Shown here one piece after another: positions 1-64,000 of a stretch of DNA of 64,000 bases. The notes under the pieces were generated by a model that worked only from the letters and a program-made list of their open reading frames with translations, was not told the DNA's origin and did no database searches. This stretch comes from Fimbriimonadaceae bacterium (GTDB taxonomy: Bacteria; Armatimonadota; Fimbriimonadia; Fimbriimonadales; Fimbriimonadaceae). Both the position numbers and the translations under genes were made by a program. Numbering within the stretch: position 1 is the stretch's first letter; each line of letters begins with the position of its first letter. Location: positions 558,001 through 622,000 of the forward strand of contig JABAQM010000001.1 in NCBI GenBank assembly GCA_019187105.1. The letters are read 5' to 3'.

Positions 1-882
1 CTCCACAAACCTCCACTTCAGCCGATTGAAAATCGCATACCCCACGATTAGTGTCAAGACCGAGGTGAGCACCAGCGCTCCGAAAAGCCACGGGTCCAGG
101 GGTAGTGGGTCAACCCACTTGCCGTCCACATAGACCTTCTGCGGCGGAATCAGGACCTTTCGGTATGCGGTCGAGAGCATGGCGACAGGATTCAAGTGGT
201 AGAGAACATAAATCCAGTCGCCAACGGATCCCTCCAACTGCTTGGAATAGCGGACATTCTCGCTGAAGTACATGATCGGGCTCAGAAAGAACAACAAATA
301 CAGCCCCACTCCGACGATGTATTTCACATCTTCATAAAAGGTGTTGAGGGCCGAGATGATCAAGCCTAGACCCAGCGCCAGCATCAAGTTAATCAGGACG
401 AGCACCGGGAGGAGAAGCGCCGTCCAAGTGAACGGTGGAACCCGAGGGTCGAGTATCCAAACCCCAAGCAAGTAAAGGAAGAAAACAAGCAGAGCGAGAA
501 GCAGGTGAATGAAGTTGCCGCCAATTGCTGCTAACGGCAGAATCTCCCTCGGGAAATAGACTTTCCGCACTACCGGAAGCGAGGAGAGAATGGACTGGGC
601 CGAATCCATCAGCGCAAACTGAAAGAACATGTACGGCAGATAGGCAGCCAAGATGTACGCACTGAAGTTCGGTGTTGGATTTCCGACCAAGTACTTGAAC
701 ACCACGGTCATCACCAAGACCGTGATGAGAGGATTGAGCAGCGACCAAAAGAATCCCAAGAAGCTGTTCTTGTAACGAATTCGGAGTTCGCGCTCAACCA
801 TGGTCAGGAGCAATTCGCGAAACCGCCATAGTTCGCGCAACTCACCCAACATGCCGCTCGCGAGTCTACCGGGTACGTTCAT
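1..882 (-). CDS. ABC-2 type exporter permease (polysaccharide/polyol-phosphate export), 3' end cut by window
   Basis: An open frame runs from an ATG at 882 to base 1 without a stop, 294 codons so far. The N-terminal part (ELRELWRFRELLLT, then ERELRIRYKNSFLGFFW) is the cytoplasmic signature of Wzm/TagG-type permeases that export O-antigen or teichoic-type polymers with a separate ATPase. Hydrophobic stretches follow: FFWSLLNPLITVLVMTVVF, the LLLALLVFFLYLLGVW region, the LLPVLVLINLMLALGLGL region, and a last helix near the cut end. ATG at 852 (MLGELRELW) is an alternative start. Only 9 bases separate 882 from the divergent start at 892, so the promoters must overlap the genes. The ATPase partner is not in the window. 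I am confident of the family, not of the substrate. Confidence 0.85.
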   Translation of the reverse strand, partial: MNVPGRLASGMLGELRELWRFRELLLTMVERELRIRYKNSFLGFFWSLLNPLITVLVMTVVFKYLVGNPTPNFSAYILAAYLPYMFFQFALMDSAQSILSSLPVVRKVYFPREILPLAAIGGNFIHLLLALLVFFLYLLGVWILDPRVPPFTWTALLLPVLVLINLMLALGLGLIISALNTFYEDVKYIVGVGLYLLFFLSPIMYFSENVRYSKQLEGSVGDWIYVLYHLNPVAMLSTAYRKVLIPPQKVYVDGKWVDPLPLDPWLFGALVLTSVLTLIVGYAIFNRLKWRFVE

Positions 883-891
883 CCTGTTCCC

Positions 892-1725
892 GTGGCTTAT
901 CGCATCGCCGCCTGCAATTGGAAGCTGCGCCCCTCGACAGAGTGGTCCGATTTTAGGGACCATCTCTTTGAGGTCCTCGACGAATGCGTTGGGGCAGATA
1001 TCGTCGTCCTTCCCGAATGCGTGATGCTGGAGCTCGCCGGCGAACGCCCCGCCAAGCCGCCCCAGGAACTGGTTGCATCGCTCAGCGAATTGGCCGACCG
1101 GTACGAGGCGCTTCTGCTCCAAGCGGCTTCGGAACGGCTCCAAGCCATCGTCGGTGGCAGCCACTTTCGTTCGGACGGCGGCAGCTATCTCAACCTAACC
1201 GCAGTCGCATCTGGGAACCGTCTGACGCTTCACCCCAAGCACAAGCTCACCCAATATGAAGTCCAGGAGTGGGATCTCTCACCAGGTCCTTCATTGACCC
1301 GTTGCGGCCAGCCAGACCTTGGCATTCTGATCTGCTACGATTCAGAGTTCCCAGAAGCGGGAAGGCTCCTCGCCGAATCGGGCATTAAGATTCTCGCCGT
1401 GCCAGCCTATACCGAGACGCGGCGCGGATTCCAGCGCGTACGCTGGTCCTGCCAGGCCCGCGCCATCGAGAACCAGATCTTCGTGGTGCACGCCTCCCTT
1501 TGTGGCAGCTTGGGCGGGGAGCCGGTGCCGCAAGCGGTGGGAACGAGCGCGGTGATCGCACCGAGCATTGAGCCCTTCCCCGAGTCAGCCATTCTCGCCG
1601 AAACCGGTTGGGGCGAAGCGGGCGTCGCAATGGCCGACGTCGATCTGGATATCCTAGACCGAGCCCGCAGCGAGGGAGATGTCCGAAACTGGAACGATCG
1701 TGCCGACGACTGGCGACTAGGCTAG
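892..1725 (+). CDS. Carbon-nitrogen hydrolase (nitrilase superfamily amidase)
   Basis: This 277-residue protein has the Glu-Lys-Cys triad of the nitrilase superfamily: Glu42 in DIVVLPE, Lys118 in HPKHKLTQYE, and Cys148 in GILICYDSEFPE. Such enzymes hydrolyse C-N bonds of linear amides such as omega-amides, carbamoyl compounds or nitriles. The length is typical for a single-domain cytoplasmic member. The start is GTG at 892, chosen because residues YRIAACNW begin the first beta strand directly. The end overlaps the convergent pterin dehydratase by 9 bases. The substrate cannot be told from sequence. Confidence 0.85.
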   Translation: MAYRIAACNWKLRPSTEWSDFRDHLFEVLDECVGADIVVLPECVMLELAGERPAKPPQELVASLSELADRYEALLLQAASERLQAIVGGSHFRSDGGSYLNLTAVASGNRLTLHPKHKLTQYEVQEWDLSPGPSLTRCGQPDLGILICYDSEFPEAGRLLAESGIKILAVPAYTETRRGFQRVRWSCQARAIENQIFVVHASLCGSLGGEPVPQAVGTSAVIAPSIEPFPESAILAETGWGEAGVAMADVDLDILDRARSEGDVRNWNDRADDWRLG

Positions 1726-2031
1726 GAATCCGGTTGCGTAGTCGATCGCATTAATCCGCTTTGCCAGCTCGATGTCGTAAGGCGTCAGCCCACCGGCGCT
1801 GTGCGTCACAACCATGATCTTAACGGTCCCGTAACCGATCAGCATATCGGGGTGGTGATCGAGGCCTTCTGCAACCATTCCGATCGCTTTAGCGAAGTCC
1901 AAACCCGCGACGTAATTGCGGCATTTGTAGCTTCTCGTAAGCATTCCGTCCTCGATTGTCCAGCTTTCCAGCGTCGCCAATTCCTTCGACAATTCGTCGT
2001 CGGTCAGCTTCGTTCGAGACAGGGTTGACAT
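1717..2031 (-). CDS. phhB: Pterin-4a-carbinolamine dehydratase (4a-hydroxytetrahydrobiopterin dehydratase)
   Basis: The 104-residue protein has the family length and its active-site motif: GLDHHPDM around residues 57-63, with a third histidine near residue 77 in VVTHSAGGLTPYD. The enzyme dehydrates 4a-hydroxytetrahydropterin made by aromatic amino acid hydroxylases. No hydroxylase is in this window, so it may serve another pterin-dependent role. A TAGAAT hexamer sits 9 bases before the ATG and no Shine-Dalgarno is visible, consistent with a very short leader. The gene converges on the nitrilase with a 9-base overlap. Confidence 0.92.
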   Translation of the reverse strand: MSTLSRTKLTDDELSKELATLESWTIEDGMLTRSYKCRNYVAGLDFAKAIGMVAEGLDHHPDMLIGYGTVKIMVVTHSAGGLTPYDIELAKRINAIDYATGFLA

Positions 2032-2128
2032 CGTGTGACGATTCTACTTCAACGGGTCCGAGAGGTAGAATGAACCTGTTGCCCCTTCCTTCAACGTCGT
2101 GGGATTATGGGGCCCTGAGGAAACAACG

Positions 2129-3661
2129 ATGTCTTCAACGATGACCGCTCCTGCCTCGTTTGATCTCTCGACCGCTGCCGAGGTTTTTTACAATCTACCG
2201 ATCGCCGAGCTCGTAGAGCATGCCGTACGAGATGGTGATCGCCTCGCCGCAAACGGAGCCCTCGTTGCGTTAACCGGAAAGTACACCGGTCGGACGCCAA
2301 AGGACAAGGTCACTGTTCGTGAACCAAGCAGTGAAGAGCACATTTGGTGGGAGAACAACGCCGAATTGTCGCCGGAAACTTTCGCCCGGCTTCGAACGAA
2401 AGCGGGCGATTACATGCGTAACCGCCGCCTCTATGTAATCGACACGTTTGGTGGCGCGGACCACGAGCACCGCATCGCCGTCCGGTTCATCGTCGAGCGA
2501 CCTTACCACGCGCTCTTCATCAAGCAGCTCCTCATCCGACCATCGGATCAGGAACTTGCCAATTTTCAGCCGCAATGGACGGTCGTGGACCTTTGTCATC
2601 TGTCGACCGATCCGGCCACCGACAACGTGCGCAGCGACGCCACCATCGCGCTCAACTTCGCAGAGAAGACGGTGATCATCATGGGCACGCAATACGCCGG
2701 CGAGATGAAGAAATCAGTCTTCACGATCCTGAACTACCTTCTCCCCCTCAAGGGCGTTCTCAGCATGCACTGCTCCGCCAACATCGGAAAGGCGGGCGAC
2801 ACGGCTCTGTTCTTCGGCCTCTCGGGAACGGGCAAGACGACGCTTTCCGCCGATCCTGAGCGGCACCTTATCGGCGACGATGAGCACGGATGGACAGATC
2901 GCGGCGTGTTCAATTTCGAGGGCGGGTGTTACGCCAAGTGCATCAAACTCAGCAAGGAAGGTGAGCCGCAGATCTGGGATGCCATCAAGTTCGGGTCAGT
3001 GCTTGAGAACGTCGTCCTCGACAACCACGGAGTACCTAATTACGACGATGCGTCACTGACCGAAAACACACGCTGCGCCTATCCCGTCGACTATATCGAA
3101 GGCGCGGTGCATCCCAGCGTGGGAGGCCACCCGAAGAACATCTGCTTCCTGACCTGTGACGCCTATGGCGTGCTGCCTCCGATCAGTCGCCTCACGCCGG
3201 AGCAAGCCATGTTCCACTTCCTAAACGGCTATACGGCTAAGGTCGCCGGAACCGAAGCAGGTGTAACCGAGCCACAGACGACGTTCTCCACCTGCTTTGG
3301 TGCGCCCTTCCTGCCGTTGAGGCCAAAGGTATACGCAGACCTACTCGGCAAGAAGATCGCTCAGCATAACGCCAAAGTCTGGTTGATCAACACGGGTTGG
3401 ACCGGCGGGCCCTACGGCGTTGGTTCGCGGATGAAACTGGCTTACACCCGGTCTATGATCACCGCCGCATTCACAGGTGCGTTCGATTCCATAGCCTTTG
3501 AGACCGATCCTGTCTTCGGCCTGTCGGTCCCGACCGAGTGCCCAAATGTCCCAAGCGACATTCTCCTACCCCGCAATACGTGGGCAGACAAGGCCGCGTA
3601 TGACGAAAAGGCGAAGCACCTCCTTGATTTGTTCGAAACGAACTACCGTAAGTTCTCCTAG
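2129..3661 (+). CDS. pckA: Phosphoenolpyruvate carboxykinase (ATP)
   Basis: The enzyme converts oxaloacetate plus ATP to phosphoenolpyruvate, CO2 and ADP, the entry step to gluconeogenesis. The 510-residue protein shows the kinase P-loop GLSGTGKTTLSADPER, the following metal site LIGDDEHGW, the substrate-binding GKYTGRTPKDK near the N-terminus, and NTGWTGGPYGVGSRM. These are the ATP-dependent family signatures, and the length is near the usual 520-540. The reading frame is open upstream to 2099, but ATG at 2129 follows GAGGAAAC, a good ribosome binding site, so I start there. A strong hairpin follows the stop. Confidence 0.96.
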   Translation: MSSTMTAPASFDLSTAAEVFYNLPIAELVEHAVRDGDRLAANGALVALTGKYTGRTPKDKVTVREPSSEEHIWWENNAELSPETFARLRTKAGDYMRNRRLYVIDTFGGADHEHRIAVRFIVERPYHALFIKQLLIRPSDQELANFQPQWTVVDLCHLSTDPATDNVRSDATIALNFAEKTVIIMGTQYAGEMKKSVFTILNYLLPLKGVLSMHCSANIGKAGDTALFFGLSGTGKTTLSADPERHLIGDDEHGWTDRGVFNFEGGCYAKCIKLSKEGEPQIWDAIKFGSVLENVVLDNHGVPNYDDASLTENTRCAYPVDYIEGAVHPSVGGHPKNICFLTCDAYGVLPPISRLTPEQAMFHFLNGYTAKVAGTEAGVTEPQTTFSTCFGAPFLPLRPKVYADLLGKKIAQHNAKVWLINTGWTGGPYGVGSRMKLAYTRSMITAAFTGAFDSIAFETDPVFGLSVPTECPNVPSDILLPRNTWADKAAYDEKAKHLLDLFETNYRKFS

Positions 3662-3669
3662 AACGAAAC

Positions 3670-3700
3670 GGCCGGCCCCGATTCCCAAATGGGGCCGGCC
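3670..3700. terminator. Perfect 10-bp hairpin between convergent genes
   Basis: GGCCGGCCCC at 3670-3679 pairs with GGGGCCGGCC at 3691-3700 around an 11-base loop. It lies between the stops of pckA and the minus-strand lipoprotein gene, so it probably ends both transcripts. There is no clear T tract on either side. Confidence 0.7.
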
Positions 3701-3709
3701 CAAACGACC

Positions 3710-4996
3710 TTAGTCGTTACAGAATTTCTCCTCGTCGTCCCAACTGAAGTCGCGCCTTGCCTTGAAGGTATAGACCTTTCCATCCGTGTTGGTCACGGTT
3801 CCGGTCACCATCCCGTCGGTAAGATGCGCTGTGCTCGTGCCGGTCGATCTGTCCTTGAGGCCATAGGCAAATGGGATCGACCCGTCCGAGTTCAGTCGGC
3901 CCCATCCTGCCATGCCGATCATGACGTTGCCCTTCGAGCCGTCGTCCTTCTTGTCCTGGCCGTTGTTGCGGTCGTAGGCGCGTCCCCACATCCAAACGGT
4001 GTTGTTTTCCATAACCGCAGCCACGAAGTGGCCGCGCCGGTTGTCTCCGGACTGGCTAAACCAGCCGCCTGAGTAGAGACCGGCAAGATCGGTGGCGACA
4101 ACGCGGACCGTCCAAGTACCGGTAAGGCCGCTGACCACATTCTGCCAGGTTCCGGTACCTACGCCGTCCACAATCACCCCGGCAATCCGAACCTCGTCGG
4201 ACCGACCGATCAAGACGCCATGGCTTTGGACCTTGCCAAGAGCGATCACGTTGAAATCGGTTTCCTCAAACACGTTGTCATCGTCGGCGAACGACGCCAT
4301 CATGAAGTGGCCGTTCTTAACGAAGACAACGAGATTCCCGGAAGCGCTTCCACTAAATCGACCGAGGTAATGGCCGATGGCAGGACGATCGTTGAGCCAC
4401 TTCCGGCCGTGCTCCCGAATGTCATCCGGATCGATGAGCGTCGGAGAAGGCACGCCCCGAAACTTCCGGTCCTTGGAAACCTTGATGACGATGTCGCTCA
4501 GATTGCCCGCCTTGGCATCCGGGTCGAACTTGACCAGTTCATCCAGTTGGGTCTTGGCCACCGAGGCGCCAACCGTCGTATCGGGATCGATGGTCTTCGC
4601 TGCCCGATCACCGACCTTGAAGATTCCATTGACGGTAAGCGTCGAGCCACCGATCGGTTTCCTTATAATGAAGTCGAGGTCAGATTCGGGGCTGATATTC
4701 GTCAGGTCGACATTGAACTTCCCGTCGCGGTTCGTTTTGGTCGAGGCGATCGGACGACCCAACCGTAGGTCGATGACGTCCACCGTAGCATCCGGAATAC
4801 CCACCAGAGTGTCGCTTCGCCCATCACCTTGATCCGTGAGTTGGTTGGCCGGAGCCAAAGCGACGCCTTCAAGACTGTCCGACGACGAGCCACCGCCCGT
4901 CGCTCCTGTTTCAACGGCTCCTCCACCGCCACAACCCGCAACTGCTAGACCAATCGCGACTGTGCCGACGGTGAGCCACTTTCGAACATGTTGCAT
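3710..4996 (-). CDS. Secreted lipoprotein of unknown function
   Basis: The frame is open further upstream, but ATG at 4996 is preceded by GGAGG eight bases away and opens a lipoprotein signal (RKWLTVGTVAIGLAVAGC, Cys22). The 428-residue product then has a Gly/Ser-rich linker and a short segment resembling a carboxypeptidase-regulatory/Ig-like beta fold (DATVDVIDLRLGRPIASTK). The second half is beta-rich, with repeated G-T-W and Gly-Phe patterns. I do not recognise the rest. It should be a lipid-anchored envelope protein. It stands alone, converging on pckA. Confidence 0.75.
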   Translation of the reverse strand: MQHVRKWLTVGTVAIGLAVAGCGGGGAVETGATGGGSSSDSLEGVALAPANQLTDQGDGRSDTLVGIPDATVDVIDLRLGRPIASTKTNRDGKFNVDLTNISPESDLDFIIRKPIGGSTLTVNGIFKVGDRAAKTIDPDTTVGASVAKTQLDELVKFDPDAKAGNLSDIVIKVSKDRKFRGVPSPTLIDPDDIREHGRKWLNDRPAIGHYLGRFSGSASGNLVVFVKNGHFMMASFADDDNVFEETDFNVIALGKVQSHGVLIGRSDEVRIAGVIVDGVGTGTWQNVVSGLTGTWTVRVVATDLAGLYSGGWFSQSGDNRRGHFVAAVMENNTVWMWGRAYDRNNGQDKKDDGSKGNVMIGMAGWGRLNSDGSIPFAYGLKDRSTGTSTAHLTDGMVTGTVTNTDGKVYTFKARRDFSWDDEEKFCND

Positions 4997-5236
4997 TATG
5001 AAAACCTCCGCGTTTTCAAACCATAAAGACGTCAAAATACCTATCGGCCCGACGCCAGCCAGGTTGATCAAATCGTCCAGCATCTACGGTCGATTGCGGC
5101 AGGTAGCACGATTTTATGCCGGTTCGCCGGCATTGCTCCCACAGAAACACTTACCGATGTAATTGCTGGGAGAAGCCATTTGAACTTTCACTTTCTTCTG
5201 AAAGTTACAAAACGGGGTAGATTGAATGCGTCTGGT

Positions 5237-6397
5237 ATGAACTGCGTCGCTTTCCGATCGCTTGACGCCGAACTGCTGCCCATATACAAGAAAGTCCAGG
5301 ACGGACAGAGGCTGTCGTTCGAGGATGGCGTTACCCTTTTCCGTACTCCAAACCTCACTGGGGTCGGCTATCTCGCCAATATCATCCGTGAACGGCACCA
5401 CGGCGACCGTGCCTTTTTCGTGAGAAACCAGCACATCAACTACACGAACATCTGCAACAAGTTCTGTAAGTTCTGCAGCTTTTATGCAAAGAAGGGCGGT
5501 CCCGCACCCTACGAGATGAGCCTGGAAGAAGTCCGCCGGCGGCTCGAGTGGCACAAGGACGTCCCGATCACGGAAGTACACATGGTCGCCGGCATCAATC
5601 CGCGGCTGAAGTACGACTACTATCTGGATTTGGTCCGAACGGTCAAGGAGTCGCGACCCGGCGTTCACGTCAAAGCGTTCACCGCTGTTGAGATAGTTCA
5701 GATCGCCCAGATCGGCAAGGTGAGCATTGAGAAGGCACTCGCCGACCTGATCGAAGCCGGTCTCGATTCGCTGCCTGGCGGTGGTATCGAAGTCCTAAGC
5801 GAACGCGTCCACGCGGAGCTGTTCGGCAAAAAGCTCAACGGTGAGGAATGGAAGGATGTGGCCCGCGCCGCTGCCAAGCTGGGTCTCAAGCAATACGCCA
5901 CCATGCTTTACGGTCACATCGAAACGGTCGAGGAACGCGTTGACCACCTTGTCCAGCTACGGGAACTTCAGGACGAAACGAAACACTTTCTCACGTTTAC
6001 GCCACTCAGCTTCCACCCCGAGAATACAGAACTGGCGGACGTGCCCCACCCCACGGGACACGACGACCTCCGCAACATCGCCGTTTCGCGTCTCATGCTC
6101 GATAATTTCGACCACATCAAGAGCTTTTGGATCATGAACACCGTGCCGGTGACGCAAGCCAGCCTGTGGTACGGCGCCGATGACGTGGACGGCATGGTCC
6201 ACGAATACGAGATCACTTACGCTGACGACGACTTCGGCAACAAGTCTCAGGTACTGAACTACACCAACATGCTTCGCATGATTCGGGAAGCGGGTCGAAC
6301 TCCGATCGAGCGAGATTCCCTCTATCATGAGATCGTGCGCGATGAGCCTGAACCTCAGCCGCGGCAACTGACGCCGCTGACAATGGCCTCGGCCTGA
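5237..6397 (+). CDS. mqnE: Aminodeoxyfutalosine synthase (radical SAM, menaquinone biosynthesis)
   Basis: MqnE joins SAM to 3-[(1-carboxyvinyl)oxy]benzoate to give aminofutalosine, the second step of the futalosine route to menaquinone. The radical-SAM cluster motif CNKFCKFC (CxxxCxxC) lies in INYTNICNKFCKFCSFY. Other family blocks are LPGGGIEVLSERV, ATMLYGHIETVEERVDHL, the FTPLSFHPENTELA block and LWYGADDVDG. The frame is open to TTG at 5180, which has GGGAG six bases before it. I prefer ATG 5237 because homologues begin close to this point, but the start is not settled. No other mqn gene lies in the window. The hrcA start follows 20 bases after the stop. Confidence 0.92.
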   Translation: MNCVAFRSLDAELLPIYKKVQDGQRLSFEDGVTLFRTPNLTGVGYLANIIRERHHGDRAFFVRNQHINYTNICNKFCKFCSFYAKKGGPAPYEMSLEEVRRRLEWHKDVPITEVHMVAGINPRLKYDYYLDLVRTVKESRPGVHVKAFTAVEIVQIAQIGKVSIEKALADLIEAGLDSLPGGGIEVLSERVHAELFGKKLNGEEWKDVARAAAKLGLKQYATMLYGHIETVEERVDHLVQLRELQDETKHFLTFTPLSFHPENTELADVPHPTGHDDLRNIAVSRLMLDNFDHIKSFWIMNTVPVTQASLWYGADDVDGMVHEYEITYADDDFGNKSQVLNYTNMLRMIREAGRTPIERDSLYHEIVRDEPEPQPRQLTPLTMASA

Positions 6398-6416
6398 TCT
6401 CGCAGGAGTACATTCG

Positions 6417-7460
6417 ATGGCGGACGAAACCACACCCCAACTGGGCGAAAGGAAGGGCTATGTACTTCGCGCCGTCATCCTGGAATATGTTCAGGCCGCC
6501 GAGCCCGTCGCTAGCGAGACGGTGGCCCAAAAGTATGACCTAGGGGTTAAGAGCGCGACCATCCGCAACGAGATGGCCGAGTTGCTCGACCTTGGATACT
6601 TGGAGCAGCCACATACGAGCGCTGGTCGAATCCCCAGCGACATCGGTTATCGCTACTATGTGGACTTCCTCAAGCGGGAGGTGCTGCCGACTACCGAGCG
6701 CGTCGCGAAGCTGAAACCAGCCGGTCGTGAATCGGAGGTTCTCGCTGACATCCTGGCTGAGACCACTCGCGCTCTGAGCAGAATGACCCAGCTTCTTTCT
6801 GCCGCCACGACGGTTCGAAACGTCTCCCTCCGGGTCAAGAGCTGCATTCTTAGCGCCGTGGGACCCGATCGCGTGCTGCTCGTCGTCCTATTCCAAAACG
6901 GGCATGTCGAAAACCGGCTGATCGAATGTCCGGCCGGCTTGACCCTTGATGAGCTTGGTCGCAGCAACGAAGTCCTGAGCCAGTTGGTCGGCGACAAGAC
7001 GCTTTCCACACTTGCCCGGCTCAAGACACCTTCATCTGCAGGCACGGCGCTCGTCAACAAGCTGGTCCACAATGCGGCCACTTCAGTTAGATCGATTGCC
7101 CGTGACCTCGGAAAGGGACATGTGATAACCCACGGGGAAGAATATTTGCTAACGCAGCCCGAAATCCAGCGTGACGTTCAGCAGCTTCAGCGATTGATCG
7201 ATTCTCTCGAAGACGAGGAGGGCTTCTACCAGATGCTGCAGCCGCACCTTGCTCGCCGCGACGTCACCATCGGGCGCGAGAACGAAGATGAGCGTCTGCA
7301 CGGTTTTACGGTCGTCCGCCATCGCTTCCTGGTCGGAGACGAAGAGGGCGGTTCCGTAGCGCTGATCGGCCCGACCCGGTTCGACTACGACCGCAACATT
7401 CCTCTATTGCGCTTCACGGCGATGGCGATCGGCGAAACCATGACGCGGCTACTGAAGTAG
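6417..7460 (+). CDS. hrcA: Heat-inducible transcription repressor HrcA
   Basis: HrcA represses groE/dnaK operons by binding CIRCE inverted repeats. The 347-residue protein has the N-terminal winged helix (KSATIRNEMAELLDLGYLEQPHTSAGRIPS, residues about 42-72), which is the family signature, and a GAF-like C-terminal domain ending in the usual MAIGETMTRLL. AGGAG stands nine bases before the ATG. No CIRCE element or chaperone gene was seen nearby, so the regulated genes lie elsewhere. It is probably cotranscribed with mqnE, 19 bases upstream. Confidence 0.95.
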   Translation: MADETTPQLGERKGYVLRAVILEYVQAAEPVASETVAQKYDLGVKSATIRNEMAELLDLGYLEQPHTSAGRIPSDIGYRYYVDFLKREVLPTTERVAKLKPAGRESEVLADILAETTRALSRMTQLLSAATTVRNVSLRVKSCILSAVGPDRVLLVVLFQNGHVENRLIECPAGLTLDELGRSNEVLSQLVGDKTLSTLARLKTPSSAGTALVNKLVHNAATSVRSIARDLGKGHVITHGEEYLLTQPEIQRDVQQLQRLIDSLEDEEGFYQMLQPHLARRDVTIGRENEDERLHGFTVVRHRFLVGDEEGGSVALIGPTRFDYDRNIPLLRFTAMAIGETMTRLLK

Positions 7461-7511
7461 CGCCGGCGCTTGCCTTTTTGCCTATCGACGTGTCAGTATC
7501 AAGGGCCGTCG

Positions 7512-7988
7512 ATGATCGAACCATCCAAGCTGAACATTTTTTTTCACCCGCACGACCGCTTGCGCGTGACCGTGGGCGATGATCGGTCATATCCGACGGT
7601 CAAGCCGGTGTGGGCGTCGCCGATCAAGTTTCCCGGCCAATATCTCGCGCTTCTCGATGCCAAGGAACAGGAAATCGCGACGGTGAAGGATCCGAGGGAC
7701 TTACCTCCGGCTAGTCTGGAGGCGGTCAAAGCGGAACTGAAGCGGCGGTACCTGACAGCGACAATCCTCTCCGTCGACAAGGCGAAGGTCGAATTCGGCG
7801 CAACTTACTGGCACGTCACGACCGAACGGGGCGAGAAGGACTTTGTCACCCAGAGCCTCCAGGAGAACGCCCAGTGGATGGGGGAGCGTCATCTGCTGCT
7901 CATCGACGTTGACGGAAATCGCTTCGAGATTCCGAATATCGACGACCTCGACCTCCACAGCCGCGAACTTCTCGATTCCATCGTCTAA
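7512..7988 (+). CDS. DUF1854 family protein
   Basis: The 158-residue product matches the DUF1854 pattern: an N-terminal beta segment (LRVTVGDDRSYPTVKPVWASP), then ATILSVDKAKVEFGATYWHVTTERG, and the C-terminal LLIDVDGNRFEIPNIDDLDLHSRELL. Members are often found near ABC transporters or cyanophycin genes, neither of which is here. The function is unknown. ATG at 7512 is preferred over the upstream in-frame start at 7470 because the family fold begins there. The stop overlaps the convergent hydrolase gene by 4 bases. Confidence 0.8.
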   Translation: MIEPSKLNIFFHPHDRLRVTVGDDRSYPTVKPVWASPIKFPGQYLALLDAKEQEIATVKDPRDLPPASLEAVKAELKRRYLTATILSVDKAKVEFGATYWHVTTERGEKDFVTQSLQENAQWMGERHLLLIDVDGNRFEIPNIDDLDLHSRELLDSIV

Positions 7989-8932
7989 CCATGGATCGCG
8001 CTGAAGGCGGTGAGGTCAACAAGACGCCGAAACGCGTGGATGCGGTCGTTGTTCCGCGTCGGATGGACTCGATTCGTCACCAGGGCGACAAACGTGCGGT
8101 TAACCGGATCGATCCAGAGGCTGCACCCGGTAAATCCGAGATGGCCAAACGTACGTGGAGACCATACGCCGCAATCGTCATCCTTAATCGCCCAGCCGAG
8201 TCCGCGCGTGTAGCCGGGAGGCTGGGGCCGAATCCAAGCATCCCAGCTTGAAAGGTTATTGAGCACGTGCTGGGCGAAGATCGCCAGGTCTCCGGCGGTC
8301 CCAAAGAGCCCGGCGTTGCCGGCAACGCCGCCTAGAAATCGTGCATTTTCGTCATGCGGCTGGCCGATCGGCACGCCATCCTCGGTCGGAGCGGCGGAAC
8401 CTGGTCTAAACCCGGTGTCCCTGAGGCCGAGGGGGTCGGCCACCAACTCGGCAAACAGCTTGTCGAGCATCCTCCCACTTTGGTGTTCGAGGCAGCGCTG
8501 AAGTTGAAGGAAGCCCACGCACGAATATAGGGTCTCTCCCAGATGTGGCTTGTCTTGATCCTCGATTAGTCGCCAAGCGCCCTCCGCCGATTCGGAGATT
8601 TGGTCGTATCGAACGTGGGCCGGCAATCCCGACCGGTGTGCCAGGAGGTCCCTGATCGATGCCAGTTCCACGGCGCCCTCTTCGACGAGGGCATGAGCAA
8701 CGGCCGTCGTACACACAACCTTGGTGAGGCTGGCAAGGTCGAACTTCGTCGACGATGAAACCGGCTCGCCGCCGTGGAAGGAGGTGCGGCCAAATGAGAT
8801 GGTTTCAGACGACTCCGGCGTGCCGAATGCCAGCTGCCCGCCCGGTGCAACCCCAGCCTTAACCGCACGCTCCAGCAATGGATCCCAATGTTCGCGCAAT
8901 GAACTGCAGTTTATGACCGAACCGCCCTTCAA
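7985..8932 (-). CDS. Serine hydrolase, class C beta-lactamase-like
   Basis: The 315-residue protein carries the penicillin-binding SxxK motif as S68-L-T-K71 (FDLASLTKVV), followed by RDLLAHRSGLP. LYSCVGF stands where YxN is expected, so the Asn is replaced by Cys. HLGFTG takes the place of the KTG/HTG box. Such proteins are esterases, D-aminopeptidases or D,D-peptidases as often as lactamases. There is no signal peptide, so a cytoplasmic role is likely. The start is TTG at 8932, the only usable codon before the conserved region. It is divergent from the gene at 8971. Confidence 0.82.
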   Translation of the reverse strand: MKGGSVINCSSLREHWDPLLERAVKAGVAPGGQLAFGTPESSETISFGRTSFHGGEPVSSSTKFDLASLTKVVCTTAVAHALVEEGAVELASIRDLLAHRSGLPAHVRYDQISESAEGAWRLIEDQDKPHLGETLYSCVGFLQLQRCLEHQSGRMLDKLFAELVADPLGLRDTGFRPGSAAPTEDGVPIGQPHDENARFLGGVAGNAGLFGTAGDLAIFAQHVLNNLSSWDAWIRPQPPGYTRGLGWAIKDDDCGVWSPRTFGHLGFTGCSLWIDPVNRTFVALVTNRVHPTRNNDRIHAFRRLVDLTAFSAIHG

Positions 8933-8958
8933 AAATCAGCTCGCGGAATCCATAATAT

Positions 8959-8964
8959 CAATAT
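8959..8964 (+). promoter_or_regulatory. Putative -10 hexamer, leaderless
   Basis: CAATAT lies exactly six bases before the ATG at 8971, with no Shine-Dalgarno. The arrangement matches the other leaderless starts in the window. Confidence 0.45.
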
Positions 8965-8970
8965 CTGACC

Positions 8971-9279
8971 ATGACGAGCACCCTGGAACTACCTCTTCTA
9001 GGCTTGGAAACGGAATTCCCAGAATCTCTGTTCCTGCTCGCTCACCCGTCCAGCGGTAAATACGGCTGCTATTGCCATGAAGGAATTCATGGTCTGGCCT
9101 GCTTCAGCACCGAAGGAGCGGCCTTCCGCTTTGCGGAGTGGATCGACCTCTCCGGCATGATGACCGAAGAAGTGACCTTTGACGAAGCCCGCGATATCGC
9201 CAAGGGCCGGCCAATGCCGATCGTGTCGCTGATGCTTCTTGACAGCCTGCAATCGCCGAAGATCCACTTCGTCCGCTAA
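8971..9279 (+). CDS. Small hypothetical protein
   Basis: The 102-residue product is not recognised. It is a soluble acidic protein with two close cysteines (YGCYCHEG), no signal peptide, and a DEARDIAKGRP segment resembling small helix-turn proteins that act as adaptors. The start is supported by a -10 hexamer six bases upstream. It may be cytoplasmic. The 42-base spacing to the next gene allows cotranscription, although that gene has its own promoter. Confidence 0.6.
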   Translation: MTSTLELPLLGLETEFPESLFLLAHPSSGKYGCYCHEGIHGLACFSTEGAAFRFAEWIDLSGMMTEEVTFDEARDIAKGRPMPIVSLMLLDSLQSPKIHFVR

Positions 9280-9309
9280 TCCGTTGCAACCCTTTTTGAC
9301 TTTCGCAGG

Positions 9310-9315
9310 TAAAAC
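9310..9315 (+). promoter_or_regulatory. Putative -10 hexamer, leaderless
   Basis: TAAAAC lies exactly six bases before the ATG at 9322, with no Shine-Dalgarno. Confidence 0.5.
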
Positions 9316-9321
9316 CTGGCG

Positions 9322-9759
9322 ATGCTCCGTTCCCTAGGGTTACTCGTTTCCATCCTTGCCGCTGGGTCTGGGTTCGCCCAAAGTTTCATAGGAACCTACA
9401 AAGGCAAGATGACGGTCGACCGTGCCACCGTGTCCGCGAACCTCACTCCAGAGCAGAAGCAGATGGTCGAGAAAGCGCTGAAGGACCTGGACAAGATGAA
9501 ACTCACGCTGACCATCAGCAAGGACAAGACCTTCAAGCTGGTTTCGGTGGGCGGACCTCAAACCGCCAAGTCTAACTCTTCCAGTGGAACTTGGGCACAG
9601 ACTGGGAAGAGCCTCAAGCTGACCTTCAAGACCGTAAACGACAAGCCCATTTCCAAGGCACAGGAGCAAACACTTTCCATTGCCGACGGCGGCAAGACCT
9701 TGACCCTGTCCCCAGGGCAGGGTGCCGGAAAGTCCAAAGTCGTGTTTACACGGTCGTAG
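9322..9759 (+). CDS. Small secreted protein of unknown function
   Basis: The 145-residue product starts with a Sec signal peptide (LGLLVSILAAGSGFAQ, cleavage after about residue 19). It continues as a lysine/threonine-rich beta protein with the recurring phrase IGTYKGKMTV ... SSGTWAQTGKSLKLTF ... GGKTLTLSPG. This looks like the lipocalin-like small secreted domains common in this kind of genome. The function is unknown. The next gene starts 11 bases after the stop. Confidence 0.7.
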   Translation: MLRSLGLLVSILAAGSGFAQSFIGTYKGKMTVDRATVSANLTPEQKQMVEKALKDLDKMKLTLTISKDKTFKLVSVGGPQTAKSNSSSGTWAQTGKSLKLTFKTVNDKPISKAQEQTLSIADGGKTLTLSPGQGAGKSKVVFTRS

Positions 9760-9770
9760 GGGCAAGAACG

Positions 9771-11063
9771 ATGGCTCGGCACGTTATCCAGCCGAATGTT
9801 CATAACCGCATACAAGCGCTGGACATTCTTCGTGGGTTTGCCGTGCTTGGCATACTGCTTGCCAATATTCCCGCCTTTAGCGGTCCTTATTGGTCGGCAA
9901 TGGCGTCCGGCCAGAAGCACGAGTCGATCGGCCTCGTCGAAGCACTAACCTACGTCTTCGTAACAGGAAAGTTCCGAACTCCTCTCGCTATCATGTTCGG
10001 TGTTGGCTTGGTTCTTCAGTACCAACGCCGCATCGAAATTCCTCGGGCGTGGCCATGGGGCTATCTAAAGAGGAATGCCCTGCTCCTGGTGATTGGACTG
10101 CTTCACGTCATTTTCATCTGGAGCGGCGACATCCTCCTGACCTACGCCGTGGTTGCCTTCATTGCGGTCTGGTTCGCCAAGCTGAAGGACGAAGTGCTCA
10201 TGGTCCTCTCCATTATGGGGATCGTCCTCATCACGCTTGCCGCCGCTGGCTTCGCTTATGCCCTCACGGATCCGACGTTTGCGAGCATGATGGGCAGCGA
10301 GTCGAAATGGCTGACGCCCGCCGAAGAAATGCGTGTGTTCGGCGCCGGCACATACATCGACCAGATGCTATTTAGAGCGAAGTTTGCCGCCTCCCTGATC
10401 GTCAGCTCGATCGTCTTTGCACCTGCATTTGTCCCTTACTTTCTGCTCGGCATGTGGCTCGGAAAGATTGGCTTCTTAGCCTCGCCAAGCAGCCATCCCA
10501 AGCTTAAGCGTTGGCTCTTGGGGCTCGGCTTGGGGCTCGGATTAGCTCTCAACGCGATGAGCTTCATGAGCCTTGGCAAGCCGTGGTCGTTCGCCGGTTA
10601 CCTTTACGCCGAGGGAGTCGCCGGCCCCATTCTGGGCATCGGCTACCTCACGTTGGCAGCCGTGATCGTGGAAGAGACTCGGAATGCGGTAACCGGTGCC
10701 ATTGAAAGGGTTGGCAGGATGGCGCTGACCGCCTATCTGGCCCAATCGGTGATCGCAACCGCCATCTTCTACAGCGGAATTGGACTGTTCGGCAAGACGT
10801 CCTCGTCCCAGGACCTCCTGTTCGTCATCCTGATCTGGGCCATCGTGATTGCCTTCTGCAACTTCTGGATGAAGCGTTTCTCGATTGGACCAGTGGAGTG
10901 GCTATGGCGGTCCGCAACGGAGTTCCGAGTCCTGGCGATTAAAGTCGGACCTCCGACCACGGTCGGAGGTCCGCCCTCTACCATCGAAAGTTCAGCATCA
11001 CTCCCGGACTCTTCAGCTCGATTAGATACAGACCGACCGCATGCCGACCAATCGAGTAGTTAA
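9771..11063 (+). CDS. DUF418/YeiB-family membrane protein
   Basis: The family start is clear: IQALDILRGFAVLGILLANI, then a stretch ending in GKFRTPLAIMFGVGLVLQ, and the C-terminal DUF418 segment (GRMALTAYLAQSVIATAIFY, then FCNFWMKRFSIGPVEWLWRS). About ten hydrophobic helices span the 430 residues. ATG at 9771 is chosen because the open frame upstream lies inside the preceding gene. The last 40 residues (after WRSATEFRVLAIKV) are not typical and run through a hairpin and into the opposite gene, so the conserved protein really ends near 10930. The function is unknown; acyl transfer or transport has been suggested for relatives. Confidence 0.82.
   Translation: MARHVIQPNVHNRIQALDILRGFAVLGILLANIPAFSGPYWSAMASGQKHESIGLVEALTYVFVTGKFRTPLAIMFGVGLVLQYQRRIEIPRAWPWGYLKRNALLLVIGLLHVIFIWSGDILLTYAVVAFIAVWFAKLKDEVLMVLSIMGIVLITLAAAGFAYALTDPTFASMMGSESKWLTPAEEMRVFGAGTYIDQMLFRAKFAASLIVSSIVFAPAFVPYFLLGMWLGKIGFLASPSSHPKLKRWLLGLGLGLGLALNAMSFMSLGKPWSFAGYLYAEGVAGPILGIGYLTLAAVIVEETRNAVTGAIERVGRMALTAYLAQSVIATAIFYSGIGLFGKTSSSQDLLFVILIWAIVIAFCNFWMKRFSIGPVEWLWRSATEFRVLAIKVGPPTTVGGPPSTIESSASLPDSSARLDTDRPHADQSSS
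10946..10973 (-). terminator. 12-bp hairpin after the interrupted minus-strand gene
   Basis: CGGACCTCCGAC at 10946-10957 pairs perfectly with GTCGGAGGTCCG at 10962-10973 around a 4-base loop. On the minus strand it lies five bases after the stop at 10978 and is followed by ACTTTAAT. It therefore fits as the terminator of that gene, although it is inside the plus-strand DUF418 frame. Confidence 0.6.
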
Positions 11064-11601
11064 CGAATGGATGCACGCCGTGTCCGTCGAGCTGAACTCC
11101 TACCGTCCACGGTCCCTTCGGTGAAAGCTTGAAGCCTCCAAGCAAGTGACCATGGTTCTCGTTGGACCGGAAGCCAACGCCGACGAAGCCGTTCAGGGAG
11201 ACACCGCCCGTGACAACCGACTTTTCGACGGTTGCGAAATAGCCCGGATTGCCGACACCAATGCCTTGGACCCCGTAGCCGACCCGCAAATTGGGTGAAC
11301 GAGGCGTTTCCGCGATCAGCTCGTAGTTTCCGAGAAACCGAACGGCCGTTTGCTTCCACAACAAGGCTAGGCCCAATCTAAGCTTGGAGTCGACGTTATA
11401 CCAAAGAAAAGTCTCGCCGACCGTTGCGGTTGCCGGCGCCCAGACGCTGGTTAGCATCCACCGTGACGTGCCTGACGACGCCGAACTGGCGCCGAATCCA
11501 CCGGCCGTTCACAGCGGACATCCGCCTTCCGACTGAGCAAATCCAGCTACAGCAAGGGCTGCCCCCGCCAGGATGGCGGGGACACGCAATGCTTTGGTCA
11601 C
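10978..11601 (-). pseudogene. Secreted beta-rich protein interrupted by an in-frame TGA
   Basis: A GTG at 11601 overlaps the stop of the YHS gene (GTGA) and opens a clear signal peptide (RVPAILAGAALAVAGFAQSE). The frame meets TGA at 11509-11511 after GGCPL. The same frame continues without further stops through MLTSVWAPATATVGETF to FRW at 10978, giving a 159-residue beta-rich part with alternating Gly-Val patterns, like an outer-membrane or beta-sandwich protein. A frame starting at ATG 11457 would have no export signal. I read one gene with a nonsense codon or a base error. Selenocysteine is a weak alternative. It sits last in the metal-handling group. Confidence 0.6.
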
Positions 11602-12167
11602 TTGGCGATCGTCACGGCCTTCGCCTCGACAACCTTAGCCTTTGCGGCATAGGCCTCGGGATCAGCCTTGAATCTCGCGACGCAGCCAGGGCAGCAAGTG
11701 TAGTAACGAGTGCCCTTGTAGTCGACGTACTCGGAGGCCTTGGCCACCGACTTGATCTCGCCACCCATCACCGGACAGGTAGTGGATTCTTTCGTTGTCA
11801 GCGACCAGTTCGCCTTCGGGTCCTTTTCGAATGCGGCCTTGTTCGCCGCCGACTCGAAGTAGAAGCGGATACCGGCATAGTCGGTGTGAGCCGCAGCCTT
11901 CTTCGGCTCGATTCGGTTCTTCGAAATCGGATCGAAGAGGAATACGCCGACCGTCAGCTTGTTTTCAGCGGACTTTTTCAGGGCTTTCACCGGGTCGTTC
12001 TTGAACGTCCCGTCACACCCGCCACAGCAGAATCCGACTTCGATTCCGTTGTAGAGGACCTTGGCGACCTTGGCGCTGGCGGGCTCGCCCATGATCGGGC
12101 ATGACGTCTGGGCTTCCTGCACGCCGGCGAAGGCGACGGCGGCGAGGATCGTTGCTGAAATAAACAT
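11598..12167 (-). CDS. Secreted two-repeat YHS-like metal-binding protein
   Basis: The 189-residue product has a short signal peptide (ATILAAVAFAGVQEAQ) and two similar modules. Each pairs a Cys-Pro-x-Met-Gly element with a downstream Cys-Cys-x-x-Cys: TCPIMGEPA ... VGFCCGGCDGTFK, and TCPVMGGEI ... YYTCCPGCVARFK. This is the YHS/TRASH-like pattern for soft metals such as copper, mercury or silver. The protein would act in the envelope. AGGAG stands seven bases before the ATG. It is followed by an overlapping gene and preceded by another Cys-rich secreted protein, so the three may form a metal-binding operon. Confidence 0.75.
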   Translation of the reverse strand: MFISATILAAVAFAGVQEAQTSCPIMGEPASAKVAKVLYNGIEVGFCCGGCDGTFKNDPVKALKKSAENKLTVGVFLFDPISKNRIEPKKAAAHTDYAGIRFYFESAANKAAFEKDPKANWSLTTKESTTCPVMGGEIKSVAKASEYVDYKGTRYYTCCPGCVARFKADPEAYAAKAKVVEAKAVTIAK

Positions 12168-12224
12168 TTGATAACTCCTATTGCTAAATCTGTTGATTGA
12201 TGGGACGACGAGAATTCGTAACAG

Positions 12225-12623
12225 TCAAGCGGTAGGAGGCGCCCGTTTGGGTGCTAGCAGAAGCACGACAATTTGGGACGGAGGCCGCTCCCGTTCTAAA
12301 ACTCGGGCACCAGGTGCGGTGGCAGGGCTTCCGGCCACGGGTATCGGTGCGGGCGAGACGAGAACAACTTGCGCGATCTCGTCCGTATTCGCGACTTTGG
12401 CGATGACCGAAGGATGGCCTTCCGTGGAGCTGACTTCGCAGCAGCACCCCTGCTCCATCGGCGTCGGAACCTTCTTTGCGCAGCAAGAGGCCGTTGGCTC
12501 CGGCTTCATGCCCCGCATGCAGTCGATTACGGCCGATGCGGCATTGGTGAGCGAGAGCGTGACCGCGAGGGTAAGCACTATGCGCCCCATTTTCTGGGTC
12601 AGGCTCAGCGGCTTCACAGCCAT
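12225..12623 (-). CDS. Small Cys-rich exported or membrane protein
   Basis: The 132-residue product begins with a signal sequence (RIVLTLAVTLSLTNAASA). It carries seven cysteines early in the mature part (IDCMRGMK, ASCCAKKV, EQGCCCEV), then a Pro/Ala-rich segment and a hydrophobic C-terminal stretch (QIVVLLLAPK) that could be a membrane anchor. The family is not recognised. The cysteine clusters and its place directly upstream of the YHS-like gene suggest metal binding. The start at ATG 12623 is uncertain by two codons because GTG 12617 is also possible. Confidence 0.6.
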   Translation of the reverse strand: MAVKPLSLTQKMGRIVLTLAVTLSLTNAASAVIDCMRGMKPEPTASCCAKKVPTPMEQGCCCEVSSTEGHPSVIAKVANTDEIAQVVLVSPAPIPVAGSPATAPGARVLERERPPSQIVVLLLAPKRAPPTA

Positions 12624-12652
12624 TACAACTGAATGTTACTCGATTAGGGTTC

Positions 12653-13405
12653 CTAGCTTTCGTCCAGACCGCCGAATTTGCGGGTTCGCGTCTGGTAGCT
12701 GAGGATCGCCGCCAAGAGTTCGCCTTCGTTAAACTCCGGCCACGGCACATCCACAACCACCAATTCGGCGTAGGCAGCCTGCCAGAGCAGGAAGTTGCTC
12801 CACCGCTGCTCGCCGGCAGTACGGACAATCACATCCGGGTCAGGAGTGCCTGTCGTATAAAGGCGCGACGCAATCGAGTCTTCATCGATCTCGCTCGCAA
12901 CCAGGCCCTCGCTAACGATCCGCTTCACCGCATCGACGATTTCCGCCCGGCCGCCATAGTTGACGGCAAGCGTGAAGGTAATACCCGTGTTGTTCCGGGT
13001 GGTGTCGATGCCATCCTCCAATGCCTGACGAAGCCCTGACGGGAGTTCGTCCATTCGACCGGCCGCTCGCACGCGGACATTGTTGCGGTGCATCACCCTC
13101 AGCTCGTTGCGCGCGGCTTCCTCGATGAGCTTCATCAGTCCCTGAACTTCATCCGCCGGCCGACGCCAGTTTTCAGCCGAAAAGGCGTACACGGTCAGGT
13201 AGCGAATGCCAAGCTCGCTAGCGGCGAGCAGGATGTCACGAAGGATGCGATAACCTTGGCGATGGCCCATAAGCCGACCAAGTCCTCTGCGCTGGGCCCA
13301 GCGGCCGTTGCCGTCCATGATGATGGCGACGTGTTGCGGCAGGCGCTCGAGATCGATGCCTTTGGCGACTGCCTGCTGCTGGATTGAATTCGAAGCGACC
13401 GTCAA
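12653..13405 (-). CDS. uppS: Isoprenyl transferase (undecaprenyl diphosphate synthase)
   Basis: The enzyme adds cis-isoprene units to farnesyl diphosphate to make the C55 carrier lipid for peptidoglycan. The 250-residue protein has the catalytic block VAIIMDGNGRWAQRRG with Asp31, the LTVYAFSAENWRRP block, and the C-terminal DPDVIVRTAGEQRWSNFLLWQAAYAEL with the substrate-binding Arg residues. The start is TTG at 13405, overlapping the frr stop (TTGA), which suggests coupling. It is the last core gene of the rpsB-tsf-pyrH-frr-uppS cluster. Confidence 0.95.
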   Translation of the reverse strand: MTVASNSIQQQAVAKGIDLERLPQHVAIIMDGNGRWAQRRGLGRLMGHRQGYRILRDILLAASELGIRYLTVYAFSAENWRRPADEVQGLMKLIEEAARNELRVMHRNNVRVRAAGRMDELPSGLRQALEDGIDTTRNNTGITFTLAVNYGGRAEIVDAVKRIVSEGLVASEIDEDSIASRLYTTGTPDPDVIVRTAGEQRWSNFLLWQAAYAELVVVDVPWPEFNEGELLAAILSYQTRTRKFGGLDES

Positions 13406-13962
13406 ACTTCCATCAGCTCGGCTTCCTTCTTTTTGCCGAGATCGTGAGCTTCAGCCACGTATTTGTCGGTCAGCTTCTGAACTTTCGCTTCCTGCGACTT
13501 CAGCTCATCTTCGGAAATGGCCTTCGCCTTCTCTTCCGCCTTGAGGTGGTGAATGGCGTCGTGGCGAACGTTACGCACGGCGACGCACGCCTGCTCGGTG
13601 CGTCCGTGGACCTGCTTGACAAGGTCCTTGCGGCGGTCCTCCGACATCGGTGGGAAGTTGAGCCGGATGTTGATGCCGTCATTGTTCGGATTGATTCCCA
13701 GATCGCTCTTCAAAATGGCCTTCTCGATGACGCCCAGCGAGTTCTTATCGTAGGGCGTGATCATCAATGTGCGGGAGTCGGGCACCGTCACGTTTGCCAT
13801 CTGGGCGATCGGGGTGTCGACTCCATAGTAGTCGGCATGGACCCGCTCAAGGACGACCGGACTCGCCCGCCCCGTCCGATAAGTCGAAAAGTCGTGCAGC
13901 ATCGCATCGATTGCATGCTTCATGCGCCGATCACAGTCCTGGAGAATGTCTTCGATAGTCAC
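13402..13962 (-). CDS. frr: Ribosome recycling factor
   Basis: Frr splits post-termination ribosomes together with EF-G. The 186-residue length is standard. The blocks MKHAIDAMLHDFSTYRTGRA, MITPYDKNSLGVIEKAI and IRLNFPPMSEDRRKDLVKQV are diagnostic. The frame is open to 13998, but GTG at 13962 has GGAGG eight bases upstream, inside the last codons of pyrH, and gives the normal N-terminus (TIEDILQDCDRRM). Translation is probably coupled to pyrH and uppS. Confidence 0.96.
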   Translation of the reverse strand: MTIEDILQDCDRRMKHAIDAMLHDFSTYRTGRASPVVLERVHADYYGVDTPIAQMANVTVPDSRTLMITPYDKNSLGVIEKAILKSDLGINPNNDGINIRLNFPPMSEDRRKDLVKQVHGRTEQACVAVRNVRHDAIHHLKAEEKAKAISEDELKSQEAKVQKLTDKYVAEAHDLGKKKEAELMEV

Positions 13963-13966
13963 GCTA

Positions 13967-14689
13967 TTAACCTCCAACGAGCGTGCCGACGGACTCACCG
14001 TTCAATGCCCTCAGCATCGCGTTCTTGTCGTTCAAGTCTAACACGATCACGGGCAGGTCATGCTCCCGGCACATCGTGAAAGCGGTTTGATCCATTACGG
14101 CGAGTCGCTGGTCGATCACTTCGGCAAAGCTCACCCGGTCGTACTTGACGGCGTCCGGGAACTTCCGCGGGTCTTTGTCGTAGACCCCATCCACCTTTGT
14201 GGCCTTGAGGAGCACATCGGCGCCGATCTCAAGGGCACGCAGAACGGCAGCCGTATCGGTCGTGAAATATGGGTTGCCGGTACCAGCCGCGAAGACGACC
14301 ACTCTTCCCTTCTCCAAGTGCCGGATGGCGCGGCGGCGGATGAAATTTTCGGCAACCTGCGAGACGTTGATGGCGCTCTGAACCCGCGTCTGGACACCGA
14401 TCTTCTCGATCGCCGCCTGCAGGGCAAGGGCGTTCATGATCGTGCCCATCATCCCCATCTGATCGGCGACCGTGCGGTCGATGCCGCCTTCGTCGCTGAA
14501 GCTGTCGCCCCGGATGAAGTTCCCGCCGCCGACCACGACCGCCGTTTGGGCCCCGTGGTGGTGGACGGAGACGATCTCGGAGGCGATGTAATTAACCGTT
14601 TCGGGGTCCAGGCCAAAGCCTTTGGACCCCGAAAGCATTTCGCCGCTGATTTTCAGTAAGACTCGCTTAAACGGATTTGCAACGGCCAT
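13967..14689 (-). CDS. pyrH: UMP kinase
   Basis: PyrH phosphorylates UMP to UDP with ATP for pyrimidine nucleotide and envelope sugar supply. The 240-residue protein has the amino-acid kinase motifs RVLLKISGEML at the N-terminus, VVVGGGNFIRG, GRVVVFAAGTGNPYFTTDTAA (the acceptor-binding region) and ADVLLKATKVDGVYDKDP. It lies between tsf and frr in the conserved order, 12 bases after tsf. Confidence 0.96.
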   Translation of the reverse strand: MAVANPFKRVLLKISGEMLSGSKGFGLDPETVNYIASEIVSVHHHGAQTAVVVGGGNFIRGDSFSDEGGIDRTVADQMGMMGTIMNALALQAAIEKIGVQTRVQSAINVSQVAENFIRRRAIRHLEKGRVVVFAAGTGNPYFTTDTAAVLRALEIGADVLLKATKVDGVYDKDPRKFPDAVKYDRVSFAEVIDQRLAVMDQTAFTMCREHDLPVIVLDLNDKNAMLRALNGESVGTLVGG

Positions 14690-14701
14690 CTCTAGCGCTG
14701 A

Positions 14702-15526
14702 TTATGCGCCCTGTCCGACGGCGAGGTAGATAAAGGAGCTGATTTTCGCCCCCTTCGCATCCTCGGTCAGGTATTGAGACACGCTCTTGTTCTGGTCGAG
14801 ATAGAACGGCTGCTCAAGCAGGACGACCTGCTTGATGTATTCCTTGTTCACCCGGCCCTCGGCGATGTTCTTGGCGATGTTCTCGGGCTTCCCTTCCTCA
14901 ATCGCACGGGCGTACTGGACGGAGTACTCCTTTTCCAGAAGCTCCTTCGAAAGCTGGTCCTTGGCCACCACCTCCGGGGGGAAAGCCGTCGCGTGGATCG
15001 CCACCTGGCGAATGGACTCGGTGCCCGCGGTATCGCCCTCCGACACAATCGCCGTCCCGCTCTTGCGGTTGTGGTGGATATAGAACGCGATCGGGAAGTC
15101 GCTCTTAACCTGAACTGCCTTGGTGATCTGCACGTTCTCGCGGAACTTGCCAACGATCTCTTCCGCCATCGACTTCAGCTTTTCGTCCTCCATCGGATTC
15201 GACGCGGTCGTACCGTGGTCGCGAACGTAGTCGGCGATCTCCTGCGACATCCGCACGAACTCCTCATTGGTGGAGACGAAGTCGGTTTCGCTTTCGACCA
15301 CCACAGCGCCAATGGACTTGGAGTCCGGCGACAGGCTAAATGCAACGACGCCGGCGGACGTAGCCCGGCCCGCCTTCTTGCTCGCCGCCGCCTTGCCCTT
15401 CTCACGAAGGACTTCCTTGGCTCGCGCATAATCGCCGTTCGCCTCTTCCAAAGCTTCCTTGCAGTCCATCATCGGAGCTCCGGTCTCGTCGCGGAGCCGC
15501 TTTACATCAGCTGCGGTGTATGCCAT
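14702..15526 (-). CDS. tsf: Elongation factor Ts
   Basis: EF-Ts exchanges GDP for GTP on EF-Tu. The N-terminal UBA-like domain and signature are plain: VKRLRDETGAPMMDCKEALEEANGD, then KAKEVLREKG-like sequence and ESETDFVSTNEEFV. The 274-residue protein ends in the core domain that contacts EF-Tu (VLLEQPFYLDQNKSVSQYL). A three-base gap to rpsB shows one transcript. Confidence 0.96.
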   Translation of the reverse strand: MAYTAADVKRLRDETGAPMMDCKEALEEANGDYARAKEVLREKGKAAASKKAGRATSAGVVAFSLSPDSKSIGAVVVESETDFVSTNEEFVRMSQEIADYVRDHGTTASNPMEDEKLKSMAEEIVGKFRENVQITKAVQVKSDFPIAFYIHHNRKSGTAIVSEGDTAGTESIRQVAIHATAFPPEVVAKDQLSKELLEKEYSVQYARAIEEGKPENIAKNIAEGRVNKEYIKQVVLLEQPFYLDQNKSVSQYLTEDAKGAKISSFIYLAVGQGA

Positions 15527-15529
15527 TCG

Positions 15530-16363
15530 TTACTCTTCGTCCTCCATTTCAATCCGCTTCAAGTCAGCGGCAAAGTCTTCAACGCCGAACGCCTTGGCAA
15601 ATTCGTCATCGACCTCGATAGCCTGGCCCTCTTCGGTGAGATCGGCTTCAGAAGTGATCGTGCCCTCGGTCACCGCGTCGCTCAGCGGTCGGGCTTCCAG
15701 GATCACTTCGCTCATCTTCTGGGTCACCAGCCGGATCGCGCGGATCGCGTCGTCGTTGCCGGGAATCACCACGTCGGCCATATCCGGATCGCAGTTGGTA
15801 TCCACGATGGCGACGATGGGAATGCCGAGCTTCTTGGCCTCTTTGACGGCGATATCTTCTTTGTTAAGGTCGACGACGAACATGCAAGCCGGCATGTTGT
15901 GCATGTTTCGAATCCCTTCCAGATAGCGGTTGAGCTTGTCGCGCTCCTCCATCCGCTTCAGCTGTTCCTTCTTGGGCAGGCGGTCCAGATAGCCCTCGAT
16001 AGCCATGCGGTCGAGGTCCTTCAGTCGGTTGATGCGGCCCTGGATGGTTTTCCAGTTAGTCAGCATCCCGCCGAGCCAGCGCTCGCTCACGAAATACTGG
16101 CCGGATCGCTGGGCGGCGTCCTTGATCGCCGATTGGGCTTGCTTCTTCGTGCCGACGAAGAGGACGGTGCCGCCGTTTTCGACGATGCCGCGCACGTAGT
16201 TCAGCGCGTCCTCGAACAGCTTGATCGTCTGGTGAAGGTCGATGATGTAGATGCCGTTGCGAGCGCCGTAGATATAGCGCTTCATCTTTGGATTCCAACG
16301 ACGTGTCTGATGCCCGAAGTGGACGCCCGCTTCGAGCAGCTCTTTCATGCTCAGTGTGACCAT
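15530..16363 (-). CDS. rpsB: 30S ribosomal protein S2
   Basis: The protein has 277 residues from ATG 16363 and the S2 signatures [49 protein letters not shown] and [14 protein letters not shown]. The acidic C-terminal tail (KRIEMEDEE) is slightly long. The frame is open upstream to 16429, but S2 proteins begin at the chosen Met. GGAGGA lies 11-12 bases before it, a somewhat wide spacing. It is the first gene of the translation cluster, so the promoter must lie in 16364-16680. Confidence 0.96.
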
Positions 16364-16490
16364 ATGTGGGTTGTTCCTCCGGAGCGGCCTGGATTTCGTG
16401 CGAAGTCTGAGGTTCAGACACCCGCGCACGGAGCCGCCCGTGTGTATTTGGAAGCTAAAGGATACCTCGTGGAGCCGGGACGGCAGGAAT

Positions 16491-16518
16491 CGGGTTTCGG
16501 GTTTCGGGTTTCGGGTTT
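16491..16518. repeat. Four tandem copies of CGGGTTT
   Basis: A perfect 7-base unit is repeated four times in the 322-base gap between rpsB and the next plus-strand gene. No other function is visible. It could be a slippage-prone spacer in the leader or promoter region of rpsB. Confidence 0.9.
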
Positions 16519-16619
16519 GGGGATACGGTTCACGGATCCAACTCCCGCTCCTGAGCCGCGGCGGGGCGACAGACCCTGGCGAATGCCGCCAGACCTCTTA
16601 ATGAAGGGCGAGGGTCCCC

Positions 16620-16674
16620 CGAGCCGCGCATGTTGCGCTGGCCAACACACGATGCGTGATAAGATGGGCGATGA
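16620..16674 (+). promoter_or_regulatory. Promoter-bearing repeat, copy 1
   Basis: GAGCCGCGCATGTTGCGCTGG, the AACAC that follows and a TGATAAGATG -10-like box are repeated at the same distances at 17281-17335. Each copy stands directly upstream of a secreted-protein gene. TAAGAT is at 16660-16665. The 21-22-base distance from TTGCGC to the hexamer does not fit a normal -35. Confidence 0.6.
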
Positions 16675-16685
16675 GAGGAAAGAAC

Positions 16686-17183
16686 ATGCAGATCAACCTA
16701 TCCAATCATCTCGCCGTCCTCGCCGCCACCGGCCTCGCCGCCTATGGCATCTTCACGCTATCGGCCAAACCCGCTGAGGCACAGATTCAGACATCGGTGG
16801 CCTACTTCCCCCGCTACACAGACCTTTGGGAGCAGCGTATCGACAGCGCGATGTGGGGAACATTTGACAGCGTCAAGGGAAACAACCAGGTCGGCTGGAG
16901 ATTCATCATCACTGCTGACAGCTTTGGCCGTTTGCCGGTTATCAACCAATTCACCATGGAGTTTTTGTCTTCGAGCGATTGGACCTTGTCCTACTCAGAC
17001 GGGGGGCTCTATGCTCCAATGATCCGATTCTCGGGCAAAGGGACCGGGACCACGGAGGGCAAGCTCTTTACTCCCGGCATCGTCCTAAGGCCGGGTGCCT
17101 ATGCACTCCAAATAGATGGCAATACCACGAATTTCCCCGTCCACAACTACCCAGGGATGATCGGTTTCTGGGCGCGACCGTAG
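16686..17183 (+). CDS. Secreted protein of unknown function
   Basis: The 165-residue product has a signal peptide (LAVLAATGLAAYGIFTLSAKPAEA) and a beta-rich mature part with no recognised family (VGWRFIITADSFGRL, FSGKGTGTTEGKLFTPGI). An earlier ATG at 16671 is in frame, but the aligned repeat upstream of 17343 and the AGAGGAAAG ribosome site favour 16686. It shares its promoter repeat with the next gene, so the two may be co-regulated. Confidence 0.65.
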   Translation: MQINLSNHLAVLAATGLAAYGIFTLSAKPAEAQIQTSVAYFPRYTDLWEQRIDSAMWGTFDSVKGNNQVGWRFIITADSFGRLPVINQFTMEFLSSSDWTLSYSDGGLYAPMIRFSGKGTGTTEGKLFTPGIVLRPGAYALQIDGNTTNFPVHNYPGMIGFWARP

Positions 17184-17280
17184 TCGATCCTAACGGGCAC
17201 CGGCCTGCGAACGACGGCAAGTCGTATCCGGGGAATGCCTTCGGCACCGGGTTTAGGCACCCAACCCCCCGGCCACCTGC

Positions 17281-17335
17281 CGAGCCGCGTATGTTGCGCT
17301 GGCGAACACCATAACTCATGATATGATGGTTTGGA
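17281..17335 (+). promoter_or_regulatory. Promoter-bearing repeat, copy 2
   Basis: This is the second copy of the element at 16620-16674. It contains CGAGCCGCGTATGTTGCGCTG, then AACACC and TATGAT at 17322-17327, and is followed by the ribosome site GGAGGAAA before the ATG at 17343. Confidence 0.6.
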
Positions 17336-17342
17336 GGAAACA

Positions 17343-18386
17343 ATGCCGACCAACCTTGCCAGGTGTCTTGGGCTTACCGCCGCACTGGTCTTGCCTGATA
17401 TTGGATGGGCCGTTACTTGGGAGGTCATCCCACTTGGCACAGAACCCATGACCCACTCGTACGCGAAGGCTGTGAGAGCAGGCATTGTCGGGGGAGAGGC
17501 CTACCTCGACGGAAGACCGAGAGCATCCCTCTGGAGCGGCGTCAGTGAGGCATGGACTGATCTGCACCCTCCGCAATGGTATGCGTCAGTGGTCATGGGC
17601 ATTGATGCTGACTCGCAGGCCGGATATGTCCACACGAACGGCATAACGCATGCAGCCCACTGGTTCGGTACTTCCGACTCCTTTGTGGATCTACACCCAG
17701 CCAGCGCGACCGAATCAATGGCGTGGGCAGCGTCAGACGGCAAGGAGGTTGGCGTAGCCACGTTTGCAAATCAGGACAAGGCGATCCTATGGTTCGGTAC
17801 CCCGGATTCGTGGGTCGACCTGACGCCGTTCGGCGCAACCAGCGCATCGGCTCACGGAGCTTGGGGAGGAATCCAAGTTGGCAGCGCCTACATCAGCGGC
17901 AAGGGCCGAGCGATCCTGTGGACTGGGTCGCCACTCACCTATGTCGAGCTTCACCCGCCGACCTGCAATTTCTCCGTCGCCCTTGGGGCCTCGTCCCATG
18001 AACAGGTCGGCTACGCCGGCGTGGCGAATATCTCCCATGCCGCCCTATGGAAAGGAACTTCGGATTCCTGGATCGACCTTCATCCGGCAGGAGCCAAGTC
18101 ATCGGTCGCTACCGCCACCATGATGGGTTACCAAGTGGGCTACTGCGATATGAACGGAGATGACGTTGCCGCCCTCTGGTCTGGCTCTGCGCCGACCTTC
18201 ACCAACCTCCAGAAGGCTTTGCCAGTGCGTTATCTGGAATCGCGCGCCGAAGCCATTTGGGTGGACGGAGTCTACACCTACGTGGTAGGTTCAGCGTACG
18301 ACAGCGTGACCCGATACACGGTCGCGATCATGTGGAAGACTAGCACGAAGAACCTACGGCTCAAAACCGCTGGCCCCTCACTCTGA
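17343..18386 (+). CDS. Secreted HAF-like repeat protein
   Basis: The 347-residue product has a weak signal (LGLTAALVLPDIGWAV). It is then built from about six repeats of some 48 residues, each with the core A-x-L-W-x-G-T-S-D-S-W-I-D-L-H-P followed by a G-x-Q-V-G-Y phrase. This resembles extracellular HAF repeat proteins and suggests a beta-propeller or solenoid. GGAGGAAA precedes the ATG. Function and partners are unknown. The same promoter repeat precedes the gene before it. Confidence 0.7.
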   Translation: MPTNLARCLGLTAALVLPDIGWAVTWEVIPLGTEPMTHSYAKAVRAGIVGGEAYLDGRPRASLWSGVSEAWTDLHPPQWYASVVMGIDADSQAGYVHTNGITHAAHWFGTSDSFVDLHPASATESMAWAASDGKEVGVATFANQDKAILWFGTPDSWVDLTPFGATSASAHGAWGGIQVGSAYISGKGRAILWTGSPLTYVELHPPTCNFSVALGASSHEQVGYAGVANISHAALWKGTSDSWIDLHPAGAKSSVATATMMGYQVGYCDMNGDDVAALWSGSAPTFTNLQKALPVRYLESRAEAIWVDGVYTYVVGSAYDSVTRYTVAIMWKTSTKNLRLKTAGPSL

Positions 18387-18637
18387 CCCCTGCGCTTCTC
18401 TCGCCAGTTAACTGATCGCGGCGGGTGGCCGGGGTTTGCCCTGTTAACCGGTGCCGCAGGCATTCCGGGGCCCTTGAGAGGACCGACTGGTCCACGGCAT
18501 CGCTCTACTTGCTGCGATCACGGAACAGCAGGCTCAGCAACACAGGGCTGGACACTCGACGTTGAGGCACTTCCCGCGCACAGGAGCCAATCATGCCGAC
18601 TCAACTTTCGTTCACCACCAATCGTTAGGTGTGCCGC

Positions 18638-19225
18638 TCATAATGGCTCTTGGCAGAGGACTAGCGTCGTTGGAAAGAATGGCGCATACCGATCCCGGTG
18701 ATGCTCCATTTCCGCATACGCGCTAGCGACCATACCGGCAATGAGAGGCTGTTGCCCCATTTCATGTGCGACTAGTTCTAAGCTCCAAGATGCCAATGCA
18801 ATTGCCAGCGTCCAAGGCGGAGGATCCTTTACCTTCCTGTAGTCCTGCATGATCGACCCTTCTTCCACCTTTTCGTAGAGTCGCTCCGTCCCAAAGTTGG
18901 AAGGATGAATATACGAATTCATTAAGTTCCGGAATTGCTTCCAGTATTCTCCAAAAGTGGACAATGTTTGGGTCTTTAATATTTCATTTACTGAGTCTGG
19001 GATCAAGTCCAAAGACTCCCTGTGCTCGTATCCATGCCAGTTTTTGGTTGGGATACATTCGAACCCCGAATCCTTGATCCTTCGACCTATCGCGCTGGCA
19101 TTCGCCCTCAAACCTGCCAACTTATCTTCATCAGCCTCGGTCGCTATACGATCTACGATATGCGATAGCATCACGCTGAGTCCATGAGCCTCATAACAAG
19201 CAGCCCTTTCCGAAAGCTTATCCAC
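18638..19225 (-). CDS. Hypothetical helical protein (DUF5677-like)
   Basis: The 195-residue product is predicted to be all helical and cytoplasmic. EYWKQFRNLMNSYIHPSNFGTERL recalls the R-x4-H region of DUF5677/AbiV-like helical proteins, but the match is loose. The GTG start at 19225 has GGGAAGA close upstream. GC content looks lower than in the flanking genes (many AT-rich codons), a possible sign of transfer. The 251 bases upstream of its stop (18387-18637) show nothing clear. Confidence 0.5.
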   Translation of the reverse strand: MDKLSERAACYEAHGLSVMLSHIVDRIATEADEDKLAGLRANASAIGRRIKDSGFECIPTKNWHGYEHRESLDLIPDSVNEILKTQTLSTFGEYWKQFRNLMNSYIHPSNFGTERLYEKVEEGSIMQDYRKVKDPPPWTLAIALASWSLELVAHEMGQQPLIAGMVASAYAEMEHHRDRYAPFFPTTLVLCQEPL

Positions 19226-19251
19226 ACTCTTCCCGCGATTCTGAACCGGCC

Positions 19252-19596
19252 CTAGCTGAAGGTGGCACTGGCTAAGAAACAGCTCCAGGACCGGCCTTTG
19301 AGCGAAAAGACTTCGATGTCTAGGCCAGTAGTGGACAACGCGACGAGGCCATCGGCGAGCCTATTAATGCGGATATTGTGGCCAAGTAAGGCCCGGACTC
19401 CGGGCTCCTCTCCCCTATACTTTACGAATTCATTCATTCGTGGAAGGAAGTTACGCGCAACTTTGAAATGCGCCAAGGCAAGCTGGAGATCGAAGTTTCG
19501 GCCACTTAGGTCTTGGGTTACAAGAATCTGGGGACCATTAGGTTGGGCCGTTTCCTCGCCTCGGAACACACTAACTGCTGCATCGGCCGGGAACAT
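19252..19596 (-). CDS. Hypothetical protein
   Basis: The 114-residue product is not recognised and has no signal peptide or membrane helix. The start at ATG 19596 is supported by a TATAGA hexamer five bases upstream, the leaderless arrangement seen elsewhere. It ends 27 bases before the DUF5677-like gene on the same strand, so the two may be one transcript. Confidence 0.45.
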   Translation of the reverse strand: MFPADAAVSVFRGEETAQPNGPQILVTQDLSGRNFDLQLALAHFKVARNFLPRMNEFVKYRGEEPGVRALLGHNIRINRLADGLVALSTTGLDIEVFSLKGRSWSCFLASATFS

Positions 19597-19678
19597 GGTC
19601 CTCTATACGACCGAATGTGCAAGCGAGCTGCGACAAATTTCGATCAACGGCGTTCGGGGCGCCTGCGCTCCATGACCC

Positions 19679-20266
19679 TTAAGCGGCTTTGGCGTAGTAG
19701 ATGCCGTCGAGGGCGCCATACATCGCCACGCAGATGGTGGCGCAGGCGCTCTTGCAGCGGGCGAACTCCGCATCCGACATGCCGAGGATGACCTTCTTGA
19801 GGTCCTCGACCTCGTTGAAGTCGCCGGCGTGCACACGGAAGTACTCCTTGCCGACTTCGGAGAGCTGGTAGTGCTCGTTCAGGCCGTCGAGCTTGCTCTG
19901 GCTGGTGTTGGGCTGCTGGGCTTCGAAAGCGAACAGCGCGCCGCACGCCTCGGCCGGGGTGGAAAACAGGTGGTGGGCGGAGTCGACGAGCGTCCGGGTT
20001 TGGGGTCGGTTGGCGGCGGGGCCGGCCTCGATCTCCTGCTGAAAGTCGGCCCACATCGTCTCGTGCAGCCGCTCTTCGGCCGCGTAGTGGGTCATGCCGA
20101 TCGTCTCCCAGCCTTCGGCGATGGTGCCGACGAACTTGCCGTACTCGCCGGCGTAGTCGGCCAGCTTCTCCACGGGGAGCGTGCCCATGCGCCAATCCTG
20201 ATAGAACGGATGGGCGTTCAGGTTGTACTGGCTAACGATGGCATCGAGTTCGGCGATTCGGCTCAT
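19679..20266 (-). CDS. Haem-oxygenase-like diiron protein (CADD/PqqC-like family)
   Basis: The 195-residue protein has the all-helical pattern of the HO-like oxidase family: HPFYQDWRMGTLPVEKLADYAGEYGKFV near the N-terminus, then a helix with EGWETIGMTHYAAEERLHE, and GLNEHYQLSEVGKEYFRVHAGDFNEVEDLK further on. The Glu/His residues at these places are typical metal ligands. Relatives include Chlamydia CADD, which makes p-aminobenzoate, and other diiron oxidases. A folate link is plausible because folK lies close by, but this is only inference. A TACAAT -10 overlaps ATG 20278, so I prefer ATG 20266. Confidence 0.7.
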   Translation of the reverse strand: MSRIAELDAIVSQYNLNAHPFYQDWRMGTLPVEKLADYAGEYGKFVGTIAEGWETIGMTHYAAEERLHETMWADFQQEIEAGPAANRPQTRTLVDSAHHLFSTPAEACGALFAFEAQQPNTSQSKLDGLNEHYQLSEVGKEYFRVHAGDFNEVEDLKKVILGMSDAEFARCKSACATICVAMYGALDGIYYAKAA

Positions 20267-20318
20267 TTGAGCCTGCATTGTACCTTTTGGCTTTTTGTGG
20301 TGAGGCGCAGTCTGTCCA

Positions 20319-21647
20319 CTATTCTCCCGTCATCGTCTTATCGATGGCGTAGGAGTAGAAACCTCGAAGAATCAAAAAGAATAGGCCCGCGCCGGTTACG
20401 ATTCCAAGGCAGATCGCCCAGACCCACGCGGCAATCTTGGCGAAGCGGCCGCTGCTCTGCTTTCGATCGCCGTAACTGGCGGCTACCTGCCGGAGCGCGC
20501 CGGGCACGTCGCCGGTCAGCTCGCCGTTCTCCACGATGGGTGCGACTTCCTCGTCGACCCCCGGCATCTGATACAGCACCTGGGATAGCGGCGTCCGTTC
20601 GCCCAGCCGCATGCCTGTCTGGGAAAGATCGTTTGAGATCTTCAGGTTGGGAACCGATATGGCCGCTTCGATCCAGGCGGATCGGGACGGGAACCCGGCC
20701 CGGCTCAGCATTTCCAGGGAGCGCGAAAAGACTTCCATGCTCTCGGCGATCGCCCGTTTGCGGTGGTACGGCAGGCCGAGGACGGCGGTGTGGCGCTGGA
20801 GCCGGAACTCGGTCCGGTTCCAGATCAGGAAGGCGATGAGCAGCACGATGCCGGCCACGAAGCCCCACATGCCGATCCCCGTTGTGAGCTGGCGGGTCAT
20901 CTCGGCCTGCATCACGGCGAAGAAATCGGTGTCGGCGCCGTAATCGATGGCGTCGAACATGCGGCGCATGGTGTGCAAGAGCGACAGGCCGAGGGGAATC
21001 GACAGCAGCGCATTGATCAGCACGATCCAGAAGATCCAGAACGCCATCCCCAGCGACCGGGCGTCCTTGCGTTGTTCGGCGATCTCCGCCAGAGCCTGAG
21101 GCAAAGCGCCGGAAAGCTCGCCCACACGGACCATACCGACGTCCCCCGGAGCAAAGATGTCCGGGTACCTGCGCATGGCGTCGCTCATCGGTCGGCCGTC
21201 CCTGACGTCGTTCGCCATCGAGAGCAGGGCCTCGCGGATGTGCTTCTGCCGAATGCGGACATGCATCGAGGTCAGGGCCTGGTGGGGAGCGATTCCCGAC
21301 CGGATGAGGGTGGCGAGCTGCGTGAAGACGAACCATCGCTGGCGGTCATTGGCTCGCCTGGTCCGAACGATCGGCGGCAGAGCGCTGTGGACGGAGACGG
21401 GTTGCGGGGCAGGTGCCGGCTGGGGTCGCACCGTCGCCACCGGCCGGCTGGCGGGGGGCTGGGCGATTTGGACGGGAGACCGGCTGGCGCTGGGTTGGAC
21501 CATCGCCGGCTTTGCCTCGACGATGGATCGAACTCTCAGACCCTGATCGCCAAGCTGCTTGATCGCAAAGTTGGCATCGGCAGCATTGAGGTCGCCCGTG
21601 ACGGGCCGGCCCTGGGTATCGGTGGCTTCATAGCGAAACTGCGGCAT
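20319..21647 (-). CDS. Type II secretion/type IV pilus inner-membrane protein (GspF/PilC family)
   Basis: The 442-residue protein begins with the FRYEATDTQGRPVTGDLNA domain typical of PilC/GspF, then a Pro/Ala-rich linker (residues about 50-95). Two copies of the T2SSF domain follow, at about 105-245 (RWFVFTQLATLIRSGIAPHQAL, VGELSGALPQAL) and 300-430 (SMEVFSRSLEMLSRAGFP, ENGELTGDVPGAL). Each ends in membrane helices. It would form the platform of a pilus or secretion machine. No other pilus gene is adjacent. The start overlaps folK by 20 bases. Confidence 0.9.
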   Translation of the reverse strand: MPQFRYEATDTQGRPVTGDLNAADANFAIKQLGDQGLRVRSIVEAKPAMVQPSASRSPVQIAQPPASRPVATVRPQPAPAPQPVSVHSALPPIVRTRRANDRQRWFVFTQLATLIRSGIAPHQALTSMHVRIRQKHIREALLSMANDVRDGRPMSDAMRRYPDIFAPGDVGMVRVGELSGALPQALAEIAEQRKDARSLGMAFWIFWIVLINALLSIPLGLSLLHTMRRMFDAIDYGADTDFFAVMQAEMTRQLTTGIGMWGFVAGIVLLIAFLIWNRTEFRLQRHTAVLGLPYHRKRAIAESMEVFSRSLEMLSRAGFPSRSAWIEAAISVPNLKISNDLSQTGMRLGERTPLSQVLYQMPGVDEEVAPIVENGELTGDVPGALRQVAASYGDRKQSSGRFAKIAAWVWAICLGIVTGAGLFFLILRGFYSYAIDKTMTGE

Positions 21648-22140
21648 CCACCAGCCTCCGGACGTCCTGGTCCACCAGCGTCGGGCTCGCGGCCAGGTCG
21701 GATACCTTGCCCGCGCCGGGAATCACCCAGCTTGGCGCGACCTCTGCCAGCGGCTCCAGCACGAAACGCCGCTCGGCAATCCGTGGATGGGGCACAATCA
21801 TCGGCCGATCTCGCATGGCGAATCCTCGATACAGCAGGGCTCCAAAAATGAGCACGTCCAGATCAAGGACGCGTGGCCCATTGGGGATCGTTGCAATCCG
21901 TCCGAATTCGTGCTCGATCTCCTTCATTCGGAGGAGAAGCGGTCGCACCGAAATCTCGGTTTCACCCACGACGACGGCATTGATGAACTCAGGCTGATTC
22001 TCGATGTACATCGGGGCGGTTCGGTAGAGGCTGCTTGCCTGTGCGCCCTGAAGCTGGGATCGGAGGACGTCGATCGCGTTGGCAACCGTCTTCACGGCAT
22101 CTCCCTGGTTCGATCCGATACCGATCGCGACCCTTGGCAC
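21628..22140 (-). CDS. folK: 2-amino-4-hydroxy-6-hydroxymethyldihydropteridine diphosphokinase
   Basis: FolK transfers pyrophosphate from ATP to hydroxymethyl-dihydropterin in folate synthesis. The 170-residue protein shows AIGIGSNQGD at the N-terminus, SSLYRTAPMY, NAVVVGET, and the HPPK signature NGPRVLDLDVLIFG followed by VPHPRIAERRFVLEPL. The GTG start at 22140 has TAAACC exactly six bases upstream. It overlaps the downstream GspF-like gene. Confidence 0.95.
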   Translation of the reverse strand: MPRVAIGIGSNQGDAVKTVANAIDVLRSQLQGAQASSLYRTAPMYIENQPEFINAVVVGETEISVRPLLLRMKEIEHEFGRIATIPNGPRVLDLDVLIFGALLYRGFAMRDRPMIVPHPRIAERRFVLEPLAEVAPSWVIPGAGKVSDLAASPTLVDQDVRRLVDAAVSL

Positions 22141-22146
22141 GGGCGG

Positions 22147-22152
22147 GGTTTA
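22147..22152 (-). promoter_or_regulatory. Putative -10 hexamer of folK, leaderless
   Basis: On the minus strand TAAACC lies six bases before the GTG at 22140. Confidence 0.45.
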
Positions 22153-22189
22153 CCCGATGGGTCCTTTCGGAACATAATAGGCGTTGCGC

Positions 22190-22267
22190 GGCGGATATAG
22201 CTCAGTCGGTTAGAGCGCCTGACTGTGACTCAGGAGGTCGCCGGTTCAAGTCCGGTTATCCGCCCCA
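22190..22267 (+). tRNA. tRNA-His (GTG)
   Basis: The acceptor stem GCGGATA (22191-22197) pairs with TATCCGC (22257-22263). The anticodon loop CTGTGAC gives anticodon GTG. The T arm CCGGTTCAAGTCCGG is intact. G at 22190 can be the G(-1) of tRNA-His opposite C at 22264, and CCA is encoded at 22265-22267. It lies between folK (divergent) and the promoter of rpsF. Confidence 0.95.
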
Positions 22268-22272
22268 AAGTC

Positions 22273-22301
22273 TTGACAGTTGGCCCAAAAAGTGGTATAC
22301 T
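22273..22301 (+). promoter_or_regulatory. Sigma-70 consensus promoter for rpsF-ssb
   Basis: TTGACA at 22273-22278 and TATACT at 22296-22301 are separated by 17 bases, a near-perfect housekeeping promoter. Transcription would start near 22308, about 50 bases before rpsF. Confidence 0.85.
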
Positions 22302-22357
22302 GTTGTGCGCTAAAAAACACTCTGGTCCCTCGGGACCCGCAAGCCCAAAGAGCAAGC

Positions 22358-22645
22358 ATGAATACGAAGAAATACGAGACCCTATTTATTGTTGACGCCA
22401 AGCTGACCGATTCCGAGGTCCAGGCGATCGCCGACAAGTACAAGAAGACGATCACCGACCAAGGTGGCAGCGTCGAGACCGCAGAGAAATGGGACAAGCG
22501 GAAGCTCGCCTACGAGATTGAGGGCCACCGAGAGGGCAATTACGTGATCCTCCAATTCGAGGCCGGTGCAACGGTTCCTCACGAGCTCAATCGCCTTCTG
22601 CGGATCAGCGATGACATCATCCGGTTTCGCACGTTCCTTCGCTAA
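22358..22645 (+). CDS. rpsF: 30S ribosomal protein S6
   Basis: The 95-residue protein has the S6 pattern: KKYETLFIVDAKLTDSEVQAI, then GGSVETAEKWDKRKLAYEIEG, EGNYVILQFEA and LNRLLRISDDIIRFRT. The frame is open upstream, but ATG 22358 gives the standard N-terminus and leaves a normal leader after the strong promoter. It is followed by ssb, as in many bacteria; rpsR is not between or after them here. Confidence 0.95.
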   Translation: MNTKKYETLFIVDAKLTDSEVQAIADKYKKTITDQGGSVETAEKWDKRKLAYEIEGHREGNYVILQFEAGATVPHELNRLLRISDDIIRFRTFLR

Positions 22646-22660
22646 GGGAGACTATCCACT

Positions 22661-23071
22661 ATGATCAATCGAGTCGTTCTCGTCGGTCGCCTCACCCGCG
22701 ATCCGGAGCTAAGATCCACCAACACCGGCAAAAGCGTCGTCAGCTTTTCGATCGCCGTCACGAAGCGGATCAAGCCGTCCGATGGCTCACCGGACGCCGA
22801 CTTTTTCCGAGTAAGCGCCTGGGAGAAGACGGCCGAGTACGTTTCCAACTACCTCACCAAAGGTCGGCTGGTCGCGGTCGATGGCCGGCTGCAAAGCCGC
22901 AAGTACACCGGTAGCGATGGAGTGGAGCGGGAGGTCGTGGAGATTGTTGCCGACAACGTGCAGGGTCTGGATCGGCCAAAAGATGATGCCGGTATGGACA
23001 ACACGCGTGTTGCCGTTGCCGCAGGCGCCGTCCCCAGCGAAGACGAATACGATCCCTTCGCGGACGAGTAA
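22661..23071 (+). CDS. ssb: Single-stranded DNA-binding protein
   Basis: The OB-fold domain is clear over residues 1-105 (INRVVLVGRLTRDPELRSTNTGKSV, FFRVSAWEKTAEYVSNYLTKG, VAVDGRLQSRKYTG). The acidic tail ends DEYDPFADE. The usual partner-binding tip is DDDxPF at the very end; here the PF is followed by three more residues, which is unusual. GGGAGA precedes the ATG. It is cotranscribed with rpsF. Confidence 0.93.
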   Translation: MINRVVLVGRLTRDPELRSTNTGKSVVSFSIAVTKRIKPSDGSPDADFFRVSAWEKTAEYVSNYLTKGRLVAVDGRLQSRKYTGSDGVEREVVEIVADNVQGLDRPKDDAGMDNTRVAVAAGAVPSEDEYDPFADE

Positions 23072-23097
23072 CTGGGCGAGGCTTTACTTCCAGCGGG

Positions 23098-23103
23098 TCT
23101 AAT
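23098..23103 (+). promoter_or_regulatory. Putative -10 hexamer, leaderless
   Basis: TCTAAT lies exactly six bases before the ATG at 23110, without a Shine-Dalgarno. Confidence 0.5.
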
Positions 23104-23109
23104 CGGGTC

Positions 23110-24177
23110 ATGACCCACCCCCTCGACGACCGTCCGTATGTCACTCGGTTCGATCCAAAGGGGATGCTCACCCGGACCGACGCCTTTCCGGAACAATGTG
23201 ACCGGGCGCTCGATATTGCGACCAAGGCGAGCCTCGATCTGGGTGATGTAAGCCCGGCCCAAGTGGTCGTGACGGGTCTCGGCGGATCCGCCGCGGGAGG
23301 CGATTTTGCTCGAGCCCTTTGCGACGCCCAGGCCCCGGTGCCGCTCATCGTCAGCCGTGACTACCACGTGCCCGCATTCGTTGGTCCGAACACCCTTGTG
23401 TTCGCAACGAGCTACAGTGGCAACACCGAGGAGACGCTCTCCGCATACGCCGACGCCAAGGGGCGAAATGCGCCCGTCGTCGCGATTACGAGCGGCGGCA
23501 AACTGGCTGACCTGGCCAGAGAAAACGGCGATCCGCTGATCATCATTCCCGGAGGCCAACCTCCTCGAACAGCGCTGGGGTACTTGCTCGTACCCGTAGT
23601 TGTCGCTCTGGAGCGGATCGGTATCCTGCCCGCCCAGCCCTGGCACGAAACGTTTCGCGTCTTACGGGAAGGTGTCGACCAATGGACGGCGGAGGCGCCG
23701 GTCGGCTGCAACGTCGCCAAGGGCCTTGCGCTTGCCTTGCACGGCAACCTGTCCGTTCTCTATGGCCGGGGCTCATGGCAGGCGATTGTCGCCAACCGAT
23801 GGAAGGGCCAGATCAACGAGAATGCGAAAAACATGACGTTCGCCAATGCCTTCCCTGAGCTGTGCCACAACGAAATACTGGGATGGGTCAAGGCCACCGA
23901 ACAGGGCGTTAAGAAGTGGGTCGGTGTCGTCCTCTCCGACGGTAATGAGTCCGAGAAAATGAAAACCCGGGATATGGTAACGCGGGAACTAACTTACGGC
24001 ATCGCGGAATGGCACGAGGTCCACGCTCTGGGTAACTCCCTGCTTGAGAAGCTGCTGAGCTTGACCCTTCTCGGCGACTACGTATCGCTGTATTTGGCCT
24101 GCCTTAACCAAGTCGATCCCGAGAATATTGATTCGATCAACATCCTCAAGGATCGGCTGAGCAAGGTGCCGGCTTGA
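23110..24177 (+). CDS. Bifunctional phosphoglucose/phosphomannose isomerase
   Basis: The 355-residue protein has the SIS-domain motifs VVVTGLGGSAAGGDFARAL and VFATSYSGNTEETLSA. The C-terminal catalytic segment is NENAKNMTFANAFPELCHNE, with the Glu and His of the PGI/PMI subfamily. It would interconvert fructose-6-P with glucose-6-P and mannose-6-P. It starts an operon-like run with surE, metX and trpA (overlaps of 4 bases and gaps of 2), although these are not one pathway. Confidence 0.9.
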   Translation: MTHPLDDRPYVTRFDPKGMLTRTDAFPEQCDRALDIATKASLDLGDVSPAQVVVTGLGGSAAGGDFARALCDAQAPVPLIVSRDYHVPAFVGPNTLVFATSYSGNTEETLSAYADAKGRNAPVVAITSGGKLADLARENGDPLIIIPGGQPPRTALGYLLVPVVVALERIGILPAQPWHETFRVLREGVDQWTAEAPVGCNVAKGLALALHGNLSVLYGRGSWQAIVANRWKGQINENAKNMTFANAFPELCHNEILGWVKATEQGVKKWVGVVLSDGNESEKMKTRDMVTRELTYGIAEWHEVHALGNSLLEKLLSLTLLGDYVSLYLACLNQVDPENIDSINILKDRLSKVPA

Positions 24178-24947
24178 GAATCCTCGTCACCAATGACGAC
24201 GGCATCAACGCCAAGGGCCTGCACGCCCTGGCGAACGTTGCCAAGCAGTTTGGAGAGGTCAAGGTGATCGCCCCGGATCGGGAACGCAGCGCATGCGGCC
24301 ACAGCATGACGCTGCACGATCCGCTGCGCGTTCGGCCCGTCGACTGGTCCGGAATCGAAGCCTATGAGGTCAACGGGGTTCCCGTCGACTGTGTCAATGT
24401 GGGGCTTACCGTGGCGTGGCCGGATGGCTGCGACTTGGTGCTCAGCGGTTGGAACCACGGCCCCAACCTCGGCTTCGATGTCACGTACAGCGGCACGGTA
24501 GCCGGCGCCATGGAGGGTTGCATCAACGGCATCCGTTCAATGGCCTGCAGCATCGCCCTGTTCGTCGAAGAGGCGCCTCCCCACTTCGAAACCGCAAGCA
24601 GGTGGCTGGCCGACAAATGGGACTGGCTCATGTCCCTTTCCGTACCTTCCAGAACCTTCCTGAATATCAACGTACCGAGCATCGATTACACGGAGGTACG
24701 AGGTGAGCAGTTCGTGCCGATGGGTGGCAGGGTGTACCAGGACCGGGTGGAACAGCGGTCCGATCCCTGGGGACGTCCCTATTTCTGGCAAGGCGGGGTC
24801 GCGGCGATGGACACCCTCGATCCGGGCACCGACGTCGAGGCGATTCGCGAGCAGTTCGTTTCGATCACGCCAATTTCACTTGACTGGACCCATCGGGGCG
24901 CACTTGAGGCCTTCCGCGATTTAGGAGCCGAACCCGCCCGACGTTAG
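24174..24947 (+). CDS. surE: 5'/3'-nucleotidase SurE
   Basis: SurE dephosphorylates nucleoside monophosphates with a divalent metal. The TTG start overlaps the preceding stop (TTGA) and gives the exact family N-terminus RILVTNDDGINAKGLHAL with the metal-binding Asp pair. The next signatures are APDRERSACGHSMTLHDPLR and LVLSGWNHGPNLGFDVTYSG, followed by GTVAGAMEG. The 257-residue length is normal. Confidence 0.95.
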   Translation: MRILVTNDDGINAKGLHALANVAKQFGEVKVIAPDRERSACGHSMTLHDPLRVRPVDWSGIEAYEVNGVPVDCVNVGLTVAWPDGCDLVLSGWNHGPNLGFDVTYSGTVAGAMEGCINGIRSMACSIALFVEEAPPHFETASRWLADKWDWLMSLSVPSRTFLNINVPSIDYTEVRGEQFVPMGGRVYQDRVEQRSDPWGRPYFWQGGVAAMDTLDPGTDVEAIREQFVSITPISLDWTHRGALEAFRDLGAEPARR

Positions 24948-24949
24948 CC

Positions 24950-26029
24950 ATGGCGATCGATCCGGCGTTTTTTCAGGAGAACGAACGGCTCACGCCGCAG
25001 GGTGATGAGCGACGCTTTTGTGAGCTAGGAAGCCTCTCCCTTGAGCACGGCGAATCCCTGGACAATGTCGTCGTCGCCTTTGAGACGTGGGGGGAGCTGT
25101 CACCCGCTCGGGACAACGCCATACTGATTTGCCACGCCCTTAGCGGAGACAGCCATGCGATTGGCTGGTGGGAGCGGATGATCGGCGCCGGTAAGCCGAT
25201 CGACACCGAAGAGCTTTTCGTCATCGGCACCAATGCGCTTGGCGGTTGTCGAGGCACAACCGGACCCTCTTCGCTCGCGCCTGATGGAAAGCCTTACGGG
25301 TCGCGGTTTCCCACAGTTACCGTTCGCGATATGATCGACGCACAAGTTCGTCTCCTGGACCATTTGGGTATCGAACGATTGCTGTGTGTGGCGGGCGGGA
25401 GCATGGGTGGTATGCAAGCGCTTGAGCTAACGGTCCGAGCTCCCGCAAGAGTCGCCAAGGCGTGGATCACCGCAAGCTGCGCGGCCCATTCCGCGATGCA
25501 AATTGGGTTCAACGAGACGGCGCGGCAGGCGGTCAAACGCGACCCGAAGTGGCGGAACGGCGACTACCCGCTCGACGACGGGCCGGTGATGGGCATGGCA
25601 GTAGCCCGTATGGTCGGCCACCTGAGCTATCTCAGCGAACTGAGTTTCGAGACCAAATTCGGACGCCGCCGCCAAGAGGGCCGAGAACAGGTTTTCCAAG
25701 TCGAGAGCTATCTCAACTATCAAGGGGACAAATTCACGAAACGCTTTGACGGCAACAGCCTGATTGTCCTCTCCGATGCGATCGATCGCTATGAATGTCC
25801 GTCTATGGACCGGGCGCAGTGCGAGTACCTCTTCACCAGCTTCACCAGTGACTGGCTGTATCCCAGCCATCAGAGCCGTACGCTGGCCAAAATGGCAGCA
25901 GAAGCCCATCGACCGCACCGCCATATCGACATCGACTTGCCCTTCGGACACGATTCTTTTCTCCTCGACGCTGAGCACCAAGGCGCCGCTGTTCGCGAGT
26001 TCCTTTCGGAAGGTAAGTTGAACGCGTGA
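24950..26029 (+). CDS. metX: Homoserine O-acetyltransferase
   Basis: MetX acylates homoserine in methionine synthesis. The 359-residue alpha/beta hydrolase shows AILICHALSGDSHAIGWW, the LFVIGTNALGGCRGTTGP block, and the nucleophile elbow CVAGGSMGGMQALE. The C-terminal catalytic Asp and His lie in LFTSFTSDWLYPSHQSR and DLPFGHDSFLLD. Whether it uses acetyl- or succinyl-CoA cannot be fixed by eye. It begins two bases after surE. Confidence 0.93.
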   Translation: MAIDPAFFQENERLTPQGDERRFCELGSLSLEHGESLDNVVVAFETWGELSPARDNAILICHALSGDSHAIGWWERMIGAGKPIDTEELFVIGTNALGGCRGTTGPSSLAPDGKPYGSRFPTVTVRDMIDAQVRLLDHLGIERLLCVAGGSMGGMQALELTVRAPARVAKAWITASCAAHSAMQIGFNETARQAVKRDPKWRNGDYPLDDGPVMGMAVARMVGHLSYLSELSFETKFGRRRQEGREQVFQVESYLNYQGDKFTKRFDGNSLIVLSDAIDRYECPSMDRAQCEYLFTSFTSDWLYPSHQSRTLAKMAAEAHRPHRHIDIDLPFGHDSFLLDAEHQGAAVREFLSEGKLNA

Positions 26030-26835
26030 ATCTGCTGGAGTCGAAGTTCGCCGCGATGAAGACATCGGGCGATAAAGGGTTCGTGCCCTATGTCACGGCA
26101 GGGGATCCGAACCTGGAAGACCTTCCGGAGATTATCAGGGCTCTCGAAGAAGCCGGTGCTGACGCGATTGAGATCGGCGTGCCCTTCAGCGATCCCATCG
26201 CGGACGGTCCGGTGATCCAGGCCTCAACCCAGCGCGCGCTCGATCGCGGTGTCACCCCTGCTGCAATCCTGGGCGTGCTTAGCAACGTGCAGTGCAGCGT
26301 GCCCCTCATTCTCATGGGTTATGCAAACACGGCACACCGATGGGGGTGGCAATCCTTTGCAGAGAACTGTCGGCGAGTCGAGGTGGCGGGCGTCATTCTG
26401 AGCGATCTCACACCGGAGGAATCCGGGGAGTGGAAAGCCGCCTGCGAGGCGAACGACCTTTCCACAATCTTCCTGGTTGCGCCAACGAGCAATGACGATC
26501 GAATGCGAGTCGTCGCTCAAAAATCCACTGGATTCGTTTACGCTGTTTCAAGGACAGGCGTCACCGGTACAGCGGCTTCGGTTCCCGAAGAAGTGCGGCG
26601 ATTGACGAGCCGCATCAGGCAATTCACGGACCTGCCGATTGCCGTAGGCTTCGGCGTCAGCACCCCTGAGCAGGCCAGGCAGATTGTCGAGGCCGCCGAC
26701 GCCGTGATCGTTGGAACCCATATCGTGGATTGGCTCGGCAAGAACTGGAACGATGGCCAAGGGCGCGAGGACTTCGTCGCCCACATCAGGGCGTTCAAGG
26801 ACGCATGCCGTGGAACAGCGGTTAACCACCAGTAG
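26026..26835 (+). CDS. trpA: Tryptophan synthase alpha chain
   Basis: TrpA cleaves indole-3-glycerol phosphate to indole and glyceraldehyde-3-phosphate. Residues GFVPYVTAGDPNLED, the catalytic Glu and Asp in ADAIEIGVPFSDPIADGP, then GFVYAVSRTGVTGT and PIAVGFGVSTPEQAR are diagnostic. The GTG start overlaps the metX stop (GTGA). No trpB is adjacent, so the partner is elsewhere on the chromosome. Confidence 0.95.
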   Translation: MNLLESKFAAMKTSGDKGFVPYVTAGDPNLEDLPEIIRALEEAGADAIEIGVPFSDPIADGPVIQASTQRALDRGVTPAAILGVLSNVQCSVPLILMGYANTAHRWGWQSFAENCRRVEVAGVILSDLTPEESGEWKAACEANDLSTIFLVAPTSNDDRMRVVAQKSTGFVYAVSRTGVTGTAASVPEEVRRLTSRIRQFTDLPIAVGFGVSTPEQARQIVEAADAVIVGTHIVDWLGKNWNDGQGREDFVAHIRAFKDACRGTAVNHQ

Positions 26836-26863
26836 GTTCGGCATACGATAAGCTCATTCGACC

Positions 26864-29395
26864 ATGCGTCGAATCGCCCTGCTGTCGCTCTTGGTACTAG
26901 CCGGGTGCCAGAATGGAGTTCGGGTCGGCGAGCAACCGGACGGAACCGTCGTTCTCCCCACCGCGCAAGTTCTTGCGCCGATCGGCGAGGCCATCACGTG
27001 GCCGGGACGCCCGGTCGACATGGCCCTGAGCCACGACCGCAAGTGGATCTTCGTCAAGGACAACGGCGGCCTCGTCGTGATTGATCGGGGAACCAAGAAA
27101 CTGAAGCAGCGGCTGTCCACCCGCTCAGGCGCCTCCCACGTGGGCATCGTGGCCGACACCAATGGAGCCGTTTACGTCAGCGACGCTGCCAATTCGGTCC
27201 ATGTTGCCGCGATGGGTGCGGACGGCAATTGGGGTTGGGTGAAGAAGATCGACCTGCCGAAGCCATCCGTTGGTGGCGCAGTCTTCCCCTGCGGCATGGC
27301 CCTATCAGGAACGACGCTCTATGTGTGCGCCTCACGGTCCAACGCGATTGTTGAGATCGACACTTCTACTGGCGCCGTCGGCAAGTCTCACGAGATCGGA
27401 ATCTCGCCATACACCATTCAACTTCACGAGGGCGGTATCGCGAGCGTCTCGTGTTGGGGCGGGTCAAAGCCCAAGGACGGCGCAAAGACCGCGGAATCCT
27501 CCGGCTCCCAGGTGGAGGTGGACGATCGCGGGATCGCCAAATCGGGATCAATCGACGTGCTGGATCTCCGTTCTGGAAAAGTCGTGAAGTCACTTGCCAC
27601 ACCCCTTGAGCCTTCTGGTCAGGTCATCGTCGGGAATGAACTTTGGGTGGCATGTGCGAACAGCGACGTTGTCGTGAGGTTTGACACCAAAGCGTGGCAG
27701 GAAGTTGGCCGCATTACGACCCGGCCCTCCGGGCAACAGCTATTCGGCAGCATGCCAAACGCACTTGCCAAGGGGCCCAACGAACGGATCGGGATTGCCT
27801 TGGGCGGGAACAATGCTCTCGGAATCTGGAATGCCAAGTCTGGCAAGTTGGAAGGCTTGTGCCCTACCGGCTGGTATCCGGGCAGCGTCCTCTTCGACGG
27901 CGACAGCTGGATTGTCGCGAACATCAAGGGCACCGGTTCACGCGAACGCAACAAGGACGGATCGTATGGTGTTTACAGCTTTCGTGGAACCGTTACCATC
28001 TTCCCTGATCCGCGTCCACAGGATCTGGCAAAGTGGTCGCAGGATGCACTCCGGCTCAGCCGTCACCGCAACGCACTACGAGCTCTAGAGCGGGGGAGCG
28101 GTGCCAAGCCCAAAGCAGTTCCCACGAGGCTCGGCGAGCCCAGCCTGATCGAGCACGTGGTGTACATCATCAAAGAGAACCGGACCTACGACCAAGTGTT
28201 CGGCGACCTACCCCAAGGGGACGGCGACCCCAAGCTCACGCTCTTTGGCCGCGAGGTAACCCCCAACCACCATGCCCTTGCCGAACAGTTCGTTCTGCTT
28301 GACAATTACTACTGCAATGGAGTGAATTCAGCCGATGGGCACGCCTGGAGTGTCGAGGGAATGGCCAATTCCTTCCACGAACGGAGCTTCGGCGGGTGGA
28401 CACGAAGCTACCCTTACGGCGACGACCCGATTTCGTACGCCTCGACCGGCTTTATCTGGAACCATGTTCTCGCCGCCGGTCTCTCGTTCCGAAATTACGG
28501 GGAGTTCGACAACGCCGAGATTACACCGAAGGGATCGACCTGGAAGTCCGTGTATGACGACTTCCAGGGCAAAGTCGGCAAGGTCGGCTTCACTCGGTCC
28601 ATGCCATTGGTTAGTCTGCGACCCTACAGCCATCCTCATTACCCGGGATGGAACATGCGTATCCCGGACGTGGTGCGGGCCCAGTTCTTCCTGGATGAAT
28701 TCAAATCAATGGAGAAGGAGGGCAATTTCCCCAATTTCTCGATCCTCTACCTGCCCCAGGATCACACCAGCGGCACCTCCGCTGGTGAGCCGACGCCCCG
28801 TGCCACCGTCGCCGACAACGATTTAGCTTTGGGCAAAATCGTCGAAGCGATCAGCCGGTCCAAGTTCTGGGCCAAGACAGTGATCTTTGTTATCGAGGAC
28901 GATCCCCAGAACGGCTTCGACCACGTCGACGGCCACCGCAGCCTTTGCCTCGTCATCGGCCCCTACGTCAGACGGGGAGCGGTGGTAAGTGAGCTTTACA
29001 ACCAGACATCGGTGATCCTGACGATGCTTCGGATCCTCGGGGTGAGACCGATGAACCAACTTGTTGCCCAGTCGAACCTGATGGTCAGCTGCTTCACCGA
29101 CAAGCCCGATCTGAAACCCTACGTCTGCCTGCCGAACAACATTCCCCTCGATGAGCTCAATCCCAGCGAGAGCCTTCTCACCGGCTTTCGGAAGGACGAC
29201 GCCATTGCGAGCCGCACCTTCGATCTCTCGGTTCCCGATCGAATCGACCAGGACCGCATGAACCTGGTCCTTTGGCGGTTCGTGAACGGGTCAGCGAGAT
29301 ATCCTTCGGAGTTTGCCGGCGCACATGGCACCGGCCTCAAAGACAAGGGTTTGATGCTGGACTCCAAGGTATTGGGTGAGGACAAGGACGACTAA
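26864..29395 (+). CDS. Lipoprotein with beta-propeller and phosphoesterase domains
   Basis: The 843-residue protein has a lipoprotein signal (IALLSLLVLAGC, Cys15). Residues about 40-420 form a YVTN-like beta-propeller (GLVVIDRGTKKLKQR, TLYVCASRSNAIVEIDTSTG). The C-terminal part, about 430-800, is of the phosphoesterase/acid phosphatase type related to phospholipase C: VVYIIKENRTYDQVFGD, NGVNSADGHAWSVEGMAN, LPQDHTSGT, and IEDDPQNGFDHVDGHRS. It should act on phosphate esters at the cell surface. The two-domain layout is known among Bacteroidota and Planctomycetota lipoproteins. Confidence 0.85.
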   Translation: MRRIALLSLLVLAGCQNGVRVGEQPDGTVVLPTAQVLAPIGEAITWPGRPVDMALSHDRKWIFVKDNGGLVVIDRGTKKLKQRLSTRSGASHVGIVADTNGAVYVSDAANSVHVAAMGADGNWGWVKKIDLPKPSVGGAVFPCGMALSGTTLYVCASRSNAIVEIDTSTGAVGKSHEIGISPYTIQLHEGGIASVSCWGGSKPKDGAKTAESSGSQVEVDDRGIAKSGSIDVLDLRSGKVVKSLATPLEPSGQVIVGNELWVACANSDVVVRFDTKAWQEVGRITTRPSGQQLFGSMPNALAKGPNERIGIALGGNNALGIWNAKSGKLEGLCPTGWYPGSVLFDGDSWIVANIKGTGSRERNKDGSYGVYSFRGTVTIFPDPRPQDLAKWSQDALRLSRHRNALRALERGSGAKPKAVPTRLGEPSLIEHVVYIIKENRTYDQVFGDLPQGDGDPKLTLFGREVTPNHHALAEQFVLLDNYYCNGVNSADGHAWSVEGMANSFHERSFGGWTRSYPYGDDPISYASTGFIWNHVLAAGLSFRNYGEFDNAEITPKGSTWKSVYDDFQGKVGKVGFTRSMPLVSLRPYSHPHYPGWNMRIPDVVRAQFFLDEFKSMEKEGNFPNFSILYLPQDHTSGTSAGEPTPRATVADNDLALGKIVEAISRSKFWAKTVIFVIEDDPQNGFDHVDGHRSLCLVIGPYVRRGAVVSELYNQTSVILTMLRILGVRPMNQLVAQSNLMVSCFTDKPDLKPYVCLPNNIPLDELNPSESLLTGFRKDDAIASRTFDLSVPDRIDQDRMNLVLWRFVNGSARYPSEFAGAHGTGLKDKGLMLDSKVLGEDKDD

Positions 29396-29477
29396 GGGGT
29401 AATCGCAACGAAGTACCTGAACCTGGTGGGCGGCCATAACGTCGTAGTACTGTCGTCAAACTTGCCTGGCAATCATC

Positions 29478-30764
29478 ATGAAGATCAAAAAACCATTCGC
29501 GTGCTGCTTTGCGGCAACTCTCGGCGCAGCCGCCTTGGCCACCCTTCCCGAGGTATTCCGCACTGAATACAACGCGCCAACCAATCATAGCGATGAGGGC
29601 ATCGCGATTGTCGCCGACGGCAAGGGTGGATGCTATGCCGCCGGCAGCGCCTACGCCTCCAGCCTCGGCACCTATGATGCACACCTTGTCGCGCTCGGAC
29701 CGACTGGCGCTCGCCGCTGGGTCCACGAAGAGCGGGTGGCGGGTGAGTCGGAGATTCCGTCCCGGGTTGCGACTGACCGCCAGGGCAACGTTTGGATGCT
29801 GTCCTTTGTTCGAACAAGCTCCGCTGCCACTCTTCGGGCGGCAAAGTTCACCTCAACCGGAACGCGCCTCTTTGCGACCGATGTTTCCCGCGGTAGCTCC
29901 GTTGTCAATTTGGAGCAGGCGGCCCTCGCGATCGATGCCAATGGAAACGCCTACATCGGAAACTCAAGGGACCAGGGTCTGCTGGTAGCGAAGATTTCCA
30001 GCAACGGTGGCGTTCTATGGGAGCGCAAGCTCACAACCTCCGATAACTGGCACGAGGTAACCGATCTGGCGGTCGACCCCGCCGGTGGGGTGGTCGCCGT
30101 TGGTGTAGCTGGGATCATCGACGGTGGATACAAGACGGTCAAGCTCGATGACTTCGGCAACACCCTCTGGACCCACGACAACCCAGGGCCACTTGGCCAT
30201 ACGCTGGGACCGGCACTGGTCCGTCGGCTTTCGTCTGGGGATTTCGTGGTGCTCTGCTCGCCCGAAAACACGTTTGGCGTGCCCCAGTACATCGTCTATC
30301 GTCTAAACACAGCCGGGAACTTGGTCTGGGAGCGGCCCTACAGCGAGGTACCTCAACTCGACTGTGAGGCAACCGGCCTGGCGATCGATAGGAACGACAA
30401 CATCATCGTAAGCGGTTTTCGACTGGGGACTGGTGCCGATACGGTGACCGTGAAGTACGATGCAAGCGGAAACCGGCTCTGGGAGGCGAACTACACCAAC
30501 TCGGCGGCCGTGGCTTACGATGTGGTGGTTGATCGAGCCGGGATGATTACCATTGCTGGATTCATCAACAACGGTTCCAGCACGGGGCTCCTTGTTCGAT
30601 ACAGTCCCGGCGGCGCCCAGATTTGGACCAAGACCAAACAGAAGGATAACTATGTAAGGCTCAGCGTAGATGCCAAGGGCAGCGTCTTCGTCGTTGGCTT
30701 CATTTTCAACGCAAACGATGACTTCGTAATGGCAAAGTACTCCTGGATTACGCCGGTTCCGTAA
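29478..30764 (+). CDS. Secreted SBBP-type beta-propeller protein
   Basis: The 428-residue protein has a signal peptide (PFACCFAATLGAAALA) followed by about seven repeats of the form V-A-V-D-x-x-G-x-x-x-V-x-G, then a TVKYDASGNRLWEANY-like phrase, as in SBBP propeller proteins. The function is not known; binding at the cell surface is plausible. No Shine-Dalgarno and no clear hexamer at the six-base distance were found, so the start rests on the signal peptide. Confidence 0.78.
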   Translation: MKIKKPFACCFAATLGAAALATLPEVFRTEYNAPTNHSDEGIAIVADGKGGCYAAGSAYASSLGTYDAHLVALGPTGARRWVHEERVAGESEIPSRVATDRQGNVWMLSFVRTSSAATLRAAKFTSTGTRLFATDVSRGSSVVNLEQAALAIDANGNAYIGNSRDQGLLVAKISSNGGVLWERKLTTSDNWHEVTDLAVDPAGGVVAVGVAGIIDGGYKTVKLDDFGNTLWTHDNPGPLGHTLGPALVRRLSSGDFVVLCSPENTFGVPQYIVYRLNTAGNLVWERPYSEVPQLDCEATGLAIDRNDNIIVSGFRLGTGADTVTVKYDASGNRLWEANYTNSAAVAYDVVVDRAGMITIAGFINNGSSTGLLVRYSPGGAQIWTKTKQKDNYVRLSVDAKGSVFVVGFIFNANDDFVMAKYSWITPVP

Positions 30765-30792
30765 GTTGGAGCTGTTGGTGCCAGACCAGAAA

Positions 30793-30820
30793 GCCCCTCC
30801 CTTGACCTCAAGGGAGGGGC
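30793..30820. terminator. Strong hairpin between convergent genes
   Basis: GCCCCTCCCTT pairs with AAGGGAGGGGC around GACCTC (the stem can extend to 13 bp). It lies between the convergent stops at 30764 and 30829 and likely ends both transcripts. Confidence 0.75.
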
Positions 30821-30828
30821 GACGAGTC

Positions 30829-32409
30829 TTAGTTGCGGTATTTGTCCGCGGCTAGCTTGGCGCGGTCCCCCATGAAGAAGTTCCCCTGCAGCTGATAGCC
30901 TTCCCCCGCCTGCATGCCGTTGAAGTCGGTTGCGACCGGGTTGCCGTCCTTGTCGAGCGTCCTCACGACGTTGCCTTCGACGAGGTGAAGGTTGCCTTGG
31001 GAATCGACGTCGAAGCCCGAAAGCGAGTCCTGTTGCTGCCAGTTCACACGGCGCCCGCGCAGTCCCTGACCCTCGTAGCGATCGAAGTACCCACCGGCGT
31101 CATAGCCGACCACAAGGCCAAGTCGGTCGCGATCCAGAGCGAAGAACTTCGGTTGCCGAATGGTCGCTAGCTCGCTTTGACTCACGTTCTGAAGCGGTCG
31201 CAGCTTGGTGATCGCATAAGTATCGAGACTCTCGCTCGCTTCGAGCAGACGGTTACCGCCCATACCCATGCCGCATAGCCCGCGCTTATCGCTCCATTCA
31301 ATTCCCATGAGATGAATGGGTGAGTCGAGAACGGCCACCTGCTTGGTTTGGCGGTCGATCCGGAAGATGCGGTCGCCTCCATTCATTCCCGCCAAGACAT
31401 AGATGCTGCCATCAAAGCCGCCGACCTCAAGGTCCTTTGCCCCCGGGAAATAGCCAAAGCTATCCTGGTTGCCGAAGAGACCCTGTTGACGAACCTCGCC
31501 GGTAACCTTGTTCCACGTAATGGCGCCCGGTTCGACGATATCAAGCACGTACTTGTCCGCGCCATCCACGTAGAGCTGCCAAGTCTGCGGCCGGCTGTCA
31601 TCCCCGTCATTGAACGTCCACGGTGTGTGGAAGGTAATGGACTGGACCGGTCCGCTGCCGGAGTACCAGCTTCCCCAAAGGGGCATCATCACGTAGATTG
31701 TGTCAAGGAACTTCCCCGACGAGTCGCTGCTTGAGCCGCCGCTTCGCCAGTAGGTGCCGCCGTCACCATCGGTAGTGTAGATGACCTGGGAATACAGCGT
31801 CAAAGTCTCAGTCGAATACGCGCTTTGCGTATCCAGGTCACTGTCTCCCCAGGGGTTGCGCGTATAGAGATAGTGATTTGGCAGGCTCTCGTTGTAGCCA
31901 TTGACCGTGATGCAGTGACCACCGTTTCGATCCCACTTTCCTGATGATTGTTTTGTATAGTAGCCATAGCAGACGTTGACGAGACAGCCCATTTCCTGCC
32001 ATAGCGCAATGGAATAGTACGAGAGTGGCCCAAAGGCATAACCCAGCGCGAACAGCTTGCTGGTATGGTCGTCCACCCAATCGACCAATCCGTCGTAAGC
32101 GTCGCCACCAGACGTACCGTTGGTCCCGCTGGTATTCATTTCATCGCCGACCTCGTCAATAAGGCTGGTACAACTCGAATAGGAGGTTCCCCACCCGCTA
32201 TCCATGTCGGTTAGACCCTTATCGTTCAGGTACTTAAAGAGGTTGGCAAACGACGTTGGCACGCAATACATGTTTCCGTCGTTCGACAGTGCGTCACGAC
32301 GCTGGTCGTAGTCGTACATGCTCGACCTATAATAGTAATCGTAAGCCGAAGCTATACCGGCAAGAGCGACGAGTCCGAGAGCTAGGCTCATTCGAAGTTT
32401 TTTATTCAA
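30829..32409 (-). CDS. Secreted C39-like cysteine peptidase
   Basis: The 526-residue protein has a signal peptide (MSLALGLVALAGIASA). The papain-like N-terminal domain holds the catalytic Cys in GNMYCVPTSFANLFKYL, His in RNGGHCITVNGY and the Asn/Asp pair in YTRNPWGDSD. The second half (about 290-526) is a beta-propeller-like stretch (DGSIYVLAGMNGGDRIFRID). TTG at 32409 is the start, with GGAGG six bases before it. It would act outside the cell on peptides. Confidence 0.78.
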   Translation of the reverse strand: MNKKLRMSLALGLVALAGIASAYDYYYRSSMYDYDQRRDALSNDGNMYCVPTSFANLFKYLNDKGLTDMDSGWGTSYSSCTSLIDEVGDEMNTSGTNGTSGGDAYDGLVDWVDDHTSKLFALGYAFGPLSYYSIALWQEMGCLVNVCYGYYTKQSSGKWDRNGGHCITVNGYNESLPNHYLYTRNPWGDSDLDTQSAYSTETLTLYSQVIYTTDGDGGTYWRSGGSSSDSSGKFLDTIYVMMPLWGSWYSGSGPVQSITFHTPWTFNDGDDSRPQTWQLYVDGADKYVLDIVEPGAITWNKVTGEVRQQGLFGNQDSFGYFPGAKDLEVGGFDGSIYVLAGMNGGDRIFRIDRQTKQVAVLDSPIHLMGIEWSDKRGLCGMGMGGNRLLEASESLDTYAITKLRPLQNVSQSELATIRQPKFFALDRDRLGLVVGYDAGGYFDRYEGQGLRGRRVNWQQQDSLSGFDVDSQGNLHLVEGNVVRTLDKDGNPVATDFNGMQAGEGYQLQGNFFMGDRAKLAADKYRN

Positions 32410-32633
32410 TTTGGTCCTCCAAGACCACCGCGCGAGAGCGGCTTAAGGACATTGTCTGCTGCCCGCTCGGAGTTAGCAGGCCATAGGACCTAATTCGAAC
32501 CTGCAGAAATCCTGTACCAGGACCAAATTCCCATCGCCAGAGTCCAACCGCGGGCCCGTGCAAACGTCGCTGGCAGGAAATGGCCGGTTGGCTTGTGTTG
32601 AAGTCGTGGCCCTGGCAGGCCATGGACATGTCT

Positions 32634-32639
32634 TATAAT
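32634..32639 (+). promoter_or_regulatory. -10 TATAAT, leaderless
   Basis: TATAAT lies exactly six bases before ATG 32646. The same spacing occurs at 44794 and 53733. Confidence 0.7.
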
Positions 32640-32645
32640 GTCGAC

Positions 32646-33527
32646 ATGCGCTCCGCAAACCCTATGATGAAAAAAGCCGTGATTTTGCTGCTGTCCTCGG
32701 TGATGACGATCGGGGTATTGGCGGGCACAACCCCTGTTCGTCAGGACCCGGACCTTTCGTCACCTGCCGCAACGTTACGTTCGTTCGTCGCTGCCTTCAC
32801 CAAGCCAGACTTCGATCTCGCGGCGCGGCATGTCAAGGACATTAAAGTATCACCAGAAGCCAAGCAGTGGGAAGCCATGTTGAGGGAAGCCAAGCTTGAC
32901 GTCAAGGTCTTGGACATCTCGACCTCCGAGGGCCCCGCCAAAACCGTTCTGGCTACGTGCAAGCTGTCGCTGGGCGACAAGACGGGTCGATCGCAAACCG
33001 AGACGTCAACGATCAGCCTTCAACAGATCGGAGAGGACTGGCTGATACTCCAGCCTGGAACCTCGCTGGAAATGAACCGCGATCCCATCCAGTCCTTCGT
33101 CATCCTGCTCGGCAGTCCCTCTGCCTTGTTCGCCAATGCCAAGCAGGCTGCCAAGCGCACCACCTGCATGTCGAACCTGAAGCAGGTCGCAGTCGCCGCC
33201 ATCATGTTCGCCGCGGACAACAACGACGTTCTCCGCTTCAATGCCGGCAACATGAACAAGAAGCTCTTACCGTATCTCAAGAACGACAGGATGTTTGTTT
33301 GCCCAAACCACAGCGGAACGACACCGAGCTACAGCTTTAACGCGGCGTTGGCCGGCAAGTCGACTGCTATGGTTTCGAAGCCGGCCGAGACCGTTATGTT
33401 CTACGAAGGCTCGGGCGGCAAGCTGGACTTTAGCCGACACGACGGGACGGCAATTGTAGCCTACTGCGACGGTCACGTCAAGGCAATCAAGAAGGGCAAC
33501 GAGAAAACGCTCCGCTGGAAGCTTTAG
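32646..33527 (+). CDS. Secreted H-X9-DG family protein
   Basis: The 293-residue product has a signal peptide (VILLLSSVMTIGVLAG). A first domain starts SSPAATLRSFVAAFTKPDFD, and a C-terminal pseudopilin-like part holds CMSNLKQVAVAAIMFAADNND and the motif RHDGTAIVAYCDGHV, which is H-x9-D-G (the TIGR04294-type motif of DUF1559-like proteins). Its close paralogue is at 44806. The start is fixed by the leaderless hexamer rather than the longer open frame. Confidence 0.75.
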   Translation: MRSANPMMKKAVILLLSSVMTIGVLAGTTPVRQDPDLSSPAATLRSFVAAFTKPDFDLAARHVKDIKVSPEAKQWEAMLREAKLDVKVLDISTSEGPAKTVLATCKLSLGDKTGRSQTETSTISLQQIGEDWLILQPGTSLEMNRDPIQSFVILLGSPSALFANAKQAAKRTTCMSNLKQVAVAAIMFAADNNDVLRFNAGNMNKKLLPYLKNDRMFVCPNHSGTTPSYSFNAALAGKSTAMVSKPAETVMFYEGSGGKLDFSRHDGTAIVAYCDGHVKAIKKGNEKTLRWKL

Positions 33528-33569
33528 CCAGCCCGACCACAACCGGTTGGGCGTCAGCAGCATCGCGGG

Positions 33570-35636
33570 CTATTGCGCCGCCTCCTGAATGCGCCGTAGC
33601 ATGCCGGCAGCCCTGGGATCCTTTCGCAACGGATCCCAGCGAGGGTTTGCCTGCAGGTTGAAGCACGCCCAATCCCGAGCCTGTAGCGCCCTGTCCAGCT
33701 GCGCATACGCGTTATCCATCTGGCCAAGGTAACCGTAAATCAGGGCGAGGTCCCCGGGATAGACGTACTTATCCCCGCTTCCCCCGATCAGCTGATCGAG
33801 TAAGTCTGTCGCTTGGGTGTGCTTACCAGCCTTGGCATACCCACACGCAAGGTCGCAGATCGTCATGTCCACCTTTAGAAGCCGGTATCCGTTCTCAAAC
33901 GCGGCAATCGCTTCTCCGGTCTTTCCCTGCATCAGGTAGGACCATCCCATCAGGCTGAAAATGGGTGGGTACCGTGGATCCACCTCGGACGCCTGCTTGC
34001 AAAGCTTCAGCACCGATTCGTAGTCCCTGGCGTAAAAATGGATGGCGCCAACGTCGCTCAAGGTCATGGGTGACAGGGGGTCGAGTTCAAGCGCCTTTGA
34101 AGCATGGATATTAGCCTCGGAGCTTCGCCCTCGGCTTGCCAAAAAACGCCCATAGGCGGCATGCCCATTGACGAGGTTTGGATTCAGCTCAATGGCCCTC
34201 TTAAACGAGCGCTCGGCAGCCCCCAGCTTCCAATCGTCGTAAGCAAGAATCGTCGCAAGGGATAAGTGGGCGTCGGGCAATTCAGGATCGATCGCAAGTG
34301 CTTTCTCCACATATTTCTTGATCCTTGGTCGCCACTCCGCTGGGTCACTGAAAACTTGTGAGAAATCGTCGGCAAGACCGCAGTAGGCGAGCGCAAAATC
34401 CGGATCCAATTTCAGCGCCTGTTCGAATAAAGCTATCGCCTTCCGACTGGACTCAAGGGTGTTCTTTGAAGACTGATGTCGTCCGAGCAAATACAGTCGG
34501 TAAGCCTCGGGGTTTCTGGTGGGCCAGTCGATCTTCGTGTCTTGCCCGGCGAATCCAGCCCGCTTTATGGCTGCGACCACCTGGGTTGCAACGTCCTGCT
34601 GAACGTCCAAGACATCCTTGAGCGTCCGGTCGTAAGTCTCCGACCATAAATGGAAGCCGTCGGCGACATTAATCAGCTGTGCAGTGATCCGTACTTTGTC
34701 ACCCACCCTTCGAACGCTGCCTTCGATAACCGCTTCGACCTTTAGAGCGTCCCCAATCTTACGAAACATGCTCTGGTCGACCCTGCCTTTGAAAGCGAAG
34801 CTCGATGTACGTCCCGGAACTCGCAGGCCGTCGACCTGGGCCAGGGCGTTAAGCAGCTCTTCAGTCATCCCGTCGCTTAAGTACTCGTCGTCTTTGCTTT
34901 GTCCCATGTTGACGAACGGTAGGACGGCGACCGAATAGCTCTGCGAAGATGCAACGCCCGATGCGCTGCTCTTGCCTTCTTGCCCTGCCTTATGCACCCG
35001 CGATAGCGCCTGCCAGGTTCCGCCTGCAACGATGATTAGCGCTGCCGCAAGGGCAATGATCGTTCTACTGGATCTCCTGACGGTACGAGTCACCCTATCA
35101 GGCCGACTCCAGGGAAAAACGATCCTGTAAAGCTCAATTGGCGTAGAAATGCCGTCAAGGTGGACGTGGTCCAGCTTCTCCAAGGGCCACTCAATCTTGT
35201 TCTCGATCTGGGATTGCACCGTCGATGAAAGGCATACACCGCCCGGCTCCGCCATGGGTTCGATCCGGGCAGCGATATTCACGCCGTCTCCATAAATGTC
35301 TCCGTCGATGTCGACGACGTCCCCTACATGAATTCCAAACCGAACGAGCAACGGCTCCCCCGGGATTCGTTGGTTACGCGTGTTCAGCGCAAGTTGAGCG
35401 TCGATTGCGCACCTAGCTGCTTGTAGGGCACTTGGAAACTCAACAAGGAAGCCATCACCTGTCGACTTGACTTCACGACCGGAAAACTCCGCAAACTTAC
35501 TACGGAGAACTCCTTGGACCTCCACAAGGATCTCAAGAGCTAGCCGCTCGTCACGCTGCGCCAAGCTCGAGTAGCCGACCATGTCCGTAAAGACAATTGC
35601 GGAGAGTCTGCGGTTTGGCGTCGTATCGGCGGACAT
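33570..35636 (-). CDS. Class III adenylate/guanylate cyclase with TolB-like and TPR domains
   Basis: The 688-residue protein has an N-terminal cyclase catalytic domain (LSAIVFTDMVGYSSLA with the first metal Asp; VKSTGDGFLVEF with the second; FGIHVGDVVDIDGDIYGDGVNIAARIEP). One membrane helix follows at about 195-212 (IIALAAALIIVAGGTW). A FlgO/TolB-like domain (VAVLPFVNMGQSKDDEYLSDGMTEELL) comes next, and then TPR repeats from about 385 to the end (DPDFALAYCGLADDF, NPNLVNGHAAYGRFLASRG). This layout is common in adenylate cyclases of soil bacteria. The active site must be checked for purine selectivity. Confidence 0.9.
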   Translation of the reverse strand: MSADTTPNRRLSAIVFTDMVGYSSLAQRDERLALEILVEVQGVLRSKFAEFSGREVKSTGDGFLVEFPSALQAARCAIDAQLALNTRNQRIPGEPLLVRFGIHVGDVVDIDGDIYGDGVNIAARIEPMAEPGGVCLSSTVQSQIENKIEWPLEKLDHVHLDGISTPIELYRIVFPWSRPDRVTRTVRRSSRTIIALAAALIIVAGGTWQALSRVHKAGQEGKSSASGVASSQSYSVAVLPFVNMGQSKDDEYLSDGMTEELLNALAQVDGLRVPGRTSSFAFKGRVDQSMFRKIGDALKVEAVIEGSVRRVGDKVRITAQLINVADGFHLWSETYDRTLKDVLDVQQDVATQVVAAIKRAGFAGQDTKIDWPTRNPEAYRLYLLGRHQSSKNTLESSRKAIALFEQALKLDPDFALAYCGLADDFSQVFSDPAEWRPRIKKYVEKALAIDPELPDAHLSLATILAYDDWKLGAAERSFKRAIELNPNLVNGHAAYGRFLASRGRSSEANIHASKALELDPLSPMTLSDVGAIHFYARDYESVLKLCKQASEVDPRYPPIFSLMGWSYLMQGKTGEAIAAFENGYRLLKVDMTICDLACGYAKAGKHTQATDLLDQLIGGSGDKYVYPGDLALIYGYLGQMDNAYAQLDRALQARDWACFNLQANPRWDPLRKDPRAAGMLRRIQEAAQ

Positions 35637-35916
35637 GGATGACTAAAGTTTCGCCCCTCCAACTCAGGCTACGATGACCGGGCCTGGCAAGCATCTTACC
35701 CATGGGGGTTTGCATCTTAAGGTAGTCAACCGCTGATAAGAGACCCGATCGAGGGGTAATTGGGACGAAGGCAGAATTGCAGTTCGACAATTCGATTTCA
35801 CGGTTGCCGGGACTCAGCGGCACAAATTTTGAAACCGCAAAAAATCTTAGGCGGGTCTGGCTACACCTTGCTGTATCGTATACCTTGATATGGCAATTGG
35901 AAAGGAGGCGAGCAGC

Positions 35917-36744
35917 ATGGGTCCAAGCATCTCCCCAGAGATGGAGGCATTGAAGACACGGCTAAAGGCGACCTGGGAGGCAGGCGACTACGGCGTTTTT
36001 GCGAAGTACTTGGAGCCGGGCGCCATCGAGTTCTTCGAAAGGGTTGATCTACGGCCAGGTACCAAGCTGCTCGATGTCGGCTGCGGCGCTGGACAGCTGA
36101 CCATACCCGCAGCCAAAAAGGGAATCGACGTGACTGGAGTCGACCTTGCCCAGAACCTTGTCGACCAAGCCAATGAGCGGGCGAATCAGGAGGGAGTCGA
36201 CGCGGAAATCGTCCAGGGCGATGCCGAGGAGCTTCCGTTCCCCGATGCTTCGTTTGAAGCGGTCATGAGCCTGATCGGATCCATGTTCGCCCCGCGTCCC
36301 GAGCTGGTCGCTTCGGAGAAGTTGCGCGTCTGCCGGCCCGGCGGGCGGATCATCATGGGGAATTGGACGCCGGAAGGTCACATTGGCCAGATGTTCAAGA
36401 TCATCGGATCGCACGTTCCGCCTCCGCCCATCTTCCCTTCACCGCTGCTATGGGGCAACGAAGACAAGGTGCGTGAACGGTTCGGGGATGGCGTTCACGA
36501 CCTGAAACTTTCCAAGCACATGTATCCGTTCCGCTATCCGTTCCCTCCTGGTCAAGTGGTTGACTTCTTCATCACCTATTACGGCCCAACTTTGCGGGCT
36601 CACGGTTCGTTGGATAACGAGGGCAAAGAAAACCTCCACCGCGACCTGACCGCCCTGTGGTCAAGCAACAACCAGAGCAACGACGGTACGACGTTCGTCT
36701 TGGCTGAGTACCTTCAGGTCGATGCCACCCGGGCCCCGAACTGA
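35917..36744 (+). CDS. Class I SAM-dependent methyltransferase (UbiE-like)
   Basis: Motif I is GTKLLDVGCGAGQLTIPAA, followed by the acidic VTGVDLAQNLVDQANERA and the GDAEELPFPDASFEAV motif of UbiE/COQ5-type enzymes. The 275-residue size is usual. AAAGGAGG eight bases before ATG 35917 is an ideal ribosome site, better than the upstream in-frame ATG at 35890. The substrate is unknown. It stands alone, preceded by a non-coding 270 bases with no clear feature. Confidence 0.88.
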   Translation: MGPSISPEMEALKTRLKATWEAGDYGVFAKYLEPGAIEFFERVDLRPGTKLLDVGCGAGQLTIPAAKKGIDVTGVDLAQNLVDQANERANQEGVDAEIVQGDAEELPFPDASFEAVMSLIGSMFAPRPELVASEKLRVCRPGGRIIMGNWTPEGHIGQMFKIIGSHVPPPPIFPSPLLWGNEDKVRERFGDGVHDLKLSKHMYPFRYPFPPGQVVDFFITYYGPTLRAHGSLDNEGKENLHRDLTALWSSNNQSNDGTTFVLAEYLQVDATRAPN

Positions 36745-36894
36745 AGAACGGTGGTTTCTGCTGGGTCCGTCGTGACCAATGGAGCCAGCCCCGCTGCCGG
36801 AGGTGCGGCCGTTGCCCTCGGTTCGATGGGCTCGATCTCCTGGGAATCTGGAGGCAGCTTGCTGTTAGAGTGGAGGTTGGACCGTATTGGGTCC

Positions 36895-38122
36895 TCACAC
36901 CAGTCGACGCCTTAGGATCGACACGGCACGATCGACGTCAGATTCCGAATTGAACAGGTGGCATGAGAGCCGCAGGCCCCCCACCTTCGGTAACCCCTTG
37001 ACCACCAAGTTGTCCTGCCCCAAGAGGGATGGGATCAGCTTAGGAATCTCGATCCTCTCGTCGACCTCGAAAGCGAGCATGGCCGTCGCCATAGCTCCAT
37101 CCCTGGGGCTGAGGACCTTGACGGGGAGTGATTTGATGCGGTCATAGACATTAGCATGAAGGTCAAGATTGTGTTGCTCGATCTTGGTCATGCCGAGCCG
37201 ATTCACGTAATCGATGGCAGCTCCGAGGCCCTGAAAGCCCAGATGATTCGAAAGTCCGGTCGTGTCATTTTGGGCCTTGGTGTCGGTCAGGCGGGTTAGA
37301 AGCTCCAGGCGGGGAGCAGCTGCGCGGCCTCACATACATGAAGCCGGTTCCTTTCGGCCCGAGAAGCCACTTGTGGCCAGGAGCGGCGTAGGCGTCGCAC
37401 CCGATCTGCTTAACGTCCACCGGAATGTTGCCGACGGCCTGCGCCCCGTCGATGATGGAAATCACGCCACGGCGACGGGCCAGTTCGCATAATTCTGCCG
37501 CAGGCAAGCGCAGGCCGTTCGTGTACAGCACGTGAGAGAATGAGATGGCTCGGGTCTTCGGCTTAATAGCCTTGGCGAAACGGTCTACGATCGCTTGTGG
37601 GTTACGCTCCTCTAAAGCAATCGGGATATCTTCCACTTGGACTCCTCGAGAACGCGCGTGGAACTTCCAGCAGTCATGTCCGCCCTCATGCTCCTGATCG
37701 GTGCTGAGGATGTGGTCGCCCGGCTGCAGCGACAAAGCAAACGCAAGGCGGTTCATAGCGTCCGACGTGCATCCCGTAAAGACAAGGTCCTCCTTGTCGC
37801 AGTTGAGAAACGCGCCGATCTTTTGACGAACTTTGTCGAGGTTATCAGTGCCTCTGGAGTACGACTCGGCAACCGGCGAACTCTCAATCAGATGCCACGT
37901 GGCGACCATTCGCTCAAGCACAACCTTCGGGCTGGGACCCACCGAGGCGGTATTCACGTAGGTCATGTTCGCGGGAAAGACAAAATCGCTGCGTCTAACG
38001 AGCCCTGCACGGTCCTCCGATTGGAGAACCTGACTGAAAAGCGACTTCGCAATTCCGGCGACTCCTGCAACGGCAGCCGAGGCCAGGACGGTTCGACGCG
38101 AGAGTTCAGGTTCTGGCACCAT
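36895..38122 (-). pseudogene. Tat-exported class V aminotransferase, frameshifted
   Basis: Frame one starts at ATG 38122 with a twin-arginine signal (ELSRRTVLASAAVAGVAG) and the fold-type I core: VFTGCTSDAMNRLAFALS, STDQEHEGGHDCWKFH, IIDGAQAVGNIPVD and the PLP Lys in YAAPGHKWLLGPKGTGFMYV. It then shifts frame near 37310. A second frame continues GLGAAIDYVNRLG and reaches the family C-terminus (GLPKVGGLRLSCHLFNS, then DVDRAVSILRR) at 36895. About 40 residues usual between these blocks are also missing. I read one gene broken by a frameshift, with a shortened core. A sequencing error cannot be excluded. TAGACT lies six bases before the start. Confidence 0.7.
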
Positions 38123-38128
38123 CGCGCC

Positions 38129-38134
38129 AGTCTA
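38129..38134 (-). promoter_or_regulatory. Putative -10 hexamer, leaderless
   Basis: TAGACT lies exactly six bases before ATG 38122 on the minus strand. Confidence 0.5.
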
Positions 38135-38293
38135 CACAAGCGAAGACCGTTCTCCGACGGTCGTCCAGCGACGTAGTCCATGCGTCCTTGTCCGTAACAC
38201 GCATCTCGTTCGCCGCCGGGTTCTTGCGTCCACCCAAAAAGTGGGGCTGGCTGGTTCAGACCGATGGCTCCGATACGCGTGCCGTGCTTTCCG

Positions 38294-39274
38294 TCACCGT
38301 CCACCGGGCTTCATCGCCACCCCGTCCGGGCTCTTTTGAACCTCGATCCGGCTTAGCGTTTCACCGCTGTGCAGATCGACCAACACGACGGAGTTATCGT
38401 TCCGAATCGTCACCAGTGCGAAGTTGCTGTCGGCATAGGGCCAGACCCCCGCCGGCGAAGGATTCGCAACGGACACCTTGACACCAGAACCTCCAACCTT
38501 GATCCGCCGAACCACCGACATCGAGGCCACGTCGCAGACCACCAACTCCCCCGACACCGCATGCGGGATCAGCGCCCATTTCCCGTTCGGAGTGAACTGC
38601 ACCCGGTACGGAAACCCCTTCGAATCGATCTTCTTGACCACCTTTCGGGTCGCCATGTCAATCACCGAGATCGTGTCCTCGGCCCGGTTTCCCGCCCATA
38701 TCGTTTTCCCATCCGGGGAAATGCCCACACCTTCGCATTCTTTGCCCGTGCTCACCGTCTCCAGCTTCTCGCCACTCTTGAAATTGAAAATGGTCACGCT
38801 TCCGCCGCCCATGTTCGAACTTACGAGTCGGTTCGTGCCAAGATGCAGCGAGAGCATATGGGAGCCGCCCTGCCCGGTCACGTATTCGCGCTCGACCTTG
38901 CCCGCATCGACATCGACCAAAAGAAGGCGCTGATTGCGCTCGTCCGTGCACACGACCTGCTTGTCGTTCACCCACTGCACCCCGTGAGGCATCGCCTGCC
39001 GGTCAAGTTCAATCCGCTTGGCTTCTTTCTTGGCGCCCAGATGAATCACGCTCAGCGAGGAGCCGGGACCGACGCCAGGCTTGAAGTAATTGGTCACCGC
39101 CGCGAGTTTGCCGTTCGGCGAAACGGCTGCCTCGTGCGGCCCATTGCCGACGGGCACGTGGACAGCCTTGTGGCTGGCAAGGTCCACGATCGTGGCCGTA
39201 TCGGACTGCTGGTTGACGACCACGACGAGGCCGCTGGGTTTGATGATGGCGAGCAACGCGAGGACGGCGATCAT
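38294..39274 (-). CDS. Secreted YVTN-type beta-propeller protein
   Basis: The 326-residue protein begins with a short hydrophobic segment (IAVLALLAIIKPSGLVVVV) and has propeller repeats such as SDTATIVDLASHKAVHVPVG, GKTIWAGNRAEDTISVIDMA and GNGPHEAAVSPNGKLAAVTN, as in YVTN/surface antigen propellers. The function is unknown. A decayed copy of its N-terminal part lies at 41647-41745. TAAGGT is six bases before the ATG. Confidence 0.8.
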   Translation of the reverse strand: MIAVLALLAIIKPSGLVVVVNQQSDTATIVDLASHKAVHVPVGNGPHEAAVSPNGKLAAVTNYFKPGVGPGSSLSVIHLGAKKEAKRIELDRQAMPHGVQWVNDKQVVCTDERNQRLLLVDVDAGKVEREYVTGQGGSHMLSLHLGTNRLVSSNMGGGSVTIFNFKSGEKLETVSTGKECEGVGISPDGKTIWAGNRAEDTISVIDMATRKVVKKIDSKGFPYRVQFTPNGKWALIPHAVSGELVVCDVASMSVVRRIKVGGSGVKVSVANPSPAGVWPYADSNFALVTIRNDNSVVLVDLHSGETLSRIEVQKSPDGVAMKPGGR

Positions 39275-39280
39275 TGAGAG

Positions 39281-39286
39281 ACCTTA
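39281..39286 (-). promoter_or_regulatory. Putative -10 hexamer, leaderless
   Basis: TAAGGT lies exactly six bases before ATG 39274 on the minus strand. Confidence 0.5.
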
Positions 39287-39573
39287 CCGGAGCGGCGGCT
39301 CCAAAGATTCCTGAGAACAGGCATCATGGCCTCTCGTAACTCCCGTGATTCGACGAGCAGGTCACTACCTTTCTATTCGACTTCTTGACTCTCGCTCTCA
39401 TTTGCAGGAAGTCAATGTTCGTAAATGGATCTGGGCCTAGTGCGCTTTTTGCCGACAGTGCCCCCGTCGATCGACCGCGTATACGCTTCAGCTTAGGGGC
39501 GGAGCTGCGATATGGAGGTGGGAGCGGCAGGGTTGCTTGGGGTACGGTCGGGTTAGCCAATGGAACGTGAAAC

Positions 39574-41616
39574 GTGATCCTCGGGCTCAGTCTGCTTGCG
39601 CTGGGTGGATGTCAGCCGCAGGTGACCCTCTTTGTCGATCCGCGAGGAAACGACAAGTGGTCAGGGAGACTTGCGCGAGCGAACAAAGCTTCCACCGACG
39701 GCCCACTTGCCACCCTTGATGGTGCACGGCTAAAGCTCAGGTCTGTCCCCAAGGGCGTCGGAGCGACGGTAAAAATCGCATCCGGCACTTACCGGATCAC
39801 ACGACCCGTCGTTTTCGAGCCCGAAGACTCGGGTACGGCGGAAGGGGTCCGTCGTTACGAGGGCCCAGGCGCGCGCTCCGGAGACGAACTGCCTGCGGTC
39901 GTCAGCGGGATGCGATCGATCAAGGGCTGGAAGAAACTGTCGAACGGCTGGTTTCGAACCAACCTACCCGAGGTCAAAGCGGGAAAGTGGGACTTCATCC
40001 AGTTGTTCGCTAACGGCGAGCGCCGGTATCGGCCCAGGCTTCCCAAGAAGGGCTACCAATTCATCTCCGAGCGCGTCGATCCGACTCCCGAATCGAAGGG
40101 AAAAGGGAACGACCGGTTCCAATTCCTAGCCGGCGAGATCCGCGGTGACTGGGCGAACCGGGACGACGTGGACGTGCTCGCGTTCCATCAGTGGATCATG
40201 TCTCGCAACCGGATAAGGGATGTTGACGCGCGCGGCAGTATTGTGACGTTCAAGGCTCCCACAGGCACGGACGCGCCGTGGCGGGACTTCTTGAAAGGGC
40301 ACCGGTATCTGGTCGAAAACGTGAAAGAGGCCCTCTCGGAACCAGGGGAGTGGTACTTGGACAGACCGACCGGCGATCTCACCTACATCCCAAAGCAGGG
40401 TGAGACGCTGGCCACCCTAAGGGTCGAGGCACCTGTGGCCGAATCGTTGATCGAGTTCCGCGGGGATTCCGCTAGACGGAACTGGGTGCACCACATCGAT
40501 GTCGTCGGATTACGCTTCGAGGGAACGAACTGGGTGACTCCACCCGCCGGCCGAAACTTTCCACAGGCCGAAGTCGACCTGGGCGGAGCGGTAACTTTTG
40601 CTGCAGCCCGCGATTGCAAGTTCGACGGCTGCGACTTGGCGCATTTGGGAACTTACGCGATTGACATCGGCGCTGCCTGCAAGCGGATCGAGATCGCGAA
40701 AAACACCATGGCAGACCTCGGGGCAGGCGGCATCAAGGTTGGGAAAACCGATTGGGAAAAGGATCCCGAACTGTTGACGGAGCGCTGTCTCGTTCAAGTG
40801 AACTTCATCAGTGGCGGGGGCCGATTGCACCCGGCGGCAGTAGGAGTGTGGGTCGGTCAAAACCCGTATATCCACGTCGGCGGCAACTTCATCCACGATT
40901 TCTACTACACGGGCATATCGGTCGGTTGGTCGTGGGGCTATCAGGCAAATGGAGCTCATCACAACACGATTCTCGGAAATCGGATCGGACACATCGGGCA
41001 GGGAGTGCTGTCCGACATGGGCGGCATCTATACGCTGGGGCCCCAGCCAGGAACGGTAATCCAGAGGAACCAGATCCACGACGTCCAGAGTTTCAGTTAC
41101 GGCGGTTGGGGCATCTACCCTGACGAAGGGAGCACTGGGATTCTGATCGAGAACAACGTCGTGTTCCGCACCAAGAGCGCCGGTTTCCACCAGCACTACG
41201 GGAAGGAAAACATCGTCCGGAACAATGTTTTCGCATTCGGCCGTGAGGCGCAGATCATGCGGACGCGGGCCGAGCCGCACCTGTCATTCACGATGGAGCG
41301 CAACCTTATACTGTTCGACGACGCTCCGCTATTGGGCAGCAATTGGACGGAGAACAATTACAAGCTTGACAACAACCTGTACTGGCGCGAGGGCGGCAAG
41401 CCGTTCGATTTCGCGGGGCTGTTGTTGGAGGCCTGGCGGGCAAAGGGCCAAGACGTCCACTCGGTCATCGCTGATCCCATGTTCGTCGATCCCAAAACGG
41501 GCGACTTTCGGCTGAAGCCTGGCTCGCCTGCACTCAAGATCGGGTTCAAGCCGTTCACCCAGTTGGATTCGCGTTGCCTGGCGGAGAGAAAGCCGTTAGC
41601 GCGGGCGTTCCCTTAG
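39574..41616 (+). CDS. Lipoprotein with right-handed beta-helix (GH141-like)
   Basis: The 680-residue protein starts at GTG 39574 with a lipoprotein signal (LGLSLLALGGC). The layout of VDPRGNDKWSGR, then ATLDGARLKLRSV, GSMAGGVTFA-like turns and a series of helix coils (RIEIAKNTMADLGAGGIKVG, GILIENNVVFRTKSAGFHQHYG) matches the parallel beta-helix of GH141-type glycoside hydrolases. The last block has the GSNWTENNYKLDNNLYWREGG and IADPMFVDPKTGDFRLKPGSPA phrases seen in that group. It should cut plant or microbial polysaccharides at the cell surface. The 299 bases upstream of it (39275-39573) show no gene I can support. Confidence 0.8.
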   Translation: MILGLSLLALGGCQPQVTLFVDPRGNDKWSGRLARANKASTDGPLATLDGARLKLRSVPKGVGATVKIASGTYRITRPVVFEPEDSGTAEGVRRYEGPGARSGDELPAVVSGMRSIKGWKKLSNGWFRTNLPEVKAGKWDFIQLFANGERRYRPRLPKKGYQFISERVDPTPESKGKGNDRFQFLAGEIRGDWANRDDVDVLAFHQWIMSRNRIRDVDARGSIVTFKAPTGTDAPWRDFLKGHRYLVENVKEALSEPGEWYLDRPTGDLTYIPKQGETLATLRVEAPVAESLIEFRGDSARRNWVHHIDVVGLRFEGTNWVTPPAGRNFPQAEVDLGGAVTFAAARDCKFDGCDLAHLGTYAIDIGAACKRIEIAKNTMADLGAGGIKVGKTDWEKDPELLTERCLVQVNFISGGGRLHPAAVGVWVGQNPYIHVGGNFIHDFYYTGISVGWSWGYQANGAHHNTILGNRIGHIGQGVLSDMGGIYTLGPQPGTVIQRNQIHDVQSFSYGGWGIYPDEGSTGILIENNVVFRTKSAGFHQHYGKENIVRNNVFAFGREAQIMRTRAEPHLSFTMERNLILFDDAPLLGSNWTENNYKLDNNLYWREGGKPFDFAGLLLEAWRAKGQDVHSVIADPMFVDPKTGDFRLKPGSPALKIGFKPFTQLDSRCLAERKPLARAFP

Positions 41617-41646
41617 GCTAAGCTTCGTCTCCAGGTTCGCCGCTTG

Positions 41647-41745
41647 ACTCGTGCGGCCCGCTGCCAACCGACACGTGAGCGGCCCTGTGGCTGGCGAGGT
41701 CCACGATTGTGGCTGGTTAACGACCACGACGAGGCCGCTTGGTTA
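41647..41745 (-). pseudogene. Decayed fragment duplicated from the YVTN propeller gene
   Basis: About 99 bases match 39130-39240, the part encoding the first propeller residues, with a short internal deletion (TCGTGCGGCC, then GGCACGTG-like and TGTGGCTGG, the CCACGAT and GGCCGCT blocks in order). It has no open frame. It is a gene remnant between the beta-helix gene and the next small gene. Confidence 0.7.
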
Positions 41746-41787
41746 GGCCAATGACAAGCGGTGCAAGAAAGGGATCATGGGATTCCA

Positions 41788-42261
41788 TCAAGATCGATTC
41801 GGCATCTTCTTTGATCGCTGAAACTCCAGTCGCCCGACATCTGTCGTGGCGATAAAGCGGCCTTTATCGATCCATGTAAGCGGATACCGGATCGTCTTAT
41901 TCACCGGGCGGTTGGGATCGATCCGTTGAGAGCGTCTGTTCGGGCGTTCCAGCGCGGGATTTGGCACCACGAAGGAGATGACGCCCGTCGCCCTTACCTT
42001 GGGGCTTCCCGTGCTGCGTTTTGGAAGAATTGGTCGAGCCTCGTAGGTCCAACTCGACATTCGCATCATCGCCACCCCAGTTTTGCCATCCTTGTGTCTG
42101 ATCTCGCGACGAAACTCCCCCTCGCCATCGCGTAAGAAGGTTAGCGTGGTTCGCCAGGCACCGTCTTTCGCGGTCCATGTGCCGACCAGATCGCCCTTGC
42201 CCTGGCCCATGGAGCTCATGGCAAACGCAACGTAGATAATTCCGGAAAGGATGCGGTTCAC
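41788..42261 (-). CDS. Small secreted hypothetical protein
   Basis: The 157-residue product starts at GTG 42261 with a signal peptide (ILSGIIYVAFAMSSMGQG). It continues as a beta protein with LVGTWTAKDGAWRTTLTFLRDGEGEFRREI, which is the lipocalin-like DUF pattern of small secreted domains (G-x-W near the N-terminus). The basic C-terminus (QRSKKMPNRS) is odd. The 251 bases between it and the next terminator show nothing clear. Confidence 0.6.
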   Translation of the reverse strand: MNRILSGIIYVAFAMSSMGQGKGDLVGTWTAKDGAWRTTLTFLRDGEGEFRREIRHKDGKTGVAMMRMSSWTYEARPILPKRSTGSPKVRATGVISFVVPNPALERPNRRSQRIDPNRPVNKTIRYPLTWIDKGRFIATTDVGRLEFQRSKKMPNRS

Positions 42262-42512
42262 GAACGGTCTCGAATCGTTAATGTCTCCGCATCCCAGTTT
42301 GGTTCAGTTACCAGCGTCGGTTAGGGGTATCTGGCAAGCCAAAGCTAGCCAAAAGGAAGGTCGGCCAGGTCCTCCTTCGCAAGGTGCTTGGCGAGTTCCT
42401 CCTGGGAGGGCTGGACGATTCGCGGCCGGTTTTTCGAGAAGGTGGACTTTGTCGATGGGCGAATAACAACAGGATCTCATCGAAAGTTGCCGGAGCCTGG
42501 AGTGATACGAAA

Positions 42513-42544
42513 ACGGCCCCGCAGAACGAATCCTGCAGGGCCGT
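42513..42544 (-). terminator. Terminator of the RRM gene
   Basis: ACGGCCC at 42513-42519 pairs with GGGCCGT at 42538-42544, with an inner GCAG/CTGC helix. On the minus strand it is followed by TTTTC, 12 bases after the stop of the RRM gene. Confidence 0.75.
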
Positions 42545-42555
42545 GCAGCTAGGGG

Positions 42556-42819
42556 TTACCAGCCGCGGGATCGACCGCCGCCATCTTTGCCGACCTTGGG
42601 GCGGGCTTCGTTGACGGTCACGGCTCGGCCTCCCAGATCGGTGTTGTTCTTCGCTGCGATGGCTGCTTCGAGATGCTCATCGTCAACATCGATGAACGCA
42701 AAGCCGCGACCCTCGATGATGCGGGCGTTGTTGCCGCCAAAGCTGCTGAATGCCTGGATGAGGTCGCCCTCGGTAACCGAATAGGGGATATTCCCCACGT
42801 AAAGTGTTTTCTTGGCCAA
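42556..42819 (-). CDS. RNA-binding protein with one RRM domain
   Basis: The 87-residue protein is a single RRM: RNP2 is TLYVGNIPYSV and RNP1 is GRGFAFIDVDD. The C-terminus is basic with Gly/Arg (KVGKDGGGRSRGW). Small RRM proteins of this type occur in cyanobacteria and many other bacteria and often respond to cold. TTG is the start, with AAGGAGG six bases upstream. A terminator follows the stop. It is a single-gene transcript. Confidence 0.9.
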   Translation of the reverse strand: MAKKTLYVGNIPYSVTEGDLIQAFSSFGGNNARIIEGRGFAFIDVDDEHLEAAIAAKNNTDLGGRAVTVNEARPKVGKDGGGRSRGW

Positions 42820-42999
42820 TTGTGGCCTCCTTGATATTTGATTTGTTCCGGTTCGGTTGAAGCGAAGGGCGAGGCTCAGTTACCGGGACTCAAAGAGGCG
42901 AGGGCTGAAAAGGCCGAAGGCTTAAAAAAGAAGCGTAACAGTTCATTGTACGTTTTTTTGGCGAATCCGCTGCAAATCGGGTCCAACGCCATCAGGGGT

Positions 43000-43250
43000 T
43001 TACCCTCCGGGTAAGGCGTGGGGGAGCCGAGGTGGCGACGGTTCCAGCTGTCCTCTCACCTCGCCCGTCGGATGCTTCCAGGTCGCAACATTGACGGAGA
43101 GCAGTCCAAGTCGAGCGGCAGCCGCAGGTCTTCTGGAAAGTCCTTCCACCTGATGAACGCCAGCATTCCGATTTCGGTGCGGACCCAGGCATCGGGGGAT
43201 CCAAGGTCCAGCACGGGTTTGCACGCTTCACCAGGGGCTCCAAGTCCAAG
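43000..43250 (-). pseudogene. Remnant of a CHRD-domain gene
   Basis: On the minus strand a frame near 43030-43110 encodes LLSVNVATWKHPTGEVRGQL, the ending of a CHRD domain (Y-x-N-x-H-T ... P-x-G-E-I-R-G-Q-L). Other parts of a possible gene lie in other frames (IGMLAFIRWKDFPEDL). Nothing else in 42820-43430 is coding that I can support, so the whole stretch reads as intergenic with one decayed gene. Confidence 0.45.
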
Positions 43251-43430
43251 GTAAGCCGATATCATGTCCTCTGGGTAGATGCCAGTGGCAGCGAAATGTG
43301 GTTGCCGCCAACAGCTATATAACTCGCATGCACACAAATTCCGCGCTTCGCCACGCGCATCGTTATAGCTCATAAGCGGTTCACCCTTTCCCCACGGGGT
43401 CCCGCGATTACAGATTTAAGGCAACGTACC

Positions 43431-43718
43431 ATGAGTAACCGAGAAGAACTCGACCAGATCCATCGCCGCGAATTTCTCCTTAAGCTTTCGGGCGGAATCA
43501 TAGCGGTTGCAGGAGCCTTCGTGCTCGGCGGCTGCGGCGGAGTCGGCGTGCCGGATATAGGCTCAAGCTCGTCTTCATCGAGCTCGTCCTCTAGCTCGTC
43601 CTCCTCCTCGAGCAGCAGCTCCTCGTCGTCGAGCAGCTCATCCTCCTCCGACAGTAGCTCGTCCTCGTCCAGCAGCAGTTCGTCCTCGTCGAGCTCGTCA
43701 TCGTCGCGCGGTCGATAG
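43431..43718 (+). CDS. Exported lipoprotein ending in a long poly-serine tract
   Basis: The 95-residue product has an N-terminal HRREFLLKLSGGIIAVAGAFVLGGC: a twin-arginine pair with a Tat-like hydrophobic stretch and a lipobox Cys. After GGVGVPDIG it has 29 serines, one Asp, 18 serines and RGR at the C-terminus. All six serine codons are used (TCA, TCC, TCG, TCT, AGC, AGT), so the tract is kept by selection on the protein and not by DNA slippage. The glycosyltransferase gene starts one base after the stop. I infer that the serines are its O-glycosylation sites. The tract may form a surface glycan stalk. The start is ATG 43431; no clear ribosome site is seen. Confidence 0.8.
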   Translation: MSNREELDQIHRREFLLKLSGGIIAVAGAFVLGGCGGVGVPDIGSSSSSSSSSSSSSSSSSSSSSSSSSSSSSDSSSSSSSSSSSSSSSSSSRGR

Positions 43719-43719
43719 C

Positions 43720-44694
43720 GTGCGCAAGCTGATCCTAAAGAACTGGCAGTCGCCAGGCGACACCGTGATGCTGTCGGCTGCGGTTCGAGACCTGCACCTG
43801 TGCCACCCGGGACGATTCATCACGGACGTGCGGACGCCAAGTCCGGCGATCTGGGAAAACAATCCGTTTGTCACTCCCCTTCACGATGAGGACCCGGAAG
43901 CGTCGCTGATCGAGTGCCATTATCCGCTCGTTCACCAAAGCAACGAGCTTCCCTACCACTTCATCCACGGCTTCATTCAGCACCTGAATGCCGAGCTTGG
44001 TACCAACGTTCAGCCGACCCGATTCCACGGAGACATCCACCTCTCCCCGGACGAGGTAGCCGAAATCGAAGGGATGGGAAACGACCGGCCCTACTGGCTC
44101 ATCGCGGCGGGGGGCAAGAGCGATTTCACCATCAAGTGGTGGTCTAACGAGCGGTATCAGCATGTCGTCGACCACTTTCGAGGTCGGATCGAGTTTGTCC
44201 AGGTTGGCGAAGCCCATCACTACCACAAGCCACTATCGGGAGTCGTCGACCTGCGCGGGATGACCAATCTGCGGCAGCTGATCCGCCTGGTGTATGCCAG
44301 CCAAGGCGTCGTCACCGGAGTCAGTCTCCTGATGCACCTTGCCGCTGCCATCCAGACCCCGCCCGGAGCCCTGCGCAACCGGCCCTGCGTCGTCGTGGCG
44401 GGAGGGCGCGAACCCGTCCAGTGGTTCGCCTATCCCCACCATCAGGTAATCCATCGGTTGGGCGCGCTCCCTTGCTGCGACAACGGCGGATGCTGGAAGT
44501 CGCGCACGGTGCCGCTGGGTGACGGTGACGAAAAGGACAACCCGGAAGCGCTATGCGTGGACGTCGTCAGAGATCTGCCGCGGTGCATGGATCTGATAAC
44601 GGCAGACGACGTTATCCGCGCGATCGAAGTGTATTTTGAGGGGGGCGCGGCCCACTATCTCTCCGAGCCGGCGCTTGCGTCTGCTCGGCGCTAG
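43720..44694 (+). CDS. GT9-type glycosyltransferase, probable modifier of the poly-serine protein
   Basis: The 324-residue protein resembles GT9 heptosyltransferase-fold enzymes: KLILKNWQSPGDTVMLSAAVRDL at the N-terminus, PYWLIAAGGKSDFTIKWWS and VVDLRGMTNLRQLIRLVYAS in the donor-binding half, with GVVTGVSLLMHLAAA. The last third has a cysteine cluster (LPCCDNGGCWK, then ALCVDVV and LPRCMDLI) like the iron-binding Cys motifs of autotransporter heptosyltransferases (TibC/BAHT type). GTG at 43720 follows the preceding stop by one base, so the two are translationally coupled. It is cytoplasmic, which fits modification before Tat export of a folded peptide. Confidence 0.82.
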   Translation: MRKLILKNWQSPGDTVMLSAAVRDLHLCHPGRFITDVRTPSPAIWENNPFVTPLHDEDPEASLIECHYPLVHQSNELPYHFIHGFIQHLNAELGTNVQPTRFHGDIHLSPDEVAEIEGMGNDRPYWLIAAGGKSDFTIKWWSNERYQHVVDHFRGRIEFVQVGEAHHYHKPLSGVVDLRGMTNLRQLIRLVYASQGVVTGVSLLMHLAAAIQTPPGALRNRPCVVVAGGREPVQWFAYPHHQVIHRLGALPCCDNGGCWKSRTVPLGDGDEKDNPEALCVDVVRDLPRCMDLITADDVIRAIEVYFEGGAAHYLSEPALASARR

Positions 44695-44793
44695 TCAGAA
44701 CCGCAACGCCGGTGTGCGTGTAGTGAAAGGCGTGGGCTGCCGCTGAAGTCGCATCCAATTCATGCCCGTAGGCTCGTGCCGTGAAGCGTGCCC

Positions 44794-44799
44794 TATAAT
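44794..44799 (+). promoter_or_regulatory. -10 TATAAT, leaderless
   Basis: TATAAT lies exactly six bases before ATG 44806. Confidence 0.7.
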
Positions 44800-44805
44800 G
44801 CGGTC

Positions 44806-45663
44806 ATGCGGAGGCGGAGACTTATTCTTCTGTTGGGTTCGCTACTAGGATTGGGAATGTGGGCCCGGGCAACTATCCAAGAACCAAATCTCTCTTCTCC
44901 AGAGGCCACGATTCGCTCCTTTGTTGCCTCGCTGAACAAACCTGATCTTAACTTGGCAGCAAAGCACGTCCTGCAGATCAAGCCGTCCGCTGTGCTGAAG
45001 GAGTGGGAGGACTTCTTGCGGGATGCAAAGCTCGTGATCGAGGTTCTCGGAATCACGACGGCCGAAAGTCCCGACGGCACGATCGCGACGTGTCGGCTTA
45101 GAGTTGAACCTGGCACAGGCCAAGCCAAGACCGAGACATCGGCAGTCGCCCTTCGGCGCGTGGGTGAGTCCTGGCTCATCGTGCAGCCAGACGCTGTCGA
45201 CTTGGAATCGAAAGAAAGTTTCCTCAAGTTGATGGCGGCCATGCTTTCGGCGCCGAAATCGGAGCTCGTTGTAGCCCAACGGCATCAGTTTCGAAGCCTC
45301 TGCATGAGGCGCCTGAAAGAGGTCGTGGTGGCCACATACATGTTTATGCTTAACAACGACGATGTCTTTAAGTTGAATGGTAAGAACCTTGCGAAGAAGC
45401 TGAAGCCGTATCTCAAGGATGCCAAACTCCTTGCCTGTCCCTCGCACACCGGCAAGGAACCCAGCTTCGCGTTTAACGAGGCGCTCGCAGGCAAGTCGGC
45501 GGTCCAGATCGACGAACCAGAGAAAACCGTAATGCTATACGAAGGTTCAGGGGGCAAGATCGACTTCGACCGTCACGGCGGCATAGCAAACGTAGGGTTC
45601 TGCGATACCTCCGTCAGAGCGATCCGGAAAGGCGAAGAAAAAACACTTCGTTGGAAGCCGTGA
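44806..45663 (+). CDS. Secreted H-X9-DG-like protein with degenerate motif
   Basis: The 285-residue product is a paralogue of the protein at 32646: the same signal, SSPEATIRSFVASLNKPDLN, then CMRRLKEVVVATYMFMLNND and AFNEALAGKS. The motif is RHGGIANVGFCDTSV, so the H-x9-D-G is changed to H-x9-D-T. It has its own TATAAT six bases before the ATG. The next gene overlaps its stop (GTGA), so they form a pair. Confidence 0.75.
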   Translation: MRRRRLILLLGSLLGLGMWARATIQEPNLSSPEATIRSFVASLNKPDLNLAAKHVLQIKPSAVLKEWEDFLRDAKLVIEVLGITTAESPDGTIATCRLRVEPGTGQAKTETSAVALRRVGESWLIVQPDAVDLESKESFLKLMAAMLSAPKSELVVAQRHQFRSLCMRRLKEVVVATYMFMLNNDDVFKLNGKNLAKKLKPYLKDAKLLACPSHTGKEPSFAFNEALAGKSAVQIDEPEKTVMLYEGSGGKIDFDRHGGIANVGFCDTSVRAIRKGEEKTLRWKP

Positions 45664-46127
45664 AATCCCGGAATCTCGCGTTTGTGGTACTCAGCTTGGC
45701 GGCTGTCGCAGTTGTGGTTGTCCTTTGGCCCATCGTTCAGAGCTCTCGACCGATGCCGCACGGCACGTCCTGCTTGTCGAATGTCAAACAGCTTACGCTG
45801 GCAATGTTGTTCTATTGCGAAGACTGGCATCTGCCGGCCCGGGACCTATGGATGGATGCCATCGGGCCGTACCACAGGAACAGGCAACTGGAGCACTGTA
45901 CTGAGGTGCGCGAACCCAGCCAGTATGGTTATGCCTTTAGCAGTTTGCTTGAGCGAAGAGAATTGAGCAAGGTTGAGAATCCCAGCGAGCAACCCATGAT
46001 CTACGATTCTCTCAACCTTGCCCGAAACGCCTCCGACCCAGTCGTCAGTCTGCCAAAACCCGGGAGGCATGAAGGTAAGAACAATATTGGCTACGCAGAC
46101 GGTCGGGCATCCCGGCGATCGTTATGA
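45660..46127 (+). CDS. Small membrane-anchored H-X9-DG protein
   Basis: The 155-residue product has one N-terminal helix (LAFVVLSLAAVAVVVVLWPIV), then CLSNVKQLTLAMLFYCEDW and a perfect H-x9-D-G motif, RHEGKNNIGYADGRA. It is shorter than usual DUF1559-type proteins and lacks their normal type IV pilin-like N-terminal region. GTG 45660 overlaps the previous stop, so translation is probably coupled. These proteins are abundant in Planctomycetota and Armatimonadota; their role is not known. Confidence 0.65.
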   Translation: MKSRNLAFVVLSLAAVAVVVVLWPIVQSSRPMPHGTSCLSNVKQLTLAMLFYCEDWHLPARDLWMDAIGPYHRNRQLEHCTEVREPSQYGYAFSSLLERRELSKVENPSEQPMIYDSLNLARNASDPVVSLPKPGRHEGKNNIGYADGRASRRSL

Positions 46128-46205
46128 GCTAACGAGGGCGAGAAGCACCCGGATCGGACCAACCACCTCCACCGCCGGAAACCACTCTCCGTTAGCCCTT
46201 TATCG

Positions 46206-46595
46206 CTAGGCAGCGCTCCTCATCCCGACAAGGTACATCGCGAAGAGGATAACCACGAGGGTGTCGACGATTACCGCAAACCGCGCTCCTCCCTTCAGAA
46301 GCCGGTCTCGATGGGCCAGCACAAGGGAGACAAAGATGAGCTTGCTGAGGCCGGCGGCAACCAGAATAACCGGCCGCGACGATGGATCGAAGGCACCGTA
46401 AATCAGCAGGCCGCCCATGATCGCCACCAAGCCACCCCAATTGCGGACGATGATATCTGCCAAGGGGCCATCGAGAGACTCGCCGAACGTTGACATGAGT
46501 GCGGACTTCGGCGACAGTAGGGCCAGGAGCAACGTGAGGGTCAGCCCACCCGATACGATCATGACCCACTTGAAATTGGCGATTAAGACGTCCAC
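46206..46595 (-). CDS. Small four-helix membrane protein
   Basis: The 129-residue protein has four hydrophobic segments (VMIVSGGLTLTLLLALL, GGLVAIMGGLLIYGAF, VILVAAGLSKLIFVSLVLA, FAVIVDTLVVILFAMYLVG). No family is recognised. The frame is open upstream to 46688, but GTG 46595 is preceded by GGAGGGAGG and leaves a normal leader after TATAAT near 46644. It converges with the H-X9-DG pair. Confidence 0.65.
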   Translation of the reverse strand: MDVLIANFKWVMIVSGGLTLTLLLALLSPKSALMSTFGESLDGPLADIIVRNWGGLVAIMGGLLIYGAFDPSSRPVILVAAGLSKLIFVSLVLAHRDRLLKGGARFAVIVDTLVVILFAMYLVGMRSAA

Positions 46596-46705
46596 TTGCC
46601 TCCCTCCGGGCATGACTTCTCGGCCATGCCAGCGAAGGGCATTATACGCACTAGTGGGCTGCAACGGTTTCAGCCGCGACATCGCCAAGGGTCGGCACCA
46701 TCAGG

Positions 46706-47083
46706 CTACTTTGCGTGCGCCTTCAGGATCTCGATTTCCTTGTTTTGCGAATTGATGATGTTCTGTGCCAGTTTCTTGAGTTCAGCGTTCTTGCCGTGCT
46801 GAACCTCGATCGTGGCCATGTCGATGGCACCTTGGTGGTGAGGGATCATAAGCGCTGCGAAGTCCTTGTCCACGTCACCGGTCATCTTGATATCAACCAT
46901 GGGCCGCATCATGATGGCGTGAAGCCGATCCGAGGGTGACTGACTCGCTGCATCGCTACCTGGCTGGCGCTGGCTGTGCGAAGAGTCGGTTGAGGTCTCT
47001 CCCTGCCCGCAGGCTTGAATGCTGATAACCGTCAAAGCGCCGATGAGCGCAGAGATTGTGGCGGTGAGGATGTTGTTTTTCAT
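46706..47083 (-). CDS. DUF305 family lipoprotein-like protein
   Basis: The 125-residue product has a signal/anchor (ILTATISALIGALTVISIQAC, Cys at the end) and the DUF305 core DFAALMIPHHQGAIDMATIEVQHGKN and KKLAQNIINSQNKEIEILKAH. DUF305 proteins are often found with copper-resistance genes, and the MxxHH motif may bind metal. AGGAG precedes ATG 47083 by six bases. It may be co-regulated with the membrane gene downstream of it on the same strand. Confidence 0.85.
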   Translation of the reverse strand: MKNNILTATISALIGALTVISIQACGQGETSTDSSHSQRQPGSDAASQSPSDRLHAIMMRPMVDIKMTGDVDKDFAALMIPHHQGAIDMATIEVQHGKNAELKKLAQNIINSQNKEIEILKAHAK

Positions 47084-47149
47084 CAGGGTCTCCTGATGAG
47101 TCATACGCCTACTGGGCGATACCACGGCAGTCGCCGAAATCATCCATAT

Positions 47150-47217
47150 GGAGGGCGATCCTCCCGGCGAGCCACGCTGACAGGCGCCTTAGGATGAAAT
47201 ACTTGGCTCCGTGAGGA
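47150..47217. repeat. Dispersed repeat, family 1, copy A
   Basis: GGAGGGCGATCCTCCCGGCG, followed by GAGCCACG-TGACAGG-GCCTTAGGATG and TTGGCTCCG, recurs in the same order at 51183-51252 with about 80% identity. A half-copy starting GGAGGGCGAGCC lies at 54853. It lies upstream of the WD40 gene. Confidence 0.7.
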
Positions 47218-47394
47218 GTGACCGGCTATGGACCTATACCTGCTATAAACCGCGGGACGCTCGGTGGAGCCGTCTTTCTACAGCACTTGGGTCGAAGCAA
47301 ACTCAGACCAAAAGGATGTCCCCAACAAAAATTCTTGTCGTACAATGATCGCTTGGACGCCATGTCCGTTTCTTTTCTGGGGGAATCCACAATA

Positions 47395-50148
47395 ATGTTG
47401 CACGCTGTTTCGCAGGTTCTTCGGCACGCCAGTATACGTTTGCCGCTGGTGTCCGGACTCGGTCTCTTGTTGGCCACAAGCGGCGCAGCCCAAAATCGAC
47501 CGGACATTGACTGGATGGCCGGCGGTCACTCAGGATTGGTGGACGTTAAGTACTCCGCCGATGGTGCGGTGCTGGTATCTGGCTCATTTGACAAGACTGT
47601 CAAGCTCTGGAGGACTTCGGACGGAAGACTTCTCCGGACAATCACGACCGGGTCGGAGGTATGGAGCATCGAGATCACTGATGATGGGGCCAGCGTGCTG
47701 GCGGGATGCGCCGACCAGACCATCAAGGTGTATCGTGTCTCAGACGGCAAGTTGACTCAAACCCTTACCGATGCCGGCGGATACGCACCAATTGCGTTAT
47801 CGCCAGACGACACGATGGTGGCGGCGAGAAATGAAGAGGGCGGCACCGTCAATGTCTGGAGGATTTCCGATGGCACCCTCGTGCGCGCGTTTACCGACCC
47901 CTTCCTCGTCAAAGATGTGGATTTCTCGGTTGATGGGGAACACGTAGCGGTTGCCTATGCCAATGACAAGGCCAAGATCTGGCGCCTCTCCGACGGCTCG
48001 CTCCGGCATACTCTACTGCACGGGGGGATGGAGACCCGTGTCGCCTGCTCACCCGACGGAGCGCTAGTCGCAACCGGCAGCACCGATAGGACTGCCAAAC
48101 TTTGGCGCATATCTGATGGAGGACTGATCCGGACGCTTACAGCTACAGATTGGGTTGAGGATGTAGCGTTCTCCAAAGACGGCCTGTTGGTCGGCGTTAC
48201 GGAGATTGGCGGGTTCATTCGCACATGGCGTGTTGCAAGCGGCCAACAAGAGAACGTGTTGCCAGCATGGAGTGTGAGGTACATCGACTTTGCACCAGAT
48301 GGAGAATCCATCGCGGCTGGGCTCGACCGTGGTGTCATCCAGGTTTATCGGGCGCATGCCGATTCCAGCTTCCGCACTTTTTCGGATCACACCGAGGCGG
48401 TTATCTCCCTGGCCTATTCTCCGGATGGAGCCTTGATCGCTTCGGGCAGCGAGGACAATACGATCAAGCTGAGACGCCAATCGGATGGAGTGGTCGTGCG
48501 GACTTTGACGGGTCATACGGCAGACATCTACGCTCTCCAATTCTCCCCAGATGGCGCCATTCTCGCATCGGGCTCCGCGGACGGCACCGCCAGGCTCTGG
48601 CAGGTTTCGAATGGAGCGGTTCTCCGAACGATCAGCGGGGATCCCAATTACGTAGGCGGCGTTGCCTTTGCTCCCAGCGGCACCGAACTTGCCACTTGTG
48701 GTGGCCAGCCGACGATAAAGCTTTGGAATCTGGCGGACGGCTCATTGATTCGAACCTTTGCCAACAACGCCGCGACGTTTACGATCGACTTCACCTCAGA
48801 TGGAAGCATTTTGGTGAGCGGCGATAACGCCTCGAACGTCAAGGTCTGGCAGGTTTCCACTGGCAGTTTACTGCGCACCATGACCGATCACAACGACCGC
48901 GTCAATTCGGTTTCAATTTCTCCCGATGACTTTACCGTCGTTTCGGGAAGTAACGACAGGACATTCAAAGAGTGGATCATTAACAGCGGATTCCTACGAT
49001 ACTCCTCGCCGACCTTGGCATGGGACGTAACCGGCGTCTGCTACTCGCCGGACGGACGACTGGTTGCGGCATCGATCCTGAATGGCGATTGCACGGTTTG
49101 GAACTGGACTACATTGTTACGCAACTTTACGGGGCACGTTGGCGGGGCGAGGGCTGTTGCGTTTGCTCCCGATGGGCGTCATCTAAGCGTCGGCGGCAGC
49201 GACTCCAAACATAAGGAGTGGCCCGTCCACGACCTCTATCCAACCGAGGTCTTAACCAAACACTTTCTTGCGGTGCGCAGTGTCGCCTACTCTGCCGACG
49301 GCAGCTTGGTCGCCACCGGAGGCGAAGACAACACCATCCGGATCTGCAATGCGTCCGATGGTAGTCTCGTCCGAAAGCTCACGCTAACCGATGCCATCGT
49401 CGACAGTATCGCCTTCTCACCCAACGGGTTGACGCTAGCTACGCTCGGGGGCTACGAACTGACCCTCTGGCGGATTTCGGATGGCAAGAGGATGGCATCT
49501 CATGGCACGAACTACTTGGCCTGGTCCATTAGCTTCTCACCTGATGGGAACTTGTTGGCGGCTGGCAGCAGCGACGGTTGGGTGAGGGTATATGCCGTCG
49601 ACGTCGACAGCATCCTGCTCTTGGCAACTTTCGGCAACCACTTGGATCCAGTGCGGAGAGTTGCCTTTGGTCCAAATGGCCAGACGCTGGCCGCTGGAGA
49701 TGCAAGTGGCCGCATCTCGACATACAGGGTCTCAGATGGATTTGAGCTCACCCGGATGTTCCAGATCGACCCGGTCCTGGCGCTTGCCTACTCACCAGAT
49801 GGGCAGACCCTCGCAACCGGAGAATGGAACAAGGTGTCCCTATGGTCGACTACCACAGGACTTCTCGTTCAAGAGTTGTCGCACGCCGGGTTCGTCAATA
49901 CACTGGCATACTCTCCCAACGGCGATCTGCTTGGCGGTACTCGTAGCGCGACGATCAGGATTTGGGCGCCAAAAGGTGACAGCATGAAGCTGATTCGGAC
50001 CTACGGGCTTGAGACGGGTTCGGATGGTGGAGTCATCTCTGCTGCGTTCTCGCCGGATGGCCGCAGATTCTTCTACGGCCGTGACGACGGCACGGCGATT
50101 ATGGCTTTCTTCTCGCGGCTCCTGCCCCTGCCCGTCTTGGGAAGGTAG
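47395..50148 (+). CDS. Secreted WD40-repeat protein
   Basis: The 917-residue product starts with a signal peptide (RLPLVSGLGLLLATSGAAQ), followed by about twenty WD40-type repeats. The repeat core is V-x-x-x-x-Y-S-P-D-G-x-x-L-x-S-G-S-x-D-x-T-I-K-L-W-R-x-S-D-G-x-L-x-R-T-L. This is long enough for two or three propellers. No other domain is seen. The frame is open upstream, but ATG 47395 follows GGGGGAAT and gives the signal. A TACAAT hexamer at 47341 probably starts the transcript. The partners are unknown. Confidence 0.85.
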   Translation: MLHAVSQVLRHASIRLPLVSGLGLLLATSGAAQNRPDIDWMAGGHSGLVDVKYSADGAVLVSGSFDKTVKLWRTSDGRLLRTITTGSEVWSIEITDDGASVLAGCADQTIKVYRVSDGKLTQTLTDAGGYAPIALSPDDTMVAARNEEGGTVNVWRISDGTLVRAFTDPFLVKDVDFSVDGEHVAVAYANDKAKIWRLSDGSLRHTLLHGGMETRVACSPDGALVATGSTDRTAKLWRISDGGLIRTLTATDWVEDVAFSKDGLLVGVTEIGGFIRTWRVASGQQENVLPAWSVRYIDFAPDGESIAAGLDRGVIQVYRAHADSSFRTFSDHTEAVISLAYSPDGALIASGSEDNTIKLRRQSDGVVVRTLTGHTADIYALQFSPDGAILASGSADGTARLWQVSNGAVLRTISGDPNYVGGVAFAPSGTELATCGGQPTIKLWNLADGSLIRTFANNAATFTIDFTSDGSILVSGDNASNVKVWQVSTGSLLRTMTDHNDRVNSVSISPDDFTVVSGSNDRTFKEWIINSGFLRYSSPTLAWDVTGVCYSPDGRLVAASILNGDCTVWNWTTLLRNFTGHVGGARAVAFAPDGRHLSVGGSDSKHKEWPVHDLYPTEVLTKHFLAVRSVAYSADGSLVATGGEDNTIRICNASDGSLVRKLTLTDAIVDSIAFSPNGLTLATLGGYELTLWRISDGKRMASHGTNYLAWSISFSPDGNLLAAGSSDGWVRVYAVDVDSILLLATFGNHLDPVRRVAFGPNGQTLAAGDASGRISTYRVSDGFELTRMFQIDPVLALAYSPDGQTLATGEWNKVSLWSTTTGLLVQELSHAGFVNTLAYSPNGDLLGGTRSATIRIWAPKGDSMKLIRTYGLETGSDGGVISAAFSPDGRRFFYGRDDGTAIMAFFSRLLPLPVLGR

Positions 50149-50281
50149 GGTGCCAGACGGATAGAACGCACCCGGCCCCTCGGCATGCACCCAAGCGCGG
50201 GTTGGCAGCATCGAGCTCAAGGCTAATGAAACGAGTCGGTTCCCCACCAAGACCAGCAGTCTCCGGCTTGGAACGGCGGGA

Positions 50282-51046
50282 CTATCGGCGCCGACGAGCC
50301 ATCAAGCCGACGCCCATCAACAGGGCTAACGCAGTTATGGGTTCGGGCACGGGCTCGTAGCGGATGGTCAGCTCTGGCGGAGGAACGATTCCGGGAATAT
50401 CGGAAAGCCCATAAAGGAGCTCATCGCCTTCGAGATAATCGCCCTCGCCATCCAGCCGCTCGTCATGCGACCAGGTGGGCATCCAGCCCGTTATCGTCAC
50501 ATCGCCGCCCCGGATGGAGCTGATAATGCTCTTGCCAAAGGCGTTCATGTGAATTTCCGTCGTAAAAGGAAACTCGTACTCCTCGGACATGGAAAAGACG
50601 TAGGGGTCGGCAACGGCAAAATCGTTCATCCCGTCGAAGATCGTCTGGGCTTCGTCGGTGGTCAGGTCGGATCGAACCATTTCGAGTCCCGGCGTAAAGG
50701 TCGCTCCAAGTTGGAAGGTCTCGGTCGGGTCCTTCTTCGTCTCGTCGAAAGGATCGAGCCCAAAGATCAGGCTGGTCGAGGCAGCCATTTTGAGTTTGAT
50801 GTGTACATCGATGACTTCCCCTTCGAAATCTGGAATGTGGTACCAGAAGAAGCTGCGGCGCTCGGAAGTCCGCACCCCGCCAACGGTTCCGTAGCCGACG
50901 AAGTAGTTCTGATGCTCGATCTTGTTGTCGGCGAATCCCCCATCGAAGAACCCGCCCACCTGCAACGGTGTAACGACTAACTCGTCCGCCCACACCGTGG
51001 GAGATAGCGAAACAAACAGGCACATTGCGAGTAGCGTCGTCTTCAT
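50282..51046 (-). CDS. PEP-CTERM sorting-domain protein
   Basis: The 254-residue protein has a signal peptide (LAMCLFVSLSPTVWA), a beta-sandwich-like mature part with DUF-type phrases (FFWYHIPDFEGEVIDVHIKL), and the C-terminal PEP-CTERM tail VPEPITALALLMGVGLMARR. The exosortase recognising the tail is not in the window. GGAGGG lies ten bases before the ATG, and a TATACT hexamer 30-40 bases upstream probably starts the transcript. Confidence 0.88.
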   Translation of the reverse strand: MKTTLLAMCLFVSLSPTVWADELVVTPLQVGGFFDGGFADNKIEHQNYFVGYGTVGGVRTSERRSFFWYHIPDFEGEVIDVHIKLKMAASTSLIFGLDPFDETKKDPTETFQLGATFTPGLEMVRSDLTTDEAQTIFDGMNDFAVADPYVFSMSEEYEFPFTTEIHMNAFGKSIISSIRGGDVTITGWMPTWSHDERLDGEGDYLEGDELLYGLSDIPGIVPPPELTIRYEPVPEPITALALLMGVGLMARRRR

Positions 51047-51182
51047 AATTGGGTTGCCCTCCGCCGATCAGACTGTTACAGTATAAGGCGGAAAGCTGCA
51101 GGAAGAAGGAAACCTGGTATTGCGGCACCGAAACGTGCCTGCGAGCCGAGCGGGCTCGGGCCCGTAGCGGAACCAGTCGAAT

Positions 51183-51252
51183 GGATGGCGAGCCTCCCTG
51201 CGAACCACGTTGACAGGAGCCTTAGGATGCAGGGTCTTGGCTCCGCGAAGCG
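51183..51252. repeat. Dispersed repeat, family 1, copy B
   Basis: This is the second copy of the element at 47150-47217 (GATGGCGAGCCTCCC, TTGACAGG-GCCTTAGGATG, CTTGGCTCCG). It is intergenic, before the GH16 gene. Confidence 0.7.
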
Positions 51253-51309
51253 TTTGACCTCGGCCTCCTTGTGTCCCTTGCGGAATGATTTTCTTCCCCG
51301 GATCGACTT

Positions 51310-51453
51310 GGTTCTGGTGGGGAATGTTGGAGATGAGCTGGAACTTTCCTTTGAAACCCTGAAGCTCTAAAGCGCCGATTCCCCTCCCCCTTCGCCGCTT
51401 CGCTAGGATCTGGTCAGGCTATCGGCGGTTATTGGAATTTTTTCCAGAATTGG
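51310..51453. repeat. Dispersed repeat, family 2, copy A
   Basis: About 144 bases (GGGAATGTTGGAGA-GAGC-GGAACTTTC ... CCTGAAGCT ... GGATTTTTT-like end) match 55687-55838 in order. The + strand reads DELELSFETLKL, and the other copy reads EEPELSLENLKL, so the repeat may carry the end of a former gene. The remaining bases of 51047-51655 show nothing else. Confidence 0.7.
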
Positions 51454-51655
51454 TTTAAAAGAACGTTGCGGCAGCTGGTGCGAGAACCCATCAGAAGTCC
51501 CAATTGCTGGCAGCCGGGGTCCCGCCCAGGTGCGGAGCCTGTTCTCTGGCGACTAAAGACAACGGATCGCGCGATGGCATCTGGGTCAGCTAACGAACCT
51601 AGCCCAACGCTCGCGCCTTATTGTGGCAAAATCCGGCTGTGAGGAGACAGATCTT

Positions 51656-53674
51656 GTGATGCTAAGTACTATCATGACAATCTTGATGGCACAGGTGCCT
51701 CTTGGCGACTACGTGCACGTGTTCACGGACGACTTCAACAACGATCGTAACTTCGACGAAGCCACTGCAAATCCAAAAATCCTCTGGGATACTGGTGGTC
51801 ATGCAGACCAGCCTTTTGGAGAGTATAAGGCCTATGGAAGGACGTACCCGCTTCGCTACGCAGGACAGCTCCTTGTTAACAAAATTGATAGTACGATGAG
51901 GCCAATAGCCCCTCCTGGCGGCACTAAAGGTAACCATACCTTCTCAGGCGGTGTTCTGTCGCTTTGGACCAGGAAACAGACTACGTATAGCTACCCGGTA
52001 TGGGTCTATCCACAAAATCCGCTTTATAGTCCTCCGGCTGGCTGGCAAGCAGGTACACCGTATACCACAAACCTAGACTTCGACTACACCTCGGCAACGC
52101 TGTTTTCACGGGCTCGCTACGGATATGGCTATTACGAAATCCGTTGTCGGATCCCGTACGATGGGGTGGCGGTGTTTCCGGCATTCTGGCTTTACGCAAA
52201 GACGCCCGAGGGTGGCTATCGCGAGATCGATGTATTTGAGTTCCCGTCCTATCCAGGAAGCCCATATGGTCTAACTCCGAACCGGTTTATCACTACGATC
52301 CATGTGGAAACGGCTACGGAGGGTGGATTCGTGCCCACAGGAACGGAGCCTGCCGATCAGGCATGGACCTCGCTTACTCCCGGTGGAGATCCGTGGAACA
52401 ACTACCAGGGAACCTGGACACTGCCTTCGCCGGGAGTGTCAGGTGCGTTCCACACGTATGGCGTTAAATGGACTCCAAACTCCATCCGCCTCGTCGTTGA
52501 CGGAATCGAACGATGGGTCTTGTTGGGCCACTCGCCGCATCACTCGATGCACCTAATCGTTAGTACCGACATATCTGAATACCTTCAGCCGTACCAATAC
52601 AACGCAACATATCCCTACCGACTTGAAATCGACTATATTAGGGCTTACAGGCTCAACAGGCGCGAGTTCATCCACCAGTCCGGTAACAGTGGATCGGGCA
52701 GCCTGGCTGGGACACCGATCAGTCAGGCGTCACAGGCAATCTCGGCAAAGTCACCTCAAGCGATCCGAGACTACTTGGTAACGATAGACAAGAGCGGTGC
52801 CATCCGAGCTTCAGACTTCGCGGGAACCACCTGGAACTTGATCGCAACGGGCGTAAGCCAGTCCTTACTGCAAGGCTTCCAACATTATCTTCCATTTCAG
52901 CTAACGGCGGCAGATATTATTGGCGATCGGGAGGACGAGCTACTGCTGTTGTACGGTGCTCGTTTTGGCCTGGGTCAAGCCCATCCTCGTCTTGCGGTAC
53001 TGAGGCGGATAGGTCCAAACTATACGCTCGTAGGTGATATGGGTACCCTTCCTGGGTTAAGCTCCCTGGTTGACGCGAGGATCCTAGCCGCTGACTTCAA
53101 CGGGGACGGTAAGGATGAGGTATTGGTCGTTACACTTAACCAACAGATCATGTACAACTGGGTAAATGGAGCCTGGGTCCAGCAATATGACACATCCACG
53201 ATTAAGAAAAGACTGCCATTGATGGGGACGATGGTCGTTGGTAACGTTGACGGTGGCGCATCTGAAGAGATTTTCTGCATCGATACACTAGGGCGGTCAA
53301 ACATCTATCGATTTGCGCCGGGAGAAGCTGTCAATGGTGCGTGGCTTCCCCTCATTCTCGGTGATACTCCGACCCTGGATGGTAAGCGATTAAAGGGAAC
53401 AGATTCAATCTCAATGGGCGACTTCAATGGTGACGGTCGAGACGAGGTCTTTTTGCTTGGAACCGACAAGTACTCTTTCGCACTTGGGATGAGCGGCGGA
53501 GTCGTTCGGAAAATTTGGGATAACGAAGGATCAGGAAGGATTCAGTACTGGTACATGGATCAGGACGACAAATGCGTGGCCGGAAAATTCGGAAGCCCGG
53601 TGGCGAGGCTTGTTCTCTTTGGTGATTCCGGATGGAGCCATGTACTCAACTATGCCGTACCGCTGATTCCGTAA
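51656..53674 (+). CDS. GH16-type glucanase with FG-GAP repeats
   Basis: The 672-residue protein has a short hydrophobic start (MLSTIMTILMAQVPLG). A GH16 jelly-roll follows (residues about 20-330): LFSRARYGYGYYEIRCRIPY, AFWLYAKTPEG, and the active site REIDVFEF, the E-x-D-x-x-E of laminarinase/lichenase-type enzymes. From about 390 to the end there are FG-GAP/VCBS repeats (ADFNGDGKDEVLVVT, GDFNGDGRDEVFLLGT) that form a propeller. It would degrade beta-glucan outside the cell. The start (GTG 51656 or ATG 51659) rests on a nearby GGAG; GTG 51623 is also possible. Confidence 0.85.
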   Translation: MMLSTIMTILMAQVPLGDYVHVFTDDFNNDRNFDEATANPKILWDTGGHADQPFGEYKAYGRTYPLRYAGQLLVNKIDSTMRPIAPPGGTKGNHTFSGGVLSLWTRKQTTYSYPVWVYPQNPLYSPPAGWQAGTPYTTNLDFDYTSATLFSRARYGYGYYEIRCRIPYDGVAVFPAFWLYAKTPEGGYREIDVFEFPSYPGSPYGLTPNRFITTIHVETATEGGFVPTGTEPADQAWTSLTPGGDPWNNYQGTWTLPSPGVSGAFHTYGVKWTPNSIRLVVDGIERWVLLGHSPHHSMHLIVSTDISEYLQPYQYNATYPYRLEIDYIRAYRLNRREFIHQSGNSGSGSLAGTPISQASQAISAKSPQAIRDYLVTIDKSGAIRASDFAGTTWNLIATGVSQSLLQGFQHYLPFQLTAADIIGDREDELLLLYGARFGLGQAHPRLAVLRRIGPNYTLVGDMGTLPGLSSLVDARILAADFNGDGKDEVLVVTLNQQIMYNWVNGAWVQQYDTSTIKKRLPLMGTMVVGNVDGGASEEIFCIDTLGRSNIYRFAPGEAVNGAWLPLILGDTPTLDGKRLKGTDSISMGDFNGDGRDEVFLLGTDKYSFALGMSGGVVRKIWDNEGSGRIQYWYMDQDDKCVAGKFGSPVARLVLFGDSGWSHVLNYAVPLIP

Positions 53675-53732
53675 CGCTGCGGTTTGCATTCGGGATGAGA
53701 AGCCGTCCGCCAGATCCCAAAGTCCCGCGTCG

Positions 53733-53738
53733 TATAAT
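53733..53738 (+). promoter_or_regulatory. -10 TATAAT, leaderless
   Basis: TATAAT lies exactly six bases before GTG 53745. Confidence 0.7.
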
Positions 53739-53744
53739 GACCGC

Positions 53745-54368
53745 GTGAGCCTGGAACATCGGAACCTGGAGGACCAACTCTACACCCCGGACGAGCAACG
53801 GCAGATCCTCAAGCTCGCCGCGGAGCTTCAATCCGCCGATCCCCACCTCGCCAGCCATCGAGAGTTGGAAAACGCCGCCGAAGAAATCGGCATCGAGCCG
53901 CGTTTTGTCCAGATGGCCGCCCAGCACCTGCGCCAATCCAAGAGCTCCGGGCGGAAGGCCGACCACCTCGCCGCCACCTCCCTGACGGCGGCATTCGTCA
54001 TGGCCCAATGGATCGCCCTTTTCGGCATCCTATCGGGGCGGCCAGTGCTGGGTGGGCAAGGTCAGCATCTGTGGCTCGCCTTCGGGCTTGCCTTCGTGCT
54101 GGGTTCGGCTCTATCCGGCAGCGATCGGCGCGGGCTTTCCGGCCTGATCTGGCTGGGCTCGACGCTCGTGCTCGCCCCCCTGGCTTATGGGTTTGTGAGC
54201 CTGGTTGGAGGGTTCGCGGAAGGCAATTGGCCGGTCTGGGTGATGCGCTTCCTCGGGGTTCAGGGCGCCACGCTGCTGCTCGGGCACGGCTTGGGCAAGG
54301 CACTGGCAAAGTTGACGCGCCGTCGGCGCGAGAGCCTTATCGAACCGAACGGTTCGAGCCTGGGCTAG
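53745..54368 (+). CDS. Membrane protein with a helical N-terminal domain
   Basis: The 207-residue protein has a soluble helical part (residues 1-80: LYTPDEQRQILKLAAELQSADPHLA, SHRELENAAEEIGIEPRFVQ), similar to SHOCT-like segments of unknown function. Four hydrophobic helices follow at about 85-190. The start at GTG 53745 is fixed by TATAAT six bases upstream. No clear family is recognised, and no neighbour explains its role. Confidence 0.65.
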   Translation: MSLEHRNLEDQLYTPDEQRQILKLAAELQSADPHLASHRELENAAEEIGIEPRFVQMAAQHLRQSKSSGRKADHLAATSLTAAFVMAQWIALFGILSGRPVLGGQGQHLWLAFGLAFVLGSALSGSDRRGLSGLIWLGSTLVLAPLAYGFVSLVGGFAEGNWPVWVMRFLGVQGATLLLGHGLGKALAKLTRRRRESLIEPNGSSLG

Positions 54369-54394
54369 AGCCGGAAGCGACAGCTCTCTTGAGA

Positions 54395-54772
54395 TCAGGT
54401 GACGCCGGAGTCACCGCTCCCGAGGATGCACTGAGAGCATACGAGGTCGCCGTTCCGGTCGCGCTCACCCTGTGCCAACGTGCCAATGGCGTCCATCTTC
54501 CTTGGATCGGTGATCCACGCGCCGCAGCCCGCGCACGGCACGGCGTTCGTATCCTCATCCCCGATAAAAGCGAAGTGGAAGCTGCACCCCTTGGTGGCGA
54601 CCGAATCCTCCTGCGCAACCGCAAGCTGCACCGCCTCCTCGATGTTGGCCGTGATTCGCCCAAGCAAGGCATTGGATGCACTCACGTCCCGGGGCAACTC
54701 GACCATGATGCCCGCCTCGACAACCACCGCAAGCGGCAGCGGCCCGCTCCAACCGATGAAGAAGGATGCCAT
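54395..54772 (-). CDS. Small protein with zinc-ribbon-like cysteines
   Basis: The 125-residue product has two CxxC-type pairs (VPCAGCGAW and LVCSQCILG) that could bind zinc in the C-terminal half, and a beta-like N-terminal half (FIGWSGPLPLAVVVEAGIMVEL). A longer frame starts at 54835, but a CACAAT hexamer lies six bases before ATG 54772, so that start is preferred. No function is known. The unused stretch 54836-54990 carries the inverted repeat and terminator listed next. Confidence 0.55.
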   Translation of the reverse strand: MASFFIGWSGPLPLAVVVEAGIMVELPRDVSASNALLGRITANIEEAVQLAVAQEDSVATKGCSFHFAFIGDEDTNAVPCAGCGAWITDPRKMDAIGTLAQGERDRNGDLVCSQCILGSGDSGVT

Positions 54773-54778
54773 GAGCCC

Positions 54779-54784
54779 ATTGTG
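54779..54784 (-). promoter_or_regulatory. Putative -10 hexamer, leaderless
   Basis: CACAAT lies six bases before ATG 54772 on the minus strand. Confidence 0.4.
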
Positions 54785-54849
54785 CAGCCTAGGGCCACGG
54801 GGCCGTCCGCGTGCCTGCGAATTGAAGCGGCCCACCGGCGGAATGATCC

Positions 54850-54908
54850 AAATGGAGGGCGAGCCCCGGAATGTAAAGCCTTTGCTCCCGCAGAGCGTCG
54901 CCCTCCAT
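54850..54908. repeat. Inverted repeat element (12-bp arms)
   Basis: AATGGAGGGCGA at 54850-54861 and TCGCCCTCCATT at 54897-54908 are perfect inverted repeats around 35 bases. The left arm is the start of dispersed-repeat family 1 (47150, 51183), so this may be a short mobile or REP-like unit. Confidence 0.7.
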
Positions 54909-54928
54909 TACGAAGGAAAGCCCAAAAC

Positions 54929-54968
54929 CAAAAAACCCTCCCGATCCCGGGGGCCGGGATGAGGAGGG
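54929..54968 (-). terminator. Rho-independent terminator
   Basis: On the minus strand CCTCC-ATCCCGG pairs with CCGGGAT-GGAGG and is followed by a T tract (AAAAAA on the plus strand at 54930-54935). It closes the gene ending at 54991. Confidence 0.85.
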
Positions 54969-54990
54969 GAATGACGGGGGGACAGAGGCC

Positions 54991-55632
54991 CTAGGCGGCG
55001 AGCTGCAGGGTCTGGCCCTGTTCGGTGTCCCACAGGACAACCGGCGTCGAGGCCGGCGAGGAGACGCCGCGGCGCGAAGCCGAAACCCGGAACGCAATGT
55101 ATTGCCCCGGCGCGGATTCATAGCCGAACGAGACCTTCGTCGTCGTGCCCAAAATCACCCACGGATCGGAAGCCGACATCCGATATTCGACGGTAAACGT
55201 CGTGCTCGCGATGTTGCCGTTTCGCTTCCACCGGAGCGCGATCACGCCATCGCCGTTGGCCGTCGCGACCAGGTCGGTCGGAGTCGTCGGCGCCGTAAAG
55301 GAGCCTGGCGTCTTATGGGGCGGCAGCATCAGCTGGTTCAACAGCGCATCGCTGACCGTGGTCTTCGCGCGGAACACTTTGGCCCACTTGGCGACGACGC
55401 CGCGGCTGGTGGCCTTTTGAAGATCCTTGGCTTCGACCGCGCTGTTGGCGGTGGCCTTGGCTGCGGTTGCCGTGTTCAGGTTCGTGTTGAAGCCGGTGGC
55501 GGCAGCCGCGATCTCGGTGAGGTCGGCAGGCACGAGGCCCAAAGCGGCCGCGTTGGCGATGCAGACGGTGTTGAAATTGGCGAGGGCCGTGTTCAGCTCC
55601 CCGTCGTTGACGATTTCAGTAATGTACGGCAT
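54991..55632 (-). CDS. Hypothetical protein with fibronectin type III-like domain
   Basis: The 213-residue protein begins with an alanine-rich helical half (residues 1-95: ANFNTVCIANAAALGLVPADL, ATAAKATANSAVEAKDL). An FnIII-like beta-sandwich follows (PTDLVATANGDGVIALRWKR, TFTVEYRMSASDPWVILG, then GQYIAFRVSASRRG). There is no signal peptide. AGGAGG precedes the ATG by seven bases, and a strong terminator follows. It may bind other proteins; the function is unknown. Confidence 0.75.
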   Translation of the reverse strand: MPYITEIVNDGELNTALANFNTVCIANAAALGLVPADLTEIAAAATGFNTNLNTATAAKATANSAVEAKDLQKATSRGVVAKWAKVFRAKTTVSDALLNQLMLPPHKTPGSFTAPTTPTDLVATANGDGVIALRWKRNGNIASTTFTVEYRMSASDPWVILGTTTKVSFGYESAPGQYIAFRVSASRRGVSSPASTPVVLWDTEQGQTLQLAA

Positions 55633-55686
55633 TTAGGTCCTCCTGGTCCGTTGTTGCACATCTTTTTCACCACCCGGATCTGGCTA

Positions 55687-55838
55687 GGTTCACTTCGGGA
55701 ATGTTGGAGAGGAGCCGGAACTTTCGCTTGAAAACCTGAAGCTTTCAACCGCCGACGCCTTCCCCCTTCCCCGCTGTGCTAGCTTCCTTCCGGGTTCTAG
55801 TGAAGTTATCGGTCGTTCTAGGACTTTTTTACAGAAAA
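55687..55838. repeat. Dispersed repeat, family 2, copy B
   Basis: This is the second copy of the element at 51310-51453. It covers most of the 55633-55908 gap. Confidence 0.7.
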
Positions 55839-55896
55839 GGGTATGGATACGTGCGGCTCCAATAGCGAAAGAAGGCCCAATCTGGCGGGATGGGGC

Positions 55897-55902
55897 TACA
55901 CT
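55897..55902 (+). promoter_or_regulatory. Putative -10 hexamer, leaderless
   Basis: TACACT lies exactly six bases before ATG 55909. Confidence 0.55.
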
Positions 55903-55908
55903 GGTGCG

Positions 55909-56325
55909 ATGGGAGAACACAGCTCCGGCTTCCGTAGCAATCCCACCATCATCGCCGCCGTCATTGGCGCGGTGGCGTCGATCGTGGCAGCCGTTATCAT
56001 GGTGGTAAATGCGGGGGGCGACCGCGCCGAGCCGAAGCCGGCGCCAAGCGTCGTCGGAACCTATGTCGGATCGTTCAGCCCTGGGCGGGCCATGAAGGGC
56101 CGCGCCGAGCAGCCGGGGGGCGGCTCGCCGAGGTGCCACCGGTTGGAACGTTGGGTAACAGGTATCCCGGATCCTGGATGCGGCGGTGCAGGGCTGCCCG
56201 CCATAAAGCCATGTGCAGTCGGCACGACACAAGAGACAGGCATTTCCAAGCTATTTGCTTTTGGCGGCAGGTGTGACCGGACTCACATCGAAGAACCGGG
56301 ACATGTCCACATAATGCTGGGATGA
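55909..56325 (+). CDS. Short membrane protein, possibly truncated
   Basis: The 138-residue frame has one clear helix (PTIIAAVIGAVASIVAAVIMVV) followed by a Pro-rich stretch and VVGTYVGSFSPGRA. The rest (from about residue 80) is Gly/Arg/Cys-rich and reads like a translated repeat, so the real protein may be cut short here. The start is supported by TACACT at the six-base distance. No function is known. Confidence 0.45.
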   Translation: MGEHSSGFRSNPTIIAAVIGAVASIVAAVIMVVNAGGDRAEPKPAPSVVGTYVGSFSPGRAMKGRAEQPGGGSPRCHRLERWVTGIPDPGCGGAGLPAIKPCAVGTTQETGISKLFAFGGRCDRTHIEEPGHVHIMLG

Positions 56326-56389
56326 AAACGAACAGCATCGGTGTGCAGATTGCCGCTCCGGCAATGTGCTCGAAGCATGAGGAATGGAA

Positions 56390-58051
56390 ATGAAAAGCAG
56401 GGCGGATACCTTAAGGCAGATCACGTTCGGCTTCGTGGGGGGGGCAGTGTTTGCTGCACTTTGCCACAGCATGCCGGCGATAGCACAGACAACAAAGGAA
56501 TTCATTGTACGACTGCAACAGGGAACTCCAGGTATCGCCCAGGCTGGTCACACTCACATCACCGGTACGGCTCTCGTGGGCGAAAAGGTCGGGATTGGGA
56601 CCACCCAGCCGGGGGCAACTCTGCATGTCAGCGGGAGTATGGTCCTTGACCAGGGATCGGACGGTCCCTGGTTCTTCACTGGTACTGGATCAGGAGAGCT
56701 CAATCGATATCTTCAACTGTTGAACTCGCCGTCAACAACATCTGCATCGGGCCTCAAGGCAGGCGGGATTCTTGTCTCGGACGCCTACGATTGGGCAAAT
56801 CCAGGAAAGAACGACCTGTTGGTGAAGGGCAAAGTCGGTGTGGGAACAGATAACCCGCAGGATCCTTTGTCGGTGCTTGGCACCATCTCAAGTCTTTCTG
56901 GCGGATTTAGGTTTCCGGATGGTACGGTGCAGACCTCCGCCGTGTCTAACATCGGGCTTTTCAATGTAAAAGATTACGGCGCAAAGGGAAATGGCACCAA
57001 AGATGACACGCTTTCGTTTCAGGCCGCCATCGACGCAATGAACAGCCAAGGTGGCGGCACTCTGTACGTACCAAGGGGCCTGTACAAGCTCACCAACACT
57101 ATTTACATCACCTGCAAAGCGCACATTCTTGGCGAAGGAAGGCAGCTCAGCAAGCTCAGGTGGTCGGCCGGTTCGCACGGCCTATATTTCGATGGAGGAT
57201 CGAATGAGGCAACGAACAGGAAAGTGCTCAGCCTAACCGGCCTGTCATTTGAGGCAGCTCAAGCAGGCGGTATTGCGCTGCAAATCCGCTACTCAATGGC
57301 CGAAGGAAACGTAGGAAAACTGGTTCAAATCGATGGCTGTGAGTTTACAAACACAACCTCAGGTACCTACTGGAAAACCTGCGTTGACATGTGGAACGCT
57401 AGGGAGACCTCGATTACCCGATGCGACTTCCGTGGCAACTTCATTGATGGGATAGGGTTTCAGTCCGGAACGAAGGGTGTCGTAGTAGATGGTGACGAAT
57501 CGCCAACAGGCCACGTTGTGGATAAGTGCTCTGCTTGGTTTCTTGATGAGGCCTTTTCCTACAAGGGCGAAGTGGAAGGCGTAATAATGACTAACCTTGA
57601 CCTGGTCTGCAATAATTACGGCATACGGTGGAATACCGTCGCTGCTAAACCACAGCTTCACCTTAGCAACGCACATATCTCGTCCTGCGCAAAAGGTGTC
57701 GACCTATTCAATTGCAGCGATGGCGTTATTGAGAACGTGCTCTTCTACCAGCGCGTGGAGTCGCCTAGCAGCGGTGCAGGAGTCAGTGTGTTCGGCAACT
57801 CTTATAACATAATGGTTACGAATAGTAGCTTCTATTCCTGGTCTTCTGCCGCATGGGATGGTGTGGTGGCTGGCCCAAATGCCCGAAGGGTAAAGGTGAC
57901 GGGTAATCATTTCTATGACATCAGTCGACATGCAATTTGGCTGCAACAGGGGTCGCGCGATGCCGTGGTGCTGGACAATGACTATGAGCACGCCCCATCA
58001 AAGCTGAAGGATGACAGCATGGTCAATACAAGATATAGACCCTTGCCGTAA
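56390..58051 (+). CDS. Secreted pectate-lyase-like beta-helix protein with tail-fibre-like N-terminus
   Basis: The 553-residue protein has a signal peptide (ITFGFVGGAVFAALCHSMPAIAQ). An N-terminal part follows with the phrases AGHTHITGTALVGEKVGIGT and ATLHVSGSM, typical of phage tail-fibre and trimeric surface proteins. From about 185 on comes a pectate_lyase_3 beta-helix (FNVKDYGAKGNGTKDDTLSFQ, GGGTLYVPRGLYKLTNTI, then repeated coils to the end). It could be a depolymerase or host-surface spike. GAGGA six bases before ATG 56390 supports this start over 56384. Confidence 0.8.
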   Translation: MKSRADTLRQITFGFVGGAVFAALCHSMPAIAQTTKEFIVRLQQGTPGIAQAGHTHITGTALVGEKVGIGTTQPGATLHVSGSMVLDQGSDGPWFFTGTGSGELNRYLQLLNSPSTTSASGLKAGGILVSDAYDWANPGKNDLLVKGKVGVGTDNPQDPLSVLGTISSLSGGFRFPDGTVQTSAVSNIGLFNVKDYGAKGNGTKDDTLSFQAAIDAMNSQGGGTLYVPRGLYKLTNTIYITCKAHILGEGRQLSKLRWSAGSHGLYFDGGSNEATNRKVLSLTGLSFEAAQAGGIALQIRYSMAEGNVGKLVQIDGCEFTNTTSGTYWKTCVDMWNARETSITRCDFRGNFIDGIGFQSGTKGVVVDGDESPTGHVVDKCSAWFLDEAFSYKGEVEGVIMTNLDLVCNNYGIRWNTVAAKPQLHLSNAHISSCAKGVDLFNCSDGVIENVLFYQRVESPSSGAGVSVFGNSYNIMVTNSSFYSWSSAAWDGVVAGPNARRVKVTGNHFYDISRHAIWLQQGSRDAVVLDNDYEHAPSKLKDDSMVNTRYRPLP

Positions 58052-58168
58052 CTGGTAGGTCAGTCAGCTCGAATCGCGAAGCTAACCGGGCGGCGTTAGG
58101 TCTCGAAAACCATGCATCGTTCCTCGCTGGTCACCGGCAGGCACCGGACCGTAGGGGCTCGGCGGCAA

Positions 58169-58192
58169 CCTGGGTTGACCACCCAACCCAGG
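58169..58192. repeat. Hairpin in an intergenic stretch
   Basis: CCTGGGTTG at 58169-58177 pairs with CAACCCAGG at 58184-58192 around six bases. It has no T tract. It lies in the gap after the beta-helix gene. Confidence 0.55.
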
Positions 58193-58300
58193 CCACCCGC
58201 AGCGTGACGGGGTTGGGAATGGGACGGATCGAGGTCGAGAACGAGCAGTTTGCCACCTGGGATGGGGGTTGTTAGGCCGGTTATGCCGCGAAAGGGACGA

Positions 58301-58672
58301 AAGTTGTTCGAGACTTTTTTAAAATTGTTCGAGACATCTCCAAGGTTCTCGGAATAGTGTTGGGGGTAGTTCGAACTCCTTCCGGCTGAGGCCGAACGCG
58401 GCCGAAAATCGTCCGAGCTTTTTTCCGGAGATTTCGAGCCCGAACGGAAAGTGTTCGAGCTTTCTTGCGGCATGGCCGAGCTAAGGTTCCAGATCTTCGA
58501 CCCTATCCTGCCCCCACCGACCCTCGCCGCGGGCTCTGGTGAGGTTGTGGTGCGCCTTCTTTTCGAAACGGGCGCCGTTGTCAGCGAAACTTGCGACCTC
58601 AAAAGCGGAAGTACTCTCATCCTACGAAGATTTGCTTTGCAACGGACGGGCGTTTTGGGGATAATGTCATAA
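58301..58672 (+). pseudogene. Decayed heptad-repeat gene
   Basis: One frame from 58301 to 58672 reads KLFETFLKLFETSPRFSE, stop (58355), stop (58367), then FELLPAEAE and so on to KVFELSCGMAELRFQIFD and LLFETGAVVSETCDLK. The K-x-F-E-T/L repeats of seven to ten residues recur on both sides of the stops. I infer a decayed gene for a coiled-coil or amphipathic-repeat protein; no family is recognised. Confidence 0.4.
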
Positions 58673-59013
58673 AATGGCTGGGGGCGGAACGTCCTATCCG
58701 AGCGCGGGCAATCGCACACTCGCCAGCGCGAAGGCGGCGAAGCAGGACGAGTTCTACACTCAGCTCGCCGACATCGCCAACGAGCTGAAGCATTACAAGG
58801 AACACTTCAAGGGAAAGGTGGTGTTGTGCAACTGCGACGACCCCTGCGAGAGCAACTTCTTCAAACACTTCCCCGCCAACTTCAGCACGCTTGGCCTAAA
58901 GAAGCTCGTCACCACCAGCTACGCGGGCTCGCCCATCGTAGGAGGCCAGCTCCCCCTCATGGTGATGGAGGGCCTCAGCTCCGTTCGACTCTCGGGGAGA
59001 GAGGAGCTCGGTG

Positions 59014-59019
59014 TATGCT
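59014..59019 (+). promoter_or_regulatory. Putative -10 hexamer, leaderless
   Basis: TATGCT lies exactly six bases before GTG 59026, inside the methylase remnant. Confidence 0.5.
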
Positions 59020-59025
59020 TGAGAC

Positions 59026-59268
59026 GTGCCTTGGACACGTGCCGACCTGAAAGGTGCCGTTTTGGCGGCCGTTCGCGCCCATGGGGGCCAAGCGCACCTG
59101 TCGCAGATCGCCAAGCACATTTGGGACAACAACAAGCGGTCGCTCGAAGCCTCGACCTTGCTCTATACGTGGCAGTACGATATGCGGTGGGCAGCGACAA
59201 AGCTGAGGCACGAAGGCTTGCTCAAACTGGCCGAGGATTGCGACAAGGGAGTCTGGGAACTGGCCTGA
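59026..59268 (+). CDS. Small winged-helix protein (Mrr N-terminal-like)
   Basis: The 80-residue protein reads ADLKGAVLAAVRAHGGQAHL, then SQIAKHIWDNNKRSLEAS, WQYDMRWAATKLRHEGLLK and DKGVWELA. This is the winged-helix fold placed at the N-terminus of Mrr-type restriction endonucleases and of some stand-alone DNA-binding proteins. GTG 59026 is supported by TATGCT six bases upstream. It lies within the broken methylase gene, so it may have been inserted, or it may be the regulator that replaced the middle of that gene. Confidence 0.6.
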   Translation: MPWTRADLKGAVLAAVRAHGGQAHLSQIAKHIWDNNKRSLEASTLLYTWQYDMRWAATKLRHEGLLKLAEDCDKGVWELA

Positions 59269-59532
59269 GGCTTGGGCAGGCCAACTCCGGGAACGTGTGC
59301 CGCCCCGGGCAACAGGGCGGCGACCTGGGCAGCCCAGAGTGCGACGAGATTATGAAGCCGGCCGACATCGTCGTCGCCAACCCGCCGTTCTGCCTGTCCC
59401 GCGAACGCGTCGCCCAGCTCGTGACGCACGGCAAAGTAATCGGGGCAACAACGCGGGAAGGCCGGATCCCTGACGGCACGGTGAGGGTGAGCGCGCCGGC
59501 GGACCCTCGTTCTCCGTCCTTAAGTGAGGATA

Positions 59533-61950
59533 ATGGAAGCTAACCAGAAGGTTCAGGAGATGCGCGAATGGGTTCTCCGACAGGCCCAAACGAGGAAGCT
59601 CGACGACTTGGCGCGCCTGATGTCGGTCCCCGCCAGCACGCTGTCGAGTTTCAAGAACGGCCGGGAGCCCGGTAAGTCCGTATGGACGAAACTTGTGGAG
59701 GGCCGTCTGGCTCTGGACGACGGTTACGAACCTCTGGGAAGACTCATTGGTGGATCCATGACCGCAAACGACTCCGCAGCTTCCGGTCAGAGTGATCTTT
59801 TGAGTGATCCTGAGGACCCTCCGAGACTCTCCCTGATTGAAGGGGCGGTTACATCAGAGGATGCCAACACCACCCGTGAAGGCGAGCGCGCTCTTGGTGA
59901 GAAGAGCATGGAAGTGCCAAAGCAGGATTCGGAGGTTGTTGCCGAGCATGAACTTGCACCGGCAGCGGCTCCTCCACCCACGGCCCCGGACCAATCCTTG
60001 CTGCCGGCCGGCGGAGATCCCGACCGAAGGCATCGCTTATCTCAGGAGATATTCATACCGGTGCATGGCTTCGTCTGGCTGAGCGAAGCCGAACTTCAAA
60101 TCATCGACCACCCCGCTTTCCAGAGGCTCGGCCGTGTCAGGCAGCTTGGCATGGCCTCCTCAGTGTATCGCGGTGCAACGCATACCCGATTCGAACATGT
60201 GATCGGAGTTGTTCACATGACGGAACGGATGGTGCAAGCCGTTAACTGGAACAGAGACAAGACAGATCACTTCGCCAGACTAGATGATCCGAATGAATCC
60301 TCCAAGTGGGGCCAAGCTATCAATCCGCTAGAACAGCGCTTTATTAGGCTAGGGGCACTTTTGCATGACATCGGCCACCTCCCCTTCGGCCACTCACTGG
60401 AAGACGAACTTCAGTTGCTAAATGGGCACGACGAAGAAGACAGGCTTCGATACATTTTTGCTGAGTTTCAGGCCTCCTCATTTCAAGATGCCACGTTGGG
60501 CGAAGTCATCAATGAGCTTTACGCGTTGAGGGACTCCAGGCTACGGTCAATCAATCAAAATATAACGCCTGTCGATCTTCTGATCAGCATCGTGTCCCAT
60601 TCGCCGGTCCGGGAGATCCAGACTGCTTATAGAGACCATTTGCAGAGCATAGACGAGAACGCGATCCTTATCAGCGATGCGCAGATTATCCGAGCCTTTG
60701 CCCGCGACCTAGCATTTCTGGGCATTCGCCTCGACATGTGCGCGGATATCGTCGGAAATACCATCTGCGCTGATCTCCTCGATTACTTGCACCGGGACTG
60801 GCATCACGTGGGAAAATCGAGACACTTTGAGGACCGAGTGTTCCACTATATGGAGATTCGCAGCGATCCTGGTGACACTTCGCAAGCGATTGGGGCAATG
60901 GTCGACCCGCGAGATCGGTTCGTCATCAACTTAGGACGATATCCGCGACTTAGGACTGACGCCGTGTCCCTGATCCTTGAGCTTCTGGAGAGCAGATACA
61001 ACCTGGCAGAGGCAGTTCTGTTTCATCGCTCTAAGCTGAAGCTGACAGCAATGTTAGAGCGTTGCCTCGAACTTACCTTTGAGAGGGATGGCGGAGCGGG
61101 AGCGATCTGGTGGGATCGGGGCCTGGAACAAGAATTACTCCGCATGAGTGAAGACAGTTTCTTGGATCAGCTCTGCGAACGCCACTCGGCTCTCATACGT
61201 CGAACCCTCACCGATGAAGAACGGGATCAGCGCTTCTACTTGGCAAACTCAATTCGGGATCGGCGTCTTTTCAGACATGTCCAAACCATCCCTTACTCCG
61301 AGGGTCGCCCGGAGGCAATCATGAGTTTTCAGGGTCTTCACGCAGAGGGACGGCAAGCACCTGCAAACCGGGAGGCTGCCCTGCGGCAGGTGGAGTCCGA
61401 TTTTGGGCTACGGACTGGCGAGCTTGTGATGTACTGCCCGAAGAAGGGAATGAACTCGAAGATCGCTGAGGTCAAGATTCTCGTAGGAGGGGAGTTGCAC
61501 CAGCTCGACCGCTTCGACAAGGCAAGCACGCAGAAGTTGGCTGCTGGCCACTTAGCGGCCCAGCTCGAGCGATTCACGAAGCTGTGGCTAGTCACCTTTC
61601 TCGTCGATCCAAGGGTGCAACGTCGCTTCAGTTTCACCGATCTGGAGTTCCGTGAGTGGCGTCGGCTTTTGGCGGATTACATACAGGCATTCCTCGTTGG
61701 CACATGGCAGGGCAGAGACATCGACGACGCCAGAGCGGAGGTGGCGCGGGCAATTGCTCGAAGCGCCGTGTTTAGGCGTGGAGTAGGGGTGAAGGACGAG
61801 ATCGTCGTTGAAGTTGAGCCCAACTTAGCCGCCGCCCGTACCGACGACCCCAGAGTGCTACGGTCGCGCGCATATCGCAACGGCGCTACAGGGAGGTTTC
61901 CGAACAATGCTTCCTCCTTCTGGCTCTATGTGCGGGAGGATCAACGTTAG
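59533..61950 (+). CDS. HD-domain phosphohydrolase with N-terminal HTH (dNTPase-like)
   Basis: The 805-residue protein has a lambda-repressor-like helix-turn-helix at residues about 20-55 (KLDDLARLMSVPASTLSSFK). A flexible acidic/Pro linker follows at 75-165. The HD domain (about 175-480) has HTRFEHVIGVVHMTERMV, the metal motif LGALLHDIGHLPFGHSLEDE, and TPVDLLISIVSHSP, as in SAMHD1/dGTPase-like and YdhJ-type HD hydrolases. A long C-terminal region is unassigned. ATG 59533 is preferred over GTG 59524. The protease gene starts directly after the stop, so the two are coupled. I infer dNTP or nucleotide hydrolysis that is normally held off. Confidence 0.82.
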   Translation: MEANQKVQEMREWVLRQAQTRKLDDLARLMSVPASTLSSFKNGREPGKSVWTKLVEGRLALDDGYEPLGRLIGGSMTANDSAASGQSDLLSDPEDPPRLSLIEGAVTSEDANTTREGERALGEKSMEVPKQDSEVVAEHELAPAAAPPPTAPDQSLLPAGGDPDRRHRLSQEIFIPVHGFVWLSEAELQIIDHPAFQRLGRVRQLGMASSVYRGATHTRFEHVIGVVHMTERMVQAVNWNRDKTDHFARLDDPNESSKWGQAINPLEQRFIRLGALLHDIGHLPFGHSLEDELQLLNGHDEEDRLRYIFAEFQASSFQDATLGEVINELYALRDSRLRSINQNITPVDLLISIVSHSPVREIQTAYRDHLQSIDENAILISDAQIIRAFARDLAFLGIRLDMCADIVGNTICADLLDYLHRDWHHVGKSRHFEDRVFHYMEIRSDPGDTSQAIGAMVDPRDRFVINLGRYPRLRTDAVSLILELLESRYNLAEAVLFHRSKLKLTAMLERCLELTFERDGGAGAIWWDRGLEQELLRMSEDSFLDQLCERHSALIRRTLTDEERDQRFYLANSIRDRRLFRHVQTIPYSEGRPEAIMSFQGLHAEGRQAPANREAALRQVESDFGLRTGELVMYCPKKGMNSKIAEVKILVGGELHQLDRFDKASTQKLAAGHLAAQLERFTKLWLVTFLVDPRVQRRFSFTDLEFREWRRLLADYIQAFLVGTWQGRDIDDARAEVARAIARSAVFRRGVGVKDEIVVEVEPNLAAARTDDPRVLRSRAYRNGATGRFPNNASSFWLYVREDQR

Positions 61951-62754
61951 ATGTCTCCCAGAGAGCTGCTCACTGAGTATCTCGCGGCTACCAAGACCCG
62001 TTGGGACATCCCTCGGCAGCCAGAAATCATCAGCAGGGAACTTGGTGTCACCATCAAATATGCGAGGATGTCCGATGAAGTTTTGTCGATCCCTCGAGGG
62101 ATCGATCTCAATAAAGCTGGCGGAACGGGATTCTTCGTCCCCAGGCCCAAACCGACCATTGTTTTGCCACTGCGGCAGACTGGCCCGGTGACCCGGGATC
62201 TCTTCACATGGGCCCACGAACTAGGTCATTTCTTGGTTTGGGAAAGTCTTCGAATTGTGCCCGGCAACGACTATTGGGCGCACGAAGCTGCGTGCAACTG
62301 GTTTGCTGGCGAGTTTCTCGTTCCCGAGAACATCGCCCGGGATATCGCCGGATCGCCAAGCCGAGAGTGGCTTACTGCGGTCGATGATCTTGCGGCCAAA
62401 TGTGATGTCTCGTGGATCGTAGCTGCGAACTCCTTGACCTCTGTCAGCGCCGGACGAGTTGTGTTCTTGTGGATGGAGGCCCGCGGTACTAAGGTGATTG
62501 CAAAGAATCCGTCAGTTCTCCACTACTGTGGCAAGCCCCTTGGCAACAGGGCGTCTTTCGACGACGCAGAGCTATGTCGCATTATTCAGCGGCTTGGCCA
62601 TGGAGCGACTACTGTAACGACGCTATCATCAGACTTTGGCCAGTTGCCCACGAAGGATGGTATTGCGTTGTTAAGAAGGACTAATGTTGGAGTCCAAGCC
62701 ATGGTTCGGCTACATCGCAAATCTGCCCTTCCGAAAGAGAACACGCACAGCTAG
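61951..62754 (+). CDS. ImmA/IrrE-family metallopeptidase
   Basis: The 267-residue protein has the zinc motif HExxH as WAHELGHFLVWE, followed by the third-ligand region WAHEAACNWFAGEFLVPENIA, typical of ImmA/IrrE proteins that cleave a cognate repressor. The C-terminal half (about 180-267) is less conserved. ATG 61951 directly follows the stop of the HD gene with no gap. A partner-specific role is likely: IrrE-type enzymes cut DNA-binding regulators, and the neighbour carries an HTH domain. Confidence 0.85.
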   Translation: MSPRELLTEYLAATKTRWDIPRQPEIISRELGVTIKYARMSDEVLSIPRGIDLNKAGGTGFFVPRPKPTIVLPLRQTGPVTRDLFTWAHELGHFLVWESLRIVPGNDYWAHEAACNWFAGEFLVPENIARDIAGSPSREWLTAVDDLAAKCDVSWIVAANSLTSVSAGRVVFLWMEARGTKVIAKNPSVLHYCGKPLGNRASFDDAELCRIIQRLGHGATTVTTLSSDFGQLPTKDGIALLRRTNVGVQAMVRLHRKSALPKENTHS

Positions 62755-62812
62755 TTGCGAAGTCCTCAAGGCTACCTGAGCAAACATGTGTCAGACGGCG
62801 GCAAGCTGAACG

Positions 62813-62839
62813 TCCGCCCCGCCTACGAGGCGGGGCGGA
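62813..62839. repeat. 12-bp hairpin in the gap after the peptidase gene
   Basis: TCCGCCCCGCCT at 62813-62824 pairs perfectly with AGGCGGGGCGGA at 62828-62839. It has a three-base loop and no T tract. It lies in the 62755-63110 gap, which holds no gene I can support. Confidence 0.7.
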
Positions 62840-63017
62840 TGGCCACGGTTTTGGGTGCCCTGGGTTCGCAGGCGAGCCTAGGCGCAATGGCATTCCGGCA
62901 TCAGTGCCTCCTGCAATAAGAGATTCCGCTCTAAACTCAATCGCGACCGCCAGCAATGCCTTCGGCCCACGGGTTAGCTTCGCGAACCCGTGCCACCCGA
63001 CGTGCCACCCTGCAGGT

Positions 63018-63046
63018 ACCCCCGGTTCCGGAGGGTAACCGGGGGT
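63018..63046. repeat. 10-bp hairpin in the gap before the last gene
   Basis: ACCCCCGGTT at 63018-63027 pairs with AACCGGGGGT at 63037-63046. It may end the minus-strand gene at 63111 or the plus-strand operon. Confidence 0.6.
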
Positions 63047-63110
63047 GGTAGGAGCTGGCATTTGCGCCAATTGATGCGGGCGCGCGAGCCGGTCAATCGC
63101 AGGCCAGAGG

Positions 63111-64000
63111 TTACGCAAGCAGTGCCCATAGCGTCGCATTTAGCTGTTGCTTTACGGCTTCAGCAGACTCCGGCATCATCAGGTGCGTCATGCAAAGCCC
63201 AAACGTGATGTAGTCCAGTAGGGCGATAACTTTCGGGTCGTCGGAATGCGCCACCAATTCGCGCCAAAATGGGTGCTCTCTGTTGTACGTGATGATCACA
63301 GTAGACCTGTCCTGCTTGACCTGATAGTAACCAGCATCACCGTACTCACCTTCTTCGAAGACCACCTTGAGCCCCGTAGGGGTTTTAAACTCCTGGTGTC
63401 GCGGCTCTCGTTCTCGCGCGCCGTCGCCTTGGGAATGCGTTCCCTGGTTGCGCCGCGGTTCTCGCTTCTCTAACAAAGCCGGAGGCTTTGGTATCAGCTT
63501 CGACTTTCGGCTGATCATGTCCTCCGCAATGCGGTGATCCAGGCCCCCCCTTGAGACGTTTGCCCGCCGCCGTTTGCGTAGCGCCGACTGCTTCACTAGC
63601 GTCTGGCAAACTTCTTTCACCTTATCGATGAACGCTTGATTAGCCACATCAATGCGACTCTTCGTAACGTCAACCTTGAAGTAGCCGTCGAGCGAACCGT
63701 CGAAGCTGATTTCCGCACGGAAGTGCGCCACTTCTGCGTGCTTCGTAAATAGGTCAAACGACTCTGCGGCAATGATTTCTCGGTTGTTCCTGACAACGTA
63801 AAAGCCCGCGTTGCGCGGCGTGATACCCAAGTCCGTGTTGCCAGCCAAGCCGAGGTCGGGAAGCTCTACTGCCTTAATTGCGATGATGTGGTCGTTGTCC
63901 AGCACAAAAGTGTCGTCGAGTACGACCTCTGTCTCCGAATGGTTCTGCATCAAGGGATCGATCGGCTCTGCCAATTTGCCCTTGATGCGAATTCGGACTC
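63111..64000 (-). CDS. C-terminal part of a GHKL-ATPase-like protein, 5' end cut by window
   Basis: The frame stays open to the window edge, so the start lies beyond 64000. The visible 296 codons read like the C-terminal region of GHKL (HSP90/MORC/gyrase-type) ATPases of unknown role: DLGITPRNAGFYVVRNNREI, EISFDGSLDGYFKVDVTKSR and VANQAFIDKVKEVCQTLV. A basic linker follows (residues about 150-200), and then a beta/helix end domain (GYYQVKQDRSTVIITYNREH). Such ATPases occur in several defence-type gene sets. Neighbours on the left are the HD/peptidase pair and a methylase remnant, so this region may be a defence island. Confidence 0.65.
   Translation of the reverse strand, partial: VRIRIKGKLAEPIDPLMQNHSETEVVLDDTFVLDNDHIIAIKAVELPDLGLAGNTDLGITPRNAGFYVVRNNREIIAAESFDLFTKHAEVAHFRAEISFDGSLDGYFKVDVTKSRIDVANQAFIDKVKEVCQTLVKQSALRKRRRANVSRGGLDHRIAEDMISRKSKLIPKPPALLEKREPRRNQGTHSQGDGAREREPRHQEFKTPTGLKVVFEEGEYGDAGYYQVKQDRSTVIITYNREHPFWRELVAHSDDPKVIALLDYITFGLCMTHLMMPESAEAVKQQLNATLWALLA

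Follow-up and report, generated by a model that had tools for sequence, protein, structure and literature searches.

A GT9 glycosyltransferase recurrently linked to poly-serine proteins in bacteria and phages

What is the role of a glycosyltransferase whose gene begins directly behind that of a small protein ending in almost nothing but serine? The two genes lie in the window analysed here, a 64,000-nucleotide stretch of the genome of a Fimbriimonadaceae bacterium (Armatimonadota). We predict, with a probability of roughly three in four, that they form an acceptor-plus-enzyme pair in which the enzyme, a cytoplasmic glycosyltransferase of family GT9 that probably uses ADP-heptose, O-glycosylates the poly-serine tract itself and not a folded partner. 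No description of such a GT9/poly-serine system was found in the open-access library that was searched.

The gene pair and its products

The 95-residue product of the first gene reads, in translation, MSNREELDQIHRREFLLKLSGGIIAVAGAFVLGGCGGVGVPDIG, followed by 29 serines, one aspartate, 18 serines and RGR. The segment HRREFLLKLSGGIIAVAGAFVLGGC is a signal of the twin-arginine, lipobox type, and nine residues separate it from the first serine block. Signals of the Tat and lipoprotein kinds were called by motif reading and cross-species conservation. By motif reading, the protein has the RRxFL motif, hydrophobic stretch and lipobox Cys of a Tat lipoprotein; both arginines of the RR motif are invariant across 12 aligned relatives, and a Cys in an AAC, AGC, SGC or GGC-type context is present at the lipobox position in most relatives. 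TatC is encoded by the host genome. The poly-serine reading frame stops at TAG (43716-43718) and the GT9 gene starts with GTG at 43720, one base further on; the sequence-only reading of a 95-residue Tat/lipobox poly-serine protein with the GT9 gene one base after its stop proved exact to the base. The coordinates are collected in Table 1.

Table 1. Features of the gene pair, in positions of the window
Feature	Position	Strand	Basis
Poly-serine Tat/lipobox-like protein, 95 aa, proposed acceptor	43431..43718	+	Translation; same architecture beside GT9 elsewhere
Twin-arginine motif RREFL, residues 12-16	43464..43478	+	Direct reading
Lipobox VLGGC, Cys35 predicted to be lipidated	43521..43535	+	Direct reading
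Ser29-Asp-Ser18 tract, proposed glycosylation target	43563..43706	+	Translation; support for purifying selection on orthologous tracts
GT9 glycosyltransferase, 324 aa	43720..44694	+	PF01075 match over cut-off; AlphaFold model; structural matches
Asp14 in SPGD motif, proposed catalytic base	43759..43761	+	114/114 ungapped homologues
Cys cluster C252, C253, C258, C279, C289, candidate metal site	44473..44586	+	Homologue conservation

The 47 serine codons of the tract comprise TCG (16), AGC (12), TCC (11), TCA (4), TCT (2) and AGT (2). The underlying DNA has no strong periodicity, and its longest exact repeat is 12 nt. Thus, the tract of the window is not a recent product of slippage, in line with the earlier argument that slippage is insufficient to give such a mixture of all six codons. 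Reading frames with at least 15 serines in 25 residues were absent from 400 kb taken from other stretches of the same genome and from 400 kb taken from three other GT9-bearing genomes; the only other one in the window encodes 78 aa (2439-2675).

The enzyme matches PF01075 with 29.6 bits (gathering score, 22) and is thus assigned to GT9 by sequence. Its AlphaFold model (monomer, pLDDT 86) has a GT-B fold of the heptosyltransferase type, and structure comparison returned a Veillonella GT9 protein (3tov, Z 22.8), HepII (1psw, 20.4), WaaC (19.7) and TibC (19.0). TibC came up in the structural comparison only; a search of the PDB with a sequence profile missed it. Asp14, Lys139, Arg185 and Glu231 are essentially invariant among 115 homologues. 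In the structural alignment residue 1 of the model aligns to TibC residue 96; the model therefore begins where the catalytic domain of TibC begins, and Asp14 falls, as a match by position, near Asp110, the proposed catalytic base of TibC (PMC4358343).

Four cysteines are similarly conserved (C252 and C258 in 115/115 homologues, C279 and C289 in 113/113 ungapped homologues). TibC has an iron finger built on Cys339, Cys342, Cys358 and Cys370 (PMC4358343). A candidate metal finger in the window enzyme is likely, since the count and relative position of the cysteines agree with TibC, although their spacing (C-x5-C-x20-C-x9-C) does not. The likeness to iron-binding heptosyltransferases of autotransporters that was claimed for this cluster from the letters of the window is supported in number and position.

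Recurrence of the pairing in bacteria and phages

We scored as serine-tract reading frames those with at least 18 serines in 25 residues within 7 kb centred on the GT9 gene. Such frames occur in 10/22 bacterial loci versus 0/80 control bins (p = 3e-8). Relatives of the enzyme are also encoded on 137 viral-contig stretches from IMG/VR, and 27 of the 80 that were kept have a serine-tract frame nearby, compared with 1/78 control bins on randomly drawn viral contigs (p = 2e-8); with near-copies removed, the count is 14/62 (p = 4e-5). The random contigs were drawn by a random 15-mer and are a control of similar size, unmatched for host; a macro-domain control scan, which had yielded four loci including the query, was replaced by this draw. 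Around the GT9 genes no other residue is enriched nearly as strongly as serine, and the serine-rich frames are concentrated within 1-3 kb of these genes.

A later set consists of GT9 loci obtained from whole-genome profile searches after the first scan. Serine tracts are present in 12 of these 15 loci (p = 8e-13 versus controls), namely in four of seven and in all eight further loci from one Acidobacteriota order; a fifth locus among the seven (L251) has a run of nine serines 43 bp from the enzyme. The pairing is not universal. No poly-serine was seen in the flanks that were read of L008 and L010 (wider flanks included for both), of L015, L016 and L023, and of many phages, and the most distant GT9 proteins (33-37% identity) are mostly without poly-serine neighbours. 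Two Verrucomicrobia loci scored as non-hits have a downstream protein that ends in a short serine run (L018, ...SSSSSSAP; L019, ...SSSSSAPH). A conserved neighbourhood in other genomes was the check proposed in the sequence-only reading, and the pairing does recur, enriched over controls in bacteria and phages. It is wider than the two-gene layout first described, as it extends to unrelated proteins and to phages.

After masking of serine-rich stretches, the 73 serine-tract partners fall into 44 families that are unrelated outside the tract, 29 of them singletons. Thus, it appears to be the tract as such that goes with the enzyme, and no argument for the serines as the enzyme's substrate is stronger than this repeated pairing with unrelated carriers. 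Tat lipoprotein-like proteins and phage-encoded proteins are among the carriers, together with proteins of other kinds: in L004 the tract follows transmembrane-looking segments, the L251 carrier is an RHS protein, that of L022 has a PKD domain, and that of L255 combines a tyrosinase domain with a long serine linker. One phage lineage (L052-L070) has up to four serine-tract proteins of different families around the enzyme, and homologous phage proteins occur with the serine tail (L050) and without it (L056 and other members of the lineage). PHROGs gave a hint of tail function for one phage partner only (L080, tail fiber assembly, E 2e-5), and the AlphaFold model of one phage partner was poor (pLDDT 53).

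Several individual loci have features of their own. In L052, L056, L060, L062-L064 and L070 the GT9 gene is divergently oriented, near a likely structural module. Two tandem GT9 copies (L255:5603-7609 and 7671-10580) lie beside the tyrosinase-domain protein, which has 970 residues and contains a long SSSGDSSGD repeat plus serine blocks. Three Bacteroidota loci (L009, L013, L022) encode, downstream of GT9, homologous proteins with a GDSGAVLV-type segment (trypsin-like by eye) that end in or contain serine tracts. In L257 (9235-10104), from the same family as the window genome, the serine tract runs directly into CLVGNAKVRL..., which by eye resembles the beginning of a Hint/intein-type domain and has no Pfam match.

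The pair found in the window recurs in Acidobacteriota. In the order of genome G1020, the enzyme is carried by 9/162 genomes, and all nine have a poly-serine protein of the window type immediately adjacent (one of the nine, L258, is interrupted by a stretch of N in the recorded sequence). In these partners RR-x-FL-x-x-L is followed by a hydrophobic stretch and a lipobox-like Cys; a short spacer, often with P-T-x-P, then leads into a serine-rich mature part, mostly 59-75% serine. A member of the Vicinamibacteria (Acidobacteriota, L012) has the same design adjoining GT9, with 55% serine. In a second Armatimonadota genome (L021) the poly-serine gene lies a few bases before GT9, and its product has a Tat-like RR signal and no clear lipobox. 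The enzyme precedes the serine gene in Acidobacteriota and follows it in Armatimonadota. The poly-serine lipoprotein-like proteins of L262, L263 and L265 (Acidobacteriota) end in GLLV and others in short basic tails (RGR, TAR, TLR), a possible C-terminal signal.

Codon differences within the serine tracts of three close orthologues are synonymous in 62 cases and non-synonymous in seven, where about 28% synonymous changes are expected without selection. The pairs are non-independent and the alignment is residue-based, making the statistics indicative, with a clear direction. These codon comparisons support purifying selection that keeps serine in close orthologues, and the earlier claim that the serines are selected as amino acids gains from them.

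The enzyme is sparsely distributed. It is missing from the 60 nearest relatives, apart from one weak match, and is carried by 4/291 genomes of the phylum Armatimonadota; two of the homologous loci (L007 and L021, Armatimonadetes) come from the same phylum as the window. Homologues with 52-66% identity were identified in seven phyla (Nitrospirota, Bacteroidota, Pseudomonadota, Acidobacteriota, Verrucomicrobiota, Planctomycetota and Armatimonadota). The phylogeny, a quick gene tree, places Nitrospira with Caballeronia and pairs a MAG of Bacteroidetes with one of Burkholderiales. Given the absence from near kin, the similarity across phyla and the mixed groupings, we infer that the gene is horizontally mobile. 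No homologue was identified in isolate phage or plasmid records.

Relation to known glycosylation systems

The closest parallel is with the bacterial autotransporter heptosyltransferases (BAHT) such as TibC and AAH. Common features are the GT9 fold, a catalytic-type Asp, four conserved cysteines near the C-terminus, a gene that adjoins that of the proposed protein acceptor, serine acceptors and presumed cytoplasmic glycosylation before export. BAHT enzymes have an N-terminal flattened beta-barrel (residues ~1-97) that precedes the catalytic domain, and their dodecamer is held by a beta-hairpin thumb (PMC4358343). The window enzyme, in contrast, starts at the first Rossmann strand and lacks the barrel. 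Its partner is the poly-serine protein, and partners in the homologous loci examined are also not autotransporters; the acceptors would be homopolymeric tracts on other proteins, including Tat lipoprotein-like and phage-encoded ones. Both the barrel and the autotransporter partner are defining, and we therefore reject BAHT membership. By analogy, the enzyme may well work like the BAHT enzymes.

The LPS heptosyltransferases WaaC and WaaF share the fold (Z about 20) and, probably, the use of a donor of the ADP-heptose type. The window enzyme differs in scoring far below the equivalog cut-off of LPS heptosyltransferase II (TIGR02195, 21.9 versus 134.6 bits) and in having a serine-rich protein, and not LPS core genes, as its genetic partner.

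Serine-rich repeat adhesins and SD-repeat proteins of Gram-positive hosts have Ser-X repeats, are modified by Gtf or Sdg glycosyltransferases and use accessory Sec or sortase routes. SdgA and SdgB are the glycosyltransferases of SD-repeat proteins (PMC3794999). Both systems resemble the pair described here in dedicating glycosyltransferases to a serine-rich, low-complexity surface protein, and differ in that their enzymes belong to other families and the window tract is near-pure serine. Long serine runs on exported proteins are also found in the carbohydrate-active enzymes of Saccharophagus and Teredinibacter, where they are known as linkers that join or anchor exported enzymes; we know of no partner glycosyltransferase for these linkers.

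Donor sugar, proposed mechanism and alternatives

In the Planctomycetota loci L016 and L017, HldE, the bifunctional enzyme of ADP-heptose synthesis, is encoded directly beside GT9, and L017 has the order GT9-HldE-poly-serine. HldE-like genes are present in 5/80 phage GT9 loci versus 0/73 control loci. The host genome encodes HldE domain II. As a discriminator the presence of HldE failed, since sister genomes that lack GT9 have it equally; it was not found in one GT9-positive MAG (G300). ADP-heptose is thus a plausible donor. A hexose or another NDP-sugar could be transferred to the poly-serine instead, which we consider unlikely, though the most credible of the alternatives: homology to GT9 is insufficient to identify the donor, GT9-positive genomes are not alone in having HldE and the enzyme falls far short of the NCBIfam heptosyltransferase II model, whereas ADP-heptose enzymes are among the nearest folds and HldE lies beside GT9 in the two Planctomycetota loci and near it in some phage loci. 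The first sugar may be extended in some organisms, as suggested by a PF11051 mannosyltransferase fused to GT9 (L003:4780-7002, upstream; L014:6001-7503, downstream) and by a second glycosyltransferase-like gene that recurs beside it (L004, L007, L016, L043).

We predict the following sequence of events for the window pair. In the cytoplasm, GT9 would add sugar to many of the 47 serines while the tract of the short precursor is unfolded, much as TibC and AAH act on the passengers of autotransporters. The RR signal would then direct the glycosylated precursor through Tat, and Cys35 would be lipidated after export. The outcome would be a small mucin-like brush, densely glycosylated and held at the cell surface by its lipid anchor, with a possible protective or adhesive role. 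Glycosylation before Tat export and a lipid-anchored stalk as the product were likewise proposed in the sequence-only reading. Tat export is not general, as the partners in L009, L013 and L022 have no obvious signal peptide by reading.

The pair may belong to a portable, horizontally mobile module, for which we see the chances as evenly balanced. One GT9 subfamily would recognise homopolymeric serine on any carrier and build a dense glycan brush, providing bacteria with minimal lipid-anchored mucin-like proteins and phages with a coat on their own proteins. If the proposal is correct, plain serine repeats receive sugar from one short enzyme in a simple system common to bacteria and their phages, serine glycosylation needs no folded recognition domain, and the poly-serine tracts of these exported and phage-encoded proteins are explained. 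Protein O-heptosylation would also gain a second branch beyond the autotransporters of pathogens, and a serine tag plus one enzyme would be a genetically simple tool for making mucin-like polymers.

It is improbable that the surface glycan made by GT9 is a separate one, either LPS or glycolipid, and that the poly-serine proteins are unmodified flexible stalks brought into the same surface-gene islands by chance. Many GT9 enzymes do act on LPS, and the Saccharophagus and Teredinibacter linkers are a precedent for poly-serine, but the pairing recurs with unrelated carriers, is a tight two-gene arrangement in one clade, and is found in phages with the serine proteins among phage genes. We give very little credence to the idea that the poly-serine is modified otherwise, for example by phosphorylation, for which serine is a common target, while the target of GT9 is a nearby residue or another protein: a casual look at the 44 partner families revealed no recurrent kinase, and HldE and other glycosyltransferases recur near GT9. 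Neutral expansion of the tract by slippage with coincidental adjacency is scarcely credible, even if homopolymer tracts can expand and several short runs of TCG/TCC are present in this one. It is contradicted by the cassette conserved in other genomes, and the codon mixing without strong period, the synonymous excess among orthologues and the enrichment over controls speak against it.

Glycosylation of the tract by GT9 remains our preferred reading of the pair. Elsewhere in the window, a Tat-signal class V aminotransferase-like frame (36895-38122, minus strand) appears split into two open reading frames (37265-38122 and 36895-37206), which suggests a frameshift or a sequencing error. Downstream of the pair, a 976-residue protein of WD40-like repeats (47218-50148, plus strand) adjoins a PEP-CTERM-like protein (50282-51046, minus strand).
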